Below, piece by piece: positions 1-64,000 of a stretch of DNA of 64,000 nt. The stretch covers positions 1 to 64,000 of the forward strand of contig NZ_VFSD01000011.1 in NCBI RefSeq assembly GCF_014332515.1, written 5' to 3'. The notes below the pieces were generated by a model. It had not been told where the DNA came from. It ran no database searches and was given only the letters and a program-made list of their open reading frames with translations. The DNA comes from Pontibacter beigongshangensis (GTDB taxonomy: Bacteria; Bacteroidota; Bacteroidia; Cytophagales; Hymenobacteraceae). Position numbers and translations under genes: made by a program. Position 1 is the stretch's first letter, and each line of letters opens with the position of its first letter.

Positions 1-15
1 GGTTATGGAACATAA

Positions 16-591
16 TCACAGATAAAGCTTGTGCACCTTAATATAGGCGGCCACCTCGTCTGGCAGCATGTACCGGATGGACTTGCCCTGCCGGATGCAG
101 TCTCTGATAAAAGTGGCCGAAATATCCAGCACAGGCGCCTTTACAAAAGAAACATTCGGAAGTGTTGTCGTGAGGTCGGTGGTGGCCGAGCCGGAGCGGG
201 GGTACACGTATACCCGGTGGTAGTTCAGGATGCTCTCGTAGTTCTTCCACTTCGGAAACCCGGCCAGATTGTCTTCGCCGATGATCAGCACAAATTCGTA
301 GCTGGGGTACTTTTCCTGCAGGTAGGTCAGCGTATCGATGGTATAGCTCGGCCTGGGCATATGAAACTCGATGTTCGACACCCCCAGGTCCGGGTTATCG
401 CCGATGGCCAGCGAGACCATGTGCAGCCGGTCGAACTCGTGCAGGAGCGTGTTGCTCTGCTTAAACGGGTTCTGGGGCGACACCACAAACCAAACTGTGT
501 CGAGGTCGGTGCTGGTGGCCATGAAGTTTGCCAGCAGCAGGTGCCCGATATGGATCGGGTTAAAAGAGCCGAACAGGAGCCCTACCTTCAT
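16..591 (-). CDS. nadD: nicotinate-nucleotide adenylyltransferase NadD
   Basis: Transfers the adenylyl group of ATP to nicotinate mononucleotide, a cytoplasmic step of NAD synthesis. The 191-residue product has the nucleotidyltransferase signature GSFNPIHIGH at residues 8-17 and the C-terminal ISATFIR motif at 157-163, both diagnostic of NadD. Length is normal for the family. It is the last gene of a minus-strand cluster; its ATG lies two bases after the gmk stop codon, so the two are almost certainly co-translated. The stop is 16 bases from the window edge, so anything downstream is not visible. Confidence 0.96.
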   Translation of the reverse strand: MKVGLLFGSFNPIHIGHLLLANFMATSTDLDTVWFVVSPQNPFKQSNTLLHEFDRLHMVSLAIGDNPDLGVSNIEFHMPRPSYTIDTLTYLQEKYPSYEFVLIIGEDNLAGFPKWKNYESILNYHRVYVYPRSGSATTDLTTTLPNVSFVKAPVLDISATFIRDCIRQGKSIRYMLPDEVAAYIKVHKLYL

Positions 592-593
592 GG

Positions 594-1172
594 TTACGCC
601 TGCTCTGCGTTAAGAAAGTCTGAAACCAGCTTCTCCGCTTTGGCAAAGGCCTCCTCCAGGTTGTCGTTCACAATTACCTTGTCGAACTTATTCTCGAACT
701 TGAGCTCAAACTCCGCTTTAAACACCCGGCTCGATATGCTCGAGGTAGAATCGGTGTTGCGGGCTGTAAGGCGCTTGGCCAACTCGTCTATGGAAGGTGG
801 CTTTACGAAAATAGCCAGTGCGCTGTCTTTGTAGAATTCTTTTATACTTAGTCCTCCTTTTACATCCACATCCAGGATCGGGTATTTGCCGCTGGCCCAG
901 ATGCGCTCAATCTCCGATTTCAGGGTGCCGTAAAAAGCGCCTTCGTACACTTCTTCCCACTCCACGAACTCGTCTTTTTCGATCCTTCGCTTAAAGTCTT
1001 CGGGTGTGATAAAATAATAGTCTTTCCCGTTTTCCTCGCTCCGACCGCGCTTGTCGCGGGTGCAGGCCGAGATGGAGAAGTCTAGTTTAGGGTTCACCTG
1101 CAGCAGGTGCTTTACGATAGTGGTTTTGCCGGCACCGGACGGAGCCGAAAATATGATGATCTTTCCTTGCAT
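594..1172 (-). CDS. gmk: guanylate kinase
   Basis: Phosphorylates GMP to GDP with ATP in the cytoplasm. The 192-residue protein begins with a P-loop, SAPSGAGKTT at residues 9-18, followed by the GMP-binding region (SISACTRDKRGRSEENGKDY) and the lid/core region containing DVDVKGG. Length is typical of bacterial Gmk. It lies between the anti-sigma-like gene (9-base gap) and nadD (2-base gap) on the same strand. The gmk-nadD order is common in Bacteroidota. Confidence 0.96.
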   Translation of the reverse strand: MQGKIIIFSAPSGAGKTTIVKHLLQVNPKLDFSISACTRDKRGRSEENGKDYYFITPEDFKRRIEKDEFVEWEEVYEGAFYGTLKSEIERIWASGKYPILDVDVKGGLSIKEFYKDSALAIFVKPPSIDELAKRLTARNTDSTSSISSRVFKAEFELKFENKFDKVIVNDNLEEAFAKAEKLVSDFLNAEQA

Positions 1173-1180
1173 CAGAGGTG

Positions 1181-1462
1181 TTATACGGTTTCCTGGATCC
1201 TGGTCTTAATAGAGTGAGCGAGCCGCTCGGGAACAATAACGCGCTTTAAATGGCCGCTGATAATGCTTTTCAGAAGCCTTTGCTTTTGATGGCTCTCGAA
1301 GCAGGGCACACACTCTTCAATATGGGAATTGAAAAAATACTGCTCTTCGGAACTTGCTTCCCCATCTATGACCAGATCTAAGATCCCTGCTACCTTCTCA
1401 CAGTCTGTCTCGTTGCCTTCTTCAGACATTTTCTTGTACGCTTCTGTAAATCCTGTTTCCAT
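1181..1462 (-). CDS. small zinc-binding anti-sigma-factor-like protein
   Basis: A 93-residue soluble protein with a His47-x3-Cys51-x2-Cys54 pattern (HIEECVPC), as in the zf-HC2 / zinc-binding anti-sigma family, plus a Cys at 21. It has no membrane segment. It starts 27 bases after the stop of the upstream ECF sigma gene on the same strand, the usual position for an anti-sigma factor. The role as the partner of that sigma factor is inferred from the motif and the neighbour; it could also act as a redox or zinc switch. Confidence 0.75.
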   Translation of the reverse strand: METGFTEAYKKMSEEGNETDCEKVAGILDLVIDGEASSEEQYFFNSHIEECVPCFESHQKQRLLKSIISGHLKRVIVPERLAHSIKTRIQETV

Positions 1463-1489
1463 CTTAACTTCAAACTCTAGTATTTTTTG

Positions 1490-2083
1490 TTAACTGTTAT
1501 ATCCCATACTTTTGGCATACTCCTCCAACTTTTCTTTCAGAGAATTCCGGGCGCGGTGCAGCCTCGATCTTACTGTTCCGATCGGTATGTCAAGTATCTT
1601 GGCCATTTCCTCGTATGTAAATCCTTCCAGATCGCACAGGATAATTACCGTCCTGAAATCGACGGGAAGCGCATTCAGGGCACTGGCCACCTCGTCGCCT
1701 ATCAGGTCCTGCACGCTCTCTGTGCGCATGTCGGAGGTGGAAGCAACGCCTCCCTCGCCCTCTACGTCATCGGTGTTGTAATATCCTTCTACTTCGCTGT
1801 AGTCTACTTTAGCGGGTTGTTTGCTCTTTTTGCGAAACTCATTGATGAAGGAGTTCTTCAGGATTCGGAACAGCCATGCTTTTGCATTAGTTCCTTGTTC
1901 GAAGTAATCAAAAAAGCGATACGCCTTAAGATATGTTTCCTGCACCAGGTCGTTGGCATCATCTTCATCTAAGGTCAGTCTGTAGGCAAAGTTGTACAGA
2001 GGGGCCAATACAGGAAGCAGCTCGGCCTCAAACCGTGCATCTTTTTCCTCCTTACTCAGTTGTTTACCTGTTTGCTCGCTCAT
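1490..2083 (-). CDS. RNA polymerase sigma factor, ECF subfamily
   Basis: A 197-residue sigma-70 family protein. Region 2 spans about residues 27-95 (core-binding and -10 recognition, DDANDLVQETYLKAYRFFD). A linker rich in acidic residues and glycine follows at about 96-125. Region 4 at about 135-190 has the helix-turn-helix IPIGTVRSRLHRAR. There is no region 1.1 or 3. The zinc-binding protein downstream is its likely anti-sigma factor. Co-transcription with gmk and nadD would tie nucleotide/NAD enzymes to this sigma factor. A TATCTTTG box lies 50 bases upstream. Confidence 0.93.
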   Translation of the reverse strand: MSEQTGKQLSKEEKDARFEAELLPVLAPLYNFAYRLTLDEDDANDLVQETYLKAYRFFDYFEQGTNAKAWLFRILKNSFINEFRKKSKQPAKVDYSEVEGYYNTDDVEGEGGVASTSDMRTESVQDLIGDEVASALNALPVDFRTVIILCDLEGFTYEEMAKILDIPIGTVRSRLHRARNSLKEKLEEYAKSMGYNS

Positions 2084-2132
2084 TTAATTAGAGTTTGTAC
2101 TTACGTAAGTGAATCAGGCCTGTCTTATAGTA

Positions 2133-2140
2133 CAAAGATA
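2133..2140 (-). promoter_or_regulatory. candidate -7 promoter box for the sigma-gmk-nadD cluster
   Basis: On the minus strand the bases read TATCTTTG, matching the Bacteroidota -7 consensus TAnnTTTG. It lies about 50 bases upstream of the sigma factor start. The -33 TTG is poorly placed (about 25 bases away), so the call rests on the -7 box alone. Confidence 0.4.
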
Positions 2141-2261
2141 TGGCCCTAACTTTATTTATCCTTAACAACGGACAACTATATAGGTCTACATACAAAATTG
2201 GCGCAAAAAAGTTACCTGCCATTGCTATAACCCCATTTAAGCAGGCCTATATCCTGCTTTT

Positions 2262-3281
2262 TTACTGCCCGTGCCAGCCATTTATTTTGCTCATGGCCAT
2301 GGCAGGGCTAATCTCCGCTATGCAATGGCACGACTCCGGGCGCTTACGGCAATCCTGGCAGGCGATGGGCTTTACCAGAAAATCGGCATGCTCCCCTATC
2401 GGGGCCCAGCGCCCCGGATGCAGCGGCCGCATAGGCACGTAAATACCCAGGGCATGCCCCCCTGCCACCGCCACAAGATGCAGGGCACCCGTACTGGCCG
2501 CCACTATGCCATCGGCTGCGCCTGTAAAACTGATAAATTCTGACAGCTCGAAGCGTCCTGTCATGTCTTGTACGAAATCGGCGTGCTCTTGCAGCCAGTT
2601 TCTGATTAAATCTCCTTCTTTTGCAGTACCCGTTACAAACACCTGGTGCCCCTGCCTGTGCAGCAAGCGGGCCAGCTCGCCATAATGCTGCAAACTCCAC
2701 TCCCGGGCGCTGCCTCTTGATTTAGGGTGCAGAATGATGTTCAACTTCCCCGGCTGCCTCTGATCCAACAGTTCCTGCGCCCATGCCGGCAAAGGGGCAA
2801 TGCTGGCAAAGCCAGTATAGCGATGCACTTCTTCAAAAGCAGGGAAGCTGTTGATGCCGATTCCCTTCAGCAGCTGCAGGTTTAGCTGGCTTTCGTGTAA
2901 GTCGGAGTTTTTCCGGCTCAGCGCCACTAGTTTGTTGCAGGTGCGCCAATGAAACCACCTGTTGCGGGTGCCTACGCGCAGCGGAATGCCGGCACTGTAG
3001 GCCAGCTTTGCGATGGCTTTATGCGGAAGTACATGTATGACGATATCTATGGACTTTGCCCTCAGGAAACTTTCCTGCTCCTGGTATGGCAGGGCGAGCA
3101 GGGTATCGGCATTGATAAAATCATCCACATGTTCGCAGCAGGCAATTACAGGAGCCGTATAAGTAGACCCCAGAAAAATAAGGCGGCAATCCGGGAGCAG
3201 GTGCTTCAGCCAGCCGCACATTGGCAAGGTGAGCACCACATCGCCAATAGCATCTGGCCTGCTTATAAGAATTGTCTTCAT
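2262..3281 (-). CDS. glycosyltransferase family 9 (heptosyltransferase-like)
   Basis: A 339-residue GT9 protein related to the ADP-heptose:LPS heptosyltransferases, acting on the cytoplasmic face in LPS core or other surface glycan assembly. The N-terminal half starts with ISRPDAIGDVVLTLP, the usual GT9 opening. The C-terminal half carries the nucleotide-sugar-binding region around DGIVAASTGALHLVAVAGG and a final Cys-rich segment (CQDCRKRPESCHC). Its start overlaps the stop of the upstream GT2 gene by one base (TGATG), so the two form one translational unit. The sugar transferred cannot be read from the sequence. Confidence 0.9.
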   Translation of the reverse strand: MKTILISRPDAIGDVVLTLPMCGWLKHLLPDCRLIFLGSTYTAPVIACCEHVDDFINADTLLALPYQEQESFLRAKSIDIVIHVLPHKAIAKLAYSAGIPLRVGTRNRWFHWRTCNKLVALSRKNSDLHESQLNLQLLKGIGINSFPAFEEVHRYTGFASIAPLPAWAQELLDQRQPGKLNIILHPKSRGSAREWSLQHYGELARLLHRQGHQVFVTGTAKEGDLIRNWLQEHADFVQDMTGRFELSEFISFTGAADGIVAASTGALHLVAVAGGHALGIYVPMRPLHPGRWAPIGEHADFLVKPIACQDCRKRPESCHCIAEISPAMAMSKINGWHGQ

Positions 3282-4042
3282 CAGGCTCTGTTCTTGTTAT
3301 AAAGGTAAAGCTTTGCGTATTTAACAAACACAGCATACGATGAGATTACAGCTATGCAGAAACCGGCAAACCCATCCAGAAAGCCCAACTGTACAAAATA
3401 CATCTTTATAAATTTAAACGGAGGTTTCAGGAGCAGGGCCAGGATAGAAGTCCTTTTGTTTCTGCGCTTCATCTCTTCTAAGGCTATTTCTGTAAAAAAA
3501 TTAACCTGATCCAGATGCTGCTTGATGCTGTAGTAAGAGTAGTGCAGCAAGTCTCCTTTTAGAATACCCAGGGTTGCCTCTGCGGCTAATATGACTCTGT
3601 CGTGAGGGTTCTGGCCGCCCCAGTGCGCCTTTCTGCGATCAAACAGGCGTACTTTCCAGTCGGGGTACCAGCCGGAGTGTTTTATCCAGCTGCCACAGTA
3701 GTTGGTAAGGCGGGCAAGCTTATAGGCGTCTTTGGTCCAGTTGGCTTTGGCTGCTGCCACTGCCTCCCTAAGTTCTTCCGTCAGGGCCTCGTCAGCATCG
3801 AGCGAGAGCACATGGTCGTAGCTGGCCAGGGTTAGCGCATGGTTCTTTTGCTCGATGTGCCCCACAAAAGGGTTAGCCGAAAAATTAACGCCATACGACT
3901 CACAGATTTCTTTTGTCCGGTCGGTCGAGAAAGAGTCAACTACCACGATCTCATCTGCTATGCCTGCCACAGAGTCGAGGCAAGGCCCGATGACCCTTTC
4001 TTCGTTATATGTAATAATAACAACTGATATCTTTACGCTCAT
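3281..4042 (-). CDS. glycosyltransferase family 2 (LPS core type)
   Basis: A 253-residue GT-A fold glycosyltransferase, inverting family GT2. It starts with MSVKISVVIITYNEE, followed by VDSFSTDRT and the DxD-like metal/nucleotide-sugar site LSLDADEALTEE. The central GGQNPHDRV and C-terminal membrane-associated segment resemble WaaE/KdtX-type core glucosyltransferases. An ATG 24 bases further upstream is possible, but MSVKIS is the standard family start. It overlaps the GT9 gene by one base. The pair is likely a surface-glycan (LPS core) module; the acceptor is unknown. Confidence 0.9.
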   Translation of the reverse strand: MSVKISVVIITYNEERVIGPCLDSVAGIADEIVVVDSFSTDRTKEICESYGVNFSANPFVGHIEQKNHALTLASYDHVLSLDADEALTEELREAVAAAKANWTKDAYKLARLTNYCGSWIKHSGWYPDWKVRLFDRRKAHWGGQNPHDRVILAAEATLGILKGDLLHYSYYSIKQHLDQVNFFTEIALEEMKRRNKRTSILALLLKPPFKFIKMYFVQLGFLDGFAGFCIAVISSYAVFVKYAKLYLYNKNRA

Positions 4043-4207
4043 CTGTTCTTGCGGCTGTGGCAGCAAAGGAACAAATTATGCGTGTTTATACCAATAGCAA
4101 ATTGCCTTCTTAGGCAGAATTGAGCAGAGCGCACAGTAACGGAGAGAGACCGGGAAGCTTAGATAAAAGGTGGAAAAGGAAGGATGGAGTTACCTGTAAA
4201 ACAAAAA

Positions 4208-4234
4208 AAGCCTCTCGTTTTACAGAGAGGCTTT
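4208..4234 (-). terminator. orphan terminator-like hairpin
   Basis: AAAGCCTCTC and GAGAGGCTTT form a stem around an 8-base loop. Read on the minus strand it ends in seven T residues, the form of an intrinsic terminator. No recognisable minus-strand gene lies upstream of it (to its right), so it may end a small RNA or be a relic. Confidence 0.6.
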
Positions 4235-4400
4235 TCCTTATCTTGAAAATGAATTTTTATTAAATTAATCTTCAACTTTTAGCCGTTTGTTTATACGGGG
4301 CCTTTGCTGGCATAGTTGCAGAAATTAGGAAATAATTTTCGTACGTGATAAAAACCCCTCCTGGTGAGGCCCCGTCAGGTATCAGCAATTGCCAGCAGGA

Positions 4401-4447
4401 GCAGCAGCAGCAAAGGCTCCGGAGGGCCTTTTTCATTCAAATAATTT
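4401..4447 (-). repeat. family A repeat, copy 1
   Basis: Full copy on the minus strand: GCAGCAGCAGC tail, GGCTCCGGAGGGCC core, T-run, then CATTCAAATAATTT. AAAGGC and GCCTTT can pair around TCCGGAGG. It is the inverted partner of the copy at 4664. Confidence 0.8.
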
Positions 4448-4663
4448 GTTTTGACGTGCTGATTAATGTGCTAATGGATCAATGTGCTGATGTGCTAATT
4501 TTTCAATTTTTCAATTTGGAGATTTGGAAATGAATGACCTGAGCTGGCTACCTTACAAATCCCGGTCTTGGCTTGAGGCTCCTTCCCCAGCTGTGAGCGC
4601 TCAGCACCGGGGCTATGCAACAATATAGCTAAACGGTACCGGGTCAGGCAGCACATTAAACCA

Positions 4664-4712
4664 AATTATGTGAATGAAAAAGGCCCTCCGGACCTACTTT
4701 TTCTCTGCCGCC
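4664..4712 (+). repeat. family A repeat, copy 2
   Basis: Plus-strand copy with AATTATGTGAATGAAAA, then AGGCCCTCCGGACC and a weakened CTGCCGCCGC tail. Over its first 30 bases it differs from the inverted copy at 4401-4447 at about one position, suggesting a recent shared origin. It lies just ahead of the sensor kinase gene. Confidence 0.75.
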
Positions 4713-4799
4713 GCACCCACAACATATTCTTTTTGCAATACTCTTACTCTATATCTGCCGTACACGTACTGACAAATACAATTATCCGGGTTTCGCATA

Positions 4800-7793
4800 A
4801 TGCAACACAGCCGCTGCACAGGGCATTGTTTAAGGTGGCTTATAAGGCTACTGCTCATCCTCTGTTGCCCTGTTTCGTTACAGGGGCAGCAGTACAATTT
4901 CCGTAACTGGACCCAGGAACATGGGCTGCCACAGTCGCAGGTCAATGCCATACTGCAAGACAACAAGGGGCAACTGTGGCTGGGAACGCGCAGCGGGCTG
5001 GGTCGCTTCAACGGCATTAGCTTCACTACCTTCACCAAACGCCAGGGCCTCAGCAGCAACCACATCACTAGTCTGCTGCAAGACAGCCGAAACCAGCTCT
5101 GGATAGGTACGGCCAGGCAAGGAATCATGCTGTTCAACGGATCGGAATTTAAACCAGCTCCCCGGGCCACCCCGCACCCGACAGGAAAAGTAAACAGCCT
5201 TGCTGAGGACAACAAGGGGCGCATCTGGGCTGCCACAGGCAACGGGCTCTTCGTTACAAAAGACAACACTTTTACCAGGAGCAGTCAGTTTCCTGCGCAG
5301 GCTTATACAGCGGTACTCAGTACTGCGGCCGGCGAAGTGTGGGCAGGCAGCGCGGCCAATGGCTTGCTCATAAACGGCGCATCCGGCACCCTGTCGGTTA
5401 CGGCGCAAACCAGTTTGCTTCCTTCCAACAACATCAACTGCCTCTGGCAGGGCACCGACAGCAGCATTTGGGTCGGCACCAGCCTCGGAGTGGCTGTATT
5501 CAGGCAGGGGCAGCTCACCAATTTAGCCTTGCCAGCCAGCATCAGGCAGCCCGACGTGATCGGCTTTGCACAGGATGCTGACCAGAACATCTGGATCGGC
5601 CTTCGGCACGAGGGTATTCTGAAATACAATGGCAGGCACTTCGAACACCTTACTAAGCGCAATGGTCTTAAGACAAACCACATTGCCGCACTGACCAGCG
5701 ATTCGGAAGGCAATATTTGGATCGGGACCAACGGACAGGGACTTCAGCAGTACCGCAACCCGTGGTTTACGCATTATTTTAATTTCGGAGAGATCAACGA
5801 ATTCCGAGTCACCACCCTCTCGCAAGATACGCAGGGCCGCCTTATGATCGGGACCGAAGACGGCCACACCGCTCTAATGGAGCGGGAGAAGCTGCAATGG
5901 ATCTGGCCTGGCCTCTGGCCCCGGGGCACGATCCTGCACGATATCCGGACCAACCAGGCGGAACTGTTCTGGGTCTGCACCAGCAACGGCGTCTGGCAAA
6001 TTACGCCAGCCCAAACAACCCACTACACAGTTCAACACGGGCTGCCATCTAACGAGGTGTACCAGTGCCTTTCTGACCCGCCAGGCAACCTGTGGTTTGC
6101 CACCGCCGGGGGTATAGCCCGGTTCAGCAACGGCAGATTCTCCGCACCTTTTGCCCCGGCCCTTGGCAAAGTACACCAGCTGCACCTCGACAGCCGGAAC
6201 ATTTTATGGGCAGGCACCGAAAATGGCATATTCAGAGAGAGGAATGGCGCCATGGAAGCAGTGCCAGCGCTGAAAAAATTTAACTTCCGTGAGGTGTATT
6301 CCATTGCGGAAGACTCGCTCGGGAACCTGTACTTTGGCGGGTATGACCAAGGCCTCCTGATACTGGACCAGAACCTACAATACCCACGGGTCTTTGATGC
6401 CGCCAATGGGTTGCCCGACGAGAGCATCCTCAGCCTGTACATCGACAACCTGAATTTTCTTTGGGTCGGCACCAGCCGCAGTGTCCTGAAAGCGTCTTTA
6501 AGTCTTTACCAGCAGCAAAAGGAGCTTACCTTTAAGACCTATACCGCAAAGGATGGTTTCAGGGGCAGGGAAGTGAGCCGCAACAGCATAACCCAAACCC
6601 CCGATGGGACCGTGTGGTTCGGCACCGCCCGCGGCCTTACCAGCTACACGCACCGCCTCGACAAGCTTAACAGGGTATATCCTAAAACATTTCTGACCTC
6701 GATAGACCTGTTTATGCAGCCCGCCGATTGGCAGGAGTTGGGCTTTAAGACAGACACTGCTACCGGGCTGCCGGCAGACCTGCAACTCCGCTACGATCAG
6801 AACCATGTCACCTTCAGTTTCCAGGGCATTTCGCTGTCTAACCCGGAGCAGGTGCGGTACCGCTACCGGCTAATCGGGCTGCAGGACAACTGGTCGGGCA
6901 TAACGGCCAGGACCTCTGCTACCTATGCCAACCTGAACCCCGGCAACTATACGTTCCAGGTCATGGCGCGCAACAACGACGGGTTCTGGACGCCCGCCCC
7001 GGCAAGCTACAGCTTCTCGCTGGCCCCTCCTGTCTGGAAACGCGAGTGGTTTATTACGGTTCTCCTGCTGGTAGTGGCAGGGGCCGTCATTTCACTTATC
7101 CGGCTGCGCGAACGGAACCTGGTGAAGCAGAACTCGCTGCTGGAGCAGCGGGTGCAGCACCGCACCCGTATGCTCGAAGAAAAGAACAGAGAAAAAGAAA
7201 CGCTATTGAAAGAAATACACCACCGGGTAAAGAACAACCTCCAGATCGTGATCAGCCTGCTCAACCTGCAGACCCGCCACCTGCACGACCCGGAATCTAT
7301 TCAGGTGATGCGCGCGCTCCGCAACAGAGTGCAATCTATGGCCATTCTGCATGAGCGCCTGTACCAGCACGAGGACCTGGCACAAATAGACCTGGCCAAC
7401 TATTTTACAGGCATTTGCGAGAGCCTTTACTCCTCTTTTGGCACCAGGCCGGAGCAGGTGGCGCTGCACTTAAACATCCCCCATTTAAAAGTTGATATAG
7501 ATTCAGCCATTACTTTAGGACTTATCGTAAACGAACTAGTTTCCAATACGTTAAAATATGCATTCCCTAACGGACAAAAGGGGTGGCTGCACATTAGCCT
7601 GGAGCATCATACGTATCAGACCTTCAAACTGACCATTGCAGATAGCGGAGTGGGAATGCCAGCTGATTTTGATCCTAAAAGCGCAACTTCCTTTGGCTTG
7701 CGGCTGGTAAACTCCCTGGTTAAAAAACTAAACGGGAGGCTGGAGCTTAAAACCGATAAGGGCGCAACAAATACTTTGTATTTTGATATATAA
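4800..7793 (+). CDS. two-component sensor histidine kinase with periplasmic beta-propeller
   Basis: A 997-residue sensor. An N-terminal hydrophobic segment (residues 12-27) exports about 630 residues of repeated two-component-regulator propeller blades (recurring DNKGQLWLGT / SEGNIWIGT motifs), followed by a Y_Y_Y domain (about 665-740). A membrane helix lies at 750-768. Then come a short coiled coil, a HisKA_2-type dimerisation domain with EIHHRVKNNLQ (phospho-acceptor His807 or His808) and a HATPase_c domain (N box NELVSNTLKYAF; G box DSGVGMP). Unlike the hybrid propeller sensors of Bacteroides it has no fused receiver or AraC domain. The next gene, 34 bases downstream, is its likely response regulator. 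The ligand is unknown. Confidence 0.94.
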   Translation: MQHSRCTGHCLRWLIRLLLILCCPVSLQGQQYNFRNWTQEHGLPQSQVNAILQDNKGQLWLGTRSGLGRFNGISFTTFTKRQGLSSNHITSLLQDSRNQLWIGTARQGIMLFNGSEFKPAPRATPHPTGKVNSLAEDNKGRIWAATGNGLFVTKDNTFTRSSQFPAQAYTAVLSTAAGEVWAGSAANGLLINGASGTLSVTAQTSLLPSNNINCLWQGTDSSIWVGTSLGVAVFRQGQLTNLALPASIRQPDVIGFAQDADQNIWIGLRHEGILKYNGRHFEHLTKRNGLKTNHIAALTSDSEGNIWIGTNGQGLQQYRNPWFTHYFNFGEINEFRVTTLSQDTQGRLMIGTEDGHTALMEREKLQWIWPGLWPRGTILHDIRTNQAELFWVCTSNGVWQITPAQTTHYTVQHGLPSNEVYQCLSDPPGNLWFATAGGIARFSNGRFSAPFAPALGKVHQLHLDSRNILWAGTENGIFRERNGAMEAVPALKKFNFREVYSIAEDSLGNLYFGGYDQGLLILDQNLQYPRVFDAANGLPDESILSLYIDNLNFLWVGTSRSVLKASLSLYQQQKELTFKTYTAKDGFRGREVSRNSITQTPDGTVWFGTARGLTSYTHRLDKLNRVYPKTFLTSIDLFMQPADWQELGFKTDTATGLPADLQLRYDQNHVTFSFQGISLSNPEQVRYRYRLIGLQDNWSGITARTSATYANLNPGNYTFQVMARNNDGFWTPAPASYSFSLAPPVWKREWFITVLLLVVAGAVISLIRLRERNLVKQNSLLEQRVQHRTRMLEEKNREKETLLKEIHHRVKNNLQIVISLLNLQTRHLHDPESIQVMRALRNRVQSMAILHERLYQHEDLAQIDLANYFTGICESLYSSFGTRPEQVALHLNIPHLKVDIDSAITLGLIVNELVSNTLKYAFPNGQKGWLHISLEHHTYQTFKLTIADSGVGMPADFDPKSATSFGLRLVNSLVKKLNGRLELKTDKGATNTLYFDI

Positions 7794-7827
7794 CCTTACG
7801 TAGATAATACATGTAAGAACTAATGTT

Positions 7828-8571
7828 ATGACAAAACCTAAAATTCTAATTTCAGAGGATGAGGTCATTATCGCGGAGGACTTGGCTGCTTGTTTGGAAG
7901 AGTTAGGTTATGAAACTTGTGCCATCGATTCAGGTGAAGACACCATTAACATGATCCGGGAGACAAAGCCTGACCTGGTGCTGCTGGATATAAACCTGCG
8001 CGGTAAAGCCGATGGCATCGACATTGGTTTACTCATTAAAACCGAATTCAAGATCCCGTTTATTTTCCTGACTGCCTATGCCGACAAAGCTACTATAGAC
8101 AGAGCCAAGAAAACCGAACCAGACGGTTTTCTGGTAAAGCCCTTCGATCATAAAAGCCTGCGCTCCGCCATCGAAATCGCCCTGTACAGGCACGACCAAA
8201 AAGCAGAGGAAGCCGAAGAGACAGCACATCCCACAAATAGCAAAGAGCAGGAAGTAGCTACCGACTACATTTTTGTGAAGGTGAAGCACCGGATCATAAA
8301 AGTGATGTACAGCGATATTCTGTGGGTAGAGGCTTACGACAATTACTCCTTTATTGTAACCGCCGATCAGAAGTACCTGGTTAGCTCCACCCTCAAAGAC
8401 ATGGAGCACAAACTGCCGGCACAGAACTTTGTACGCGTGCACCGCTCCTACATCGCCAACCTCGACAAAATTGAGGCTCTGGAAGAAAACTCCGTGGTGT
8501 TCGGGAAAGGTGACATCCCGATTGGGAAATCCTATAAGAAGACGCTGATGTCGCGGTTTAATATCATTTAA
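7828..8571 (+). CDS. LytTR-family response regulator
   Basis: A 247-residue response regulator. The receiver domain (residues 1-120) has the acidic pair E10/D11, the phospho-acceptor Asp54 (VLLDIN) and Lys at about 106 (FLVKPFD). After a Glu-rich linker, a LytTR DNA-binding domain (about 143-247) shows the typical ILWVEAYDNYSFIVT and FVRVHRSYIANLDKIE segments. It follows the propeller sensor kinase on the same strand with a 34-base gap, so the two form a two-component system. Targets are not evident; no LytTR direct repeats were identified. Confidence 0.94.
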   Translation: MTKPKILISEDEVIIAEDLAACLEELGYETCAIDSGEDTINMIRETKPDLVLLDINLRGKADGIDIGLLIKTEFKIPFIFLTAYADKATIDRAKKTEPDGFLVKPFDHKSLRSAIEIALYRHDQKAEEAEETAHPTNSKEQEVATDYIFVKVKHRIIKVMYSDILWVEAYDNYSFIVTADQKYLVSSTLKDMEHKLPAQNFVRVHRSYIANLDKIEALEENSVVFGKGDIPIGKSYKKTLMSRFNII

Positions 8572-8574
8572 AAA

Positions 8575-8601
8575 GGACTTAAGACGCAGGACACAAGACT
8601 T
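8575..8601 (+). repeat. family E repeat
   Basis: The text AAGGACTTAAGACGCAGG followed by ACACAAGACTT recurs inverted at 8718-8752 and as fragments near 45293 and 47881. It lies immediately after the response regulator stop. Confidence 0.5.
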
Positions 8602-8617
8602 TTATAAGGTTTTGAAA

Positions 8618-8661
8618 GCAGCCGCCGAGCCTCCGGAGGACCTGAATCATTCAAATAATTC
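8618..8661 (-). repeat. family A repeat, copy 3
   Basis: Minus-strand copy: GCAGCCGCCGAGC tail, CTCCGGAGGACC core, then ATCATTCAAATAATTC. It lies between the convergent response regulator and ahcY genes. Confidence 0.8.
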
Positions 8662-8668
8662 TATTTAT

Positions 8669-8708
8669 AAAAGAAGAAGCCGGTGCAGTTGCACCGGCTT
8701 CTTCTTTT
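8669..8708. terminator. bidirectional terminator between response regulator and ahcY
   Basis: Perfect 19-bp arms (8669-8687 and 8690-8708) with GCCGGTGCA/TGCACCGGC at the top of the stem and A-rich/T-rich flanks on both sides. It serves both convergent genes. Confidence 0.9.
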
Positions 8709-8717
8709 ATCTCTACT

Positions 8718-8752
8718 CAGGAAAAGTCTTCTGTCCTGCGACTTGTGTCTCA
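8718..8752 (-). repeat. family E repeat, inverted copy
   Basis: The reverse complement reads GACACAAGTCGCAGGACAG, an altered copy of the element at 8575-8601. The two flank the terminator and the family A copy 3. Confidence 0.4.
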
Positions 8753-8757
8753 AAAAA

Positions 8758-10065
<1,308 letters not shown>

Positions 10066-10090
10066 GTTAATATGTTTTCATCTGATAACA

Positions 10091-10098
10091 CAAAATTA
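10091..10098 (-). promoter_or_regulatory. candidate -7 promoter box of ahcY
   Basis: The minus strand reads TAATTTTG, matching TAnnTTTG, 26 bases upstream of the ahcY ATG. No clear TTG lies at the -33 position. Confidence 0.35.
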
Positions 10099-10336
10099 AG
10101 CAATTTTTTGCATAAATCCATAAAACTATCTCTATTAGTGTAGATTAATAGTCCATAAAAGTTCCTCGGGCGCTGGCTGCATCTACCTGTGGCTAAAACA
10201 TTTCGGCAGCAGCAGATCGTACCTGAGCCAGGAACAACGCATAAAAAAGTGGCCGCCCGGTTAAGGCAGCCACTTATATTATTTGACGAGACAAAACATA
10301 TCCTGATCCGATAAAGCACGGGCATACAACCTGAGC

Positions 10337-10386
10337 GAGGAGCAGCCATGATTTATGTGGGAGGGCCTTTTTCATTAGAATAATTC
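10337..10386 (-). repeat. family A repeat, copy 4
   Basis: Minus-strand copy with GGGAGGGCC, a T-run and CATTAGAATAATTC. The CTCCGGAG palindrome and the GCAGC tail are degraded. Confidence 0.7.
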
Positions 10387-10510
10387 AGAAATACAGCCCC
10401 TGCTCAGCCTACAAGCTCACCCGATCATACTTTGTTGATAATTACTAACGTGCCTTCCATCAGAATTCCCAGCTATTTGGTGTCTGCAATAGAATTTAAA
10501 AGCAGCCAGC

Positions 10511-10551
10511 GGCATCGGAATAATAGTCACAGGCGAGGACGCTCGCACCAT
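10511..10551 (+). repeat. family B hairpin repeat, copy 1
   Basis: Contains GGAATAATAGTC, then GCGAGGACGCTCGC (5-bp stem, GACG loop) and CACCAT. Related copies at 35476 and 36652 keep the stem with different bases. Confidence 0.6.
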
Positions 10552-10588
10552 GAAAAGTTCTTATGCCGAATGTGCGTCTGGCATGGCC

Positions 10589-11272
10589 TTAGTTGTTCCT
10601 GATCGCGCCTGCGCCTAGCGTGTTGGTGTTGCCGGAAGCCGGATTTGCGAAACCTTGTGCAAACACGGTATAGATGGCTCCGTTCTCCAGCATTACGTTG
10701 GGCACGGTAAGCACGGTTGTGTTCGTTCCTGCCAACCTTACCTCGAGGGTATAAGTGCCGGCGTCTACGGGCGTAAAGGCTGTGGCAGATTTAAAGGCGC
10801 GGTTACTGAACAAGGTGGGGCCATTCTGTACGGCAATATCCACGGCCGGGGCATCTGGCGAAAGGTGCAGGAAACGTACATGCGCTCTTCCGTTGGCCGG
10901 GCTTGCCAGGTCATCTTCCAGTATCAGGGGCTCGATATTGCTTAAAGTGTTAATAGCGAACACGCTGTAGCTCCTGCCCGACTCCAGGTCGAGGTTGCCA
11001 TTAATGACGGTGGTAGAAGTACCGGCCGCATTTACTTTTACATTGCGCGTGCCCGAGGATACGCTTAGGTAACCAGTGTTGTTCGGGTAGCTGAGGGCCG
11101 AAGTGTTTACTTTTTTATCATCTATGAGCAGATCTACGGAGGGAGCATCAGGAGAAGCGTGCACCACCATCACATTTGCGCCTGGCTGCAATTCATCATC
11201 GTCATCGTTGCAACTGGTCAGGGCAAATAGCGGGAGTACGGTCAGCAATAAAATCTTGGTCCAATTTTTCAT
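10589..11272 (-). CDS. DUF4397-domain lipoprotein
   Basis: A 227-residue exported lipoprotein (signal peptide, then LTSC lipobox at about residue 20 and an Asp-rich spacer NDDDDE). Two copies of a DUF4397-like unit follow, opening with VMVVHASPDAPSVDLLID and VRFLHLSPDAPAVDIAV. DUF4397 proteins are surface beta-sandwich proteins of unknown function. The ATG giving MKNWTKILLLT is preferred to an upstream TTG. It stands alone between ahcY and a divergent methyltransferase. Confidence 0.88.
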   Translation of the reverse strand: MKNWTKILLLTVLPLFALTSCNDDDDELQPGANVMVVHASPDAPSVDLLIDDKKVNTSALSYPNNTGYLSVSSGTRNVKVNAAGTSTTVINGNLDLESGRSYSVFAINTLSNIEPLILEDDLASPANGRAHVRFLHLSPDAPAVDIAVQNGPTLFSNRAFKSATAFTPVDAGTYTLEVRLAGTNTTVLTVPNVMLENGAIYTVFAQGFANPASGNTNTLGAGAIRNN

Positions 11273-11636
11273 AGTGTTCAATTTTAAAATGAATTTCTAA
11301 ATTAGTTTCAGCTTTAAAACCGGCTCGTATTTATTTTGTTTAACATTTGTTTATTTTTTTTAAACAAAATTTCTCATTACTGCCTCTACTTCCTGATTTG
11401 CTATATTTGCAAGGAAGCACAGCATCAGAATTATGGGTTGAAGCAAGAAGAGGGTAAAATGTCCGGATCCAGAAACCTCATAATTGTTAGATTAGTTGTT
11501 AGGCATTGATGGGGAACATTTCCTTTTCAGAACTTATCTTACTACCCGTACCGGCAATGCAAACTTTATCGTAACCGGAGCTATATGGCCAGCATTTGCC
11601 CTGGCAGAAACAAAGCTCACTAACCCGCCATAATTT
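11273..11636. other. gap between divergent genes
   Basis: AT-rich. It contains TATATTTG at 11402-11409 on the plus strand, a possible -7 box for the downstream methyltransferase, but no -33 TTG at the right distance. No repeat family member was seen. Confidence 0.5.
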
Positions 11637-12818
11637 ATGCGCCAATTTACAGAGGCCGAAAAGCAGTTTATACAGGAGCACCTGCAGGAGGATGTGCCTA
11701 CGCTCATGCTGCAGGCCAGGCGCCACCCCGACCTGCCGGTGCTGGAGCTGGTGCAGCAGATTCAGGCGCGCCAGAAAGCCGCAACTAAACTCCCGACCTG
11801 GGTGGCGCACCCGGATGCGATCTTTCCGGTGGCGCTGTCGGTAGAGCAAAGTTCTTCTGAAACCACTGCGGCTTTTAAAGCTTCGCTCATAAATGGCCAT
11901 ACGCTTATCGACCTCACCGGCGGCTTTGGCGTAGACAGCTTCTTTTTTGCCAGAAGCTTCGAAAAAGTACTGCACATAGAACAGCAGCAGGAGTTGTCAG
12001 AAATTGCCGCCCATAACTTCAGCCTGCTCCAGGCCGACAATATACAGGCGGTGCATGCCAGTGCTGAGACATTTCTGAGCAGCTTCGGCGGCAAAGCCGA
12101 TGTTATATACCTGGACCCGGCCCGGCGCGGCGGCCGCGACGAGCGGGTACACCTGCTGCAGGACTGTGAGCCCGACGTGCTGCGCCTGCTGCCTACGCTC
12201 CTCGAAAAAGCTGATGCCGTGCTCCTCAAAACATCGCCGATGCTCGACATCGGCCTTGCCCTGGAGCAACTGCAGTCGGTGACGAAGGTATGGGTGGTGG
12301 CGGTGCAGAACGAGTGCAAGGAAGTGCTGTATTGGCTCTCAGCTGCTCCGGTAGCCAGGCCGGAAATATGCGCCATAAACCTGCTGGCGGGCGGGCAGGA
12401 GCAACGCCTTGTTTTTGCGGAGGAGCAGGAACAGGCGGCTGCGGTAACTTATGCCGATGCAAAGGCTTATGTTTACGAGCCAAACGCCGCCATTCTGAAA
12501 GCGGGAGCCTACAAGTATCTGGCGCAGCAGTACCAGCTTGCCAAGCTGCACCCCAACAGCCACCTCTACACCTCCGATAACTTGCTACCCGATTTTCCGG
12601 GCCGTACTTTCCGCTGCATCGCCACTGGCCGTTGCAACAAAAAGGAACTGCTGCAGCAACTGCCCGGCAAAAAAGCCAATATTACTGTTCGCAACTTTCC
12701 CGAAACAGTAGCCGAAATCCGGCGCAAAACAGGTATAAAGGAAGGAGGAAACACCTACCTGTTCTTTACCACCGATATGCACCAGAAGCCCGTGGTCCTT
12801 TATTGTGAGAAGCCGTAG
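11637..12818 (+). CDS. class I SAM methyltransferase with THUMP-like domain
   Basis: A 393-residue cytoplasmic protein. A helical N-terminal part (about 1-85) precedes a Rossmann methyltransferase domain with motif I LIDLTGGFGVDSFFFA (about residues 90-105) and motif IV YLDPARRGGRDERV. The C-terminal part has the THUMP_like features (FRCIATGRCNKKELLQQLPG and NVTVRNFP-like text). Related proteins are annotated as RNA or class I methyltransferases; the substrate is not established. It is a monocistronic plus-strand gene with repeats directly downstream. Confidence 0.85.
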   Translation: MRQFTEAEKQFIQEHLQEDVPTLMLQARRHPDLPVLELVQQIQARQKAATKLPTWVAHPDAIFPVALSVEQSSSETTAAFKASLINGHTLIDLTGGFGVDSFFFARSFEKVLHIEQQQELSEIAAHNFSLLQADNIQAVHASAETFLSSFGGKADVIYLDPARRGGRDERVHLLQDCEPDVLRLLPTLLEKADAVLLKTSPMLDIGLALEQLQSVTKVWVVAVQNECKEVLYWLSAAPVARPEICAINLLAGGQEQRLVFAEEQEQAAAVTYADAKAYVYEPNAAILKAGAYKYLAQQYQLAKLHPNSHLYTSDNLLPDFPGRTFRCIATGRCNKKELLQQLPGKKANITVRNFPETVAEIRRKTGIKEGGNTYLFFTTDMHQKPVVLYCEKP

Positions 12819-12844
12819 CAGGAGCCGCAGCAAATGCCCAAATG

Positions 12845-12886
12845 CAATTATTTGAATAAAAATGGCCCTCCGGAGCTCATCTTGTA
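12845..12886 (+). repeat. family A repeat, copy 5
   Basis: AATTATTTGAATAAAAATGG then CCCTCCGGAG, followed by CTCATCTTGT instead of the GCTGCT tail. Confidence 0.75.
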
Positions 12887-12903
12887 GAGAAAAGCAGGTG
12901 GCT

Positions 12904-12926
12904 GGTGCGAGCTTGCCGCTCGTACC
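12904..12926 (-). repeat. family D repeat, copy 1
   Basis: GGTGCGAGC and GCTCGTACC pair as a 9-bp stem (one G-T pair) around TTGCC. It is the reverse complement of the copies at 13009 and 24848. Confidence 0.6.
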
Positions 12927-13008
12927 AAATGTTCCTTACGGCTACAGCCTAAAAGGATTGATCTATAACAAGCTGCTTTGGCCCCTTCTGGAAAGGCTTG
13001 ATAGGAAA

Positions 13009-13030
13009 GTACGAGCGGCAAGCGCGCACC
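13009..13030 (+). repeat. family D repeat, copy 2
   Basis: GTACGAGCGGCAAGCGCGC then ACCAG; with flanks GAAAG and ATTCAGG it matches the copy at 24848 over about 37 bases. Confidence 0.6.
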
Positions 13031-13068
13031 AGCGCAAAATTCAGGAAACAGAAGTATTATTTTTCCCA

Positions 13069-13099
13069 ACAAGATGAGCTCTGGAGGCTCTGCTGCTGT
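13069..13099 (+). repeat. family A core and tail fragment
   Basis: ACAAGATGAGCTCTGGAGG followed by CTCTGCTGCTG. It lacks the AATTATT end. Its left part is inverted relative to 12871-12885. Confidence 0.5.
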
Positions 13100-13145
13100 T
13101 TGTCTGAACCTTAACGAAAGGATTCTCCTGATTAGCCTGGTGCCC

Positions 13146-13193
13146 GATTATTCTAATGGTTTTGCCCCTCCGGAGATTTCTGCCCCTGCTGCT
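13146..13193 (+). repeat. family A repeat, copy 6
   Basis: GATTATTCTAATGGTTTTG, then CCCCTCCGGAG, then TTTCTGCCCCTGCTGCT. A complete copy. Confidence 0.8.
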
Positions 13194-13612
13194 TTAGAGA
13201 ATGCAAGACCTCCTTTAAGAGTTGAGAGTGAAGAGTTGATAGCGTTTAAAAGCTGTTCTGGTAGTTCTCAAATCTGCTCATCTTCAAATCTCCGAAATGA
13301 AAAAATGAGATATCAGCACCTTAAGCAAGGGCTTTGATGCAGGCACCTTCCTTCTGAAAACTGCATCAAATTTTTATCTTCTGCTACTACGCACAATAAT
13401 CCAACTCAAAGAGGCTCAGACACCTTGCTTCGGCCCCTACATAACTATAGTAATCAAGCAATTACCCTACAGCAGGATAATTACTATATTTCTATAGCCA
13501 GGATTATGCATTAAGAGATTATTCCTATTCAACCTCCACAACACTACACCCAAGCTTCTAACTACTAAGCATTTGAATCGTAGAAGCAGGTATACTCTTT
13601 AAACAAAATGCT

Positions 13613-13825
13613 ATGAAAAACAACAAGCAACCAACCCAGCCGACACACCTTGCCGAGACAGGTAAAACCAAGCCGGCAACTAAGGAAGCCAAAGCCTCTA
13701 CGCTGCCAGAAAGCTCCACCACTTCTCAAAGCTCTTCGTCTTCGGGACAAACGAGCGGCGGGGCCATGCCAAACATACAGGGCGCCAACCAGAGCCGCGA
13801 GGCAGAGCAAAACGACCTCAGGTAA
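13613..13825 (+). CDS. small low-complexity hydrophilic protein
   Basis: A 70-residue product, MKNNKQPTQ..., rich in Ser, Thr, Gln, Lys and Pro with a Ser run at about 39-45 and no hydrophobic segment. No family was recognised. It resembles in composition two other short genes here (14048-14230 and 21120-21296): all are disordered, polar and about 60 residues long. Such genes often encode stress-linked or cell-envelope accessory proteins in Bacteroidota, but no function is claimed. Overlapping minus-strand frames encode nothing recognisable. Confidence 0.55.
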   Translation: MKNNKQPTQPTHLAETGKTKPATKEAKASTLPESSTTSQSSSSSGQTSGGAMPNIQGANQSREAEQNDLR

Positions 13826-14047
13826 AACCTTTATACCTGCAAGGTTACTTCCCAGAGACTGTCAGCCGGAGCACAGATTTCTCTTAAATAGCAATCATAA
13901 GTATTGAAGAAGGGCACAAAGCCCGAATTTGTAGGCAAGACAAACCGTAGCGATACCAAGGCTGGCAGACAGAGAGGCGGGCAGCCAAAAACCAACTGCT
14001 TTGCCTGAAGCCCGTATATTTTAGATGAACCAAACATGCAAAAGCTA

Positions 14048-14230
14048 TGAGCCACGATAAAGAAAACAAAAAACAACAAAGCAGCCCTGCTGACACAAGC
14101 AAAGGCCAGAGAAAAGACATCTCTAACGACATGGAAAAAAATGCCCAGGGTGATAAAGGAGGTAACAACTACACTCCTCAAAACCGCACAGATAATGAGC
14201 AGGACGAGGAAAAGAAAAAATAGATATTAG
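14048..14230 (+). CDS. small Lys/Glu/Asn-rich hydrophilic protein
   Basis: An open frame of 60 codons starting MSHDKENKKQQSSPADTSKG and ending EEKKNRY, wholly polar and predicted disordered. The strong bidirectional hairpin at 14243-14288 begins 13 bases after its stop, which supports a real transcript. It lies 220 bases after the similar small gene at 13613. Function unknown. Confidence 0.5.
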
Positions 14231-14242
14231 CTTTTAGCTGCT

Positions 14243-14288
14243 ACAAAACAAAAGCCGCACCTTATTGGGGGTGCGGCTTTTGTTTTGT
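14243..14288. terminator. bidirectional terminator
   Basis: Perfect 19-bp arms (14243-14261 and 14270-14288) with AAAAGCCGCACC/GGTGCGGCTTTT and T-runs on both strands. It separates the plus-strand small gene from the minus-strand DUF6600 gene. Confidence 0.9.
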
Positions 14289-14312
14289 GGAGGTCATACT
14301 ATTGCTCTTCCA

Positions 14313-14413
14313 GATTAAAAATTAGAAACTCAAAATTAGAAATGATGGCAGCTTTGTTTTCTGGGAGCTTTAAAAGCGTTTCACCTTTCTCAAAATCAAA
14401 TTAGAGGAGCATT
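14313..14413 (+). repeat. family C repeat, copy 1
   Basis: About 100 bases containing AATTAGAAATGATGGCAGC, TTTTCTGGGAGCTTTAAAAG and CAAATTAGAGGAGCA. Related text recurs at 36339-36436 and 48039-48127. Confidence 0.6.
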
Positions 14414-14417
14414 AGGC

Positions 14418-15848
14418 TTAAAAATTTCTGGTCGGCTTGCCACTTCCGCCTGATGAGCGCTGCGGTTGCGTTGCCGCCGGGCGCTGGCTCGGGGTTGAGG
14501 ATTGTACCGAACGCTGCGGCTGCTCCACCCGTTGAGGCTGAACTATACGCTGCGGCCGCTCTGTGCGCTGTGGCTGCATCGGCTGTTGCGGTGCTACCCG
14601 CACGGGTGCATTCTGGTTTATGATCGGTCGTTCCTGCCTTTGCGGCCGCTGGGGTTGCATGGCTGGTTGTTCCCGGCGCACAGGTGCCTCTGTTCTTACC
14701 TGGCTTTCAAGACGCCTGCGTGGTGCCTGCTCCTGCATGTTCGGTATCGGCTGCAGGCCAGGGCTTATCCGTTCGTTGTCGCTACGCACGGCACGCTCTG
14801 GGCGCGAAGGACTTGCATTCCTGGTTGGCCTTTGCGTTTCTGCGCCTTCGGCGGGTTGGTAGCTGCTGTTTAGGTCGCGGACCGGTGCGGCACCTGGTGT
14901 AATCCTTTCAATGCCTGGGTTGCCACCAGACGCATCTCCAGCCCGGGGATTAGGTCTTGTGCCGGTGTTATGCTCACGTATCATATTGTTTCTACCTTCG
15001 GTGCCCAAACCTCCTTCGGGTCTGTTCTGGGAGCCATCTACTGCGCCCCGATCCGGGCGTCCTCCGGTTTCTCTGGCTACGACACGGGCAGGGGCCTCAT
15101 TGCGCGATGGTCTTTCGGAGGTTACCTCGGGTCGGTACATTCTTACAGCACTTCTGTCCACTACGGGGCGACCCGGTTTGTTGTCGTTGTTAACCTCGTA
15201 CACCTGCACCCGTCTGCGGGTATGCTGCTCTATCTCGTTGGCACGTGGCCCATACACATAGGTGCGGTTGCTGTTATAATAGTAGTTATTGATAATGGTG
15301 GTGTTGTGGTAAACGTTCACTACACGGGTTCTGGGCACGCAATACCTGTAAATGCGCGGGCTCATAATATAGCGCCGTGGCACAAACACCCAGTGCACCA
15401 TGGGTATGTTAATGGCAAGGTTAATATGCATGCCTGGCCCTAGCGGAGCCCATCCGTAGTAGTCGCCACCGGTTCGCCAGTGCACCCAGGCAGGTCCCCA
15501 TTCGTGACCAGGAACCCAGAGCCAGCCATAAAAGTCGTCGTAGAGCCAGCGGCCGTAGTGGAACGGTGCCCAGCCCCAACGGTAATCCGATACCCAGGTG
15601 TTGCCGTACGCCGTCATGACCCAGTGCCCCCGCGTGGCGTAGGGCTGAAAACCTGGCTCCACATTGGGAGACCACACATAGCCGTGCGCCGGATACTGAA
15701 TCCAGCGCCCATAAGGTGCCAGCTCATCGTAAAAGGTCTGGAACGAAACCACAGCACCACCCTGTGCCACTGCCTCGCCAGCCCCGAGCAAACTAACGGC
15801 AACCAATGCAACCATGCATAGCGTCCGCAATTTCTTTAGTGCTTCCAT
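14418..15848 (-). CDS. DUF6600-type exported protein with Arg/Gln/Pro-rich tail
   Basis: A 476-residue exported protein with a Sec signal peptide (cleavage near GEAVAQG, residue 29). Residues 35-170 carry closely spaced aromatic motifs such as YGRWIQYP, YRWGWAPFHYGRW and GWLWVPGHEWGPAWVHW, the YxWGxW-type pattern of DUF6600. The second half (about 230-476) is a disordered Arg/Pro/Gln/Glu-rich region ending in repeated Q-x-x-Q-R-P units. Possible roles are binding to envelope polymers or nucleic acid; none is established. It stands alone, with the bidirectional hairpin at 14243-14288 downstream. Confidence 0.85.
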   Translation of the reverse strand: MEALKKLRTLCMVALVAVSLLGAGEAVAQGGAVVSFQTFYDELAPYGRWIQYPAHGYVWSPNVEPGFQPYATRGHWVMTAYGNTWVSDYRWGWAPFHYGRWLYDDFYGWLWVPGHEWGPAWVHWRTGGDYYGWAPLGPGMHINLAINIPMVHWVFVPRRYIMSPRIYRYCVPRTRVVNVYHNTTIINNYYYNSNRTYVYGPRANEIEQHTRRRVQVYEVNNDNKPGRPVVDRSAVRMYRPEVTSERPSRNEAPARVVARETGGRPDRGAVDGSQNRPEGGLGTEGRNNMIREHNTGTRPNPRAGDASGGNPGIERITPGAAPVRDLNSSYQPAEGAETQRPTRNASPSRPERAVRSDNERISPGLQPIPNMQEQAPRRRLESQVRTEAPVRREQPAMQPQRPQRQERPIINQNAPVRVAPQQPMQPQRTERPQRIVQPQRVEQPQRSVQSSTPSQRPAATQPQRSSGGSGKPTRNF

Positions 15849-16152
15849 TGCCTTATATTTTAACTTGTATTACCCTTTGGTTATATAGAATAAATACCTT
15901 GCCAAAAACACACAGCTGTTAGTACTTTTACGGATTTGGATTGATTTTCTTTAAACAGATGGCTAAAAATCAGTTTCCGGATCTGGAATGTATGTCTAAT
16001 TCACTACGAAGCTTGGTTTCAGCAGCTTCCATTTTCGTTATACCCATTATCGTATTCACTAACTGCCTATTCATTTTATCCGCACTATTTCCGGAAGAAC
16101 CAAGCCAAGCAAGCCAGTTCTCAGCTTTCCCAAGTCAATATAAATATTTAAA
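15849..16152. other. upstream region of the DUF6600 gene
   Basis: About 300 AT-rich bases. No repeat, RNA or small gene was recognised. Confidence 0.5.
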
Positions 16153-16761
16153 TTACTTCTTCCGGCTCACCCACTTATTCTCCTTCAGCCAGAAGCGCCA
16201 GGGCAGCAGGGCGTCATCTCCGGCATAGTCTACCCCGATGCGCGGGCCAATGGCAATTCTTTCCGAAGGAACCTGCAGGCCTCTGTCTTCTACCCAGATG
16301 GTGTGGCCGCTGAGGTCGGTGCCGTAGTGCTTTTTACTGATGCCGAGGGCGATGCTCAGCACGCCTGGACCAGCCGTCAGGTTGGGTTTAAGGAAAGGCA
16401 TGTTGCGGCGCAGTTGCATTTCTTCTAGGCCCTCGGTGGGCTCAATGGCGCGAACGAGCACTGCATCGGCCTTGCCCGCCTCGTTGGTGATAATGTTGAA
16501 GAGATGGTAAATGCCGTACACGAGGTACACATAAGCCACACCTCCCTGGTGGTACATGATCTCGGTGCGTTGCGTTCTGCGGTTCAGGTGAGCATGGCAG
16601 GCGCGGTCGTTTTCGCCTGAATACGCTTCTGTTTCTACAATTTTGCCTCCTGTTACTATGCCACCGATGTTCGTGAACAGGTACTTGCCCAGCAGTTCCT
16701 GGGCCACCTGCACCACATGGGGGCGGGTATAAAATGTGGTCGGCAGTTTCTGTCCGGTCAT
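16153..16761 (-). CDS. DNA-3-methyladenine glycosylase (AAG/MPG family)
   Basis: A base-excision repair enzyme that removes alkylated purines. From MTGQKLPTTFYTRPHVVQVAQ the product has 202 residues, the family length. Diagnostic segments are LLGKYLF, the active-site VETEAYSGENDRACHA (catalytic Glu in VETEAY), GVAYVYLVYGIYHLFN and GPGVLSIALGI. The frame stays open upstream to 16920, but that extension is translated from a family A repeat (16869-16917) and is not homologous to the family, so the inner ATG at 16761 is chosen. Confidence 0.93.
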   Translation of the reverse strand: MTGQKLPTTFYTRPHVVQVAQELLGKYLFTNIGGIVTGGKIVETEAYSGENDRACHAHLNRRTQRTEIMYHQGGVAYVYLVYGIYHLFNIITNEAGKADAVLVRAIEPTEGLEEMQLRRNMPFLKPNLTAGPGVLSIALGISKKHYGTDLSGHTIWVEDRGLQVPSERIAIGPRIGVDYAGDDALLPWRFWLKENKWVSRKK

Positions 16762-16868
16762 AGAAGTAGGTGGTTGCTTTTCAGCTTTAATTATACTGCG
16801 ACTGGTCCCTTGTGTTCTGGCAACGATTAAAAACAGCTTTTCAGGTCTTTGTCGCCTCTCTTTTTTCC

Positions 16869-16917
16869 GAATTATTCTAATGAACTGGCCCCTCTGAAGG
16901 TTCTCACTGCTGCTGCT
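16869..16917 (+). repeat. family A repeat, copy 7
   Basis: GAATTATTCTAATGAACTGG, CCCCTCTGAAGG, then TTCTCACTGCTGCTGCT. It lies just upstream of the glycosylase gene. Confidence 0.8.
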
Positions 16918-17099
16918 CATTTATTATTTTTATACAGGGCACAAATTATCTTTACCTCGAAAGGACCTGAAGGGCTTGTGAATCAGTATTCATGGTTTCC
17001 TGAAATTGAAAGCATGCTGAAAACGCTCTGGTTTTGCTGAGTACATGACTCTGCCCATTTTTAATTTCTAAATTTTAATTTTTAATTAAACAAAATCTC

Positions 17100-17107
17100 T
17101 ACCTTTG
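17100..17107 (+). promoter_or_regulatory. -7 promoter box of the cobalamin uptake unit
   Basis: TACCTTTG matches TAnnTTTG and lies about 10 bases before the first conserved riboswitch base. No clean TTG is present at -33. Confidence 0.5.
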
Positions 17108-17115
17108 CGCTCAGA

Positions 17116-17292
17116 TTGGTGGCTTGTACTACTGCCGTAGCACGGGCCTTAAAAGGGAAGCAGGTGAAATACCTGCGCTGTTCCCGCAACTGTATTCTTC
17201 TACAAAGGGTTAGTTCACAACCAAAGCCACTGTCCTGCAACCGGATGGGAAGGCGAACTAACTGAAGAGAGCCAGGAGACCTGCCAGTCCGA
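17116..17292 (+). promoter_or_regulatory. cobalamin riboswitch
   Basis: A cobalamin-binding RNA leader. It contains the B12 box AGCCAGGAGACCTGCC at 17270-17285, the core strands AGGGAAGCAGGTGAAA...ACCTGCGCTGTTCCCGCAA split over 17155-17189, and GCCACTGTCC with GGATGGGAAGG (17226-17253). The next gene is a TonB-dependent receptor, the usual target. The spacer before the GTG start carries two near-copies of ATGCTTTCGGGA (about 17306 and 17381), likely part of the expression platform that hides the initiation region when cobalamin is bound. Confidence 0.95.
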
Positions 17293-17405
17293 CCAAATTT
17301 GTCGTATGCTTTCGGGAAAAAAGCGGCACGGCCTGCGCTAATACCAGCGTTCGCTACACCTGCCCCTCTACCCATGGCATGCTTCGGGATGTAAGCGCAT
17401 GAATT

Positions 17406-19322
17406 GTGGGAAACCTTAGCAACTGCAAAGTAATTTTTTGTATCGCCTGCTGGTGCCTGGCCCTGGTGGCGGAGGCACAGCAGGACACCACGCTGTACCA
17501 GCTCCAGGCGGTAGAAATATTCGGCAAACCGGCCGAGGTGTTTGCCGCGGGCAGCCGTGTTAGCACCCTCGACAGCACCTACCTGAGCACCTACACCTCC
17601 ACCACGCTTGCTGAAGCTTTACAAACCCGCACGCCCCTTTACCTCAAAACATATGGCGCCAGCGGCATTTCCAGCGTGTCGTTCAGGGGAACATCGGCCT
17701 CACACACAGCAGTACTCTGGAACGGGCTGAGCATTGCCCTGCCCTCGCTCGGCCAGAATGATTTTGCCACACTGCCATTGAGCGGCATCGGCAGTATAGC
17801 GGTGCAGCACGGGGCGGCAGGTGCTTCTTATGGCAACGGTGCCATTGGCGGAGCCGTTATGCTTACTTCGCCGGAGCATTCGGGCAAGGGATTTGGTATG
17901 GAACTGCAGCAGGAAGCCGGCAGCTTTGGCCGCTACTTCAGCCAGGCGGCCTTACGCTATAAGGGTGAGAAAATTGCCATTGGAGCCAGCGGTTATTGGC
18001 ATGACGCGCAGAACGACTTTACATACCGTGACCTTGGCCGCTTTGGGGCTCCCGATACCAGGCAAGAGCACGCCCGGGTACAACAGCATGGTCTGACACA
18101 GGATATCAGGTGGCAGCTTGCCCGCAGGAGCCATGTGGCCGTCAGGAGCTGGTATACCTACACGCACCGGCAGTTGCAGCCAGCCATGGGCGCAGCCGAC
18201 AATAAAGCCGAGCAGCTCGACAAGAACCTGCGCCTGATGGCAGAATTCGGCCACAACAGCCGCCTGGGCGAAACTAGCCTAAAGGCAGGTTACTTCTCTG
18301 ATTTTCTGCACTACACCGACAACAGCAACAATTCCACTACAGACATTACCACCTACCAATTGCAAGCGGAGCAGACCTATACCCAGGGCCAGAAATGGAG
18401 CCTGCGGGGCGGCCTGAACCTGCAACATTTCGCGGCTGAGGTGCAGGGCTATGGCGGCGAAGTGACAGAAAACCGCGCTTCAGCCTTTCTGCTCTTCCGC
18501 TACGACCCGGACCCAAAACTTGCCCTGAGCCTGAACCTACGCCAGGCATTTATCAAAGGCTATAACCCGGCACCCACACCCACTGTAGGTGCTAACTGGC
18601 AGTTCCTGAGTTTTGGGGAGCACCAACTGTATCTGAAAGGAAATATATCGGGGAGTTACCGCGTGCCTACGCTGAATGAGCGATTCTGGCAACCGGGTGG
18701 CAACCCCAACCTTAAGCCGGAGCAGGGATGGCAGGCCGAAAGCGGACTGCGCCACCTGTATACCCAAGGCAACTTCAAACTAGAGTCAGAGGCGACTGCT
18801 TTTCATATGCTCATAGACAATTGGGTGCTCTGGACAGACACTGGCATTGGCTACTGGACTCCGCTTAACCTGCAAAAGGTACACTCGCAGGGCTTGGAGC
18901 TTAGCAGCAGGGCGACCACAACCATCGGTGAACTGCAGCCTGGCCTCTCCTTCAGCTATGCCTATACCGCAACAGAGCAGGTAAAGTCGTACGAAGGATC
19001 GGCAGCCGAACTAAACAGACAGCTGCCCTACGTGCCACTGCACAAAGCCACCCTCGCCACCGATGCCACCTTCCGCTCCTGGACCTTTACCGGCAACCTG
19101 ATCTACAACAGCCGGCGCTACATCACCACCAATAACTCCGGAAGCATGCCAGGTTTTGCCTTGCTGGGGCTGGCACTAGAGCGGCAGTTTAAGCTGGGCA
19201 CCGGCTCTCTTCACACCACGTTGCGCATCGATAACTCCACCAACACCGAATACCAGACGATGGTGAACCGTGCCATGCCTCCGCGCGCCTATACCTTCAA
19301 TCTTCGCTATGTAATCCAATAA
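17406..19322 (+). CDS. btuB: TonB-dependent cobalamin receptor (BtuB-like)
   Basis: A 638-residue outer-membrane transporter. A short signal peptide (ends about residue 24, AEAQQD) is followed by the plug domain (about 30-145: VEIFGKPAEV, SGISSVSFRGTSASHTAVLWNGL, GAIGGAVML) and a 22-strand-type barrel ending in an aromatic-rich strand (YTFNLRYVIQ). The start is GTG; the in-frame TGA directly upstream excludes an earlier one. The cobalamin riboswitch upstream and the BtuG-like gene 24 bases downstream make cobalamin or a corrinoid the probable substrate. Confidence 0.92.
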   Translation: MGNLSNCKVIFCIACWCLALVAEAQQDTTLYQLQAVEIFGKPAEVFAAGSRVSTLDSTYLSTYTSTTLAEALQTRTPLYLKTYGASGISSVSFRGTSASHTAVLWNGLSIALPSLGQNDFATLPLSGIGSIAVQHGAAGASYGNGAIGGAVMLTSPEHSGKGFGMELQQEAGSFGRYFSQAALRYKGEKIAIGASGYWHDAQNDFTYRDLGRFGAPDTRQEHARVQQHGLTQDIRWQLARRSHVAVRSWYTYTHRQLQPAMGAADNKAEQLDKNLRLMAEFGHNSRLGETSLKAGYFSDFLHYTDNSNNSTTDITTYQLQAEQTYTQGQKWSLRGGLNLQHFAAEVQGYGGEVTENRASAFLLFRYDPDPKLALSLNLRQAFIKGYNPAPTPTVGANWQFLSFGEHQLYLKGNISGSYRVPTLNERFWQPGGNPNLKPEQGWQAESGLRHLYTQGNFKLESEATAFHMLIDNWVLWTDTGIGYWTPLNLQKVHSQGLELSSRATTTIGELQPGLSFSYAYTATEQVKSYEGSAAELNRQLPYVPLHKATLATDATFRSWTFTGNLIYNSRRYITTNNSGSMPGFALLGLALERQFKLGTGSLHTTLRIDNSTNTEYQTMVNRAMPPRAYTFNLRYVIQ

Positions 19323-19346
19323 AAACCCTATACTAATAACTAAACA

Positions 19347-20456
19347 ATGAAAAGATTTACTTCTTTGCGCGGCTTTTTAGTTGCCTCTGTTCTGGCAACA
19401 GGCGCTTTTATGTTTACCAGTTGCGACGACAAAGCTGACGGCCCAACCAACACCTATGCCGAGAATGCGGTGCTTATCTCTAACGAAGGGGCTATGGGGC
19501 ATTCAAATGCCTCTGTCAGCTACTACAACCGTAGCAACGGCACCCTGGTCAACCAAGTTTTCAGCAAGGAGAATGACGAACAAGTGCTGGGAGATGTACT
19601 GCAAAGCATAGCAGTGCACAATGATCGGGCTTACCTGGTCATGAATAACAGCAAGAAAGTTGTGGTCGCCAACGCCAACACGTTCAAGGCTGAAGGTGAG
19701 ATAGGTGGGCTGGAGATGCCTCGCTACTTTGCCGCTCTCGATAACCAAAAGGGTTACGTTACGGAGTGGGTTACTTACAACAGCAATGGCAGAGTAGCTG
19801 TAGTTGACTTGAGCACCTTAACTGTGACTAAAACCATAGAGGTAGGTGTTAACCCCGAGAAAATGGTAATTGCTGGCGGTAAGTTATATGTAGCCAATGT
19901 GGGCGGAAGTTCTGTTAGTGTAATTAACACAGCTACAGATGCAGTAGAGAATACCTTGGCTGTTACTTATGGCCCCAACAGCCTCGCAATAGATCGAAAC
20001 AATGTGCTATGGGTGGCCAGCAGCAACCGCAAAGAATATGACCCAAAGGACTGGTCAGTGAGCGAGGAGCTGAGCCAGCCCGGCGCTCTGACGAAAATCG
20101 ATTTAAGCACTAATAGGGTAACCACGACCTATTCCTTCACCCGAAACGCGCCTGCTCCTACCGGCATCACCACCAATACCACCAAAGACAAAATTTATTT
20201 TGTTTACGATAACAAGGTATACCAGCAGGATATAGCAGCCACGGCTCTTAACACTACACCCTTCATTAACAGAGGCTCCTCCTACCCCTCCCGAAGTTTC
20301 AGCAGCTTAGGCCTAGACCCGGCAAATGGCTATATTTATGCCGGCAAAGCCCCTAACTACACTTCCGATGGCTGGGTAGTGCGCTACAACACTACGGGTG
20401 CTGTGGTTGACTCGTTCAGAGTAGGTGTGGCTCCGAATGGCTTTACCTTCAGGTAG
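19347..20456 (+). CDS. surface beta-propeller lipoprotein, BtuG-like (DUF5074/YncE family)
   Basis: A 369-residue lipoprotein with signal peptide and lipobox (FTSC, Cys26) followed by an Asp-rich surface-export-like spacer. The rest is a seven-bladed YncE-type propeller with blades such as VAVVDLSTLTVTKTIEVGVNPEKMVI and GSSVSVINTATDAV. In Bacteroides, BtuG proteins of this architecture sit on BtuB and capture cobalamin. Placement directly after the riboswitch-controlled receptor supports the same role. Ligand binding itself is inferred from context, not from identified residues. Confidence 0.85.
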   Translation: MKRFTSLRGFLVASVLATGAFMFTSCDDKADGPTNTYAENAVLISNEGAMGHSNASVSYYNRSNGTLVNQVFSKENDEQVLGDVLQSIAVHNDRAYLVMNNSKKVVVANANTFKAEGEIGGLEMPRYFAALDNQKGYVTEWVTYNSNGRVAVVDLSTLTVTKTIEVGVNPEKMVIAGGKLYVANVGGSSVSVINTATDAVENTLAVTYGPNSLAIDRNNVLWVASSNRKEYDPKDWSVSEELSQPGALTKIDLSTNRVTTTYSFTRNAPAPTGITTNTTKDKIYFVYDNKVYQQDIAATALNTTPFINRGSSYPSRSFSSLGLDPANGYIYAGKAPNYTSDGWVVRYNTTGAVVDSFRVGVAPNGFTFR

Positions 20457-20486
20457 GCTATTTCAGTTAACAAAAGACGCTCGAAA

Positions 20487-20533
20487 CAGCAGCAGAAATA
20501 GGCTCCGGAAGGCTATTTTTATTCAAATAATTC
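20487..20533 (-). repeat. family A repeat, copy 8
   Basis: Minus-strand copy: CAGCAGCAG tail, GGCTCCGGAAGGC core, T-run, ATTCAAATAATTC. The stem is AATAG/CTATT here instead of AAAGGC/GCCTTT in copy 1, so pairing is kept by paired changes. Confidence 0.8.
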
Positions 20534-20564
20534 AGATTGACTGCCACCTGCCAAAATAAGAGTA

Positions 20565-20615
20565 AGAAAAGGAGCAGAAACCGTTTTAGTAAAAAGCGGT
20601 TTCTGCTCCTTTTCT
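20565..20615 (+). terminator. terminator of the cobalamin uptake unit
   Basis: Perfect 19-bp arms (20565-20583 and 20597-20615), GGAGCAGAAACCG/CGGTTTCTGCTCC at the top, T-rich on the right. It also has an A-rich left arm, so it may work for the convergent lipoprotein gene. Confidence 0.85.
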
Positions 20616-20678
20616 CATTCAATTATAAGCGACAGCTATCGTGTGTCTTTTCTAATTTCTAATTTGGCACAGCCCAAC

Positions 20679-20957
20679 CTACTCGCCTCGCTTGTCTCTT
20701 TTGCCATCCTGGTTGTAGGCTCCGCCGCCAATAGCGGTGCTGTCGGGGTGGTCGGCATGGTCGTAGTGATGCTCATGGTCGGCCGTGTCGCGGGAGGTGC
20801 TGCTTTGCTTTAAACCTTCTTCCGTTTCTTCAATACCACTTCTTTCTGTATTGGTATCGCCTGGGTCGGTGCCCGTGTTGCAAGCCGTGATACCAAAGCC
20901 CGACAGGGCACAAAATACGCCGGCCAGAACAGCTGTTTTTAGGTTCATCTTATTCAT
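20679..20957 (-). CDS. small His/Asp-rich lipoprotein
   Basis: A 92-residue lipoprotein: signal peptide, lipobox GITAC (Cys26), then a polar tail with a His/Asp cluster (DHEHHYDHADH, about residues 60-70) that could bind metal ions. No family was recognised. It converges with the cobalamin uptake genes and diverges from the small polar gene at 21120. Metal binding is inference from composition only. Confidence 0.65.
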   Translation of the reverse strand: MNKMNLKTAVLAGVFCALSGFGITACNTGTDPGDTNTERSGIEETEEGLKQSSTSRDTADHEHHYDHADHPDSTAIGGGAYNQDGKRDKRGE

Positions 20958-21119
20958 AGTTTCAAGGTTTCTTTGTTAACTTATTTCCCAACAGGTTTCG
21001 TGATGCGGCCATAAAGCCTGTTCCCCGTTTACGACCACAAAGCCATCTGAGTTAAAGACACATCTGTTGCCCCGCTAAAACGTATGCAGAAGACAGATAC
21101 ATAAAACAAATCAAAGGCT

Positions 21120-21296
21120 ATGAAACAGAACAGCAAAGACAAGAAACCCCTACAACAGAACACCAAAGATGATTCTTCTGATATAGAGAAAGTAAAAAAA
21201 GACCTCGCGGACCCGGCGCGCATGCACAAGCAACCATCCGACACTACCCCCCGAAGCGGCAACGAAGAAGAGGAAGCAGAAAAAGGGCACGCCTGA
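21120..21296 (+). CDS. small acidic hydrophilic protein
   Basis: A 58-residue open frame, MKQNSKDKKPLQQNTKDD... ending EEEEAEKGHA. It is wholly polar with a basic start and acidic end. It lies 54 bases before the DUF2798 gene on the same strand, so the two may be co-transcribed. Composition resembles the products at 13613 and 14048. Function unknown. Confidence 0.5.
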   Translation: MKQNSKDKKPLQQNTKDDSSDIEKVKKDLADPARMHKQPSDTTPRSGNEEEEAEKGHA

Positions 21297-21350
21297 TTAT
21301 AAAACCTGGTTCCGGCACCTTACCTTTACAGGCATTAAAATAAGTGCCCC

Positions 21351-21584
21351 ATGAAAAAGCCTTTTGCAACCCAGCATCTGAAGCGAAAGCTGCTGGTAAT
21401 CTCCATATTTTGCCTGCTGCTGGCCTCCGCCCTGGAATTGTACACCTTTGGGCTCCCCTCCGACTTTTTTAGCAGGTGGCTGCGCTCTTTTTTCGTGCTT
21501 TTCGTGTTGCTGGCTGCTACAGTAGTCGTAATTGTGCCGGGCGTAAACTACACCGTAAACAAGCTGAAGGACCTGGCGAGGTAA
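21351..21584 (+). CDS. DUF2798-family small membrane protein
   Basis: A 77-residue inner-membrane protein with two membrane helices (about 14-31 and 47-66) separated by LYTFGLPSDFFSRWLRSFF, the conserved DUF2798 centre. The second helix is followed by the basic end NKLKDLAR. Function of the family is unknown. A hairpin at 21607-21650 follows the stop by 22 bases. Confidence 0.78.
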   Translation: MKKPFATQHLKRKLLVISIFCLLLASALELYTFGLPSDFFSRWLRSFFVLFVLLAATVVVIVPGVNYTVNKLKDLAR

Positions 21585-21606
21585 ATTTCAGAAGCACCAG
21601 GTCTAT

Positions 21607-21650
21607 AACAGAACAGACCCTTGCTCAGATGAGCACGGGCCTGTTCTGTT
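21607..21650. terminator. terminator hairpin
   Basis: AACAGAACAG and CTGTTCTGTT form the stem, extended by imperfect pairing of ACCCTTGCTC with GAGCACGGGC. It lies between the convergent DUF2798 and lipoprotein genes and can serve both. Confidence 0.8.
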
Positions 21651-21662
21651 TAGTAAGCCTGC

Positions 21663-22220
21663 TTAGTTCTTCAACCCAACGCTTAGGTTAGCATCAACCC
21701 GAAACCGGATAGTGGTTTCAATGCCCTTTTTGGAAGGGTTCAGCCCTACCAGTTTAAAATTAACTTTCTTGTCAGCTAAGATCATTTCTTTCAAAATGGG
21801 CTCATCACGTTCTTTATCGATGAACTGCACATACACGATACTTTCTCTAACAGCCAGATTATACAAGTCGAGGGTATCGATGGTACCTAATTCTGTATAG
21901 GCTGTGGTCCCCTCCTGGGCATAATATAATTTCAGGTCTGATATTATATGAGATTCCGTGCCGGTGTACTGCAGGACCTGCGCCGCAATACTGTTAATCT
22001 GGAGCGCCCGCAGGTGATCTTTGTAACCTAAGGAGTCTGGTTTAACCAACTCCACCGGCTGTACCTTTACAAAGGCTTCCGAACCAGCCGGCTCTTTAAT
22101 TTTATAATCGATATTCGACACGCCAGGAACTTTGGTAACCACCAGGTCCTCTAACTGGTCACAGGCCACAGCACTCAGCATCAGCACGGCCATCACGAAT
22201 AATTTCAATGATTTCTTCAT
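21663..22220 (-). CDS. hypothetical lipoprotein
   Basis: A 185-residue lipoprotein: signal peptide and lipobox AVAC (about Cys20), then about 165 residues likely to form a beta-rich extracellular or periplasmic domain. The segment GSEAFVKVQPVELVKPDS and the hydrophobic patch around LKLYYAQEG are notable, but no family was recognised. The ATG at 22220 is chosen over a TTG one codon upstream. It is monocistronic and shares a terminator with the DUF2798 gene. Confidence 0.7.
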   Translation of the reverse strand: MKKSLKLFVMAVLMLSAVACDQLEDLVVTKVPGVSNIDYKIKEPAGSEAFVKVQPVELVKPDSLGYKDHLRALQINSIAAQVLQYTGTESHIISDLKLYYAQEGTTAYTELGTIDTLDLYNLAVRESIVYVQFIDKERDEPILKEMILADKKVNFKLVGLNPSKKGIETTIRFRVDANLSVGLKN

Positions 22221-22383
22221 CAAGAAAAGGAAATAAATTTAAAGTGGATAAAAGTTGAAAAGGTAAGATAAAAGCGATCTATTCGATAGTTTTGTAAGTT
22301 CGGCAGCTGCTCAGAACCTGTGCACTTCTTGTTAGGATACTATCATTTTAACTTGTTAAAAGTTCCGAAAAGCCGCCTTTTCA

Positions 22384-22391
22384 TAAATTTG
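22384..22391 (+). promoter_or_regulatory. candidate -7 box of the radical SAM gene
   Basis: TAAATTTG matches TAnnTTTG and lies about 130 bases upstream of the chosen start. A TTG 28 bases upstream is further than the usual spacing. Confidence 0.35.
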
Positions 22392-22519
22392 CACCGGATA
22401 AAAAACAGCGGCAAACACCTGTATATGAACCTGCAGCAAGCTGCCGCTGTTAGTGCATCAGAAACAGCAGCAGCTTCTTGTTTGGTTCCTGCGTTATAAC
22501 ATTATTATTGCTATTTACT

Positions 22520-24724
22520 TTGAAGAATCCAACTATCCTGCTCATAACGCCTCCGCTCACGCAACTCAACACGCCTTATCCGGCCACGGCCTATCTGAAA
22601 GGCTTTTTAACCGGGCAGGGCTTTGCCGTAGTACAGGCAGATTTTGGCATAGAACTGGTGCTGCGCATGTTCTCGTGTGCGGGCCTGAAGCGGATTTTTG
22701 CAGCCATAGAAGCAGGCTCGTTTGAGCTTTCGGATAACAGCCTGCGCATGCTGCGCCTGAAGCGGGAATACCTGCAGACGATTGAACCAGTCATCCGGTT
22801 CCTGCAGAACAAAGACACCACGCTGGCCCAACAGATCAGCTACGGCCGCTACCTGCCCGAGGCCGCGCGTTTCGATCAGGTGGAGGATATCGACTGGGCT
22901 TTCGGCAGCATGGGCATTACCGACCGCGCCCGTTACCTGGCCACGCTTTACCTCGAAGACCTGGGCGACCTGATCAAGGAAACCATCTGTCCCTACTTCG
23001 CCTTCAGCCGCTACGCCGATAAGCTGGCCATGTCGGCCACCTCGTTCGACCCGCTGGAAAATGCGCTGCAGGAAACCCCAAACCTGGTAGACGAAATGTT
23101 GCTGGAACTGCTGGAGGAGCGATTACAGACAGTGCAACCCGGTGTGGTGGGCTTTTCTATTCCGTTTCCGGGGAATTTGTATGGCGGACTGCTGCTAGCC
23201 AAATACATCAAAGAGAAGTTTCCACATATTAAGACCATGATGGGCGGCGGCTATCCCAACACCGAACTCCGTACCCTGCGCGAGCCCCGCATTTTCAAAT
23301 ACATCGACTACATAACCCTCGATGATGGCGAAGGGCCCTGGCTAAAGCTGCTGGAGCACCTGCAGGGCCAGCGCCAGCTCTATTTTCTGCAACGCACCTT
23401 CCTGCTGCAAGATGGCAAGGTGGAGTACATAAACGGCTGCCTAGACAAAGACATTCCGCACGTAGAAGTGGGCACACCCGACTACAGCGACCTGCCCCTG
23501 ACGGAGTACCTGTCGGTTATCGACGTGATCAACCCGATGCACCGCCTCTGGAGCGACGGCCGCTGGAACAAGCTCACCGTTGCCCACGGCTGCTACTGGA
23601 AACGCTGCTCCTTCTGCGACATCACCCTCGATTATATTTCGCGCTATGAGGCCGCTCCCGCCGCCTTGCTGGTAGACCGCATTGAGCAGATTATCGCCCA
23701 AACCGGCCAGACCGGTTTTCATTTTGTAGATGAGGCCGCACCTCCTGCTTCGCTGCGCGACCTGGCGCTGGAGCTGCTGAAGCGTGGCGTGAAAATTACG
23801 TGGTGGGGCAATATCCGGTTTGAGAAAACCTTTAGCCCCGACCTTTGCCGCCTGCTGGCGGCCTCCGGTTGCATCGCCGTTTCTGGTGGCCTGGAGGTAG
23901 CCTCCGACCGCCTGCTCAGCCTGATGGAGAAAGGTGTAAGTATTGCCCAGGTAGCCCGTGTTACCGATGGTTTTACGCAGGCCGGCATTATGGTGCACGC
24001 CTACCTGATGTATGGTTTCCCGACCCAAACCGCCCAGGAAACCATCGATTCGCTGGAGGTGGTGCGGCAACTGTTCCAGAACAACGTGATTCAGTCGGGC
24101 TACTGGCACCGCTTCAGCATGACAGCACACAGCCCCGTGGGCAAGAACCCGGCTAAATACGGCGTGGTAAAAGTTGGTCCTGAAGACGGCGGTTTTGCCA
24201 ACAACGACCTCTGGCACGAAGATCCGCAGGGCACCAACCATGAGCTGTTCGGCCCCGGCCTGGCAAAGGCCATTTACAATTACATGCATGGCGTGGCACT
24301 CGACGAGCCCCTCTCCTTCTGGTTCGATTTTAAAGTGCCGCGCGCCAAACTGCCCCGCGACCTGATCTACAAAGCCATAGCAGCACCCGCCAAAACAGAT
24401 GCAGAACGTAAGACTGCCCGCATGGTCTGGCTGGGCAACCTACCGGATATCGACTTTACCATGACGGCCAAGAAGGGAGAGACGCTGGAACGTAGCGTGC
24501 TCACGTTTTATGAAAAGGCCGAGGATTTTGAGGTCAAAACTACGGCAGCCATCGGCCAGTGGCTTTTTGATGTGATACAGGAACTGAGCGCCGAAGAGCC
24601 GGCCACTATTACGCTGAAGCAACTGGAGGAAAGCTATCCTGCCGATGCCCATCTCAGCTTCACGGAGTTCCTGAACTCCCCCGCCTGGTTCACGCTGCGG
24701 GAGAAGGGGCTGCTGCTGCTCTAA
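22520..24724 (+). CDS. B12-binding-domain radical SAM protein
   Basis: A 734-residue protein. Residues 1-230 form a cobalamin-binding-like Rossmann region beginning KNPTILLITPPLTQ. The radical SAM barrel follows, with the cluster motif GCYWKRCSFC (Cys358, Cys363, Cys366), GGLEVASDRLL and VHAYLMYGFPTQT. The Cys spacing is CX4CX2C rather than CX3CX2C. About 180 C-terminal residues match no family I know. The start is uncertain: a TTG at 22520 gives the best N-terminus; a TTG at 22478 would add 14 hydrophobic residues. It lies 2 kb from the cobalamin uptake genes. Substrate unknown. Confidence 0.85.
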   Translation: MKNPTILLITPPLTQLNTPYPATAYLKGFLTGQGFAVVQADFGIELVLRMFSCAGLKRIFAAIEAGSFELSDNSLRMLRLKREYLQTIEPVIRFLQNKDTTLAQQISYGRYLPEAARFDQVEDIDWAFGSMGITDRARYLATLYLEDLGDLIKETICPYFAFSRYADKLAMSATSFDPLENALQETPNLVDEMLLELLEERLQTVQPGVVGFSIPFPGNLYGGLLLAKYIKEKFPHIKTMMGGGYPNTELRTLREPRIFKYIDYITLDDGEGPWLKLLEHLQGQRQLYFLQRTFLLQDGKVEYINGCLDKDIPHVEVGTPDYSDLPLTEYLSVIDVINPMHRLWSDGRWNKLTVAHGCYWKRCSFCDITLDYISRYEAAPAALLVDRIEQIIAQTGQTGFHFVDEAAPPASLRDLALELLKRGVKITWWGNIRFEKTFSPDLCRLLAASGCIAVSGGLEVASDRLLSLMEKGVSIAQVARVTDGFTQAGIMVHAYLMYGFPTQTAQETIDSLEVVRQLFQNNVIQSGYWHRFSMTAHSPVGKNPAKYGVVKVGPEDGGFANNDLWHEDPQGTNHELFGPGLAKAIYNYMHGVALDEPLSFWFDFKVPRAKLPRDLIYKAIAAPAKTDAERKTARMVWLGNLPDIDFTMTAKKGETLERSVLTFYEKAEDFEVKTTAAIGQWLFDVIQELSAEEPATITLKQLEESYPADAHLSFTEFLNSPAWFTLREKGLLLL

Positions 24725-24847
24725 TTCTGAAGGATGAGTGAGTGCCTGCTTTATGCTTTTTGCTGATGGCGCCTACTTTTTGTCTCCCTGGGCTCGACAA
24801 GGTTTAATAACCGGCGGTGCCTGTTTCGAATTATAAGTGGAATGAAA

Positions 24848-24869
24848 GCACGAGCTACAAGCGCGCACC
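24848..24869 (+). repeat. family D repeat, copy 3
   Basis: GCACGAGCTACAAGCGCGC then ACCAG, with flanks GAAAG and ATTCAGG shared with 13009. Confidence 0.6.
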
Positions 24870-24929
24870 AGGTACATTCAGGTAAATATCGTCGGGTCAG
24901 TTTGAGAAGCGAAAGAAGTCTGTCTGCAG

Positions 24930-24985
24930 GAATTATTCCAATCAAAACAGCCCTCCAGAGACCTCTTCTGCTTCTGATGCTGCTG
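24930..24985 (+). repeat. family A repeat, copy 9
   Basis: GAATTATTCCAATCAAAAC, AGCCCTCCAGAG, then CTTCTGATGCTGCTGG. It pairs in inverted orientation with 25141-25171; both share the variant AATCAAAA. Confidence 0.8.
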
Positions 24986-25140
24986 GCCCGGCAACCTACG
25001 ACAGATTTTACTTGCCTGTACTTAGCGAATAGAGCCTGGTAATTCAGTGCTGCCTTTTATACCATTCGCTTCCAACCTTTCTAAAACCACAAAAACTTTT
25101 CTGGCCCTGCTTCGGTTCCGGGGCGGACCAGGCCTTATAG

Positions 25141-25171
25141 CCCCAGAGGGCCATTTTGATTAGAATAATTC
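25141..25171 (-). repeat. family A repeat, copy 10
   Basis: CCCCAGAGGGCC then ATTTTGATTAGAATAATTCC. The GCTGCT tail is missing. Confidence 0.75.
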
Positions 25172-25323
25172 CTAATCCTTCCAATATCCTGGCAGCCAGC
25201 TCAGGCAGTTCCAATTGCAGCATCAGGAGAACCTTACGCCGGATAAGCTGCCAGCATGGCAAGCCAGCCGTCATTCCTGATTTTCATTTTAACCCGGGGG
25301 TAGCCTTCGCTCTTAAACACTGT

Positions 25324-25890
25324 TCATATTTTCCGCTGCATGTAATAGTCGAGTTGCACCTCCTTGCCCAGGTAGAAATCCAGTTCTCCTACTTTTACAA
25401 ACCCGTGCTTGTGGTAAAAGCGTAGCGCCCGCTTGTTCTTTGACCACACAGTGAGCCACACTACCTGATGCCTTCTGCGCCTGGCACGCTCCAGTGCCAT
25501 TTCCATGAGTTTTTCGCCAAGGCCTTTGCCGGTCCATTTCTGGAGCACAAACAGGCGGCTTATCTGTATGGGGCGGCTTCCTTTTATTTCCCTGGGTGCT
25601 TCGTCCCAGTTCAGCTTCAGGTAAGCCACAGGCACCTCATCAGCTTCTACTATCACAAACTCGGTCACGTCATCGGCCAGTTCCTCAGCCTGAAGCTCAG
25701 GCCCATACATCGTCGGTTTGTAGGAGCGCATGTCCGCCGGATCATTATATGGCCCGAACGCCTCCTCAAACGTGCGCCACCCCAGGTCTGCCAGCAAGTC
25801 GGCATCGTCTGTTGTAGCTGTCCGGAAATGATAGTCAGGATCTTTCACAGGCTGTATTGTAAAAGAGCATATACGTAAGTTCTTCCTCAT
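25324..25890 (-). CDS. GNAT-family N-acetyltransferase
   Basis: A 188-residue acetyl-CoA-dependent transferase. The N-terminal half FRTATTDDADLLADLGWRTF and the acetyl-CoA loop region LFVLQKWTGKGLGEKLMEMA (Q/R-x-x-G-x-G/A type, about residues 125-144) are clear, followed by VWSKNKRALRFYHKHGFVKVG. The layout resembles PaiA/spermidine-type acetyltransferases. The acceptor cannot be named. It is monocistronic and convergent with the radical SAM gene. Confidence 0.88.
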   Translation of the reverse strand: MRKNLRICSFTIQPVKDPDYHFRTATTDDADLLADLGWRTFEEAFGPYNDPADMRSYKPTMYGPELQAEELADDVTEFVIVEADEVPVAYLKLNWDEAPREIKGSRPIQISRLFVLQKWTGKGLGEKLMEMALERARRRRHQVVWLTVWSKNKRALRFYHKHGFVKVGELDFYLGKEVQLDYYMQRKI

Positions 25891-25960
25891 GAAACTATCG
25901 GCAGAGCAAGATCATATTTGTACTGTATAAGTAAAGCCAAAGGATGTAAACGAGTAAAAT

Positions 25961-25993
25961 GCCTTTGGAGGGCCTTTTTCATTCAAATAATTC
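25961..25993 (-). repeat. family A repeat, copy 11
   Basis: CCTTTGGAGGGCC, T-run, CATTCAAATAATTC, between divergent genes. No tail. Confidence 0.75.
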
Positions 25994-26171
25994 ATGCCTG
26001 ACTTAACAGCTATCTATTATCTGAACAATTTTTATGGCATGAGAAATCATGAAATTCTAACGCCATAGCCGCATAAGATAAATTATTCTTGCCATAAACC
26101 TAACTATTGTTTGTTATTATTTGTAATTTCAGGATACCCGCTGCATATAATGCATTACCTCTGCAAACATC

Positions 26172-27803
26172 ATGGCACAGAAAATAAAACACTGGCTCAT
26201 CTGCTTTACCCTTGCAGCTATTTTTACTAACCCGGTAGTAGCGCAGGCTCCTCCCTTGGTTGAGGCGGCAGAACACGCCATGATGAGAGCTTCGCAGTAC
26301 ATGGTGGAAAAAGTGAGCACCAACGGCGGCTATGTGTGGTTTTATCTGCCGGATTTTTCGCGGCGCTGGGGCGAGATGGAAGCCTACAAAACCATGGTGT
26401 GGCTGCAGGGGCCTGGCACCGTTAGTATGGGGCACACCTTTCTGGATGCTTACGCGGCCACTGGCGACGAGCACTACTACCAGGCGGCAGCCAAAGCAGC
26501 GGCGGCCATTGTGTGGGGACAAAGCAAAGAAGGGGGCTGGAACTACATGATCGACTTTGCCGGCGACCGATCGCTGAAGCAGTGGTACAACACCATCGGC
26601 AAAAACGGCTGGCGCCTGGAGGAGTTTCAACACTATTATGCCAACGCTACTTTCGACGACGACAATACTACCGATGCGGCCCGGTTCCTGCTGCGAATGT
26701 ACCTCACTAAGCTGGCCCCCGAATACAAACCGCCTGTAGACAAAGCAATCAATTTTATCCTGGAAAGCCAGTACCCACTTGGCGGCTGGCCGCAGCGCTA
26801 TCCGCTCAAGTACGATTTCAACAAAAACGGCCTCCCGGACTACACTTCTTTTTTTACTTTTAACGACGATGTGATCTGGGAAAACATCAACTTCCTGATG
26901 CAGTGCTACCTGACTCTGGGCGAAGAGCGTTTGCTGGATCCTATACAGCGGGGCATGAATTTTTACCTGATCTCGCAACATAGCAGCGGTGGCTGGGCCC
27001 AGCAATACAACATGAACCTGGAACCCGCCGGTGCCCGCACCTATGAGCCTCCCATGCTACTGCCCACCACTACCTACAGCAACATAATGCTCCTGCTCCA
27101 CTTTTATGAGTACACCGGCGAGTCGAAATACCTGACCCCGATTCCGGATGCCTTAGCCTGGCTGGAGAAAACCCGGCTGCCTGAAAACATGACGGAGAAC
27201 AACCAGTACTCCCATCCTACGTTTGTAGAGATCGGAACCAACAAGCCTGTGTTCGTGCACCGCAAGGGATCTAATGTAAAGCACGGCTACTACTATTACG
27301 ACTACAATGATAAGAACCTGCTAGCGCACTACCGCGGCAAAAAGACGTTAGATCTGGACCGCCTGAAAGCCGAGTTTAAGCGGGTTAAAACCTTATCGCC
27401 GGAAGAAGCCACCAAAAACTCACCGCTAAAGGTAGCAGCCTTTGCAGAGGCAGGCACACCGCAGACCTTCTATAGCCTGAACCGCTCCTCCTCCAGCCAG
27501 GCACCCACCGAAGCGCAGGTGAACGAGATCATAGCGGCGCTCGACGACCAGAACCGTTGGCTCGTAAAGCACGCCACCATCAGTAACCCTTACCACGGCG
27601 AAGGACAAAAGATAGAGCCAACAGACGAGTACGGAGCTGCCTTTGTAGGCGACGAAACAGACACTTCGCCGTTTAAAGACACCTCCGACCAGGAATATAT
27701 CTCAACCCAGGCCTTTATACGGAACATGAGCCAGCTAATTAACTACGTGAAGACTAATAAGGGCCACATGAAGGCAAGTGCCGGCTTAAAGGCGGGTGGG
27801 TGA
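26172..27803 (+). CDS. pectate lyase, PL10 family
   Basis: Cleaves polygalacturonate by beta-elimination. The 543-residue protein has a signal peptide (cleaved near VVAQA, residue 26) and an alpha/alpha-toroid lyase domain with ATFDDDNTTDAARFLL, ILESQYPLGGWPQRYPL, FTFNDDVIWENINFL and SSGGWAQQYNMNLEP, segments typical of Pec_lyase. The N-terminal 100 residues and the C-terminal 150 residues extend beyond the usual PL10 core. It stands alone rather than in a SusCD locus. A periplasmic or secreted location is expected. Confidence 0.85.
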   Translation: MAQKIKHWLICFTLAAIFTNPVVAQAPPLVEAAEHAMMRASQYMVEKVSTNGGYVWFYLPDFSRRWGEMEAYKTMVWLQGPGTVSMGHTFLDAYAATGDEHYYQAAAKAAAAIVWGQSKEGGWNYMIDFAGDRSLKQWYNTIGKNGWRLEEFQHYYANATFDDDNTTDAARFLLRMYLTKLAPEYKPPVDKAINFILESQYPLGGWPQRYPLKYDFNKNGLPDYTSFFTFNDDVIWENINFLMQCYLTLGEERLLDPIQRGMNFYLISQHSSGGWAQQYNMNLEPAGARTYEPPMLLPTTTYSNIMLLLHFYEYTGESKYLTPIPDALAWLEKTRLPENMTENNQYSHPTFVEIGTNKPVFVHRKGSNVKHGYYYYDYNDKNLLAHYRGKKTLDLDRLKAEFKRVKTLSPEEATKNSPLKVAAFAEAGTPQTFYSLNRSSSSQAPTEAQVNEIIAALDDQNRWLVKHATISNPYHGEGQKIEPTDEYGAAFVGDETDTSPFKDTSDQEYISTQAFIRNMSQLINYVKTNKGHMKASAGLKAGG

Positions 27804-27903
27804 GCGGGAACCTTGTCGTGGACTTAAGAAAAACAACGATCACTTTCGTCTCAACGGCAGGAGAAATAACAGTGAACGTTGTGCTCGTTAGCTGATCCTA
27901 TAC

Positions 27904-27938
27904 CGACCTCTGGAAGGCCAAAATCATTAGAATAATTC
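27904..27938 (-). repeat. family A repeat, copy 12
   Basis: ACCTCTGGAAGGCC, AAAATCATTAGAATAATTC, between convergent genes. No tail. Confidence 0.75.
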
Positions 27939-27970
27939 ACTTTAGGCAGGCTTCCTCTTTTATAAAACAA

Positions 27971-28004
27971 AAACCGCCGCAGCTAATATTAGCTGCGGCG
28001 GTTT
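27971..28004. terminator. bidirectional terminator of pectate lyase and uvrB
   Basis: Perfect 34-bp palindrome (arms 27971-27987 and 27988-28004), CCGCCGCAGCTAAT/ATTAGCTGCGGCGG, with A- and T-runs at its edges. Confidence 0.88.
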
Positions 28005-28020
28005 TATAAAGTACTCACCC

Positions 28021-30048
28021 TTAATCCCGCTTCGACTTGAGCAGCTTCCGTAAATCGGCCAGCTCGTCGCGGTACTTGGCGGCTTGCAGGAAATCGAGGT
28101 CTTTGGCGGCTGCTTCCATCTGCTTCTCGGTCTTTTTGATGAGCTTTTCCAGTTCGTCGCGCTTCATGGTCTGCACGATCGGTTCTGCCGCCAGCGTCAC
28201 CTCTTCGGGACCAACGTACATTTTCACTTCCCGCTTCCGCATATCGGCCACAGATGTCTGCTCGTGAATCTCGTTCCTCGACTTCAGAATGGTGCGCGGT
28301 GTTATGCCGTGCTCCTCGTTGTAAGCCATCTGGGTGGCGCGGCGGCGATTCGTTTCGTCGATGGCGCGCTGCATAGAGCCGGTCATGCGGTCGGCGTACA
28401 TAATTACCCGGCCGCCAGAGTTACGGGCAGCGCGGCCCATGGTCTGGATGAGCGAGCGCTGGTCGCGCAGGAAACCTTCTTTGTCGGCATCCAGAATAGC
28501 CACCAGGCTTACCTCCGGCAGGTCCAGCCCCTCACGGAGCAGGTTCACACCGATCAGCACATCTATATCGCCCATGCGCAGTTCCCGCAGTATTTCTACC
28601 CGGTCGAGCGTTTTTACTTCAGAGTGCAGGTATTTTACCTTTATGTTGAGGCGCTCGAGGTACTTGCACAGCTCTTCAGACATCCGCTTGGTGAGGGTAG
28701 TCACGAGTACCCGCTCGTTTCGTTTAATGCGTTCGTCTATTTCATCGAGCAGGTCATCTACCTGATTGGCGCTTGGGCGCACGTCTATTTCCGGATCGAG
28801 CAGGCCGGTGGGGCGTATGATCTGCTCCACCACCACGCCTTCCGACTTCTGAATTTCGTAATCGCCGGGCGTGGCGCTTACAAATACTACCTGGTGCATC
28901 ACGCTCTCAAACTCGTTGAAGGTGAGCGGGCGGTTGTCCATGGCCGCCGGAAGCCGGAAGCCATATTCTACCAGCGCCACCTTGCGGGAGCGGTCGCCGC
29001 CCCACATGGCCCGCACCTGCGGTATGGTTACGTGGCTCTCGTCTATCACCATCAGGAAATCGTCCGGGAAATAATCGAGGAGGCAGAAGGGGCGCGCTCC
29101 GGGAGCCCGACGGTCGAAGTAGCGGGAGTAGTTCTCGATGCCGGAGCAGTAACCCAGCTCACGGATCATCTCAAGGTCGAACTCGGTGCGCTCTTTAATG
29201 CGTTTGGCTTCTACGGGTCGGTCTTCTTTCAGGAAATACTCGTGCTGCGCCACCATGTCGAACTGGATCTCACTGATAGCCTGGTTCAGGGTATCTTTGC
29301 CCGTTACGAAGAGGTTGGCCGGGTAAAGCGTAATAGCCTGTTCATCGGAAAGCTTTTTGCCCGAAGCCGGGTCGATGCGGTGAATCTGCTCCAGCTCATC
29401 GCCAAAGAAGTAGAGGCGGTAGGCAAAGTCGGCATAGGCCGGGTAAATATCTACTGTGTCGCCCTTTACCCGGAATGTTCCACGTGTGAACTCGGCTTCG
29501 GTGCGGCTGTAGAGAATCTGCACAAAGGTGTAGAGCAGGTTGTTTCGGCTGAACCGCTGCCCCGGCGCCAGGTGCAGCACATTTTTGCCAAACTCCTCGG
29601 GGTTGCCAATACCGTAGATGCACGACACCGAGGCCACCACAATCACGTCGCGCCTGCCCGACAGCAGCGCTGAGGTAGTATGCAGCCGCAGCTTCTCGAT
29701 CTCCTCGTTTATGGCCAGATCTTTTTCTATGAACACATCCGAAGAAGCAATATAGGCCTCCGGCTGGTAGTAGTCGTAGTACGAGATAAAATACTCTACG
29801 GCATTATTTGGGAAGAACTGCTTGAACTCACCGTACAGCTGCGCTGCCAGCGTTTTGTTATGGCAAAGCACCAGTGTCGGCTTTTCTACGTTTTTGATCA
29901 CGTTGGCCATGGTAAAGGTCTTACCAGTGCCAGTGGCACCCAGCAACACCTGCGCATGCTCTCCGCGGTTTAACCCCTCCGTGAGTTGGGCGATGGCTTT
30001 GGGCTGGTCGCCGGTTGGCTGAAATTCTGATGTTAGCTGAAAATTCAT
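28021..30048 (-). CDS. uvrB: excinuclease ABC subunit UvrB
   Basis: Damage-verification helicase of nucleotide excision repair; loads onto DNA from UvrA and recruits UvrC. The 675-residue protein is full length. It has Walker A GATGTGKT (residues 38-45), the beta-hairpin region around YYDYYQPEAYI, DESHVTIPQ (Walker B type), helicase motifs LREGLDLPEVSLVAILDADKEGFLR and QTMGRAARN, and a C-terminal UVR domain (DELEKLIKKTEKQMEAAAKDLDFLQAAKYRDEL, given here in part as DFLQAAKYRDEL) that contacts UvrC. Single-gene unit. Confidence 0.98.
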   Translation of the reverse strand: MNFQLTSEFQPTGDQPKAIAQLTEGLNRGEHAQVLLGATGTGKTFTMANVIKNVEKPTLVLCHNKTLAAQLYGEFKQFFPNNAVEYFISYYDYYQPEAYIASSDVFIEKDLAINEEIEKLRLHTTSALLSGRRDVIVVASVSCIYGIGNPEEFGKNVLHLAPGQRFSRNNLLYTFVQILYSRTEAEFTRGTFRVKGDTVDIYPAYADFAYRLYFFGDELEQIHRIDPASGKKLSDEQAITLYPANLFVTGKDTLNQAISEIQFDMVAQHEYFLKEDRPVEAKRIKERTEFDLEMIRELGYCSGIENYSRYFDRRAPGARPFCLLDYFPDDFLMVIDESHVTIPQVRAMWGGDRSRKVALVEYGFRLPAAMDNRPLTFNEFESVMHQVVFVSATPGDYEIQKSEGVVVEQIIRPTGLLDPEIDVRPSANQVDDLLDEIDERIKRNERVLVTTLTKRMSEELCKYLERLNIKVKYLHSEVKTLDRVEILRELRMGDIDVLIGVNLLREGLDLPEVSLVAILDADKEGFLRDQRSLIQTMGRAARNSGGRVIMYADRMTGSMQRAIDETNRRRATQMAYNEEHGITPRTILKSRNEIHEQTSVADMRKREVKMYVGPEEVTLAAEPIVQTMKRDELEKLIKKTEKQMEAAAKDLDFLQAAKYRDELADLRKLLKSKRD

Positions 30049-30303
30049 GCGTTGTTTTTACGGATTGTAAAGACTGTAAAGATAGACTATAACACCAATA
30101 GGTGCAGGTAAGTTTAGCTTTTGCTACTGTTTATGCTAAAATGATTAGCGGGAAGAATGGCACACTTAGTATTTCGCCTGTTTATGTTCAGAAACGTCAT
30201 CACCTTGTAAACTGATTGCCCTGAGAGCTTCCCATTGCCCAACTCCTCCATATAAATTATTTCCGGGCAAACAGGTATGACAGCATGAGGTAAGTGTTTT
30301 TAT

Positions 30304-30345
30304 CAATTATTCCAATGATTTTGCCCCTCCGGAGGTTCTGCTGCT
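30304..30345 (+). repeat. family A repeat, copy 13
   Basis: AATTATTCCAATGATTTTG, CCCCTCCGGAGG, TTCTGCTGCT. The first 30 bases match copy 15 (30717-30764, inverted) without a mismatch. Confidence 0.85.
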
Positions 30346-30550
30346 AAGCTTCCTGTAATACGAGTTCAAGGTAAGTTATGCACCTATTGTGTACAACAGC
30401 TGCCCCCTCGACCGGTCACCTCCTTTCTGCCTGCCATCTTCAGAATGTTACAAGTTTTGGGTACTTTCTGGGAACGGGTACTGGCAGAAAAATTCAGGGC
30501 TCTTTTTCCAGGATGGAGCTTCGATATTTTTCCATGAGGGATTACATCCA

Positions 30551-30583
30551 TCGGGAGGGCTTTTTATCTGTTTAAAATTATTG
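30551..30583 (-). repeat. family A repeat, degenerate
   Basis: TCGGGAGGGC, T-run, then TTTAAAATTATTG; only the core and AT end are recognisable. Confidence 0.35.
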
Positions 30584-30628
30584 CGTCGGATCAGTTAATC
30601 AGTTGTTCCTTACCTGCAGCAAAGAAAA

Positions 30629-30653
30629 AGCCTGCCGATAACTGGCAGGCCTT
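30629..30653 (-). terminator. terminator of the downstream-facing lipoprotein gene(s)
   Basis: GCCTGCC and GGCAGGC pair around a 7-base loop; on the minus strand the stem is followed by TTTTTCTTT. It can end transcription from the genes starting at 31255. Confidence 0.75.
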
Positions 30654-30716
30654 CTGAAAAACACTATCCTAATCAACAAAAAGATCGATAACTGCACCAC
30701 CAGGTTTTGTTTAAAC

Positions 30717-30764
30717 CAGCAGCAGCTCTTAAGTCTCCGGAGGGGCAAAATCATTGGAATAATT
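30717..30764 (-). repeat. family A repeat, copy 15
   Basis: CAGCAGCAGC tail, CTCCGGAGGGGC core, AAAATCATTGGAATAATT. It is the exact inverted partner of copy 13 over the terminal 30 bases. Confidence 0.85.
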
Positions 30765-30808
30765 TAATTGCAGTGCCTGCCACACCTGCTACTTAACTAC
30801 CGGCCTGG

Positions 30809-31255
30809 TTAGGCAAGACAGCGTCCAAGTTTAGACAGAAGGCGGTTACCACGTGAAACAGTGGCTTCGGGTTCCGCACAATTTCCGGAGCCGCAGGCAC
30901 ATACCTGCACCACCCTTACAGCCGGATACATAACAGAAGTAGCCACGCAGCGGGGACTATATTCACCGTTCAGCTCCAGTGCCACCTCTATCCGGATGCC
31001 TTGCAGCCTGTAGGCAGCGGGCAGGTTGTCTGTTGTTACCAAACCGCCCTGAATCTGGCCCACAAAGCGGTTGCTCTGCAGGCCGGACGCCTGGTTATCG
31101 TTTAGCAGGCGCAACACGTACCAGCCGGTTTCGCAGTCAGCCCCTACCACCTCTGCCTGCACACAAGCAACAGGCACCGGTTCCTCCCCCGAACAACTGA
31201 TTGCCAGCAGCGACAAGCAGAGGAAGATAAGCGCAAGGTAAAAGGCAGGTTTCAT
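30809..31255 (-). CDS. hypothetical Cys-containing lipoprotein
   Basis: A 148-residue lipoprotein. MKPAFYLALIFLCLSLLAISC is a signal peptide with lipobox (Cys21), cut here as LLAISC. The mature part has paired cysteines (CVQAEVVGADC, VQVCACGSGNC, RCLA at the end) suggesting disulfide bonds. No family was recognised. The inner ATG at 31255 is chosen because a frame extension to 31333 would bury the signal peptide. It lies 100 bases after another lipoprotein gene on the same strand. Confidence 0.65.
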   Translation of the reverse strand: MKPAFYLALIFLCLSLLAISCSGEEPVPVACVQAEVVGADCETGWYVLRLLNDNQASGLQSNRFVGQIQGGLVTTDNLPAAYRLQGIRIEVALELNGEYSPRCVATSVMYPAVRVVQVCACGSGNCAEPEATVSRGNRLLSKLGRCLA

Positions 31256-31355
31256 AGTTTTAGGTTGTACTAAAGGCGCAAAAAAATTCAGGTAACGCAT
31301 AGGAAAACATCCGACATGAACCTGTCGCCGCATGGCAACTGCTGGTAGATCAGGT

Positions 31356-31808
31356 TTATCGGTACAGGTAATACGAATCGGTAAAAACTGCTTTCGGGTC
31401 CTGGCCGGTAAACGAGTTCTTCAGCACCAGTTTCTTGTCCTTTGCTTCTTTTATCTCGAAGTAACCCACCCAGGCGCCCGAACTGAGCACGATAGTGCCC
31501 GGGTTATAGTGGTAATTTACTTTATAGGCACTGCGGTACGTTTTGTTGTAATAGTCTAACCGCATCAGAAAAGCGCTGTCGGCCCTGAACTCAAAGTAAT
31601 CGGTGGGTTTGCCCTCGTAGTTTTCGGAGGTGCAGTTACGGTCTCGGCAGAGCTCCGACTCGATCCGCTCTATGTTCCACCTGCCGTGCAGGGTCGTCTG
31701 CATTTCTTCGGCCAGCAGCGCCGGCCTCACATCTTCGCTCTCTAAGCATCCTGAAAGCGTCAGAAATGAAATAATAACCACGGGGAGCCAATAAGTAGTT
31801 TTATTCAT
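31356..31808 (-). CDS. lipocalin-like lipoprotein, hypothetical
   Basis: A 150-residue lipoprotein with lipobox LSGC (Cys20). The segment LHGRWNIERIESELC followed by repeated short beta strands (DYFEFRADSAFLMRL, TIVLSSGAW, KKLVLKNSF) resembles the lipocalin-like small lipoproteins common in Bacteroidota (G-x-W near the N-terminus). The fold is inferred. The start at 31808 is the ATG directly before the signal peptide. Likely outer-membrane or periplasmic. Confidence 0.65.
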   Translation of the reverse strand: MNKTTYWLPVVIISFLTLSGCLESEDVRPALLAEEMQTTLHGRWNIERIESELCRDRNCTSENYEGKPTDYFEFRADSAFLMRLDYYNKTYRSAYKVNYHYNPGTIVLSSGAWVGYFEIKEAKDKKLVLKNSFTGQDPKAVFTDSYYLYR

Positions 31809-31945
31809 GGTATTGCCGCAAGGGTTAATTACGGTTGGTTTATGTTGCGCTGATTTGGGCATTTTTATGAAGTAACAGTCACGAAAAGGCTGCCGCCTCC
31901 CCATCAGCCCCTGGCGTGCTGGGAAGTACTTGCCGACGGCTGCGA

Positions 31946-32059
31946 TCAGCCTGCCCGCAAGACCGAATAAAGCAGGAGAGCCAACAGCAGGAACCAGCCC
32001 AGCAGGTTTATGTTCGCGGCCTCTGCCAGTGCGGCAAAAGAGTTAAGGATCGTTTTCAT
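31946..32059 (-). CDS. putative small membrane protein
   Basis: A 37-codon frame, MKTILNSFAALAEAANINLL..., with one strong membrane helix (about residues 19-33) and a short basic end. It starts 73 bases after the stop of the beta-barrel protein gene on the same strand, so it could be the last gene of that operon. No homologue is known to me, and no good ribosome binding site is visible; it is a candidate only. Confidence 0.35.
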   Translation of the reverse strand: MKTILNSFAALAEAANINLLGWFLLLALLLYSVLRAG

Positions 32060-32132
32060 GGCTGTGAACGCATTACTTACTACTTATACGATTCAGTTTC
32101 GGGCCTACTGGTTGCAAGGCCCGAAGAAAATT

Positions 32133-33776
32133 TTATTTTTCGCCCTGGCCCAGCAGGTACTGCACGCCCAGGTTCACGCCAATGGAGTAGGGTTTGCCTT
32201 GGGGTGCCAGGGCCTGGTCGGGGTTGGCCAGCATAGAGCTCAGGTAGCTGCGGAACTCCGGCCCTGCCACGATCATCACCGACTCGGATATTTGCTTGCC
32301 CACCCCCATGCCTATGTTGGTAGAGAACTGCACTTTCCGGAAAGGCGACACTTCCTCCTTGTTGTCGTAGCTGAAAGACGGCACTTTATCGGAGCCTGTC
32401 GTGATTCTGCTTTCTGTCAGGAAGTTGGCTGCCAGGGCCCCGGAGGCATACCAGCGCCAGCCCCTGTTGCCGATCTTGCCTTCGTACTGCAGGCCGAGCG
32501 GCACCGATATCTGCCGGTACTGGTAGTTTACATAAAACGGGCTTGTCTGCTCCACGGCAATCGAATCAGGAGAGAACCCGTTTGTAAGCGATGGCATAAA
32601 GATGGTAGAAACAAGTTCATAAGGCTCGCGGGTGGTAGGCTTAAACCAGAACTGCCTGAAAATAAAACTGGTCTTGGTGCGGGCCGAGTTTTGGATAAAC
32701 CCGATCCCCGACAGGAGCTTCAGCTTTTTGGTCAGCCGGAAACCTGCACGCACTTCCATGCCATAAGAGAATGCCGCGTCTGTATTATCATCGTATTCCT
32801 CACGGGCAGCTTCCATATTTCTGGCTGTCGAAACATCGGCTTGCGGGCCGAAAGTTGCAAAGCTGTTATAGCGTACGGCTGGCATCATCTGGTCGGGCAG
32901 GCCTATGTTCTGGTTAAAGTAAGATGGCCCGGAAGCCATTCCCACGCTCCACCTACTATTGGCAGCACTGGCAACTACCTGCTCTTTTTTAGCTGTTTTG
33001 CCAAGCGATTGCTGCAGGGCATCCTCCTTCTTCTGGTCAGTAGCAGGCATGGCTGCCAATGTCTTGTACTGTGGCTCCCCGAGCTCCTTAATCGTTTTTG
33101 GCAGCAGGACTTCCTGCTCCTCCGGCAACTTCTGCCGCACCACCACCGACTGCATTTTTGGCCGGGCACTTTCTGTATCGGGTATGGCTGGCTGTTGTAC
33201 TTTTTCCTGTGCCTCCGCAGGCTCGCCTGTACCACCAGTGGCGGCATACGCAGGCGGATTTGTGCTACCAGGCTGCTCCAGGTATGGCTGCTGCACCTCT
33301 TGCTTTGGTGTTTCTGCTGTTGCCGCCCTGGCAGGGGCTGCACCGGCCACACGGCTATCAGAACCGGCAGGCAGGGGTTTTGCGGTACGCGTGGCCGGCT
33401 GTGCGGAGGCTATGGCTTCTGCCCCTGCTGGCGCTGCGGTCTGGCTGCTTTTTGCTGGCTCTGAGGCTTCTGCGGGTGCAGCCTGCGTATTGGCATTAGC
33501 TGCAACTTGTTGCGCTGTGGCTGCTACAGGTTGCCCGGCCTGGTTACCCACCTGGTAGTACACCAAAGCACCGGCCAGCAGTAGCAGCACAAGACAAGCG
33601 GCAGCCAGTTGCCTGTACATAACGAACCGCTCCTTGTACTGGCGGTTTTCATGTACAGTAAGCTCATGGTCTATGCGCGACCAAAGGTCCGGAGCAGGCG
33701 AAGCCTCAGCGTCGTGCATCCGGCTACGGAACTGCTCTTCCAGTGATCCCCGCTCCTGTTTATTTGCTGATGACAT
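32133..33776 (-). CDS. envelope-spanning protein: anti-sigma-like N-terminus, membrane helix, long linker, C-terminal beta-barrel
   Basis: A 547-residue protein starting MSSANKQERG. Residues 1-55 are cytoplasmic-like and carry a PDLWSRIDHEL segment typical of the N-termini of proteins encoded after ECF sigma genes. One membrane helix lies at about 56-75. Residues 76-270 are Ala/Pro/Gln/Glu-rich and probably extended. Residues 275-547 are beta-rich, alternate polar and aromatic residues and end in a barrel-like strand (YSIGVNLGVQYLLGQGEK), as in outer-membrane beta-barrel family proteins. Its start lies 17 bases inside the sigma gene, implying coupled translation. A role in linking outer-membrane state to the sigma factor is inference. 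Confidence 0.8.
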   Translation of the reverse strand: MSSANKQERGSLEEQFRSRMHDAEASPAPDLWSRIDHELTVHENRQYKERFVMYRQLAAACLVLLLLAGALVYYQVGNQAGQPVAATAQQVAANANTQAAPAEASEPAKSSQTAAPAGAEAIASAQPATRTAKPLPAGSDSRVAGAAPARAATAETPKQEVQQPYLEQPGSTNPPAYAATGGTGEPAEAQEKVQQPAIPDTESARPKMQSVVVRQKLPEEQEVLLPKTIKELGEPQYKTLAAMPATDQKKEDALQQSLGKTAKKEQVVASAANSRWSVGMASGPSYFNQNIGLPDQMMPAVRYNSFATFGPQADVSTARNMEAAREEYDDNTDAAFSYGMEVRAGFRLTKKLKLLSGIGFIQNSARTKTSFIFRQFWFKPTTREPYELVSTIFMPSLTNGFSPDSIAVEQTSPFYVNYQYRQISVPLGLQYEGKIGNRGWRWYASGALAANFLTESRITTGSDKVPSFSYDNKEEVSPFRKVQFSTNIGMGVGKQISESVMIVAGPEFRSYLSSMLANPDQALAPQGKPYSIGVNLGVQYLLGQGEK

Positions 33777-34338
33777 GCTCTTTAAAGTTATGGTCCTGCC
33801 GTGCCAGCATTTGCTGTAATATGACCCTGGCACGTGAGTACTGCGATTTTGAAGTTCCTTCCGAAATACCCATCATTTCACCTATCTCCTTATGGTTGTA
33901 GCCCTCTATGGCGTACAAGTTAAACACCATCCGGTAGCGTGGGGCCAGGCTTTGGATCATGCTCATGAGCTCCTCCAGGCTATAGCCGGTCAGGTTGCAG
34001 GAGTCGGAGCTGATGCTGGCAACTTCCTCTGTTTCATGTGAAACCGTGAGCAGCGACTTCTGCCGCAAGTGTTTCAGGGCCGTGTTGATCATGATGCGCC
34101 TGATCCAGAACTCCAACGGACAATCGCGCTTAAACTTCTCGATGTTGGCAAACACCTTCACAAACCCCTCCTGCATGATATCTTCTGCCTCAAAATTGGT
34201 AGGTGCGTAACGCAGGCAAACCGCCATCATCTTTTTAGAGTACAGGTCATATAGGTCCCGTTGCACTTCCCGCTTGCCGGCAATGCACCCTTCAATGAGT
34301 TTCTCCTCGTCTGACTTTGGCCTGGTAAAAAGTTTCAA
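33760..34338 (-). CDS. RNA polymerase sigma factor, ECF subfamily
   Basis: A 192-residue ECF sigma factor: region 2 (about 27-95, with NFEAEDIMQEGFVKVFANIEKF) and region 4 (about 130-185, with YAIEGYNHKEIGEMMGISEGTSKSQYSRARVIL). The start codon is TTG; the next ATG is 36 codons in and would cut region 2. Its last 17 bases overlap the start of the membrane/beta-barrel gene, the usual arrangement of sigma and regulator. The upstream 350 bases hold no other gene. Confidence 0.92.
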   Translation of the reverse strand: MKLFTRPKSDEEKLIEGCIAGKREVQRDLYDLYSKKMMAVCLRYAPTNFEAEDIMQEGFVKVFANIEKFKRDCPLEFWIRRIMINTALKHLRQKSLLTVSHETEEVASISSDSCNLTGYSLEELMSMIQSLAPRYRMVFNLYAIEGYNHKEIGEMMGISEGTSKSQYSRARVILQQMLARQDHNFKEHVISK

Positions 34339-34685
34339 AAGCTACCTTCCTTACGACTTACACCCCTATGAGTCCTGTTCGCGACAAAGGGTTGCAAGCG
34401 AATTAAAAAAATATTCAACAGAATCCGGATTCTATGCCTGGAGTGGCATCAATAGCAGGATACACAAAGATATGAAAACGATAGGGACAACAATAATAAA
34501 TTTTGTCTTTAATTCATATTATCCTTAGGAATTATCCTATTAAACAGTTCTTATCAATTACATGATCTGATGATAATAAGGGAGATGAAACTAAAAATGC
34601 CAGACCTCATATCAGAGATCCGGCATTTTTAGTTTAGTTGCTGAAATTACAGAGTGAGTTACAGCAGGCCAGGTAGCAACTCAGG
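34339..34685. other. gap upstream of the ECF sigma gene
   Basis: AT-rich, no gene. It contains the terminator at 34588-34635 of the DUF1232 transcript's far side and presumably the sigma promoter, which could not be identified. Confidence 0.5.
34588..34635. terminator. terminator-like hairpin
   Basis: AAACTAAAAATGCC and GGCATTTTTAGTTT are exact inverted repeats, flanked by A- and T-runs. On the minus strand no gene ends to its right except the DUF1232 gene (stop at 34686), which it probably terminates. Confidence 0.75.
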
Positions 34686-35081
34686 TTAGATGATGTTCAG
34701 AAACAGCAGCTTATAGAAGAGCACCGCCACTACCGTGAGGGCCAGCACCCAGGTATATCCTATAATCCGGTGCCCCTCGCCTGATTCCGCTCTGTTCATG
34801 GTTTCGTAGGCCTGCAGTCGTGCTTCATTTACAACATCTTTCGGGAGCATCTGCCACGACAGGCTCAAGCCCAGCGCCACCACCACCACATCGTCCAGGA
34901 AGCCGAACAACACGGTCAGGTCCGGAATAAGATCTATGGGGCTAAGGGCATAGCCAATCACAAAGGCCAGTAACAGGCGAACCGGCCATTTAGCCCGTTT
35001 GTCGCGGTAAGACAAATAAATGGCGTAAATCGACGTGTTAAATTCCTGTGCTTTATGTTTAAGTTGGTATAAGTGCGTCAT
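34686..35081 (-). CDS. YkvA/DUF1232 family membrane protein
   Basis: A 131-residue protein with the DUF1232 core WPVRLLLAFVIGYALSPIDLIPD and FGFLDDVVVVALGLSL (membrane-associated), plus a C-terminal helix (IIGYTWVLALTVVAVLFYKLLF). Family function is unknown. The ATG at 35081 (MTHLYQLKHKAQ) is preferred; an ATG at 35120 adds 13 residues. A terminator follows 51 bases after the stop. It is monocistronic. Confidence 0.87.
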   Translation of the reverse strand: MTHLYQLKHKAQEFNTSIYAIYLSYRDKRAKWPVRLLLAFVIGYALSPIDLIPDLTVLFGFLDDVVVVALGLSLSWQMLPKDVVNEARLQAYETMNRAESGEGHRIIGYTWVLALTVVAVLFYKLLFLNII

Positions 35082-35198
35082 ATTGTAAGTAGCTTTCCTG
35101 TAGGTACGCACAAAGGGCATACAATAGTTACAGCCTCACAGAAAAATAACACAAGATAGATTTACTAACGACTGTTAGCCAAAGAGATAAGCGGCACA

Positions 35199-35244
35199 GA
35201 AATATTCCAATGAAAATGGCCCCTCAGAGATAACGGCTGCTGTT
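35199..35244 (+). repeat. family A repeat, copy 16
   Basis: GAAATATTCCAATGAAAATGG, given here as AATATTCCAATGAAAA, then GGCCCCTCAGAG and GGCTGCTGTT. The left end has a one-base change. Confidence 0.75.
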
Positions 35245-35380
35245 AACGCTCCTTCAAGACGCCGGATACTGGATTTTAGACGAGAAACACCCGATCCGGG
35301 TAGGCGTTAAAAGTTAAGAGTGTTGTGTATCTGGTCTTTAGAAGCTGCTATTGCATGCTTCGCTCATCAGCACATGAAGC

Positions 35381-35427
35381 CAATTATTCTAATCAGAAAG
35401 GCCCTCTGGAGGTTTCTACTGCTGCTG
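35381..35427 (+). repeat. family A repeat, copy 17
   Basis: AATTATTCTAATCAGAAAGG, CCCTCTGGAGG, TTTCTACTGCTGCTG. Complete copy, same orientation as copy 16. Confidence 0.82.
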
Positions 35428-35475
35428 ATCTGCCTTGCATGATGCCTGCAAAGGGGCCTAAAAGCAGCCGCAGGC

Positions 35476-35520
35476 CGTGGAATAGTCGGTAAGAGCGGGA
35501 ACGCTCACGCCATTATCATT
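35476..35520 (+). repeat. family B hairpin repeat, copy 2
   Basis: GTGGAATAGTCGGTAA, then GAGCGGGAACGCTC (5-bp stem, GGAA loop) and ACGCCATTATCATT. Confidence 0.6.
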
Positions 35521-35565
35521 CCTAATTTTTAATTTCTAATTTTGAATTCCTATCAAGGCGCAGCC

Positions 35566-36300
35566 CTACGCATTCCAGATAGCCCAAGCGGCTTCGGCCT
35601 GTTTGTAGAGCATGGCCAGCCCGTTGGTGACCTGGGCACCGGCAGCAGCGCCTTTTTGCATAAACTGCGTTTGCTCCGGGTTGTAGACCAGGTCGTAGAG
35701 GTAGTGCTGTGGCGTAAGCGACTCGTATGGCAGCGGCGGACAGGCATCGGTGGCCGGGTACATGCCGAGCGGAGTGGTGTTAATGATGAGCTTGTGCGTC
35801 GTCAGCAGCCCTGCCTGCACCTCCTCGTAGCTGATGGCAGACGGACCGGCGCTTCGCGATACTTGCTTGTGCGCAATGCCTAGGGCATCGAGGGCGGCTA
35901 TCACGGCTTTGGCGGCACCGCCTGTACCCAGCACCAGCGCCCTCCCCTCCTGCCCCACGGGGTAAAACTCCTCCAGCGTTTGCCTGAAGCCGATAAAGTC
36001 GGTATTGTAGCCTTTTGTCTTTCCGTTTTCTACCCGAATGGTGTTTACGGCTCCAATGGCAGCAGCGGCGGCATCCATCTCGTCCAGAAAAGGTATGACT
36101 ACTTCTTTGTATGGCACCGTTACGTTCAGCCCCGCCAGTTCCGGCTCACGCATGAGCAGTTCCGGAAACTCCGCGATCTGGTCCAGTTCATAAAGATCGT
36201 AAACAGCACCTTGAATGCCTTCGCGCTCAAACTTACCGGTAAAGTACCGCTTCGAAAAGGAGTGCCCTAACTTACGCCCGATCAACCCGAATTTTCTCAT
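35566..36300 (-). CDS. aroE: shikimate dehydrogenase
   Basis: Reduces 3-dehydroshikimate to shikimate with NADPH in aromatic amino acid synthesis. The 244-residue protein, compact like other Bacteroidota AroE, has the substrate site GHSFSKRYF near the N-terminus, NVTVPYKE with catalytic Lys65, the nucleotide-binding LVLGTGGAAKAV and the C-terminal NGLAMLYKQAEAAWAIW. It is monocistronic with repeat-filled flanks. Confidence 0.95.
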   Translation of the reverse strand: MRKFGLIGRKLGHSFSKRYFTGKFEREGIQGAVYDLYELDQIAEFPELLMREPELAGLNVTVPYKEVVIPFLDEMDAAAAAIGAVNTIRVENGKTKGYNTDFIGFRQTLEEFYPVGQEGRALVLGTGGAAKAVIAALDALGIAHKQVSRSAGPSAISYEEVQAGLLTTHKLIINTTPLGMYPATDACPPLPYESLTPQHYLYDLVYNPEQTQFMQKGAAAGAQVTNGLAMLYKQAEAAWAIWNA

Positions 36301-36338
36301 TTTACCTTATTGATTAACATTTATACCAAATAAGCTTC

Positions 36339-36436
36339 GCCAAATTTAATATTCAAAATAGAAATTATGGCAGATAGGCTATCCGGCAACTTTACAAGCC
36401 TGGACCATTTCTAAAAATAAAACTGGAGGAGTGCTA
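36339..36436 (+). repeat. family C repeat, copy 2
   Basis: Contains AGAAATTATGGCAGATAGGC, ACTTTACAAGCCTGG and AAACTGGAGGAGTGC; aligned with the copies at 14313 and 48039. Confidence 0.6.
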
Positions 36437-36495
36437 AGTACACTCAAGTGAGTATTGCCCTATCAGTAGGAGTAGAAGAAACAGGCTGCATAACC

Positions 36496-36540
36496 GAATT
36501 ATTCTAATGAAAATACCCCTCCGGAGGTTCTGATGCTGCA
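36496..36540 (+). repeat. family A repeat, copy 18
   Basis: GAATTATTCTAATGAAAAT, ACCCCTCCGGAGG, TTCTGATGCTGCA. Complete copy. Confidence 0.85.
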
Positions 36541-36651
36541 GCTACAGCCCTGCAAGCGACATCATTTATTCGGATGTTTTTCTCGCCCCAGTCATTTAAC
36601 TTCCCCAAAATGAATGTGCCTGCATAAGGTTTCCCAGGCGGCCAGAGCCCT

Positions 36652-36695
36652 CAGAATAGTCGTCGCGGGCGAGGACGCCCGCGCCATCATCATTT
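36652..36695 (+). repeat. family B hairpin repeat, copy 3
   Basis: CAGAATAGTCGTC, then GCGGGCGAGGACGCCCGC (7-bp stem, AGGA loop) and GCCATCATCATTT. The strongest stem of the three. Confidence 0.65.
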
Positions 36696-36732
36696 CTAAT
36701 GTTGGATCTCTAATTATTCAGCTGACGCAGCC

Positions 36733-37719
36733 TTAGACTTTTTTGGTGTCGTCGTCTGTAATAAGATCGATGAGATATACCAGCGCAAACCCTGCCACAG
36801 CCAGCAGCACGCCGTAGAGCAGATAGGGTTCCTGCCCTGTAAGCTGCAGATAATCCGTTGGGAGCACATTTTCCTGCACCAGCGGCTTTACCACGCCATG
36901 GCGGTCGGTGTAGGTGGTGATGGTTTCTTTCCAGGGCCATACCTTGTTCAGCGACCCGATCATGAAGCCTGTGAGCAATGCCACAGTAAGGTTGTGGTAG
37001 CGCTTCAGCATCCAGTTGAGCACGTGCGAGAAAGCCAGGATACCGGTTACACAGCCCACTGCAAAAGTGGCCACCACATCAATCCGCAGATCCTTCACGG
37101 CATTCAAAATAAACTCGTACTTGGCCAGCAGCACCAGCAAAAAGCTGCCGGAGATGCCCGGCAGGATCATGGCGCAGATCGCAATGGCCCCCGACAGGAA
37201 AATAAACCAGTAGGCCTCCGGGGTCTGCGTGGGCGACATGACCGTAATAAAATACGCCGCCACCGTACCCACCAGCCCGGCCAAGACCACGGCACCATTC
37301 CAGCGGGTTATTTTTTTGCTTACTACCACGGCCGAGGCCACAATAAGCCCGAAAAAGAAGGCCCACAGCATTTCAGGATAGGTTTCGAGCAGGTACAGGA
37401 TAAGCCGCGACAAAGAGGCCACAGAGAAAAGGATGCCTGACAGGAGCACCACCAGGAAGGTACCGTTGATGTGCTTCCAGAAACCTGCAAAATTGAGCCG
37501 GGCCAGCAACCGAACCGCTTCGCCGTTTACCGACCGGATAGAGCCAAGTAGTTCTTCGTAGATGCCTGTGATAAAGGCAATTGTTCCGCCAGACACGCCC
37601 GGCACCACATCAGCGGCTCCCATGCTTGCGCCTTTGGAGAAGAGCAACAGGTACTCTTTCAGCGTTCTGTTCTTCCTGTCAGAAGTTCTTTTTTCCTTGG
37701 TAGATGATGGATTTGACAT
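36733..37719 (-). CDS. DUF368 family inner-membrane protein
   Basis: A 328-residue polytopic membrane protein with about 8-9 helices. The family hallmark GAADVVPGVSGGTIAFITGIYEELL, cut here to GAADVVPGVSGGTIAF, lies at residues 34-49 and a second related segment AMILPGISGSFLLVLLAKY lies in the middle, an internal repeat. Family members have been linked to transport of undecaprenyl-phosphate across the membrane, so a role in lipid-carrier recycling is possible. The start is the ATG at 37719. Monocistronic. Confidence 0.88.
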   Translation of the reverse strand: MSNPSSTKEKRTSDRKNRTLKEYLLLFSKGASMGAADVVPGVSGGTIAFITGIYEELLGSIRSVNGEAVRLLARLNFAGFWKHINGTFLVVLLSGILFSVASLSRLILYLLETYPEMLWAFFFGLIVASAVVVSKKITRWNGAVVLAGLVGTVAAYFITVMSPTQTPEAYWFIFLSGAIAICAMILPGISGSFLLVLLAKYEFILNAVKDLRIDVVATFAVGCVTGILAFSHVLNWMLKRYHNLTVALLTGFMIGSLNKVWPWKETITTYTDRHGVVKPLVQENVLPTDYLQLTGQEPYLLYGVLLAVAGFALVYLIDLITDDDTKKV

Positions 37720-37889
37720 ATGACGTTAGGCGCTAAGGTGCTGCGCCAGGTTTAGATGTTAAAAATTATAAACGATACGCAGGTGATGTTTTCCTAACTA
37801 AAATTGCTTTAACCTTTTCCGATTATCAGGATCGAGCCACAGTGTCACCCTAAACTCGCTTGTAGTACAGCATTGACTGCGGCACCAGG

Positions 37890-37944
37890 CAATTATTCTA
37901 ATCAAAACAGCCCTCCGTAGGCAATTTCTCCTGCTGGTGCTGCT
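37890..37944 (+). repeat. family A repeat, copy 19
   Basis: CAATTATTCTAATCAAAAC, AGCCCTCCGTAGG, then CTCCTGCTGGTGCTGCT. Shares the AATCAAAA variant with copies 9 and 10. Confidence 0.8.
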
Positions 37945-38015
37945 CCTGTCTGCTTCTTGCGCAGGATGTGGCAGCCAGCCAAAGCGCCTGAGGCAGGCCT
38001 TTTGTTGCTACAAAA

Positions 38016-38047
38016 AAATTGCCCGTCCTTTTTCCGACGGGCAATTT
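38016..38047 (-). terminator. terminator of the TPR-comA operon
   Basis: AAATTGCCCGTC and GACGGGCAATTT pair around an 8-base loop; on the minus strand a run of seven T follows. Confidence 0.88.
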
Positions 38048-38086
38048 ATGGTTTTATCCTGATATTTTATAATACAAGAGAATTTC

Positions 38087-38860
38087 TTAGCAAGACTTGT
38101 CGAGGTCTAAAAACTGTGAAAATGTGTCGCCTCGCAGCCCCAGGCGGATGGTCTCGAGTGGCACCACTTCGCTTGGCGCAATGTTGCCTAAGTTCACGTT
38201 TGTTCCAAGCAGCTTAATAAACCACACCTGCTGCGCTTTCTGTGGTGCCTCCCACAGAATCTTTTCAAAAGGCACTTTGGTCAGGATCTCTTCCACCAGG
38301 CCGCTCCGCACCTCGCCGGTAGAGCGGAAGAGGCCAACGTTACCGCCCTCGCGGGCCTCGCCGATTACTTTCCAGGCGCCGGCGTCCAGCTCTTTCTGCA
38401 TCAGCTGTATCCACATATAGGGCGGTATGATCTTGGCGTCGTCCTTAGACCCCACTTCCGACAGCACAGTTACCTGTTCGGCCAGCGTGCGGATATACTC
38501 GCACTTTTTATCATGCTCCATCTCCAGCGACCCGTCCGACACCTCTGCGAAGGTCATCTGGTACTTGTCAAGCACGCGGCGGTAATCGTCGAACTGGTTG
38601 CGGATAACGAATGCCTCGAAAAGGGTGCCCCCAAAGTAAACCGGAATGCCGGCCGCTTTAAACACATCCAGCTTTTTCTGCAGGTTAGGCACTACGTAAG
38701 ACGTGGCCCAGCCGAGCTTCACGATATCAACATACTCGCCGGCTACTTCTATGAAGTCTTCTACTTCACGGATGCTCAGGCCTTTGTCCATGGCCATGGT
38801 AAACCCCCGCTCGCGAGGTTTCGGCTCGCGCTGCGGCACGTTTTTAAGGGTATAGTTCAT
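38087..38860 (-). CDS. comA: phosphosulfolactate synthase (ComA family)
   Basis: Joins sulfite to phosphoenolpyruvate to give (R)-2-phospho-3-sulfolactate. In methanogens this is the first step of coenzyme M synthesis; in Bacillus it leads to sulfolactate. The 257-residue protein shows the family's TIM-barrel segments KPRERGFTMAMDKGL, YVDIVKLGWATSYV, PVYFGGTLFEAFV, VIGEAREGGNVGLF and LLGTNVNLGNIAPSEV. It follows the TPR gene by 6 bases. No other coenzyme M gene is nearby, so the product may feed sulfolactate or sulfonolipid synthesis (inference). Confidence 0.9.
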   Translation of the reverse strand: MNYTLKNVPQREPKPRERGFTMAMDKGLSIREVEDFIEVAGEYVDIVKLGWATSYVVPNLQKKLDVFKAAGIPVYFGGTLFEAFVIRNQFDDYRRVLDKYQMTFAEVSDGSLEMEHDKKCEYIRTLAEQVTVLSEVGSKDDAKIIPPYMWIQLMQKELDAGAWKVIGEAREGGNVGLFRSTGEVRSGLVEEILTKVPFEKILWEAPQKAQQVWFIKLLGTNVNLGNIAPSEVVPLETIRLGLRGDTFSQFLDLDKSC

Positions 38861-38866
38861 TTAATT

Positions 38867-40264
38867 TTATTTGCGGTACTGGTCAATTAATCTGGCTAAG
38901 GCACGCTGCGACTCAAGCTCCGGGAAGAATTCGAACAGCAGTTTGTGTTTATTAAAATCCAAAATTAAACCATTTTCCAAATAATTGTACGCCTCCTTGT
39001 ATTTTCCTGCAGAAAGCATGTAGGCGCAAGCCCTGTAATATAGCTCTGCTTCGTCTGGTTGCAGTTCTATGGCGTTTAAAATAATCTCGGTGGCCTCCTC
39101 AAAATTTCCCTGTTCAAACAGAATAATGGACCAGTTGAGGTAAATGTCTTTGTCGCCGGGCTGAATTTCGGCGGCGCGCTCGTAGCTCTCCAGCGCCGAC
39201 ACCACATGCCCCACATGGTACTCGGCGGCGGCCAGCGCCACCCAGTAATCCACGCTGTCTTCGTAGAGGTTCACCGCTTTCCGGAAGAAATGCACGGCCT
39301 CGTACCATTTGCCCTGCGCATCCAGAATAATGCCGATCCCGAACCAGGCCTCATCCATGGTCTGGTCCAGGTCTATGGATTTCTGGTAATACCGCCTCGA
39401 CAGGTCCCACTGGTTTAGCTTTTCGTAGCACTCGCCAATGTTGCAATACACCTCCGCTGATGGCGGACCGTGCTCGAGCATGGCATTAAACGCCTCTATG
39501 GCCTTGGTATACTCGCCCAAAAACACATAGGCGTTGGCCATGTTGTTGTAAGCGGTAATAAAATCGGGCTTGATAAGGGTAGAGTAGTCGTAGGCGGCAA
39601 TGGCTTTGTCGTAGTTGCCGAGTTTGTTGTACACGTTGCCCAGGTTAAACCAGGCTACATACGAGTATGGGTCGGCATCTACAAATTCTTGGAAAAACGG
39701 CAGTTCCTCGCGCATATTGCCGGTAATCTCCATACAATACACCACCTCTTGCATGGCCGCCTCATTTTCTACATTCAGGGCGATACACTTTTTGTAATAT
39801 TTAATGGCAGAGGCAAACTTGCCCCAGGTCTGGTAGGCCAGGCCAATGTTAAAGAAAATATCGTCGCGGTCCTCGGCAAAGGCCAGGGCTTTCTTAAACT
39901 GGTCGATGGCATCGCGGTAATCGCCGCGCTGGGTAAATATGATGCCCCGTGTGAGGAACACATCGGGGTTCTGCACCTCTACTTCTGCCACCTGCTCAAT
40001 AAGGGTAAGGGCCTCGTCGAAACTGCCGGACATGGCCAGCAGCTGCGCCTTGTCTATGAGCAGCTCGTTTGAGAAAGGATACTGCGCAAGCGCAGAGTCG
40101 CAGGCGATAATCGCCTTTTTATAATCGAAATTGGCCGTATAGTGGTCAATTATGTATTCAAAGTCATTCAGGTCGAAAAAAGCAGTTTCACTGCTTCCCA
40201 GCATCTGTTCGAACCGCTGTATCAGTTCAAGTTCCTCGCTGTGTTCGTCAAAGTTTTCTTTCAT
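38867..40264 (-). CDS. tetratricopeptide repeat protein
   Basis: A 465-residue protein without a signal peptide, made almost wholly of TPR units (about 11-12). The repeats are spaced 34 residues apart with consensus W-x3-G-x2-Y/L-x2-Q/K-x2-Y-x2-A, for example YVAWFNLGNVYNKLGNYDKA and EVYCNIGECYEKLNQWDLS. Such proteins act as protein-binding scaffolds; no catalytic domain is present. It is transcribed just ahead of comA. An ATG at 40264 is preferred to an upstream TTG. Confidence 0.9.
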   Translation of the reverse strand: MKENFDEHSEELELIQRFEQMLGSSETAFFDLNDFEYIIDHYTANFDYKKAIIACDSALAQYPFSNELLIDKAQLLAMSGSFDEALTLIEQVAEVEVQNPDVFLTRGIIFTQRGDYRDAIDQFKKALAFAEDRDDIFFNIGLAYQTWGKFASAIKYYKKCIALNVENEAAMQEVVYCMEITGNMREELPFFQEFVDADPYSYVAWFNLGNVYNKLGNYDKAIAAYDYSTLIKPDFITAYNNMANAYVFLGEYTKAIEAFNAMLEHGPPSAEVYCNIGECYEKLNQWDLSRRYYQKSIDLDQTMDEAWFGIGIILDAQGKWYEAVHFFRKAVNLYEDSVDYWVALAAAEYHVGHVVSALESYERAAEIQPGDKDIYLNWSIILFEQGNFEEATEIILNAIELQPDEAELYYRACAYMLSAGKYKEAYNYLENGLILDFNKHKLLFEFFPELESQRALARLIDQYRK

Positions 40265-40330
40265 CTCCAAAATCCAACAAGCTGCCTAAAAGCAAGCTCT
40301 TTCTTATTACATTTTATGACAGCAAATAGT

Positions 40331-41326
40331 TTAGAGTGCCTCTGCTGTTTCAGAGCGCTTGCCTGCCGCGAGCAATCGGCTGCAGCACCAGGCGATGGTC
40401 TCCCCCAAGGGCCTGAACTCTATATTTATGGCTTGTTTTACTTTCTCGTTGCTGAACAGATGGCTTTTGCCGGCTAAACGTGCCGTGTCTTTAGTGATGA
40501 GTGGCCTTCTGCCCGTAACCACGGCGAGCGCATGCTCCAGTCGCCAGATCACTTCTGCAAAGGCAGGTATTACTTTGTGCGATGGGGCCTTTTTTCCGAG
40601 GCAGTGCGCCACCTGCTCAAAAAAGATTTTGTACTCCATCTGTTCTGCGTTTAATATAAATCTTTCTGCCGAAATATCCGAGAAGGTCAGCCGGAGCATG
40701 GCCTCCACCACATCGCGTACATCCACAAAATTAGCACTTCCTCCTGTGTAGAACGGCTTCTCGTCAAAAACATATTTTAAGAGGCGGGTACTGCTGCGGT
40801 TCCAGTCGGCAGGGCCCAGCACCACCGAGGGGTTTACGATCACGGCCTTTAGCCCCTCTGCCACACCGCGCCACACTTCGAGCTCGCCAAAATATTTTGA
40901 GCTGGCGTAGGCCGAATGCTCCTCGGCCTGGTCCCACTTGTTTTTCTCCGACAAAACTGATGCCGTTTTGGAGCGCCCGATCGCCGCGATGGAGCTGACG
41001 TGGCAAAGCTTAATGTTTCCTACTTCCAGGCAGGCATCGACTATGTTAGCGGTGCCCTCCACGTTTACCTGCTTCAGCAGCTCCTCGTCCTGAGGTGCAT
41101 ACGACACCAGCCCCGCACAATGGAACACGTACTGCACCCCTTGCAGTGCCTCCCGCAGCAGGCTCGGGTCCAGGATATCGCCCTCCAGCCACAGCACTTT
41201 ATCTCCTCCTTCCACTGCCGGAATGCGGCCCCTGTACAAGGCCTTTACTATATGCCCCTGCGCCACCAGCGCCGGAATTAAATAACTGCCTATCAGGCCA
41301 CTGCCACCTGTCACGAATACCGTCAT
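40331..41326 (-). CDS. NAD-dependent epimerase/dehydratase family protein
   Basis: A 331-residue extended short-chain dehydrogenase. The nucleotide-binding motif TGGSGLIG is at residues 6-13, the DVYFHCAGLVSYAP region follows (seen as VQYVFHCAGLVSY), and the catalytic YASSK is at about residue 144. The C-terminal substrate domain is typical of epimerases acting on nucleotide sugars or of dihydroflavonol-reductase-like enzymes. The substrate is not identifiable. The next gene on the same strand, upstream, is the PHP-type phosphatase (gap 22 bases). Confidence 0.9.
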   Translation of the reverse strand: MTVFVTGGSGLIGSYLIPALVAQGHIVKALYRGRIPAVEGGDKVLWLEGDILDPSLLREALQGVQYVFHCAGLVSYAPQDEELLKQVNVEGTANIVDACLEVGNIKLCHVSSIAAIGRSKTASVLSEKNKWDQAEEHSAYASSKYFGELEVWRGVAEGLKAVIVNPSVVLGPADWNRSSTRLLKYVFDEKPFYTGGSANFVDVRDVVEAMLRLTFSDISAERFILNAEQMEYKIFFEQVAHCLGKKAPSHKVIPAFAEVIWRLEHALAVVTGRRPLITKDTARLAGKSHLFSNEKVKQAINIEFRPLGETIAWCCSRLLAAGKRSETAEAL

Positions 41327-41348
41327 AGCCAAAATATCAGGGGGATGA

Positions 41349-42092
41349 TTACAGTTGGTTGTTACGCAGGTTAAGTGCCAGCGCTTTATGAATATATTTG
41401 CAGTTCAGCACTTTATGCACGGAAGCAATATGTTTAATGGTGTGGGCGTCGGTGCCGAGAAAATCTACCATGCCATCATCTACCAGCCGCTCCGCCATGG
41501 TACGGGCCTGACCGGAGTAATATCCTACCAGTGAGTTCAGGTTAATCTGAAAAAGCACCCCTTTCTCGCGCAAGGCTACCAGCTCGTGGTACTTGCCATA
41601 GAAATAGGAGTAGCGCTCCGGGTGGGCCAGCACGGGCTTATAGCCCTGGGTACGCATCAGGAACACAGCCTCTTTCAGGTTCAGCGGCTCGTTCAGGAAA
41701 GATGTCTCGAACAGGAGGTAATTGTCTCCGAAGGTCAGCAATTCCTCTTTCGCCTCCAGCTTGTTCACAAAGCCCTCGTCCAGGTAATGTTCTGCGGCGC
41801 AGGCCAGCTCCATATCTATTTTTGCCTCTGCCACGGCGTGCTGCAGCATTCTAAGCCGTTCTCTGATACCGGCCGGTGTGTTTCTGTAAAAGTCACTCAT
41901 AATGTGCGGCGTCATGATCAGTTTCCGGTAGCCCAGCGCCTGCATGGCCCGCACCAACTCAAGCGATTGCTCCAGGTTCTCTGCGCCATCGTCAAGCCCG
42001 GGCAAAATATGAGAATGCATATCTACTTCCAGGCAAGCCAGCGAAGCTTCCTCCACAGCAGCACCAAATAAGTCTTTTAAAAACTGTATCAT
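41349..42092 (-). CDS. PHP-domain tyrosine phosphatase (YwqE/CpsB type)
   Basis: A 247-residue metal-dependent phosphatase of the CpsB/CapC/YwqE family. The N-terminal metal site DMHSHILPGLDDGA is at residues 24-37, with later ligands in TPHIMSDFY, AAEHYLDEGF, LAHPERYSYFY and LGTDAHTIKH. In other bacteria these enzymes dephosphorylate tyrosine kinases that control capsular polysaccharide export. No kinase gene is adjacent. It lies upstream of the epimerase, possibly in the same transcript. Confidence 0.9.
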   Translation of the reverse strand: MIQFLKDLFGAAVEEASLACLEVDMHSHILPGLDDGAENLEQSLELVRAMQALGYRKLIMTPHIMSDFYRNTPAGIRERLRMLQHAVAEAKIDMELACAAEHYLDEGFVNKLEAKEELLTFGDNYLLFETSFLNEPLNLKEAVFLMRTQGYKPVLAHPERYSYFYGKYHELVALREKGVLFQINLNSLVGYYSGQARTMAERLVDDGMVDFLGTDAHTIKHIASVHKVLNCKYIHKALALNLRNNQL

Positions 42093-42370
42093 CGAACAAT
42101 ATTAGTGTAACAACACCAGAATGACCCGCTTGAGGTTGCCACATTTACGCAAATATATGGGTAATATATTGCAATTATACCTTTTGGCAAAATAAGCGAA
42201 ATCTATCGGCAGGCCTCCTTCCTACAACTATTCCGGTGAAGCAGCGTCTATAATATCCTCTATACTTAATAGAAGATTATGCAGTTTTAGTTAAATTTCA
42301 AATCGGGCAAACATGGCACTGTTCCTTGCCGTTATATACGCGACTTGCACACCCTCTACAATCTAAACTC

Positions 42371-43510
42371 ATGGAATTATCAACAACAGAAAATCAGCGT
42401 ATGATCGCTGACATGATCCGGGACTTTGGCACCAAACATATTCGCCCTTTTATGCGCCAATGGGACGAGAGCCAGGAATTTCCGGTGGACGTGTTTAAAG
42501 AACTGGGCAAGCTCGGGCTAATGGGCGTGCTGGTGCCTGCAGAGTTTGGCGGCTCCGGCTTCGGCTACCTGGAGTATGTTACCGCTATTGCCGAGCTGTC
42601 TAAAATAGACGGCTCCATCGGTCTGTCTATGGCCGCCCACAACTCTTTATGCACCGGCCACATACTGCAGTTTGCCAACGACGCTCAGAAAAAGAAGTAC
42701 TTGCCTAAGCTTGCCACCGCCGAATGGATTGGCGCCTGGGGCCTTACCGAACCTAACACAGGCTCCGATGCCGGCAACATGCGCACCGTGGCCGTGCAGG
42801 ACGGCGACCACTGGGTGATAAACGGCGCCAAGAACTTTATTACGCACGGTAAGTCGGGGCAGGTGGCGGTGGTAATTGTGCGCACCGGCGAAACGGGCGA
42901 CTCGAGGGGCATGACGGCCTTTATTATAGAGAAAGGAACACCTGGTTTTAGCGCAGGCCGCAAAGAAGACAAGATGGGCATGCGTGCCTCCGAAACCACG
43001 GAGCTTGTTTTCCAGGATTGCCGCGTGCACCAAGACCAGGTGCTGGGCAATGTGGGCGAAGGCTTTATACAGGCCATGAAGGTGCTGGATGGTGGCCGGA
43101 TCTCGATTGCGGCGCTCTCGCTGGGCATCGCCCAGGGCGCTTTTGAGGCCGCACTGGCCTACTCGCAGGAGCGACAGCAGTTCAACCAGCCTATCTCCTC
43201 TTTTCAGGGCATCTCGTTTAAGCTGGCCGATATGGCCACGGAGATCGAGGCGGCTTCGCTGCTCACCTACCAGGCGGCCGACATGAAAAACCGGGGACTC
43301 GATGTGAACAAGGAATCGGCGATGGCGAAGTACTATGCCTCGGAGGTGGCCGTGCGGGCTGCTAACGAAGCCTTGCAAATTTTCGGGGGCTACGGCTTTA
43401 CAAAAGATTACCCGGCCGAGAAGTTTTACCGCGATGCAAAGCTGTGCACTATAGGCGAAGGAACCAGCGAGATCCAGAAACTTGTGATAGCAAGGGCGAT
43501 CCTGAAGTAA
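42371..43510 (+). CDS. acyl-CoA dehydrogenase
   Basis: A 379-residue FAD-dependent acyl-CoA dehydrogenase of beta-oxidation or amino-acid catabolism. It starts at MELSTTENQRMIADMIRDF. It has the FAD/substrate segments GAWGLTEPNTGSDAGN, WVINGAKNFITHG, and the C-terminal FGGYGFTKDYPAEKFYRDAK and GEGTSEIQKLVIAR; the catalytic glutamate lies in GEGTSEI. Length and motifs match short/medium-chain family members. The ATG at 42371 is chosen over a TTG 45 bases upstream. Electron-transfer flavoprotein genes are not in this window. Confidence 0.95.
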   Translation: MELSTTENQRMIADMIRDFGTKHIRPFMRQWDESQEFPVDVFKELGKLGLMGVLVPAEFGGSGFGYLEYVTAIAELSKIDGSIGLSMAAHNSLCTGHILQFANDAQKKKYLPKLATAEWIGAWGLTEPNTGSDAGNMRTVAVQDGDHWVINGAKNFITHGKSGQVAVVIVRTGETGDSRGMTAFIIEKGTPGFSAGRKEDKMGMRASETTELVFQDCRVHQDQVLGNVGEGFIQAMKVLDGGRISIAALSLGIAQGAFEAALAYSQERQQFNQPISSFQGISFKLADMATEIEAASLLTYQAADMKNRGLDVNKESAMAKYYASEVAVRAANEALQIFGGYGFTKDYPAEKFYRDAKLCTIGEGTSEIQKLVIARAILK

Positions 43511-43611
43511 CATTTTTGGCAAAAGTATCGTCAAAATATAGTTGCCCCAGTGCTGATGGGGCGGCAGAAAGGACCTATTGCATAGAGCGGATAAAATATT
43601 TTACCAATCTA

Positions 43612-43643
43612 TTGATTTTTAAGCAGAAACTTTCGTAAATTTG
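43612..43643 (+). promoter_or_regulatory. promoter of the rpsU-xer-hpf cluster
   Basis: TTG at 43612-43614 and TAAATTTG at 43636-43643 are separated by 21 bases, matching the Bacteroidota -33/-7 pattern. The rpsU start is 35 bases further on. Confidence 0.65.
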
Positions 43644-43677
43644 CAGCCTTAATACCTGAAGAAGAAATTAAAAAAAT

Positions 43678-43872
43678 ATGATCATTGTAAACGTAAAAGA
43701 CAACGAGTCGGTAGACCGCGCTTTAAAAAGATTTAAGAAGAAATTTGAGAGAACCGGTGTTCTTAAAGAACTGAGAGCAAGAACTTTCTTTGAAAAGCCA
43801 TCTGTATCTAAAAGAAAGCAGAAAGAAAGAGCAAAGTACAAGCAAACGCTTTTTGCTCAAGATAACTACTAG
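43678..43872 (+). CDS. rpsU: 30S ribosomal protein S21
   Basis: A 64-residue basic protein of the small subunit, involved in translation initiation. It opens MIIVNVKDNESVDRALKRFKKKF, cut here to MIIVNVKDNESVDRALKR, and has the family's FEKPSVSKRKQKERAKYK. Length matches Bacteroidota S21. The ATG follows an A-rich leader without a clear Shine-Dalgarno site. First gene of a likely operon with the recombinase (60-base gap) and hpf. Confidence 0.97.
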   Translation: MIIVNVKDNESVDRALKRFKKKFERTGVLKELRARTFFEKPSVSKRKQKERAKYKQTLFAQDNY

Positions 43873-43932
43873 TCTTTACTGGCACTATAGATATTTTTCC
43901 ATAAATTAGTGTACTGCCCAGCGCACTAATTT

Positions 43933-44811
43933 ATGGATTTATTTTTCAAATACCTGCAGTACGAGAAGCGTTACAGCTCTCATACGCTTACCTCTTACCA
44001 TACAGACCTAGGCCAATTTGCAGACTACCTGCAAGAGGTCTACCAAATTTCTGATCCTGCCGAGGCTGATCATGCCATTATCCGGTCCTGGCTCCTTTCC
44101 CTGGTGCAGAAGCACCTGGAGGCACGCTCTATTAACCGCAAAATAGCCTGCCTCCGCTCCTACTACAAATTCCTGCTCTCACAACAGCGTGTGCAGGTGA
44201 ACCCCATGCTCCGCATCAGAGCCCCAAAGGCCTCTAAAAAGCTGCCCGGCTTTGTGGCGGAACAACCCTTTAACAACCTGCTCGACACATTTGAGTTCGA
44301 AGACAACTTCGAGGGGCACCGCGATAAGCTTATCCTGGAGTTCCTCTACGGAACCGGCATCCGCCTGGCCGAGCTGATCGGCATTGAGCACGGTGATATA
44401 AACCTACATGCCCGTACGGTGCGGGTGCTTGGCAAAGGCAACAAGGAGCGGATCATTCCCATCAACGACTCGCTGCACTCTACCCTCGAATTGTATATAG
44501 CAGCTAAGAAAAAAGCCTTGCCGGATAACAATTCGAAAATGCTGCTCGTTACAACTAAAGCACGCCCGCTCTATCCAAAATTTGTTTACCGTGTTGTAAA
44601 AAAATACATCAGCTTGATCACGACCTCAGAACACAACAGCCCGCATGTGCTCAGGCACTCGTTCGCAACGCATCTCCTGAACAAGGGGGCCGACCTGAAT
44701 GCGATCAAGGATTTATTGGGGCATGCCAGCCTTGCCGCCACGCAGGTATACACGCACAATTCAATTGAGAAGCTAAAATCGATTTTCGAGAAAGCTCATC
44801 CAAAGGCATAA
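43933..44811 (+). CDS. xerC: tyrosine recombinase XerC/XerD
   Basis: A 292-residue chromosome-dimer-resolution recombinase. The N-terminal SAM-like DNA-binding domain (1-95) precedes the catalytic domain with Arg144 (GTGIRLAEL), Lys168 (GKGNKER), His238-x-x-Arg241 (HVLRHSFATH), His264 (LLGHASL) and nucleophile Tyr273 (QVYTH). All catalytic residues are present. In Bacteroidota this gene is usually found between rpsU and hpf, as here. It cannot be assigned to XerC or XerD by sequence alone. Confidence 0.94.
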   Translation: MDLFFKYLQYEKRYSSHTLTSYHTDLGQFADYLQEVYQISDPAEADHAIIRSWLLSLVQKHLEARSINRKIACLRSYYKFLLSQQRVQVNPMLRIRAPKASKKLPGFVAEQPFNNLLDTFEFEDNFEGHRDKLILEFLYGTGIRLAELIGIEHGDINLHARTVRVLGKGNKERIIPINDSLHSTLELYIAAKKKALPDNNSKMLLVTTKARPLYPKFVYRVVKKYISLITTSEHNSPHVLRHSFATHLLNKGADLNAIKDLLGHASLAATQVYTHNSIEKLKSIFEKAHPKA

Positions 44812-44835
44812 GTTTAACATTTAAATTAAATTACT

Positions 44836-45135
44836 ATGAAGCTACAGATGCATTCCATCCATTTCGATGCTGACACTCAGCTTACCGAATTTGTGAAACA
44901 GAAAGTGAACAAACTGGAGACCTTCTACGACCGCATTGTGGAGGGAGAGGTGTTTCTTAAACACAACAACAGCGATGGCACAGACACAAAGACTGTAGAG
45001 ATCAAGCTTTTTGTGCCCGGCTCCACCCTGTTCTCGCAGGAGAATGCGCCCTCTTTTGAAGCTGCCGCCGATGCTGCCGTAGACGCTATGCGCCGTCAGC
45101 TGAAAAGGTTCAAAGAAAAGCAAATGACTTACTGA
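44836..45135 (+). CDS. hpf: ribosome hibernation-promoting factor (HPF/RaiA family)
   Basis: A 99-residue protein that binds the 30S subunit and stabilises inactive ribosomes in stationary phase. It has the family fold: MKLQMHSIHFDADTQLTEFV, cut to MKLQMHSIHFDAD, then VKQKVNKLETFYDRIVEGEV and FEAAADAAVDAMRRQLKRFK. It is the short form without the C-terminal dimerisation domain. Its gene lies 24 bases after the recombinase and is followed by the terminator at 45151. Confidence 0.94.
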   Translation: MKLQMHSIHFDADTQLTEFVKQKVNKLETFYDRIVEGEVFLKHNNSDGTDTKTVEIKLFVPGSTLFSQENAPSFEAAADAAVDAMRRQLKRFKEKQMTY

Positions 45136-45150
45136 AAGCTTGTTAAGTCT

Positions 45151-45209
45151 TATCTATAAAACAGGAGAGGCTGCCCCGCATTAGGGCAGCCTCTCCTGTT
45201 TTATAGATA
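45151..45209. terminator. long hairpin terminator of rpsU-xer-hpf
   Basis: Exact 26-bp arms (45151-45176 and 45184-45209) with AGGAGAGGCTGCCC/GGGCAGCCTCTCCT and flanking A/T tracts, loop of 7 bases. The stem is unusually long. Confidence 0.92.
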
Positions 45210-45241
45210 TACTGAAGCAACTGTAATGTAGCCGGGGAGAT

Positions 45242-45286
45242 GAATTATTCTAATAAAAAAGCCCCTCCGGAGGTTTTGCTGCTGCT
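45242..45286 (+). repeat. family A repeat, copy 20
   Basis: GAATTATTCTAATAAAAAAG, CCCCTCCGGAGG, TTTTGCTGCTGCT. Complete; the closest to the consensus. Confidence 0.88.
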
Positions 45287-45463
45287 TAAAAGGACACAGG
45301 ACTTTGGACTATCATTTAATTTCCTGACTATGCTACCATGCTCCAGACACTCGCAGGAGCTGCGGCGCACGCTGCGAGGTCAGAACAATGATTCAACCAT
45401 TCAACAGTTTAATCATTTATCTTAATGGTCATTGTCCCATTAGCACATTAAGAAACCAGCACA

Positions 45464-46717
45464 TTAAATTCTGAAAGCTTCTTGTAGCTTCCCTACATAA
45501 TCCAGGCTTTCCCAGGTAAACAGCTCCACTTCCAGTTCCTTCTTTTCGCCGTTGGCACCTTCGAACACCTTTGTTACTGTTTCGTTTTTACGGCCCATGT
45601 GGCCATAGGCAGCCGTCTCAGCATAGATGGGGTTGCGGAGTTTCAGGCGGGTTTCGATGCCATAGGGCGTCATGTCGAATATATCCCCGATCTTCTGCGC
45701 TATCTCGCCGTCAGAGAGGTCTACTTTGGCGGTGCCGTAAGTATTCACATAAATACCCATCGGGTCTTTTACGCCAATGGCATACGACACCTGCACCAGC
45801 ACTTCGTCGGCCACGCCGGCTGCCACCATGTTTTTGGCAATGTGGCGTGTGGCATAAGCCGCCGAGCGGTCTACCTTAGACGGGTCTTTGCCCGAGAAGG
45901 CTCCTCCACCGTGAGCCCCTTTGCCACCGTACGTATCCACAATTATTTTACGGCCGGTTAAGCCGGTATCGCCATGCGGACCGCCAATCACAAACTTGCC
46001 GGTAGGGTTGATATGGTATTTTATCTTATCCGTGAACAGGGCCTGCAGTTCTTCCTTCAGTTGGCGCTTAACCCTCGGGATCAGCACCTCTACAATATCG
46101 TCCTGAATTCTTTTCTGCATGGCTTCTTCAGAGCCAAATTCGTCGTGCTGTGTGGAAACCACAATAGAATCTATGCGGATAGGCCGGTGGTCGTCGCTGT
46201 ACTCTATGGTTACCTGCGACTTGGCATCGGGGCGGAGGTAGTCAATCTGAGTGCCTTCGCGGCGGATGGCTGCCAGCTCGATCAGAATTTTGTGCGCCAG
46301 ATCGAGGGCCAGCGGCATGTAGTTTTCGGTTTCGCTGGTCGCATAGCCAAACATCATGCCCTGGTCGCCGGCTCCCTGCTCCTGCTTGGTCAGCCGGTCT
46401 ACTCCCTGGTTGATATCGGCAGACTGCTCATGAATGGCCGAAAGCACACCACAGGAATTCGCCTCAAACATATATTCCGACTTGGTATAACCAATCTTCC
46501 TGATCACCTCACGGGTAATTCGCTGCACATCCAGGTACGTTTTTGATTTTACTTCGCCCGCCAGGATAACCTGCCCGGTGGTTACCAGTGTTTCGCAGGC
46601 TACTTTGGAATCAGGATCCCAGGCCAGAAAGTTATCAATCAGGGCATCCGATATCTGGTCTGCTACCTTATCTGGGTGACCTTCTGATACAGATTCAGAA
46701 GTGAATAAATATGGCAT
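45464..46717 (-). CDS. metK: S-adenosylmethionine synthetase
   Basis: Makes S-adenosylmethionine from methionine and ATP. The 417-residue protein is full length, with [15 protein letters not shown] near the N-terminus, the [12 protein letters not shown] signature, [20 protein letters not shown], cut to [13 protein letters not shown], and [20 protein letters not shown]. The ATG at 46717 ([10 protein letters not shown]) is chosen over an upstream TTG. A TAGCTTTG box lies at 46775-46782 on the minus strand. Works with ahcY (8758) in the methyl cycle. Confidence 0.98.
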
Positions 46718-46774
46718 TATCAAATAGGGTTAAAGGCTGTTTAACAACTGTAAGCTTTTATTTTGAAAGATACA

Positions 46775-46782
46775 CAAAGCTA
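46775..46782 (-). promoter_or_regulatory. candidate -7 box of metK
   Basis: The minus strand reads TAGCTTTG (TAnnTTTG), about 58 bases upstream of the ATG. No -33 TTG at the right spacing. Confidence 0.35.
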
Positions 46783-46997
46783 TAATAATTAAGGCAGACT
46801 ATAAACATTTTATAGTTGCAGCCAGCGATATTTCACTCTACATCTTTTCATTACACTACCTGCCCTGATTCCGGAGCCTGGAGCAGGCCGGCAGCCAAAA
46901 ACGGCCGGGTGGCCGGTTCTAAGTGCCTTTGCCTATAAACTTTTTTATTGTTTACACGTTCCACCAACGTTAAATATCTACTTAATAAGACATTCAG

Positions 46998-47813
46998 ATG
47001 AAACTAAAAATACTTATCTTTTCCCTGCTATTTTCTCAGAGCCTGATGCTTAGAGCACAGCAGGACTCACCCTACAAGACCAGCTGGAAAGTTGACGGAC
47101 CCATTACTGCCGCCGGCATGGGCCTGAGCTACTATGGTCTCACGCTGATGCAGGACAAAGACGGCTTAACAGAAGAACAGATAAGCCGGCTACAGACCAG
47201 CGATGTAAACGGCTTCGACCGCTTTTCTGCCGGCTGGGACTCCGAAAATGCCAACAAGATCAGTGATATTCCGTTTTACACCTCTTTTGCCATGCCTTTT
47301 ATCTGGGTTCTGAATGATAACATCCGCAGCAACGCCGGGCAGGTGTTTGGCCTCTACGTGCAAACCATGGCTGTTACGGGCACGCTCTTCACCATAACTA
47401 ACGGACTGAACCCACGCACCAGGCCTATGATCTACAGCCCTGATGTGGACATGGCCGAAAAGATGCGGGCCAACTCCAGAAACTCCTTTTATGCCGGTCA
47501 CACGGCAGCTTCTGCCAGCGCTACCTTCTTCTTTGCCAAGGTGTTTCACGACTTCAACCCAGATTCTCCGGCCAGGCCCTATGTGTGGGCGGCAGCGGCA
47601 GCCGTGCCGGCTACTGTGGGCTACTTCAGGCTTAAAGCTGGCAAGCACTTTCTGAGCGACAATATTATAGGCTATACACTTGGGGCAGCCGCAGGCATAC
47701 TGGTGCCACAACTGCACAAGAAGACCAACAGAACCGGCCTGTCGCTTGCCCCCGTCATGGGCAGCTTTATGGGGTACCGGTACGAGGGAGCGGCTCTGGG
47801 GTATAGATTTTAG
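46998..47813 (+). CDS. PAP2-superfamily phosphatase
   Basis: A 271-residue exported or membrane-anchored type 2 phosphatidic acid phosphatase. After a signal sequence (to about residue 22) come the three motifs: TNGLNPRTRP (K/R-x6-RP type), SFYAGHTA (PSGH variant, histidine nucleophile region) and RLKAGKHFLSDNIIGY (S-R-x5-H-x3-D type with changes). Such enzymes dephosphorylate lipid phosphates or undecaprenyl pyrophosphate. The final residues form a beta-rich end. Several motif positions deviate, so activity is likely but unproven. Monocistronic. Confidence 0.82.
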   Translation: MKLKILIFSLLFSQSLMLRAQQDSPYKTSWKVDGPITAAGMGLSYYGLTLMQDKDGLTEEQISRLQTSDVNGFDRFSAGWDSENANKISDIPFYTSFAMPFIWVLNDNIRSNAGQVFGLYVQTMAVTGTLFTITNGLNPRTRPMIYSPDVDMAEKMRANSRNSFYAGHTAASASATFFFAKVFHDFNPDSPARPYVWAAAAAVPATVGYFRLKAGKHFLSDNIIGYTLGAAAGILVPQLHKKTNRTGLSLAPVMGSFMGYRYEGAALGYRF

Positions 47814-47965
47814 CCTGATGCCTTCAACTATAGACGGCGACTTAACATCCCGGAAATCGGATTTGTACTGCCAGTGCTACAGGACATAAGACGCAGGATT
47901 TTTAACAATTAGTACAAATCAAATGTGAGTTTCGATACGTTTTGTCTCAGCCTGTAAATACTCTT

Positions 47966-47991
47966 TGGGTCTATTTTTATTCAAATAATTT
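47966..47991 (-). repeat. family A repeat, partial
   Basis: GGGTCTATTTTTATTC followed by AAATAATTT: the AT end with the T-run, core lost. Confidence 0.5.
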
Positions 47992-48038
47992 GCCCTTTAC
48001 CGAACAGGGCAGGCTAAATGTGCTACCAAGTGCTTTGC

Positions 48039-48127
48039 CAAATTCAAAACTAGAAATGATGGCAGATATGCTTTCTGGCGGCTTCAAAAGCACTCAACTC
48101 TTCTAAAAATCAAATTGGAGGAGCACG
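48039..48127 (+). repeat. family C repeat, copy 3
   Basis: Contains CTAGAAATGATGGCAGATAT, TTTCTGGCGGCTTCAAAAGC and AAATTGGAGGAGCAC. Confidence 0.6.
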
Positions 48128-48160
48128 AGTGTATAAGTTGGCAGGTAATGCATGTCCCGG

Positions 48161-48197
48161 GTAATTATTCTAATGAAAATGGCCCTCCGGAGCCTTC
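48161..48197 (+). repeat. family A repeat, copy 22
   Basis: GTAATTATTCTAATGAAAAT then GGCCCTCCGGAGCC. Nearly perfect left part; the tail is replaced. Confidence 0.82.
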
Positions 48198-48257
48198 TAT
48201 CTTAATGCTCCGAAGGCTGAGCACAGAAATTTGTTTGTGAATCGCTGTTTGGGCATT

Positions 48258-48318
48258 AAAAAAAGCTTCTTACAGAATGGCAGGTAAAAAACATGTCATT
48301 CTGTAAGAAGCTTTTTTT
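48258..48318. terminator. bidirectional terminator
   Basis: Exact 22-bp arms (48258-48279 and 48297-48318), AGCTTCTTACAGAATG/CATTCTGTAAGAAGCT, bounded by A7 and T7. It ends the first SusCD operon (stop at 48331) and probably the PAP2 gene. Confidence 0.92.
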
Positions 48319-48330
48319 AAATGTCAACTC

Positions 48331-48846
48331 CTAAAAGCCTGTGCTTCTGTGGCCCGAAACATGATAGATCGTGCCGTAGGGGGCTTCGTCATCGCTGAAG
48401 GATACGCGGAAGTAAATGCTATCGGTTCTTGCTCCAGTAACCATGGTGCCATCTTTAATTACTTTCCCGTCAGTAATGGTAACCTGATTTTCATTAGTTG
48501 GATCGTCCAGTTCACTTTGATTGCCCAGTTCACTTCCGGAAAAAGTCAGGTTACTCATGTTAACGTTTGCTTTAACTTTGTAAGCCCAGAAGTTTCCATG
48601 ATCATCTACCCAAATCTCCTGCCCGTTGTCTGCGGCGGTGTTATAGACTAAAAGGTGCGTTTCCCCAACCCCGTAAATGTCCTCGAAAACGTTCGGGCTT
48701 GTTTCTACTTTATAAGTCACGGTCCAGTCGCCTGAGACCGGGTGCGTAGACGAATTTTCTACCTTCAGGTCATCATCTTCGTCGCAGGAAATGAAGAGGC
48801 CCGGGATCAACAGGATGGCTAGTATAAGTAAATTCTTGATTCTCAT
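48331..48846 (-). CDS. putative lipid-binding-hydrolase-like lipoprotein (Lipid_bd)
   Basis: A 171-residue lipoprotein (FISC lipobox, Asp/Glu spacer CDEDDD). The segment VSGDWTVTYKVE followed by TDSIYFRVSFSDDEAPYGTIYHVSGHRSTGF, cut to TDSIYFRVSFSDD, resembles the Lipid_bd family found as the last gene of SusCD loci in Bacteroides. Ligand and function are unproven. It is the last gene of the first SusCD operon, before the terminator at 48258. ATG at 48846 preferred to an upstream TTG. Confidence 0.72.
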   Translation of the reverse strand: MRIKNLLILAILLIPGLFISCDEDDDLKVENSSTHPVSGDWTVTYKVETSPNVFEDIYGVGETHLLVYNTAADNGQEIWVDDHGNFWAYKVKANVNMSNLTFSGSELGNQSELDDPTNENQVTITDGKVIKDGTMVTGARTDSIYFRVSFSDDEAPYGTIYHVSGHRSTGF

Positions 48847-48885
48847 ATCCAAATGTTTAATATTTCTTTTTTAAGCTCCTACCAG

Positions 48886-49590
48886 TTACTCCTTTTCCCA
48901 AACCTTTACCTGGTCTATCAGCGGAGGTGAGAAAGTGGGTCTTGTCATGCGCAAATCCAATGTACCGTTGGCCAGCCTGGTGCCATACCCGTAGATCGGC
49001 ACCAGGCTTTCCTGCATAGGTATGTTCAGATTTACCCCATCTGAAGTCAAGATGTATCCGGCTAGTACCACCGTGCTTCCTCCCCCCCAGAAGTTAGTGG
49101 CATAAAACACGCCGTCTGCTACCTTAGTAATATCAGAGGCCGGAGAAGTACTGCTTATGTAGTGCCCTGACAGGTCAACGGTAGGATCCGGGGCCGCATC
49201 CAGTACAATTAACGTTCTGGTTGTTGACCCTGAGAAGTTATCAGAATTGGTGGCCGAGTAGGTGATAGTGTAGATGCCCGGAACATTGGTATCGATGGAG
49301 CTGGTATAACTCACATTGCTGGGGTCTGAATTTGCCGGATCGATATAGGCGCTTCCGACAACGGAGGTAGTGATCTCAATCTCCTGCCCCGACTCGGTTG
49401 CCACCACACCCGGCTCCACATATTCTTCACCCTTTACCAGCACCACCAGCCCGCCTGTCATTTCAAAGTCCGGGTAGGTAGTAACAAAAGAAATGTTTGC
49501 AGTCTCATCATCCTTTTCGCAGCTGAGCAGGGCGAAAGACGTCAGTAGCATCATCATAACCGATGCTACTATTCTATTTTTATGTCTCAT
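48886..49590 (-). CDS. DUF5012/Ig-like SusCD-associated lipoprotein
   Basis: A 234-residue lipoprotein with lipobox LLSC and acidic spacer. It has an immunoglobulin-like domain (about 50-135: GEEYVEPGVVATESGQEIEI and IDTNVPGIYTITYSATN, the DUF5011/5012 pattern) and a C-terminal region with DLSGHYISSTSPASDI and FYATNFWGGGS. In Bacteroidota such proteins are surface glycan-binding or accessory proteins of SusCD operons. An ATG at 49614 overlaps the susD stop (TAATG) and is an alternative start with 8 more residues; an AAGG-type site precedes the 49590 ATG. Confidence 0.78.
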   Translation of the reverse strand: MRHKNRIVASVMMMLLTSFALLSCEKDDETANISFVTTYPDFEMTGGLVVLVKGEEYVEPGVVATESGQEIEITTSVVGSAYIDPANSDPSNVSYTSSIDTNVPGIYTITYSATNSDNFSGSTTRTLIVLDAAPDPTVDLSGHYISSTSPASDITKVADGVFYATNFWGGGSTVVLAGYILTSDGVNLNIPMQESLVPIYGYGTRLANGTLDLRMTRPTFSPPLIDQVKVWEKE

Positions 49591-49613
49591 GGCTTTACCT
49601 TGTAAGTTCAACA

Positions 49614-51083
49614 TTAGTCTTTAACATCCCACCAAACCGCTACGGAGAGCTCTTTTAAACCCGGATAGTTCTGATTCCGGATAGACTCCGTGTTTGGATA
49701 TAGTATTCGCTTAGGGATGACACTTTCTGAAGCTGCCGCTGATAGTTCTATAAAGCTTGGATAGCCCGTTCTCCTATACTCTGTCCAGGCCTCAAACCCT
49801 TGTGTACCATTAAAGGATATCCATTTTTGGGTAATTATCCGCTCCACCTGCGCTTCTACAGTGCCACCTGCCGGATATGCTACGTCTGGCTGTTGCAGCA
49901 GCGCGTCCACTCCGGCAACATTGTCTCCCACATAGTCAAATGAAGCTCTGATTCCCTGGGCATAGAGGTCACTTGGCACACCAACGCCGTTGGTCCAGCC
50001 TCTGGCAACCGCTTCGGCCTGCAAGAAGTAACTTTCAGCCGCCGTAAGAAGCGGAACGGCAGTAGTGGCACTGGCAACAGATGGCCCTGGCTTAGATATG
50101 GTGTTGGCCTGCTCGCCAGTCCGGCCAGGAGCACATTCTGTTCCTTGGTCAACTCCCACAAAAGTGCCTGCATTGGCACCTGTTTGTGCCGGAGCATAAA
50201 AGTTATCGAGTCTGGGGTCGCCGGTGGTTTGCAAGTAGGTGAGGGCAGTATTGCTGGCCACTACGTCTACGCCTCCTCTAAAGGTTACCTGTGTCTGAAA
50301 GAATGGGTTCCGGTTTTGTGTCTGATTGGCAAACGGCACATCGGCGGTTTCTCCCATGCCGAGGAACTCGGCACCTGCCGTGTACATTTCCTGTATGCCA
50401 GCCTGTGCTACGTCAGGTCTTACGTAGGCCTGGCGCAGGTAAATGCGCAGTTTTAAGGTATTGGCAAACTTCCGCCACAGGTTCATGTCTCCTCCAAAAA
50501 TAAGGTCATCGGATGCGGGCACAGGCGCGTCGGCATCTATTTTGGCAATGGCCTCATTCAGTAACACGATCAGGTTGGTGTAGATCTCCTCCTGGCTCTG
50601 GTACTCCGGGTTCAGATTGGTTAAACCTTCCAGGGCAGAGGTGTAAGGCACATCGCCCCAGGCATCTGTAATTACCTGAAAGGTATAAGCCTGCATGATC
50701 TGGCCGATCGCTGCGTAATTCGGGCTATTGGTCTCCGTAGCCTGGTCGGCAACATACCTGAAATCATTTAGCGCTCCTGCATAAAGCTCTGCCCAAACAC
50801 GCGTATCATAATCCGAAGAAGTCATCTGGTAGAGTTCCAGGTCGCAATACTGGTTGGCACCTCCCGACTGGGTCCAGTGCTGCGCAAAGAAGTTACCCAG
50901 AAACTGGAACTGGTTGCCCAGTATATAGGCTACTTCGCCTTGCCCGGCTGGTAAGGTAAGTGCTGGTGTAGAGGAGGGCGGGTTGTTCGGATCATCATTG
51001 ATATCCAGAAAGTCTTCGCAGGCAGTAAGGCCTAAAGAAGTTGCAAAGGCAGCAGCCAGCATACATTTTTTATAAGTTTTCAT
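49614..51083 (-). CDS. SusD/RagB-family outer-membrane lipoprotein
   Basis: A 489-residue nutrient-binding lid lipoprotein of a SusCD importer (SusD-like_2 type). Lipobox LTAC at about Cys20, followed by EDFLDINDDPNNPP, the standard opening, and TPR-like helices with YTFQVITDAWGDVPYTSALEG. The C-terminal part has LLTAAESYFLQAEAVARGW and the final IPKRILYPNTESIRNQNYPG. It follows its SusC partner by 20 bases. The ATG at 51083 is used. Substrate unknown. Confidence 0.94.
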   Translation of the reverse strand: MKTYKKCMLAAAFATSLGLTACEDFLDINDDPNNPPSSTPALTLPAGQGEVAYILGNQFQFLGNFFAQHWTQSGGANQYCDLELYQMTSSDYDTRVWAELYAGALNDFRYVADQATETNSPNYAAIGQIMQAYTFQVITDAWGDVPYTSALEGLTNLNPEYQSQEEIYTNLIVLLNEAIAKIDADAPVPASDDLIFGGDMNLWRKFANTLKLRIYLRQAYVRPDVAQAGIQEMYTAGAEFLGMGETADVPFANQTQNRNPFFQTQVTFRGGVDVVASNTALTYLQTTGDPRLDNFYAPAQTGANAGTFVGVDQGTECAPGRTGEQANTISKPGPSVASATTAVPLLTAAESYFLQAEAVARGWTNGVGVPSDLYAQGIRASFDYVGDNVAGVDALLQQPDVAYPAGGTVEAQVERIITQKWISFNGTQGFEAWTEYRRTGYPSFIELSAAASESVIPKRILYPNTESIRNQNYPGLKELSVAVWWDVKD

Positions 51084-51103
51084 GATTCTTGCCTTCAATT
51101 TTC

Positions 51104-54100
51104 TTAAAAAGTAAATCTGACGTTGCCTCCCCAGGTGCGGGTAGATGGTGTACCGCTATAGTCGTAACCCTGCAGGTTTCCGTTCCCGAAGCTGTTCATT
51201 TCCGGGTCTATGTATGTGTTCTCATCCGGTGTCCACAGCAACAGGTTGCGGCCCGATACCCCCAGCTCAATATTACCAAAGAATGTTTTCTCAGTAACAG
51301 AAGCGGGCAGCTTGTAAGACAAGCTCACTTCCCTCAGCTTGGTAAAAGAGGCATCGATGATGTTGGTCGCCTCAGGCAGGTTACCCCAGTAGTCGTACAG
51401 GTTGTCGTTGGTGATCGCTGTTGTATTCTCGATGTATTCATCTGTTGTCCCTACCTGCACTACTGAGTTAGGCAGGATGAAAGGCTGGCGGTCGTTGTAC
51501 AGGGTTTCAGGAGCCGTGCCTGCAAAGCGCTGTGTAGCCCGTGTTCTGGAGTACATCTTGCCGCCTTGCCGCGTATCGAACACGATGGAAAAGCGAAGCC
51601 CCTTGTAAGTTACGGTGTTTACAAGGCCGCCCTGCCAATCTGGCTGAATGCTTCCCTGGTAGGTTGGTTCGTCTGCGAGCCGTGGCCGCCCGGTTGTTTC
51701 GTTCACAACAATACGTCCCTGCGGGTCGCGCCTGATATCGTCGGCTTTAAACATACCGTAGGGCATGCCCTCTGTTATCATCAATGAAGCTGAAATCAAG
51801 CCTCCCAGCGAGATTTCATTACCTCCATAGACATCTTCTACCACATTTTTGTTTTTTGTGTAGTTAACACTCAGGTCCCAGGAGAAGTCGTTTGTCTCGA
51901 TGATGATACCGCCAACCAATAACTCGACCCCTTTGTTACGCACGGTTGCCGCATTCAGAAAGGCAGAGCCAAAGCCTGTAGCATAAGAGATAGGCACTTC
52001 TATGATCTGGTCGGTAGACTTAGAATCGTAATAAGCGGCATCCACTCTTACGCGCTCATTGAACAGGCGCAAGTCAGCTCCCACTTCCCATGAACTTGTA
52101 TTTTCCGGCTTCAGCTGAGAGTTTCCGATTATATTGCTCACCTCAAAGCCTGGGATGCCCGCAAACGGAAAATTAAGGTCGGTGCCACTAAAGCCATCGG
52201 TAATATTGCCAGATACGAACACCGACCTTGTACTGTAAGGCAGGGCATCGTTTCCTACGTTAGCATAATTGGCGCGTAACTTTGCAAAGTTAATAGGAGT
52301 GCTCTCATTCAGATTTAAGGCTGATGCAGCATCAAAGGCTAAGTTTACGGATGGGTAGAAGAAACTATTGTCGCCTGTGGGCAGCGTAGACGACCAGTCG
52401 TTACGCCCGGTAAGTTCTAACCACAGATAGTTTCTGAAACCAAATTTAGCGGAACCGTAGAGGCCGATCAGGCGCCGCATTTGGCGCGTACTGGTTACCA
52501 GAGGTGTACCCACAATATTGCTTAACGACTGGTACTCGTTGTTGGCCAGGGCATCGGCCTGTGCAAACAAGTCATCGCTCGACCGTTGGTTTATGTTATT
52601 ACCAACCAACAGCTGCACATCAAAATTCTCTGTCAGGTCGCGGTTGTAGGAGATCATAAAATCTGAGTTGGTCTCTCTGTTGTAGATCTGCCGCTCGGTG
52701 TACATACCGTTGTCCTTGGTGGCTTCGTTCTGACCTGTCACATCACGAATAGCCATAAACTGCTTGCGACGGTCCGTAAAGAAGTCGGTACCAATCCGGT
52801 ATGTCAGGTTCAGGTGCTCATTTACTTTATAACCAAAATTAACATTCCCGAACATGCGGTCCACATCGTTTTTGTAAGTCTGGTTTCTGAGAGACCAATA
52901 GGGGTTAACCGTGTAAGGGGAGTAATAGCCAGCCTCATCGTTAAAAGGGCTAGACAGATCTTCCAGCTCCCGAACCGGAATATCGCGCGGCGTTTGAATG
53001 AGTTGGTTAAAAGCCGAATTTCCCTGCCCGGTCATGGCAAAGTCGCCACCAGACTTGGTGTAAGTTATGGAAACCGCTGATGTGAAATTATTGGCCAGGT
53101 TGGCAGAGCCTTTAAAAGCAAGGGTGTTCCGGTCATAATCGGTGGTAGGCACAATACCTTTTTGCCGTGTGTTGGAGTAGGAAGCATAGTAATTCGCTTT
53201 CTCGCCACCACCCGACAACGACACACTGTTGGTCATGTTGGAGCCATAGTCAAAGAACTCCTTGATGTTATCTGGCAGCGCCGCATAAGGCTTAACTTTC
53301 TGCTGATTGTTCACTACCTGGCCCCAAGGTAGCAATTCTCCGTTAAAACGCGGACCCCAGCTGGTGTTCTCCAGCAAATCGGGCTCGCCAAAAAAGCCCT
53401 GCCCGTACTCATTCTGAAATTTAGGATAACGGAGTACATCTTCGATGTGGTAGGAAGAAACTACACTTATCTCCGCCTTTCTGTTCGTGTTCCTGCCTGA
53501 CTTCGTCGTAATCATGATAACGCCATTTGCAGCACGGGCACCGTAAAGCGCGGCGGCGGCAGGACCTTTCAGAATATTTACCGACTCAATATCATCAGGA
53601 TTAATGTCGTTAGCCCGGTTCCCGGCATCCACCCCGTTGTTAAGGTTATCACCGAGCCCGGGCACACTGTTGGGAGAACTGTTATCTACAGGAATACCGT
53701 CGATAACAAACAAGGCCTGGTTATTCTGCGATATCGATTTCGCTCCCCGTATTACCACACGGGTAGAAGACCCTGGCCCGCCACCCTGGTTCTGTATGTT
53801 AACACCTGCTACCTTCCCCTGCAAGGAGTTTAACACACTCCGGTCGCGCCCCTGGGTAAGCGACTCAGATGTTATTTGCTGCGTGGCATAGCCTAATGTT
53901 CTCTCTTCTTCCCTGCGTCCGAGCGCTGTTACCACCACTTCCTGCAGTTGCTCCGAATCAACAGCCAGGGAAACATTTATCGTAGCAGCGCTTCCGATTT
54001 CACGTTCAATGGCTTTGTAGCCAATTGCACGAAAAATAAGCGTTCCGCCCTCTGCAGGAACATCCAGGGAAAATCTTCCATCTAAATCGGCGGCAGTGCC

Positions 54101-54256
54101 CATAGTAGTTCCCTTCACCTGTATGGACACACCAGGCAAACCTTCGCCAGTAACCTGATCGGTTACAGTACCTGAAATGGTTCTTTCTTGTTGTGCAAAC
54201 GCCAGTATTACGAGCGCAAACACAAAGCTAAAAGTGAGTAGTATACTCTTCTTCAT
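51104..54256 (-). CDS. SusC/RagA TonB-linked outer-membrane protein (locus 1)
   Basis: A 1050-residue outer-membrane transporter. Signal peptide (MKKSILLTF to about residue 22), CarboxypepD_reg-like domain (TISGTVTDQVTGEGLPGVS), plug with LQEVVVTALGRREEERTLGY and the SusC signature VNILKGPAAAALYGARAANG, then a barrel ending in RTWGGNVRFTF. There is no N-terminal STN signalling domain, so it is not coupled to an anti-sigma factor. The first gene of a four-gene operon; direct repeats lie 105 to 267 bases upstream. Substrate unknown. Confidence 0.96.
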   Translation of the reverse strand: MKKSILLTFSFVFALVILAFAQQERTISGTVTDQVTGEGLPGVSIQVKGTTMGTAADLDGRFSLDVPAEGGTLIFRAIGYKAIEREIGSAATINVSLAVDSEQLQEVVVTALGRREEERTLGYATQQITSESLTQGRDRSVLNSLQGKVAGVNIQNQGGGPGSSTRVVIRGAKSISQNNQALFVIDGIPVDNSSPNSVPGLGDNLNNGVDAGNRANDINPDDIESVNILKGPAAAALYGARAANGVIMITTKSGRNTNRKAEISVVSSYHIEDVLRYPKFQNEYGQGFFGEPDLLENTSWGPRFNGELLPWGQVVNNQQKVKPYAALPDNIKEFFDYGSNMTNSVSLSGGGEKANYYASYSNTRQKGIVPTTDYDRNTLAFKGSANLANNFTSAVSITYTKSGGDFAMTGQGNSAFNQLIQTPRDIPVRELEDLSSPFNDEAGYYSPYTVNPYWSLRNQTYKNDVDRMFGNVNFGYKVNEHLNLTYRIGTDFFTDRRKQFMAIRDVTGQNEATKDNGMYTERQIYNRETNSDFMISYNRDLTENFDVQLLVGNNINQRSSDDLFAQADALANNEYQSLSNIVGTPLVTSTRQMRRLIGLYGSAKFGFRNYLWLELTGRNDWSSTLPTGDNSFFYPSVNLAFDAASALNLNESTPINFAKLRANYANVGNDALPYSTRSVFVSGNITDGFSGTDLNFPFAGIPGFEVSNIIGNSQLKPENTSSWEVGADLRLFNERVRVDAAYYDSKSTDQIIEVPISYATGFGSAFLNAATVRNKGVELLVGGIIIETNDFSWDLSVNYTKNKNVVEDVYGGNEISLGGLISASLMITEGMPYGMFKADDIRRDPQGRIVVNETTGRPRLADEPTYQGSIQPDWQGGLVNTVTYKGLRFSIVFDTRQGGKMYSRTRATQRFAGTAPETLYNDRQPFILPNSVVQVGTTDEYIENTTAITNDNLYDYWGNLPEATNIIDASFTKLREVSLSYKLPASVTEKTFFGNIELGVSGRNLLLWTPDENTYIDPEMNSFGNGNLQGYDYSGTPSTRTWGGNVRFTF

Positions 54257-54360
54257 GCTAAAATTATTAATCATTATTTCATTGTGGACAGTATTGGACA
54301 GAATACTCCAAATTGAAGGCGCTGCTTGCTGATTAACTCGTTATCAGACACCTCATATTG

Positions 54361-54523
54361 GCCTTAAATTTAAGTTATTAGGGTGAAAAGCTAAAAGAGC
54401 AGGAATTGGTTGCTTGTGGAAGAAATCAGAATGGCATAAGCTAGAACACTACCCGGAATTTCCTGGTGTAGTAATCTCTACAGACGGGTGAATTGCCCTA
54501 AATTCGAATTTTTTGGGTGAAAA
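54361..54523. repeat. 29-bp imperfect direct repeat upstream of susC locus 1
   Basis: GCCTTAAATTTAAG...GGGTGAAAA at 54361-54389 recurs as GCCCTAAATTCGAA...GGGTGAAAA at 54495-54523, 134 bases apart, with about six mismatches. Candidate regulator binding sites. Confidence 0.5.
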
Positions 54524-55122
54524 ATTCAATTCAAGAACTAAAAATCATTTGTACGAAATTCTTTAATAGTTGTTCCAATAATTGTATTAATTGAATATAT
54601 TACTGGATTTATATAAAAATATAGAACTTATCCATTTTAATGCCATTTGGTGCCCCCTTGGGAATATATTAAAATATAGGTGCAGAAACTGGAGTTTCCA
54701 GTTAGAGATAGCTTGACGGTTTGGGAGCCATGGATGTAGAACGGCTTTTTAAAGAGATAAGTGACAGGGCCTTAGTAAGAGCGCACCACAAGATGCATCA
54801 AAAGCCTGCCTATACCTAGTATAAGATGGTACCACCGCTAGGTATAATGAGGGTACCGGGCTCGTTATATAAAGCAGGAACAATTTAAGCAGTTTCGCAC
54901 TTCCTGCTTCGAGGAGGAGCTTAGGCATAAAGTGGAAGCAGGTGAAGGGTACCGTTTCTCTGTGTAAAATTGCTGTAGTGCTCACCTCTTCTTTCCAATA
55001 AACAGTGCCGGAAGCTGCGTGGCGCTTCTCATGTATGGCGCGGCCCCGGGTAGTTTAGAATAGATAAAAACACTACCCACGCAATGTTAGGGAAGGGCAG
55101 AATTTGCCAGACATCGTATAAT

Positions 55123-55157
55123 AAAAAAAGGCTGCCCAATAGGAGCAGCCTTTTTTT
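55123..55157 (-). terminator. terminator of SusCD locus 2
   Basis: AAAAAAAGGCTGC and GCAGCCTTTTTTT, exact 13-bp arms, 9-base loop. It follows the lipoprotein gene stop by 24 bases. Confidence 0.9.
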
Positions 55158-55180
55158 ATTTGTTATAACTTTAGCTAAAC

Positions 55181-55705
55181 CTATTGCACGAGTCTAGCTC
55201 TAACCTGCACAGGAATAATGGTTTCATTATTATCCAGCGTAATCATAAACATGAAAGCAATTTCACCGCCTGCCTTAATCAGCTTGTTAGCATCAGTTTT
55301 AGCAGCTTCACCGGTTTTGGCAGCAAACTCATCCAGGTTAGTGGTGAACGTAGCCGTAGTGCCGTTACCCGAAATCGGAGCTGTGTTATAGGCAGCAGTA
55401 GCTCCTGTGCCGCCAACTACCGCGCTGCCTACATTACCTGCGTTGATGCTTGTACCTCCGGCTACCACTTTAGTTATTTCTCTGATGGTTCTTCCACTGT
55501 TCTCCGGAATAGAAAGCGTAAACGTGATATTACCTCCACCAGAAATGGAATGCGTAATGTAAGGGTTGAACCCGTGCGTGGTAGTACCAGGGTAAGTTAC
55601 TGGCACTGCCGGTCTGTTATCGCTATAGAACACACCATATTCTTTGTCGCAGGAAGATAGCGTAACAGTGGTCAAAAGCATTAATATGATTAATATATTC
55701 TTCAT
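55181..55705 (-). CDS. SusCD-associated hypothetical lipoprotein
   Basis: A 174-residue lipoprotein (lipobox LSSC, about Cys19). The mature part is Gly/Thr/Ala-rich with beta-strand character (GGGNITFTLSIPE, GGTGATAAYNTAPISGNGTT) and a C-terminal ETIIPVQVRARLVQ. No family was recognised. As the third gene of SusCD locus 2 (25 bases after susD) it probably binds the same substrate at the cell surface. It differs entirely from the accessory genes of locus 1. Confidence 0.72.
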   Translation of the reverse strand: MKNILIILMLLTTVTLSSCDKEYGVFYSDNRPAVPVTYPGTTTHGFNPYITHSISGGGNITFTLSIPENSGRTIREITKVVAGGTSINAGNVGSAVVGGTGATAAYNTAPISGNGTTATFTTNLDEFAAKTGEAAKTDANKLIKAGGEIAFMFMITLDNNETIIPVQVRARLVQ

Positions 55706-55730
55706 CTTTTAGCTTAATTATTGGTTATAA

Positions 55731-57200
55731 CTAATTAACATCCCACCATACTGGCACGTTCGAGTACACATTGTTCGGGAAGCTTGGGTTACGTGCAACT
55801 TCCTGGTCAATGTACTGGGCACGCACGGGTCTGGTACCATCTATACCAACCGCATTCTGGTGAGGTGCCAGCGTAGGATAACCTGTTCTTCTCCAGTCGT
55901 TCCACTGCTCTAATCCGTTACCGGTCATAGAGATGTACTTCTGTGTTATAATCTGCTCGATCTTCTGTGCATCTGTACCAGCCAGTGTTACCACGGTTGG
56001 GTTAGCAGCAAAGTACGCATCGATATTGGCATCTGATATACCAACAGAAGACATAGAAGCCCGGATACCTTCGGCATAGAGGGCTTGCGGGTCGCCGGCA
56101 GTACCTAAGCGGATAGCAGCTTCAGCTAAGATAAAAGCACGCTGCCAGTTGGTCAGCAAGCGTACTGGCGCTGATCCGTCTTCGCCGGTTATATAAGTAC
56201 CGAACATCGACCTGGTAGCAGGAGTTGGGGCAGTGCCTCCAAATCCGTTGTCAATAGTTACATAGTCACCACTCGGCTTTGTTACAAAAGCGTCCAGCCG
56301 CGGATCGTTCAGGCCTTTCAGCAGGTTTACGAACCGGGTACTCATCATCTGGTCTGTTCTAAAAGAAGAGATGTTGGTGTACGTATGGATCGGGTTCTGA
56401 CTACCAATCTGTCCGCCAAATTTAACTGACAGGTTCTGGTCGTTCGCCACAATGTAGTTGTTGGCCTGAATAACGGAGTTGATAACATCACGGGCTACAG
56501 TAGGCTCTACCTGGCTGATCTGCATAGCCAGTTTCAGCAACAGGGTGTTGCCGGCACGCTTCCACTTGTCCATTTCGCCACCGTATACCAGGTCATCGTT
56601 TCCAGGAGAGGCTGCACTTGCTAATTCCAGGTCAGCCAGTCCTTCCCTTACCAGGTCAAACAGGCTCTGGATACCTTCCGCTTCGTTACCCAGGTAAATA
56701 TCACGCTGAGAATCCAGGCTAGGTTGCGGAATTTCAGCACCCTGCAGAGCCTCCGAGTAAGGCACATCGCCCCATACATCTGTGGCAATAGCAAAGGTAT
56801 AAGCCTTCATGATTTTAGCGATACCGGTATAGGCAGGTGAGTTGATTTCCTCTGCCGCCTGGATCAGTTGCTCGTAGTTAACAAGAGCGCCTCCGTATAT
56901 CTCAAATCGCCACTGGTTACCAAAGTCAGCACCATCTGTGTTGTAGCGGTCATAATCTACCGGGCTGCCTGCCACCCCGGCCGTTACGCTCATGATGGCA
57001 CTTGTAAACCTGTTCAGCTCATTTGCATTTGCAAAGGCAGAACCCACCAGGCCTGTTGGCAATAAGGTGGACGGAGGCACGGCTGTCGGGTTGTTCGGCG
57101 TCTCGTTAATATCTAAAAAGTCGTTGCAGGAGACTAATGATGCCGAAAGAGCGAGCGTTACCCCGATTACTATATTTTTCTTTATCAATGAAAATTTCAT
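55731..57200 (-). CDS. SusD/RagB-family outer-membrane lipoprotein (locus 2)
   Basis: A 489-residue SusD-like_2 lipoprotein. Lipobox LVSC (about Cys25), then NDFLDINETPNNPT, AYTFAIATDVWGDVPYSEALQG and GNGLEQWNDWRRTGYPTL. It shares this layout with the product at 49614 but differs in most positions, so the two loci have diverged. It starts 13 bases after the susC stop. Confidence 0.95.
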   Translation of the reverse strand: MKFSLIKKNIVIGVTLALSASLVSCNDFLDINETPNNPTAVPPSTLLPTGLVGSAFANANELNRFTSAIMSVTAGVAGSPVDYDRYNTDGADFGNQWRFEIYGGALVNYEQLIQAAEEINSPAYTGIAKIMKAYTFAIATDVWGDVPYSEALQGAEIPQPSLDSQRDIYLGNEAEGIQSLFDLVREGLADLELASAASPGNDDLVYGGEMDKWKRAGNTLLLKLAMQISQVEPTVARDVINSVIQANNYIVANDQNLSVKFGGQIGSQNPIHTYTNISSFRTDQMMSTRFVNLLKGLNDPRLDAFVTKPSGDYVTIDNGFGGTAPTPATRSMFGTYITGEDGSAPVRLLTNWQRAFILAEAAIRLGTAGDPQALYAEGIRASMSSVGISDANIDAYFAANPTVVTLAGTDAQKIEQIITQKYISMTGNGLEQWNDWRRTGYPTLAPHQNAVGIDGTRPVRAQYIDQEVARNPSFPNNVYSNVPVWWDVN

Positions 57201-57213
57201 ATGTGTCTTTTAA

Positions 57214-60200
57214 TTAAAATGTTACGCGAAGGTTGATACCGTAATTTTTAGTTGTTGGCACACCATTCATATCCATTCCCTGAATGTTCCCGGCACCCTG
57301 CGTGTTAATTTCAGGATCTGAAGGGAAACCTGGGGCGTACATCAACAGGTTTCTGCCACTAACACCAAGAGAGATGCCTCCGAAAGGAGTTCTGGACAGC
57401 AGGCTTTCTGGCAGCGCGTAAGACAGGGCAACCTCTCTTAATCTGTAAGAAGTAGCATCGAACACAGCAGCTTCAGAAGCAAGGCCACCTAAGCCAGCCC
57501 AAAAAGTCTGAGCAGAAACCTGGATGTTGTTAGGGCGGTAAGTTCCGTCGCTATTAGCAATTACACCCGGCAGGATGCGTGGCTGGTCACGGTCTACAGC
57601 TGTTTCAGCTACGTGTCCTGCTGAGCGCATATCAACCTGAGAGAAAGAGTAGATCTGGCCACCTTTGTTGATGTCGAACAGGGCAGAAAGGTTAAAACCT
57701 TTGTAGCTGAACGAGTTGTTGATACCAACAGTATAATCTTTCTGTGGATTAGATATTACTTTGCCGGCCACACCTGGCATAAAGCCACCTGTTGTAGGGT
57801 TTACCAGAAGATCGCCGTTCTCATTTCTGGCATTGGCTGTACCAATTACCACACCGTAAGGATAACCAACCGCAATAGACGGCGCAATACCGATAAATGA
57901 GTCTCCGGTAATAGTAGAGTTTTCTACACCTTCTGCAATAGAGATAACTTTGTTGCGGATACGGGTAAAGTTCACCATGATATCCCACTCAAAATCACCT
58001 GTTCTGATCGGTGTACCTGACAGCTGCAGCTCTATACCTCTGTTTCTCATTTCACCGATGTTGGTGGTTCTGGTGTCGTAACCGGAAGCGTTAGAGATAG
58101 CAACGTTGAAGATCTGGTTCGTACTGGTTGTGTTGAAGTACGTGAAGTCAACACCTACACGGTTGTTGAAGAACCCTAAGTTGAAACCACCTTCATAAGA
58201 AGTTACAAATTCCGGCTTCAGCTGGTTTGAACCGATACGGGTACCGATCTGGAAACCAGGGATGCTACCTCCGCCTACTGACAGCGGGAAAGTTACACTG
58301 GCCAGGTTATTACCAAAGGTTGACTGGGTAAATACAGACTGCAGCAAATAAGGGTCAGCGTCACGGCCTACACGGGCAATGTTACCTCTTACTTTGGCAT
58401 AAGAAAGAATGTCTGACTGAATGTTGAAAGCCTCAGTTGGCACAAAGCTAACGGCAGCAGACGGATAGAAATAAGCATTGCTTCCGGCTGGCAGCGTAGA
58501 CGACTTATCTACACGGGCAGAAAGCTCCAGGAACAGATAAGACCTATAATCTAATGATAACTGACCATAGTGGCCCAACAGTCTTCTTTTGGTGTTACTC
58601 TCATAAGAGCTGGTAAAGATAGAACCGTTACTTACGTTATCGAAGCCTGGAATTACCAGTGATTCAGAGATTACACCAGACTGTTTGAATGTACGCTGGT
58701 TAATGTTCTGACCCAATAACAAGGTAGCGCTCAGGCCTTCTGTAAAGATGTCGCTTTTACGGGCTGTAATCATCAGGTCGCCGTTCAGCTCTGCTCTTGT
58801 TCTCAAATCTTCATCAATCTGGCCTTCCGGAGCTCTGGCAGCACCTATTCGCAGCACCTGGCGTCTTGTATCAGCATAAGTATCAGCCGTTACACGGTAA
58901 GTTACGTTCAACCAGTCAGCAAAATCGTACCCTACTGACAGGTTACCGAACACACGGTCTACGTTGCTTTCGAAGAACTCATTCTCTAAGCTCCAAAGCG
59001 GGTGGTTCTGGCTGGGAAGGAAATAAATACTGTTTCCGTTTACATCTTTGTAATCCATGCCAGTCAGGTTAAAGCTTCTTGGCACACGTGTAATCTGCCC
59101 AAACGCACTGCCACCATTACCCATGGTAGCACCCTTCTGAGAAGTCTTCACATAAGAAACTGTACCACCTACCTTAATACCATTGTTCAGAGCAGAGTTA
59201 CCGCCAACCTGCACACTGTGTCTGTCAAATCCGCTTTCACGAATCACACCTTCCTGCAAAGTGCTGGAGAGGGCAGTGCTGAAGTTGTTCTTCTCATCGC
59301 CACCGGCTATGTTAAGTGAGTTCATCAGGAACTTGCCTGTCTGGTAAAAATCCTTGATGTTATCAGGATAAGCACGATAAGGAACACTTTCGCCCCAGAT
59401 AGTAGTTACGTTGTCAAAACCAGGGGTTCCAAAGCGAGGACCCCAGGAGTTAGTGGAGTTGTTTACGTAGTTGTTTTGAGTACCCTGGCCGTATTCGTTC
59501 TGGAACTCTGGCAGGTAGGCAATATTCTGGAAGTTAACAGATGAGTTGAAAGTAACCTCTGTTTTGCCTTTCATTCCTCTACCACTCTTGGTAGTAATTA
59601 CAATTACACCAGCAGATGCTCTTGAACCGTAAAGCACAGAGGCAGCCGGGCCTTTCAGGATGTTGATAGACTCAATGCTTTCCGGGTTGATATCGGCCAG
59701 ACGGTTAGAAGGCTGCGAACCAAAAAGCGTGTTCTGAGAGTTGTCTACATCGTTGCTGAAGATGATACCATCTACCACAATAAGCGGCTGGTTGCTTCCG
59801 TTAAATGAAGTAATGCCACGAATGTTGATGTTGGTGGAGGCACCCGGGGCGCCAGACGCGCCAGTGATGTTAACACCTGCTACTTTACCTTGCAGGGCAT
59901 TCAGCACATTTGGCTCAGAACGTTGAGAAATGGCATCGCCCTGCACTGTCTGGGTAGCGTAACCCAACGAGCGCTCATCTCTTTCAATGCCCTGCGCTGT
60001 AACCACTACTTCGCTAAGCTGCTCGGCATTTACCGAAAGCACTACATCAACAGTTGAAGAGGAGCCAACTGCACGCTCTACTGACCTGTAGCCAATAGCA
60101 CGGAAAATCAGGGTCGAGTTTTCTGCAGGAACACTTACTGAGAAATTGCCATCAATGTCTGTAGCAGTACCTGTGGTTGTGCCCTTCACCTGAATGGAGA

Positions 60201-60324
60201 CACCGGGGAGACCTTGCCCCGTGGCCTGATCAGTTACAGTACCTGTAACTGTCCGACCCTGTGCAAACGCCTGAACGACAAGCGCAAACACAAAAATGAA
60301 ATTGAGCAGTATACTCTTCTTCAT
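57214..60324 (-). CDS. SusC/RagA TonB-linked outer-membrane protein (locus 2)
   Basis: A 1036-residue outer-membrane transporter. Signal peptide, CarboxypepD_reg-like domain (TVTGTVTDQATGQGLPGVS), plug with LSEVVVTAQGIERDERSLGY and SINILKGPAASVLYGSRASAG, barrel ending in KNYGINLRVTF. No STN domain. The signal peptide and first 60 residues are close to those of the locus 1 protein, pointing to a tandem duplication that later diverged in the barrel. A perfect palindrome lies 150 bases upstream. Confidence 0.96.
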   Translation of the reverse strand: MKKSILLNFIFVFALVVQAFAQGRTVTGTVTDQATGQGLPGVSIQVKGTTTGTATDIDGNFSVSVPAENSTLIFRAIGYRSVERAVGSSSTVDVVLSVNAEQLSEVVVTAQGIERDERSLGYATQTVQGDAISQRSEPNVLNALQGKVAGVNITGASGAPGASTNINIRGITSFNGSNQPLIVVDGIIFSNDVDNSQNTLFGSQPSNRLADINPESIESINILKGPAASVLYGSRASAGVIVITTKSGRGMKGKTEVTFNSSVNFQNIAYLPEFQNEYGQGTQNNYVNNSTNSWGPRFGTPGFDNVTTIWGESVPYRAYPDNIKDFYQTGKFLMNSLNIAGGDEKNNFSTALSSTLQEGVIRESGFDRHSVQVGGNSALNNGIKVGGTVSYVKTSQKGATMGNGGSAFGQITRVPRSFNLTGMDYKDVNGNSIYFLPSQNHPLWSLENEFFESNVDRVFGNLSVGYDFADWLNVTYRVTADTYADTRRQVLRIGAARAPEGQIDEDLRTRAELNGDLMITARKSDIFTEGLSATLLLGQNINQRTFKQSGVISESLVIPGFDNVSNGSIFTSSYESNTKRRLLGHYGQLSLDYRSYLFLELSARVDKSSTLPAGSNAYFYPSAAVSFVPTEAFNIQSDILSYAKVRGNIARVGRDADPYLLQSVFTQSTFGNNLASVTFPLSVGGGSIPGFQIGTRIGSNQLKPEFVTSYEGGFNLGFFNNRVGVDFTYFNTTSTNQIFNVAISNASGYDTRTTNIGEMRNRGIELQLSGTPIRTGDFEWDIMVNFTRIRNKVISIAEGVENSTITGDSFIGIAPSIAVGYPYGVVIGTANARNENGDLLVNPTTGGFMPGVAGKVISNPQKDYTVGINNSFSYKGFNLSALFDINKGGQIYSFSQVDMRSAGHVAETAVDRDQPRILPGVIANSDGTYRPNNIQVSAQTFWAGLGGLASEAAVFDATSYRLREVALSYALPESLLSRTPFGGISLGVSGRNLLMYAPGFPSDPEINTQGAGNIQGMDMNGVPTTKNYGINLRVTF

Positions 60325-61027
60325 ACTTGAGTTGTTTAGATTGTAAAATGTTTAAGATAGGATAGTTTATTTTCCAAATATATAAAGCAATAACCAATTT
60401 AAAAACTTATTAATATTTTTTTTGTCATACACTGAAAATTCACAAATTTTTAATTACAAACGTTAATTTTTAGATAATTATCAAATAACTAACGTTAGTT
60501 ATTTGATAATTATCGCCATCATAATATAATTTTATGCCGAAACGAATCAAGGTCAAATCAATATTTCTTTTACCTATTTTGCCCTGGCCCAGCCGGCTTT
60601 TATAATTACCTGATAATCAGGCAAAACACATTTGGAAAAATAAAAATAAAAAAATTTGTAAACTATATAGGGAAGTGGTGATCCTAACAGCAATTCTATA
60701 GTGCTTCACTGAAGTAGTTCTTATAATTTCCTATTATATAGCGGAGCACAATTTGCACCATATCTGTGATATCAATTGCACGAATACTTGCTCTACGAAT
60801 TTAAATAATTGAAGTTTCCTATATCACTATATCGAAATACCCTGATTTACAAGCCTGAAAACCTGCTTCTTATGCCTGAATTATCTCCTGCAACAAAAGG
60901 GATATGCAAAAAAGAATACCACCCTTAATTCATTTAGGCAATCCGGTTTATAGCGGAACAAATCAGATTGCATCATTTTAGCTGATCTTCAACAACCCTT
61001 ACTATAACAATTACAAGAGCATTCTAT
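60325..61027. other. AT-rich gap with palindrome upstream of susC locus 2
   Basis: About 700 bases. It holds the palindrome at 60473-60514, a short CCTGATAATCAGG palindrome at 60609-60621 and presumably the susC-2 promoter. No gene and no family A copy. Confidence 0.65.
60459..60514. promoter_or_regulatory. candidate operator: 24-bp direct repeats and 42-bp palindrome
   Basis: Two 24-bp direct repeats (60459-60482 and 60491-60514, 21 of 24 identical) each start AACGTTA and end GATAATTATC. Part of them forms an exact palindrome, 60473-60514, with 21-bp arms centred on AACGTT. GATAATTATC is itself self-complementary and occurs at both ends. It lies 150-190 bases upstream of susC locus 2. Confidence 0.6.
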
Positions 61028-63427
61028 TTATTTTTTAAGATTATGCTCAAATAACTTAAAAATGCGCTTATACTCATCGGTCCAGCTGGCTGGTTCTGTA
61101 AAGGCGTGGTCCTCTACAGGATACACCGCCAGTTCCCAGTTATCTTTCCCTAACTCAATCAGCCGCTGCGACAGACGCACGATATCCTGGAAATGCACAT
61201 TGGTATCTACCATGCCATGGCACATGAGCAAAGCTCCTTTTAGCCCCTCAGCATAATATATAGGAGAGCTTTTGGTATAAGCCAGGCTGTCTGTATGTGG
61301 GGTGTTAAGAATGTTGGAAGTGTAGCCATGGTTGTAGTGCGCCCAGTCTGTAACAGAGCGTAAAGCGGCACCAGCAGCAAACACATCAGGCTCGGTAAAC
61401 ATGGCCATCAGCGTAATAAAGCCGCCGTAGGAGCCACCGTAAATCCCGATCCGCTCTGGGTCTGCCTGGTACTGCTCCACCAGATGCCTGGCTCCGTCTA
61501 CATGGTCTGTCAGGTCTTTTCCGCCCATAAACTGGTAAATGCCGGTACGCACATCGCGGCCATAGCCGGCACTGCCTCTGTAATCGATGTCCAGCACGGT
61601 GTACCCCTGGTCTACCAGAAAATTATGGAACATGTACTCTCTAAAGTAAGAACTCCACCACTTGTGGGCATTTTGCAGATAGCCAGCCCCGTGTACAAAA
61701 ATTACAGCCGGCCCATTGACCTGAACTGTAGCTGGCTTATACACCCTGGCATGCACATCGGCCCCATCCCGGGCCTTAAACGTAATTACCTCCGGGTCAC
61801 GCCAATTATAGGCGGCAAACTCCTCCGATGCCGACTGTGTCACCTGCCGCATGGCAGCTCCCTTTTTATTATCCATCAGGAAGAGCTCCCAGGGCTTGTT
61901 CGTATAAGAATACCGGATAGCCAGTTTCTTCTCATCCGGCGACATGACTACCTGGTGCGCACCAGGCTGCGTGGTTAGCTGCACCATTTCCCCTCCCTGC
62001 AAAGGCATGCGGTAAAAGTGCTGCTCCCCAGGGTGCACCTGGTTAGCCGTAAAATACCAGCTCTTCTTATCCCGCGACAGCGATACATTAGATACTTCGA
62101 ACTTTCCGCTGGTCAGGGCTTTTTTGTCTCCGTTTCTGGCATGACACTTATATATATGTGCATAGCCGTTTTCTTCCGATATAAACCAGATGTGCTCGTT
62201 GTCGGGCATCCAGCCGATATCGCCTGCTCCATAGCCAATGCCGGGGCCACCTATCCAGGCATCGTCGTGCTGGCGGTCGAGGAGACTCAGCTTTCCGCTG
62301 GCAGGGTCAAAGGCTAGAATCCAGCGGTCTTTGTTATCGGCAGACCGGGCTACCACCACTGCGCTCTTACCATTGTCGGACCAGTATGGCCCGTAGAGTG
62401 TTGTGGCGCGGGTTTCCTGCTTGGCAGCCTTGCCTGCTGCCTCTTTTTCTCCCGACGATTTTGTTTTCTGATCTTTCAGGTAAGCGGGCTGCTCCGCTAT
62501 GCCTGCTACCGTAGCCATGGAAACGGCAAAGGTGGTGTCGCGGCGGGTATCGTACACAAAGAACTCCGTGGCCATCTGAGCATCGCCTACTTTTGTGCGG
62601 GCGTCAATAGCTTCGGTGTAACCCGAGGCAGTCACGAAGGCAGGCACCAGGGTTCCTTTGGCATCGGCAGGCCGCTTTATGAGCCTGTAGGTGATAAAGC
62701 GCTCATCCGGGCTCAGCACCACATTGTCTACCGTCTTCTCCTCTATGTATATTTCTTTTGGTTGTGATGGGGTGTCGGCCTTTTGCTGCTTTTCGGCAGC
62801 CTTTTTATCTGCGTCCTGCTCGCGTATGATCTGGAAGAGCTCTAGTTGCTGCTTGCGCAGCCAGGCTTTCTGCGGGTCTTTGCTCTCCGCATCGGCTGGC
62901 TTCCTTCCTTTCCTGAAATCGGTGAGTTGGGTTACCTGGCCGCCGCTCAGCGCCCAGGTATACATGTTGTTATCTTTGAGAAACACCACCTTCTGCTCAT
63001 CAAAGCTAAACGAGGGGCTGCTTTCGCGCTCTACCGTGCTGGTTAGCTGCTGCACTTTCCCCGATCTGATATCGAGCAGGAAAATGTCGCCGTTCTTCTC
63101 GTACACTTTTTTGCTCCTGGCTTTGTTGTAGCGGCCATTGCTGGCTGGCAGGTTGCGGCGTTCCCGGGCGCTTACTTTTGTAATGTTCTTCCCATCAGAA
63201 GAAACGCTGTAAAGAGAGTCGTTGCGGTTGCCCTCGGGGTTCCAGTTAAAATATATCCTGCGCCCGTCTTCAGACCAGGTTATATTTGTTGGCGAGGTTC
63301 CCATCCACTTCGGGTCCCGCATTATTTTCTCCACACTCAGGGCCATTTGCCCCTCCTGCGCCTGCACTGCCCCTATTTTCACAATGAACAGGAGTGCAAA
63401 TACAGGCCAAACTCTGCTTAAGAACAT
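61028..63427 (-). CDS. S9-family peptidase (dipeptidyl peptidase IV / acylaminoacyl type)
   Basis: A 799-residue exported serine peptidase. Signal peptide (MFLSRVWPVFALLFIVK to about residue 25, AVQAQ), a WD-like beta-propeller (about 40-520, with SEDGRRIYF, SPSFSFDEQKVVFL and IGWMPDNEHIWFIS), then the alpha/beta hydrolase domain with GGSYGG (Ser666), Asp741 (MVDTNV) and His774 (VEDHAF). A linker rich in Lys/Ala (about 175-205) interrupts the propeller. Periplasmic or surface degradation of peptides is expected. Monocistronic. Confidence 0.92.
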   Translation of the reverse strand: MFLSRVWPVFALLFIVKIGAVQAQEGQMALSVEKIMRDPKWMGTSPTNITWSEDGRRIYFNWNPEGNRNDSLYSVSSDGKNITKVSARERRNLPASNGRYNKARSKKVYEKNGDIFLLDIRSGKVQQLTSTVERESSPSFSFDEQKVVFLKDNNMYTWALSGGQVTQLTDFRKGRKPADAESKDPQKAWLRKQQLELFQIIREQDADKKAAEKQQKADTPSQPKEIYIEEKTVDNVVLSPDERFITYRLIKRPADAKGTLVPAFVTASGYTEAIDARTKVGDAQMATEFFVYDTRRDTTFAVSMATVAGIAEQPAYLKDQKTKSSGEKEAAGKAAKQETRATTLYGPYWSDNGKSAVVVARSADNKDRWILAFDPASGKLSLLDRQHDDAWIGGPGIGYGAGDIGWMPDNEHIWFISEENGYAHIYKCHARNGDKKALTSGKFEVSNVSLSRDKKSWYFTANQVHPGEQHFYRMPLQGGEMVQLTTQPGAHQVVMSPDEKKLAIRYSYTNKPWELFLMDNKKGAAMRQVTQSASEEFAAYNWRDPEVITFKARDGADVHARVYKPATVQVNGPAVIFVHGAGYLQNAHKWWSSYFREYMFHNFLVDQGYTVLDIDYRGSAGYGRDVRTGIYQFMGGKDLTDHVDGARHLVEQYQADPERIGIYGGSYGGFITLMAMFTEPDVFAAGAALRSVTDWAHYNHGYTSNILNTPHTDSLAYTKSSPIYYAEGLKGALLMCHGMVDTNVHFQDIVRLSQRLIELGKDNWELAVYPVEDHAFTEPASWTDEYKRIFKLFEHNLKK

Positions 63428-63650
63428 AAAAAATAACTGAACTGATGTAGGTAGATTACTAGCGCATGGGGTGCAGCCAAAGCTGCAGAGACAAATTAAT
63501 AAAAGTATGCATAAATACAAAATATGGTATGCATAAATACTACATCAATTTAAATAGCCGGTTTTTAAGGGCGTGTTGTTGCTCGAGTGGAGCCAGTTTT
63601 GGGTGCCGCGCCTCGTGCGGTGCCTGGTCCTGAAAGAGCCTGGCAAAGGA

Positions 63651-63703
63651 GCAGCAGGAGCAGCGGGAAAGGCTCCGGAGGGCCTTTTTCATTAGAATAA
63701 TTC
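63651..63703 (-). repeat. family A repeat, copy 23
   Basis: GCAGCAGGAGCAGC tail, AAAGGCTCCGGAGGGCC core, T-run, CATTAGAATAATTC. The core stem is identical to copy 1. Confidence 0.85.
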
Positions 63704-63860
63704 GTTTGTGCTGTAGCAGCCCCAAATTATGTATTGCGGCGGGTAACTATGAGGCAGATACAGTTGCCAGGTGCACCGATTGACGTTTTTTTGTTGGGGG
63801 TAGGGGCCCTCTGCAAAGAGCGTTCAGCGAGTGGGGGAAGGGGCCCCGACAAACAAAATC

Positions 63861-63901
63861 GTCTTGATTTTTTTGGTTCTTTCTGTATCAAGACAAAGAA
63901 C
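63861..63901. repeat. competing inverted repeats
   Basis: GTCTTGAT (63861-63868) pairs with ATCAAGAC (63887-63894), while GTTCTTT (63876-63882) pairs with AAAGAAC just right of it. The two stems cannot form together. Confidence 0.4.
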
Positions 63902-64000
63902 AAAGACACGGGCCATAAAACAAGTTGCTGCAGCTGTCAAAGCATAAAGGCGACTATGCTAAATAAACTCCTTAGCCAGTAGCCATTGCTTTAGGCTCTC

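Follow-up and report, generated by a model that had tools for sequence, protein, structure and literature searches.

Organisation of the locus

We analysed a 64,000-nt stretch of the Pontibacter beigongshangensis genome (contig NZ_VFSD01000011.1), called the window throughout, in which an ECF sigma factor gene, the gene of a long partner protein, a 37-codon ORF and small lipoprotein genes follow one another on the minus strand. The features discussed are listed below, the last of them lying outside the window.

34397-34367, minus strand: predicted ECF-type promoter of the sigma gene, TTGCAACC-N18-TCATA, its -10 element ending 28 nt before the TTG
34338-33760, minus strand: ECF sigma factor gene, 192 aa from a TTG start, with Pfam regions 2 and 4
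33776-32133, minus strand: partner gene (547 aa), predicted to encode a Dma/Reo-type anti-sigma factor and sharing 17 nt with the sigma gene
33618..33776, minus strand: predicted cytoplasmic N-terminal domain (residues 1-53) with a P.PDLW.RID..L-type motif, from orthologue identity and hhalign
33552..33617, minus strand: predicted inner-membrane helix (residues ~54-75), from the sequence by eye and an AlphaFold2 helix at residues 31-80
32958..33545, minus strand: putative Ala/Pro/Gln-rich tether (residues ~78-273), from composition and orthologue lengths
32136..32957, minus strand: predicted outer-membrane barrel-type C-terminal domain (residues 274-547), from PF13568 in orthologues and hhalign to outer-membrane proteins
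32117-32087, minus strand: second copy of the promoter motif, between the partner stop and the small ORF, with one mismatch (TCGTA), ending 27 nt before the ORF
32059-31946, minus strand: 37-aa membrane peptide, relative of a lipoprotein signal region, from a core conserved in Pontibacter and from pN/pS
31356..31808, minus strand: lipocalin-like lipoprotein (PF13648 at 22.1 bits against a cut-off of 22.4), 150 aa from an inner ATG
30809..31255, minus strand: second small lipoprotein, without a convincing family match for a query that began at 31252, one codon later
C3:108830, outside the window: third copy of the promoter motif, before a small membrane-protein gene (P0004)

The sigma ORF matches Sigma70_r2 (2.7e-14) and Sigma70_r4_2 (1e-16), its family assignment being that of a generic ECF match. 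Positions 33760-33776 are shared with the partner gene, and this 17-base overlap, which an earlier sequence-only reading of the DNA had described, holds for the window and recurs at the same length in 27 of 31 Pontibacter loci (26 of the 30 distinct ones), the remaining four overlapping by 20 or 23 nt; the coordinates given in that reading also agree with the ORF positions. TTG is the sigma start at all 31 loci, and because overlap and TTG start are both kept across the loci of relatives, neither is chance-like. In every one of the Pontibacter loci checked (31/31, or 30/30 distinct), the sigma gene lies directly upstream of the partner gene. These are the best-scoring loci, L009-L039, of which L009 and L011 are one contig, and in the remaining 19 of the 50 Pontibacter genomes examined, which include the P. 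beigongshangensis genome itself, the downstream side of the locus was covered. The pair is present in the L164 genome as well, and in distant fused relatives the sigma gene is adjacent wherever the locus sequence extended far enough.

Domain layout of the partner protein

For the partner, the sequence-only reading had proposed a sigma-binding-like start, one membrane helix, a tether and a C-terminal barrel, an order that is now supported by homology at both ends, and its Ala/Pro/Gln-rich linker of about 195 residues was found to comprise 197 aa (residues 78-274) with 44% A+P+Q. Mean identity of 30 orthologues to the window partner amounts to 63% over residues 1-75, 17% over the linker and 51% over the C-terminal domain, while the linker length spans 181-233 aa (mean 209.9, SD 10.5, n=30). 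The ends are thus conserved around a middle that is free in sequence and steady in length, which argues for tether-like behaviour of the linker, and its composition suggests that it is disordered.

Conservation of the N-terminal part also bears on a reading of the partner as an outer-membrane protein whose anchor stays uncleaved and which would leave the neighbouring sigma factor unregulated, the pairing being only operonic. To this reading, which can point to partner-sigma binding being a prediction here, we give hardly any credence: residues 1-75 are the best conserved part of the chain, although a simple anchor would not require such conservation, the sigma gene keeps its adjacent position throughout the 30 distinct Pontibacter loci and the distant fused relatives reached, and published homologues act as anti-sigma factors according to the accessible parts of PMC9308784 and PMC13088901. 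We accordingly treat the two genes as a predicted sigma/anti-sigma pair.

The C-terminal domain could, in a second alternative, be a soluble periplasmic beta domain at the end of a membrane-anchored anti-sigma factor that makes no contact with the outer membrane. The window partner itself matches OMP_b-brl_2 (PF13568) at E 4.4e-5 and 24.1 bits, below the gathering cut-off of 27 bits, and a C-terminal aromatic residue is absent in this protein (...GQGEK) and in its genus, both of which would suit a soluble domain. The same holds for a PDB profile search with the partner profile, in which no solved relative was found (three matches at E 0.12-0.41, chance level), and for AlphaFold models built on an alignment of two sequences only, with mean pLDDT values of 31.8 (full-length chain) and 27.1 (isolated barrel) and a block pLDDT of 61-77 at residues 51-80 of the predicted helix in an otherwise poor model. 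Models from two sequences are uninformative, and the barrel assignment therefore rests on sequence homology. This homology speaks against a soluble domain, since 29 of 30 orthologues match PF13568 at E<=0.01, the best at 8.6e-12, and a profile that combines 15 diverse C-terminal domains aligns to nine OMP_b-brl_2 proteins of the own genome with an hhalign probability of 93.3%, compared with 0.1% for the sigma profile as an unrelated control against the same proteins. Moreover, many fused homologues from other families end in Phe, the usual ending of outer-membrane proteins and a common insertion signal. We consider the soluble domain very improbable and retain the outer-membrane barrel as the predicted fold.

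Distribution and relation to the Reo/Dma family

The partner (P0001) was matched at E<=0.001 in 204 of 204 Hymenobacteraceae genomes, the match often covering one chain end only in distant genera of the family; for the partner of Pontibacter qinzhouensis, identity reaches 71% across the best segment. A broader profile, A4, has matches in 123 of 395 genomes of the phylum, single-end and weak ones included. Four weak phylum matches of the A1 profile (L070, L074, L078 and L080) were rejected, as they come without the sigma pair and resemble chance matches to the linker. Since loci L059-L114 contain repeats of the same genomes, no species count is drawn from them. The own genome also holds a split paralogue and a second fused paralogue, each with a sigma gene. 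The split barrel scored 33.9 bits for PF13568 in one scan, and in a second scan, in which it was taken from its own signal peptide, no family was found at E<=0.1.

A search with NigD_C (PF17415) gave matches in 27 of 395 genomes of the class and none in the own genome. Eight of the 30 nigD loci that were fetched also carry a sigma gene of the same type, and at five of these the sigma gene is flanked by a protein of 409-441 aa, shorter than the 547 aa of the Pontibacter partner, which the A4 profile matches at E 3.4e-15 to 5e-34 within a small ORF set. The other three (L149-L151) have a different, shorter anti-sigma factor, with a weak N-terminal match (E 2.5e-4) in L151, and were excluded from alignment A9, which comprises the five nigD-linked Bacteroidales homologues. 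Against A9, the N-terminal domain reaches hhalign probabilities of 96.9% (A1) and 98.2% (A4), with 0.7% for a reversed control run for A4 only, and for whole profiles the alignment spans the barrel (94.9%). The A9 loci are probably Reo/Dma1 genes, because they are linked to nigD, which the available text of PMC13114119 counts in the EcfO-Reo regulon.

Of the features that mark the Dma family, the N-terminal domain, the single helix, the long tether and the adjacent ECF sigma gene are all found in the Pontibacter pair, the C-terminal outer-membrane barrel being assigned by homology only. Sigma factors of the Dma family belong to group ECF21, and for the Pontibacter sigma factor the match obtained is to ECF factors in general. 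The mark of the EcfO-Reo/Dma1 subgroup, a NigD gene in the regulon, is not found, as NigD_C has no match in the own genome; since NigD_C is the hallmark of the Dma1/Reo regulon, the regulon differs. In six other Pontibacter, a Cys-rich lipoprotein resembles NigD with an hhalign probability of 90.5% (0.8% for the reversed control; 22.9 and 16.9 for other lipoproteins in the same comparison), and Pfam scans of two of these six returned no NigD match.

A recurring promoter motif

The predicted promoter of the sigma gene is an exact motif match in the own genome, and across the Pontibacter sigma upstream regions TGCAACC is present in 30 of 30 and the exact form CAACC-N18-TCATA in 19 of 30, the others carrying variants such as TCTTA or TCATG. 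In loci from other Hymenobacteraceae genera, counted without a shuffle control, a loose form of the motif precedes the sigma gene in 7 of 9, and it is missing in L158 and L160, for which sigma starts were assumed. The two paralogues of the own genome, likewise scanned without shuffles, differ: the sigma gene of the split one is preceded by the loose motif, and that of the second fused one is not. As a phylum-wide promoter the motif was rejected: outside Hymenobacteraceae the loose form precedes the sigma gene in 3 of 20 loci, two of them near-copies of each other, compared with 33 of 6000 shuffles. None of eight nigD genes has the loose motif before it.

The copy behind the partner gene is found in its strict form in 27 and in its loose form in 48 of the 50 Pontibacter genomes, L017 and L174 being those in which it is missing. 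The strict form occurred in 1 of 20000 shuffled stretches, a control that covers this form only. Its spacing of 27 nt to the small ORF is like the 28 nt between the first copy and the sigma start. The P0004 gene, before which the third copy lies, is present in 39 of 50 Pontibacter genomes, and among the best 30 of these 39 loci the motif is found 18 times in its strict and 28 times in its loose form, with 1 and 16 of 6000 shuffles, respectively.

A search of eight genomes returned 39 matches compared with 19 for a reversed control. Among the 39, the sigma gene, small-ORF and P0004 promoters account for 18; the other 21 are no more than chance would give, and a wider distant regulon was rejected on these numbers. 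When one mismatch is tolerated, the own genome yields 18 matches, compared with 13 for the control.

The 37-residue ORF and the downstream lipoproteins

The small ORF starts 73 nt past the partner stop. Right behind the partner, a core of the form N-L-x-G-W-Y-x-L-L-x-L-L is found in 47 of the 50 Pontibacter genomes and is missing in L029, L171 and L174. A narrower first pattern had matched 28 of 31 Pontibacter loci and none of 11 loci of other genera, with 7 matches among 6200 shuffles and one among 43 reverse strands; it was later widened, so the shuffle figures belong to the narrower form. G, W and the other residues that the pattern itself prescribes are bound to look conserved. As many as 36 of the 47 copies are stand-alone ORFs no longer than 60 codons, of which 24 lack a lipobox, and 11 are longer, among them eight lipoproteins of 141-182 aa that are led by the core. 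By eye, the core-led lipoprotein of L013 and L014 is like the next gene of the window.

The simplest view of such an ORF would be decayed lipoprotein DNA without a role. In the window its stop codon, TGA, sits at the position that the lipobox Cys occupies in relatives, and the nearest relative, L009, has an earlier stop, TAA; a reading of TGA as Cys was set aside, the stops of the 36 stand-alone copies being TAA in 26, TGA in five and TAG in five. Decay would also be in line with absence from three of the 50 genomes and with frequent shifts of state: in a 32-row tree (31 Pontibacter plus an outgroup), the branches with good support require at least four changes of the stand-alone and at least five of the long-lipoprotein state. 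However, for the 22-codon core, as uncorrected pair averages, pN/pS amounts to 0.37 over all 47 copies and to 0.42 over the 24 that stand alone and lack a lipobox, for which the other frames give 0.76 and 1.77 (overall ranges 0.73-0.76 and 1.72-1.77). The in-frame values lie below those of the other frames, and the small ORF is therefore coding and constrained. In addition, all seven members of one fully supported group are stand-alone, and the ORF has its own promoter copy, which together make mere decay somewhat unlikely. The 37-residue ORF is instead related to a lipoprotein signal region and occurs by turns on its own and at the head of lipoproteins. The description of a 37-residue membrane protein from which we started thus stands as far as the coding unit is concerned, and is better replaced by that of a stand-alone relative of the lipoprotein signal region.

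Further downstream, proteins similar to the lipocalin-like lipoprotein are found in 25 Pontibacter loci by a crude motif search, which failed to pick up the copy in the window, and the second small lipoprotein belongs to a motif family of 42 Pontibacter loci, window copy included.

Discussion

Gene layout, homology, conservation, the recurring promoter motif and the coding nature of the small ORF were computed here; for sigma binding, anchoring in both membranes, the stress signal, the mode of release and the reading of these promoters by the sigma factor we propose a model. With a probability of roughly 0.87, the two overlapping genes encode a Dma (Reo)-type pair of sigma and anti-sigma factor, in which the state of the barrel in the outer membrane governs sigma release. 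The 547-residue partner would be made at the inner membrane, its residues 1-53 remaining in the cytoplasm and holding the ECF sigma factor, its single helix anchoring the chain, its tether of ~200 residues crossing the periplasm and its C-terminal barrel residing in the outer membrane. Upon disturbance of the barrel, by failed assembly or outer-membrane damage, the chain would be cut or rearranged and the sigma factor freed. Release probably occurs via proteolysis, which frees sigma factors from other membrane anti-sigma factors. The freed sigma factor would then act on its own gene pair, on a second unit directly behind it, comprising the tiny membrane peptide and the small lipoproteins, and on at least one distant small membrane-protein gene, P0004.

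A further proposal, which we regard as distinctly unlikely, concerns the 37-residue peptide, which might be a working small membrane protein in the regulon of the sigma factor and an inner-membrane part of its feedback. It might, for example, stabilise the anti-sigma helix or occupy a protease that would otherwise cut the anti-sigma factor, and it would then be a lipoprotein signal region turned gene, repeatedly detached from and attached to lipoproteins.

Relay of the outer-membrane state to a cytoplasmic sigma factor is known from FecA-FecR, where it is carried by two proteins together with a TonB-dependent receptor. The Pontibacter system, which shares this relay, differs in that a single chain with a barrel-type domain of ~275 aa is predicted to carry it; a separate TonB-dependent receptor is not found, the fused domain matching OMP_b-brl_2.

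Much closer is the Dma family, reportedly named by Pardue in 2024 (PNAS). Dma1-Das1 and Dma2-Das2 of B. thetaiotaomicron have the same order of parts, namely anti-sigma domain, helix, long disordered tether and C-terminal barrel, and both have an adjacent ECF sigma gene as in the Pontibacter pair. Loss of Dma2 induces the sigma gene, and self-induction is likewise predicted by the Pontibacter promoter; the Pontibacter system differs in its lack of a NigD_C match and in having other downstream genes, under a separate promoter copy. According to the accessible part of PMC13088901 (2026), the Dma layout, including that of B. thetaiotaomicron Dma2, occurs in Bacteroidota only and is linked to vesicles, das2 is up 4.54 log2 in a dma2 mutant, and das2 is required for hypervesiculation. 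EcfO-Reo of B. fragilis and Phocaeicola vulgatus likewise comprises a predicted periplasm-spanning anti-sigma factor with a barrel, as far as the available text of PMC9308784 and PMC13114119 describes it, and is there thought to sense outer-membrane stress. For P. vulgatus, the portion of PMC9308784 (2022) at hand predicts that the anti-sigma factor spans the periplasm with its C-terminal barrel in the outer membrane, and describes strains with an interrupted anti-sigma gene as letting the sigma factor transcribe its regulon. The EcfO-Reo regulon includes nigD genes in the accessible text of PMC13114119, whereas lipocalin-like and other small lipoproteins are predicted for Pontibacter.

The dual-membrane layout has consequently been described before, in Phocaeicola and Bacteroides, where it was published under the names Reo and Dma (2022-2026). 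A literature search whose scope left out most subscription papers returned no description of the system in Hymenobacteraceae and no publication on a small membrane protein with an anti-sigma factor in Bacteroidota. The Pontibacter anti-sigma factor literature that was found concerns, in its accessible part, a salt-tolerance locus. What is added here is the breadth of conservation, together with probable promoters and the very small, conserved membrane peptide that lies behind a promoter of this type.

A sensor design of gut Bacteroides is thereby extended to the free-living Hymenobacteraceae, with a match in each of the 204 genomes examined, and a concrete predicted promoter and target list are now available. 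The conserved peptide, which appears sometimes as a gene of its own and sometimes as the signal region of a lipoprotein, is an unusual evolutionary object.

Related systems and neighbouring genes

Besides the pair in the window, the genome of P. beigongshangensis carries another fused sigma/Dma-type pair (L053, C6:95000-102000), whose partner was matched by the N-terminal profile and by a barrel profile.

L053 4771-4142, minus: sigma of the second fused pair
L053 4164-2824, minus: its Dma-type partner, about 446 aa

A split version is found at L052 (C1:189000-197000 of the same genome), where anti-sigma and linker are encoded in a single gene, followed by a separate barrel-type protein bearing its own signal peptide. 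Comparable split layouts were also observed in L065, L072 and L075, the second protein being matched by an OMP profile in L072 and L075.

L052 5321-4788, minus: sigma
L052 4774-3926, minus: anti-sigma with linker
L052 3915-2776, minus: separate barrel-type protein

Downstream of the partner, six Pontibacter loci, among them L037-L039 and L164, encode a Cys-rich lipoprotein which starts with the small-ORF core. Its profile resemblance to NigD amounts to 90.5%, compared with 0.8% for the reversed control and 22.9 and 16.9 for other lipoproteins, and no NigD match in Pfam was obtained for either of the two Cys-rich lipoproteins scanned.

P0004 is a small membrane protein for which Pfam yielded nothing at E<=0.1. 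Its gene shares the predicted promoter motif, in the loose form, in 28 of the 30 Pontibacter loci examined.

C3:108830-109336 (L218/L232): P0004 gene, promoter motif upstream
Window 35566-36300, upstream of sigma: gene whose product has a shikimate dehydrogenase N-terminal domain

In L155, from another genus, the sigma gene is likewise preceded by one for a protein that looks like the 35566-36300 product. This similarity of the upstream protein suggests that the shikimate dehydrogenase-domain gene and sigma constitute an old synteny.
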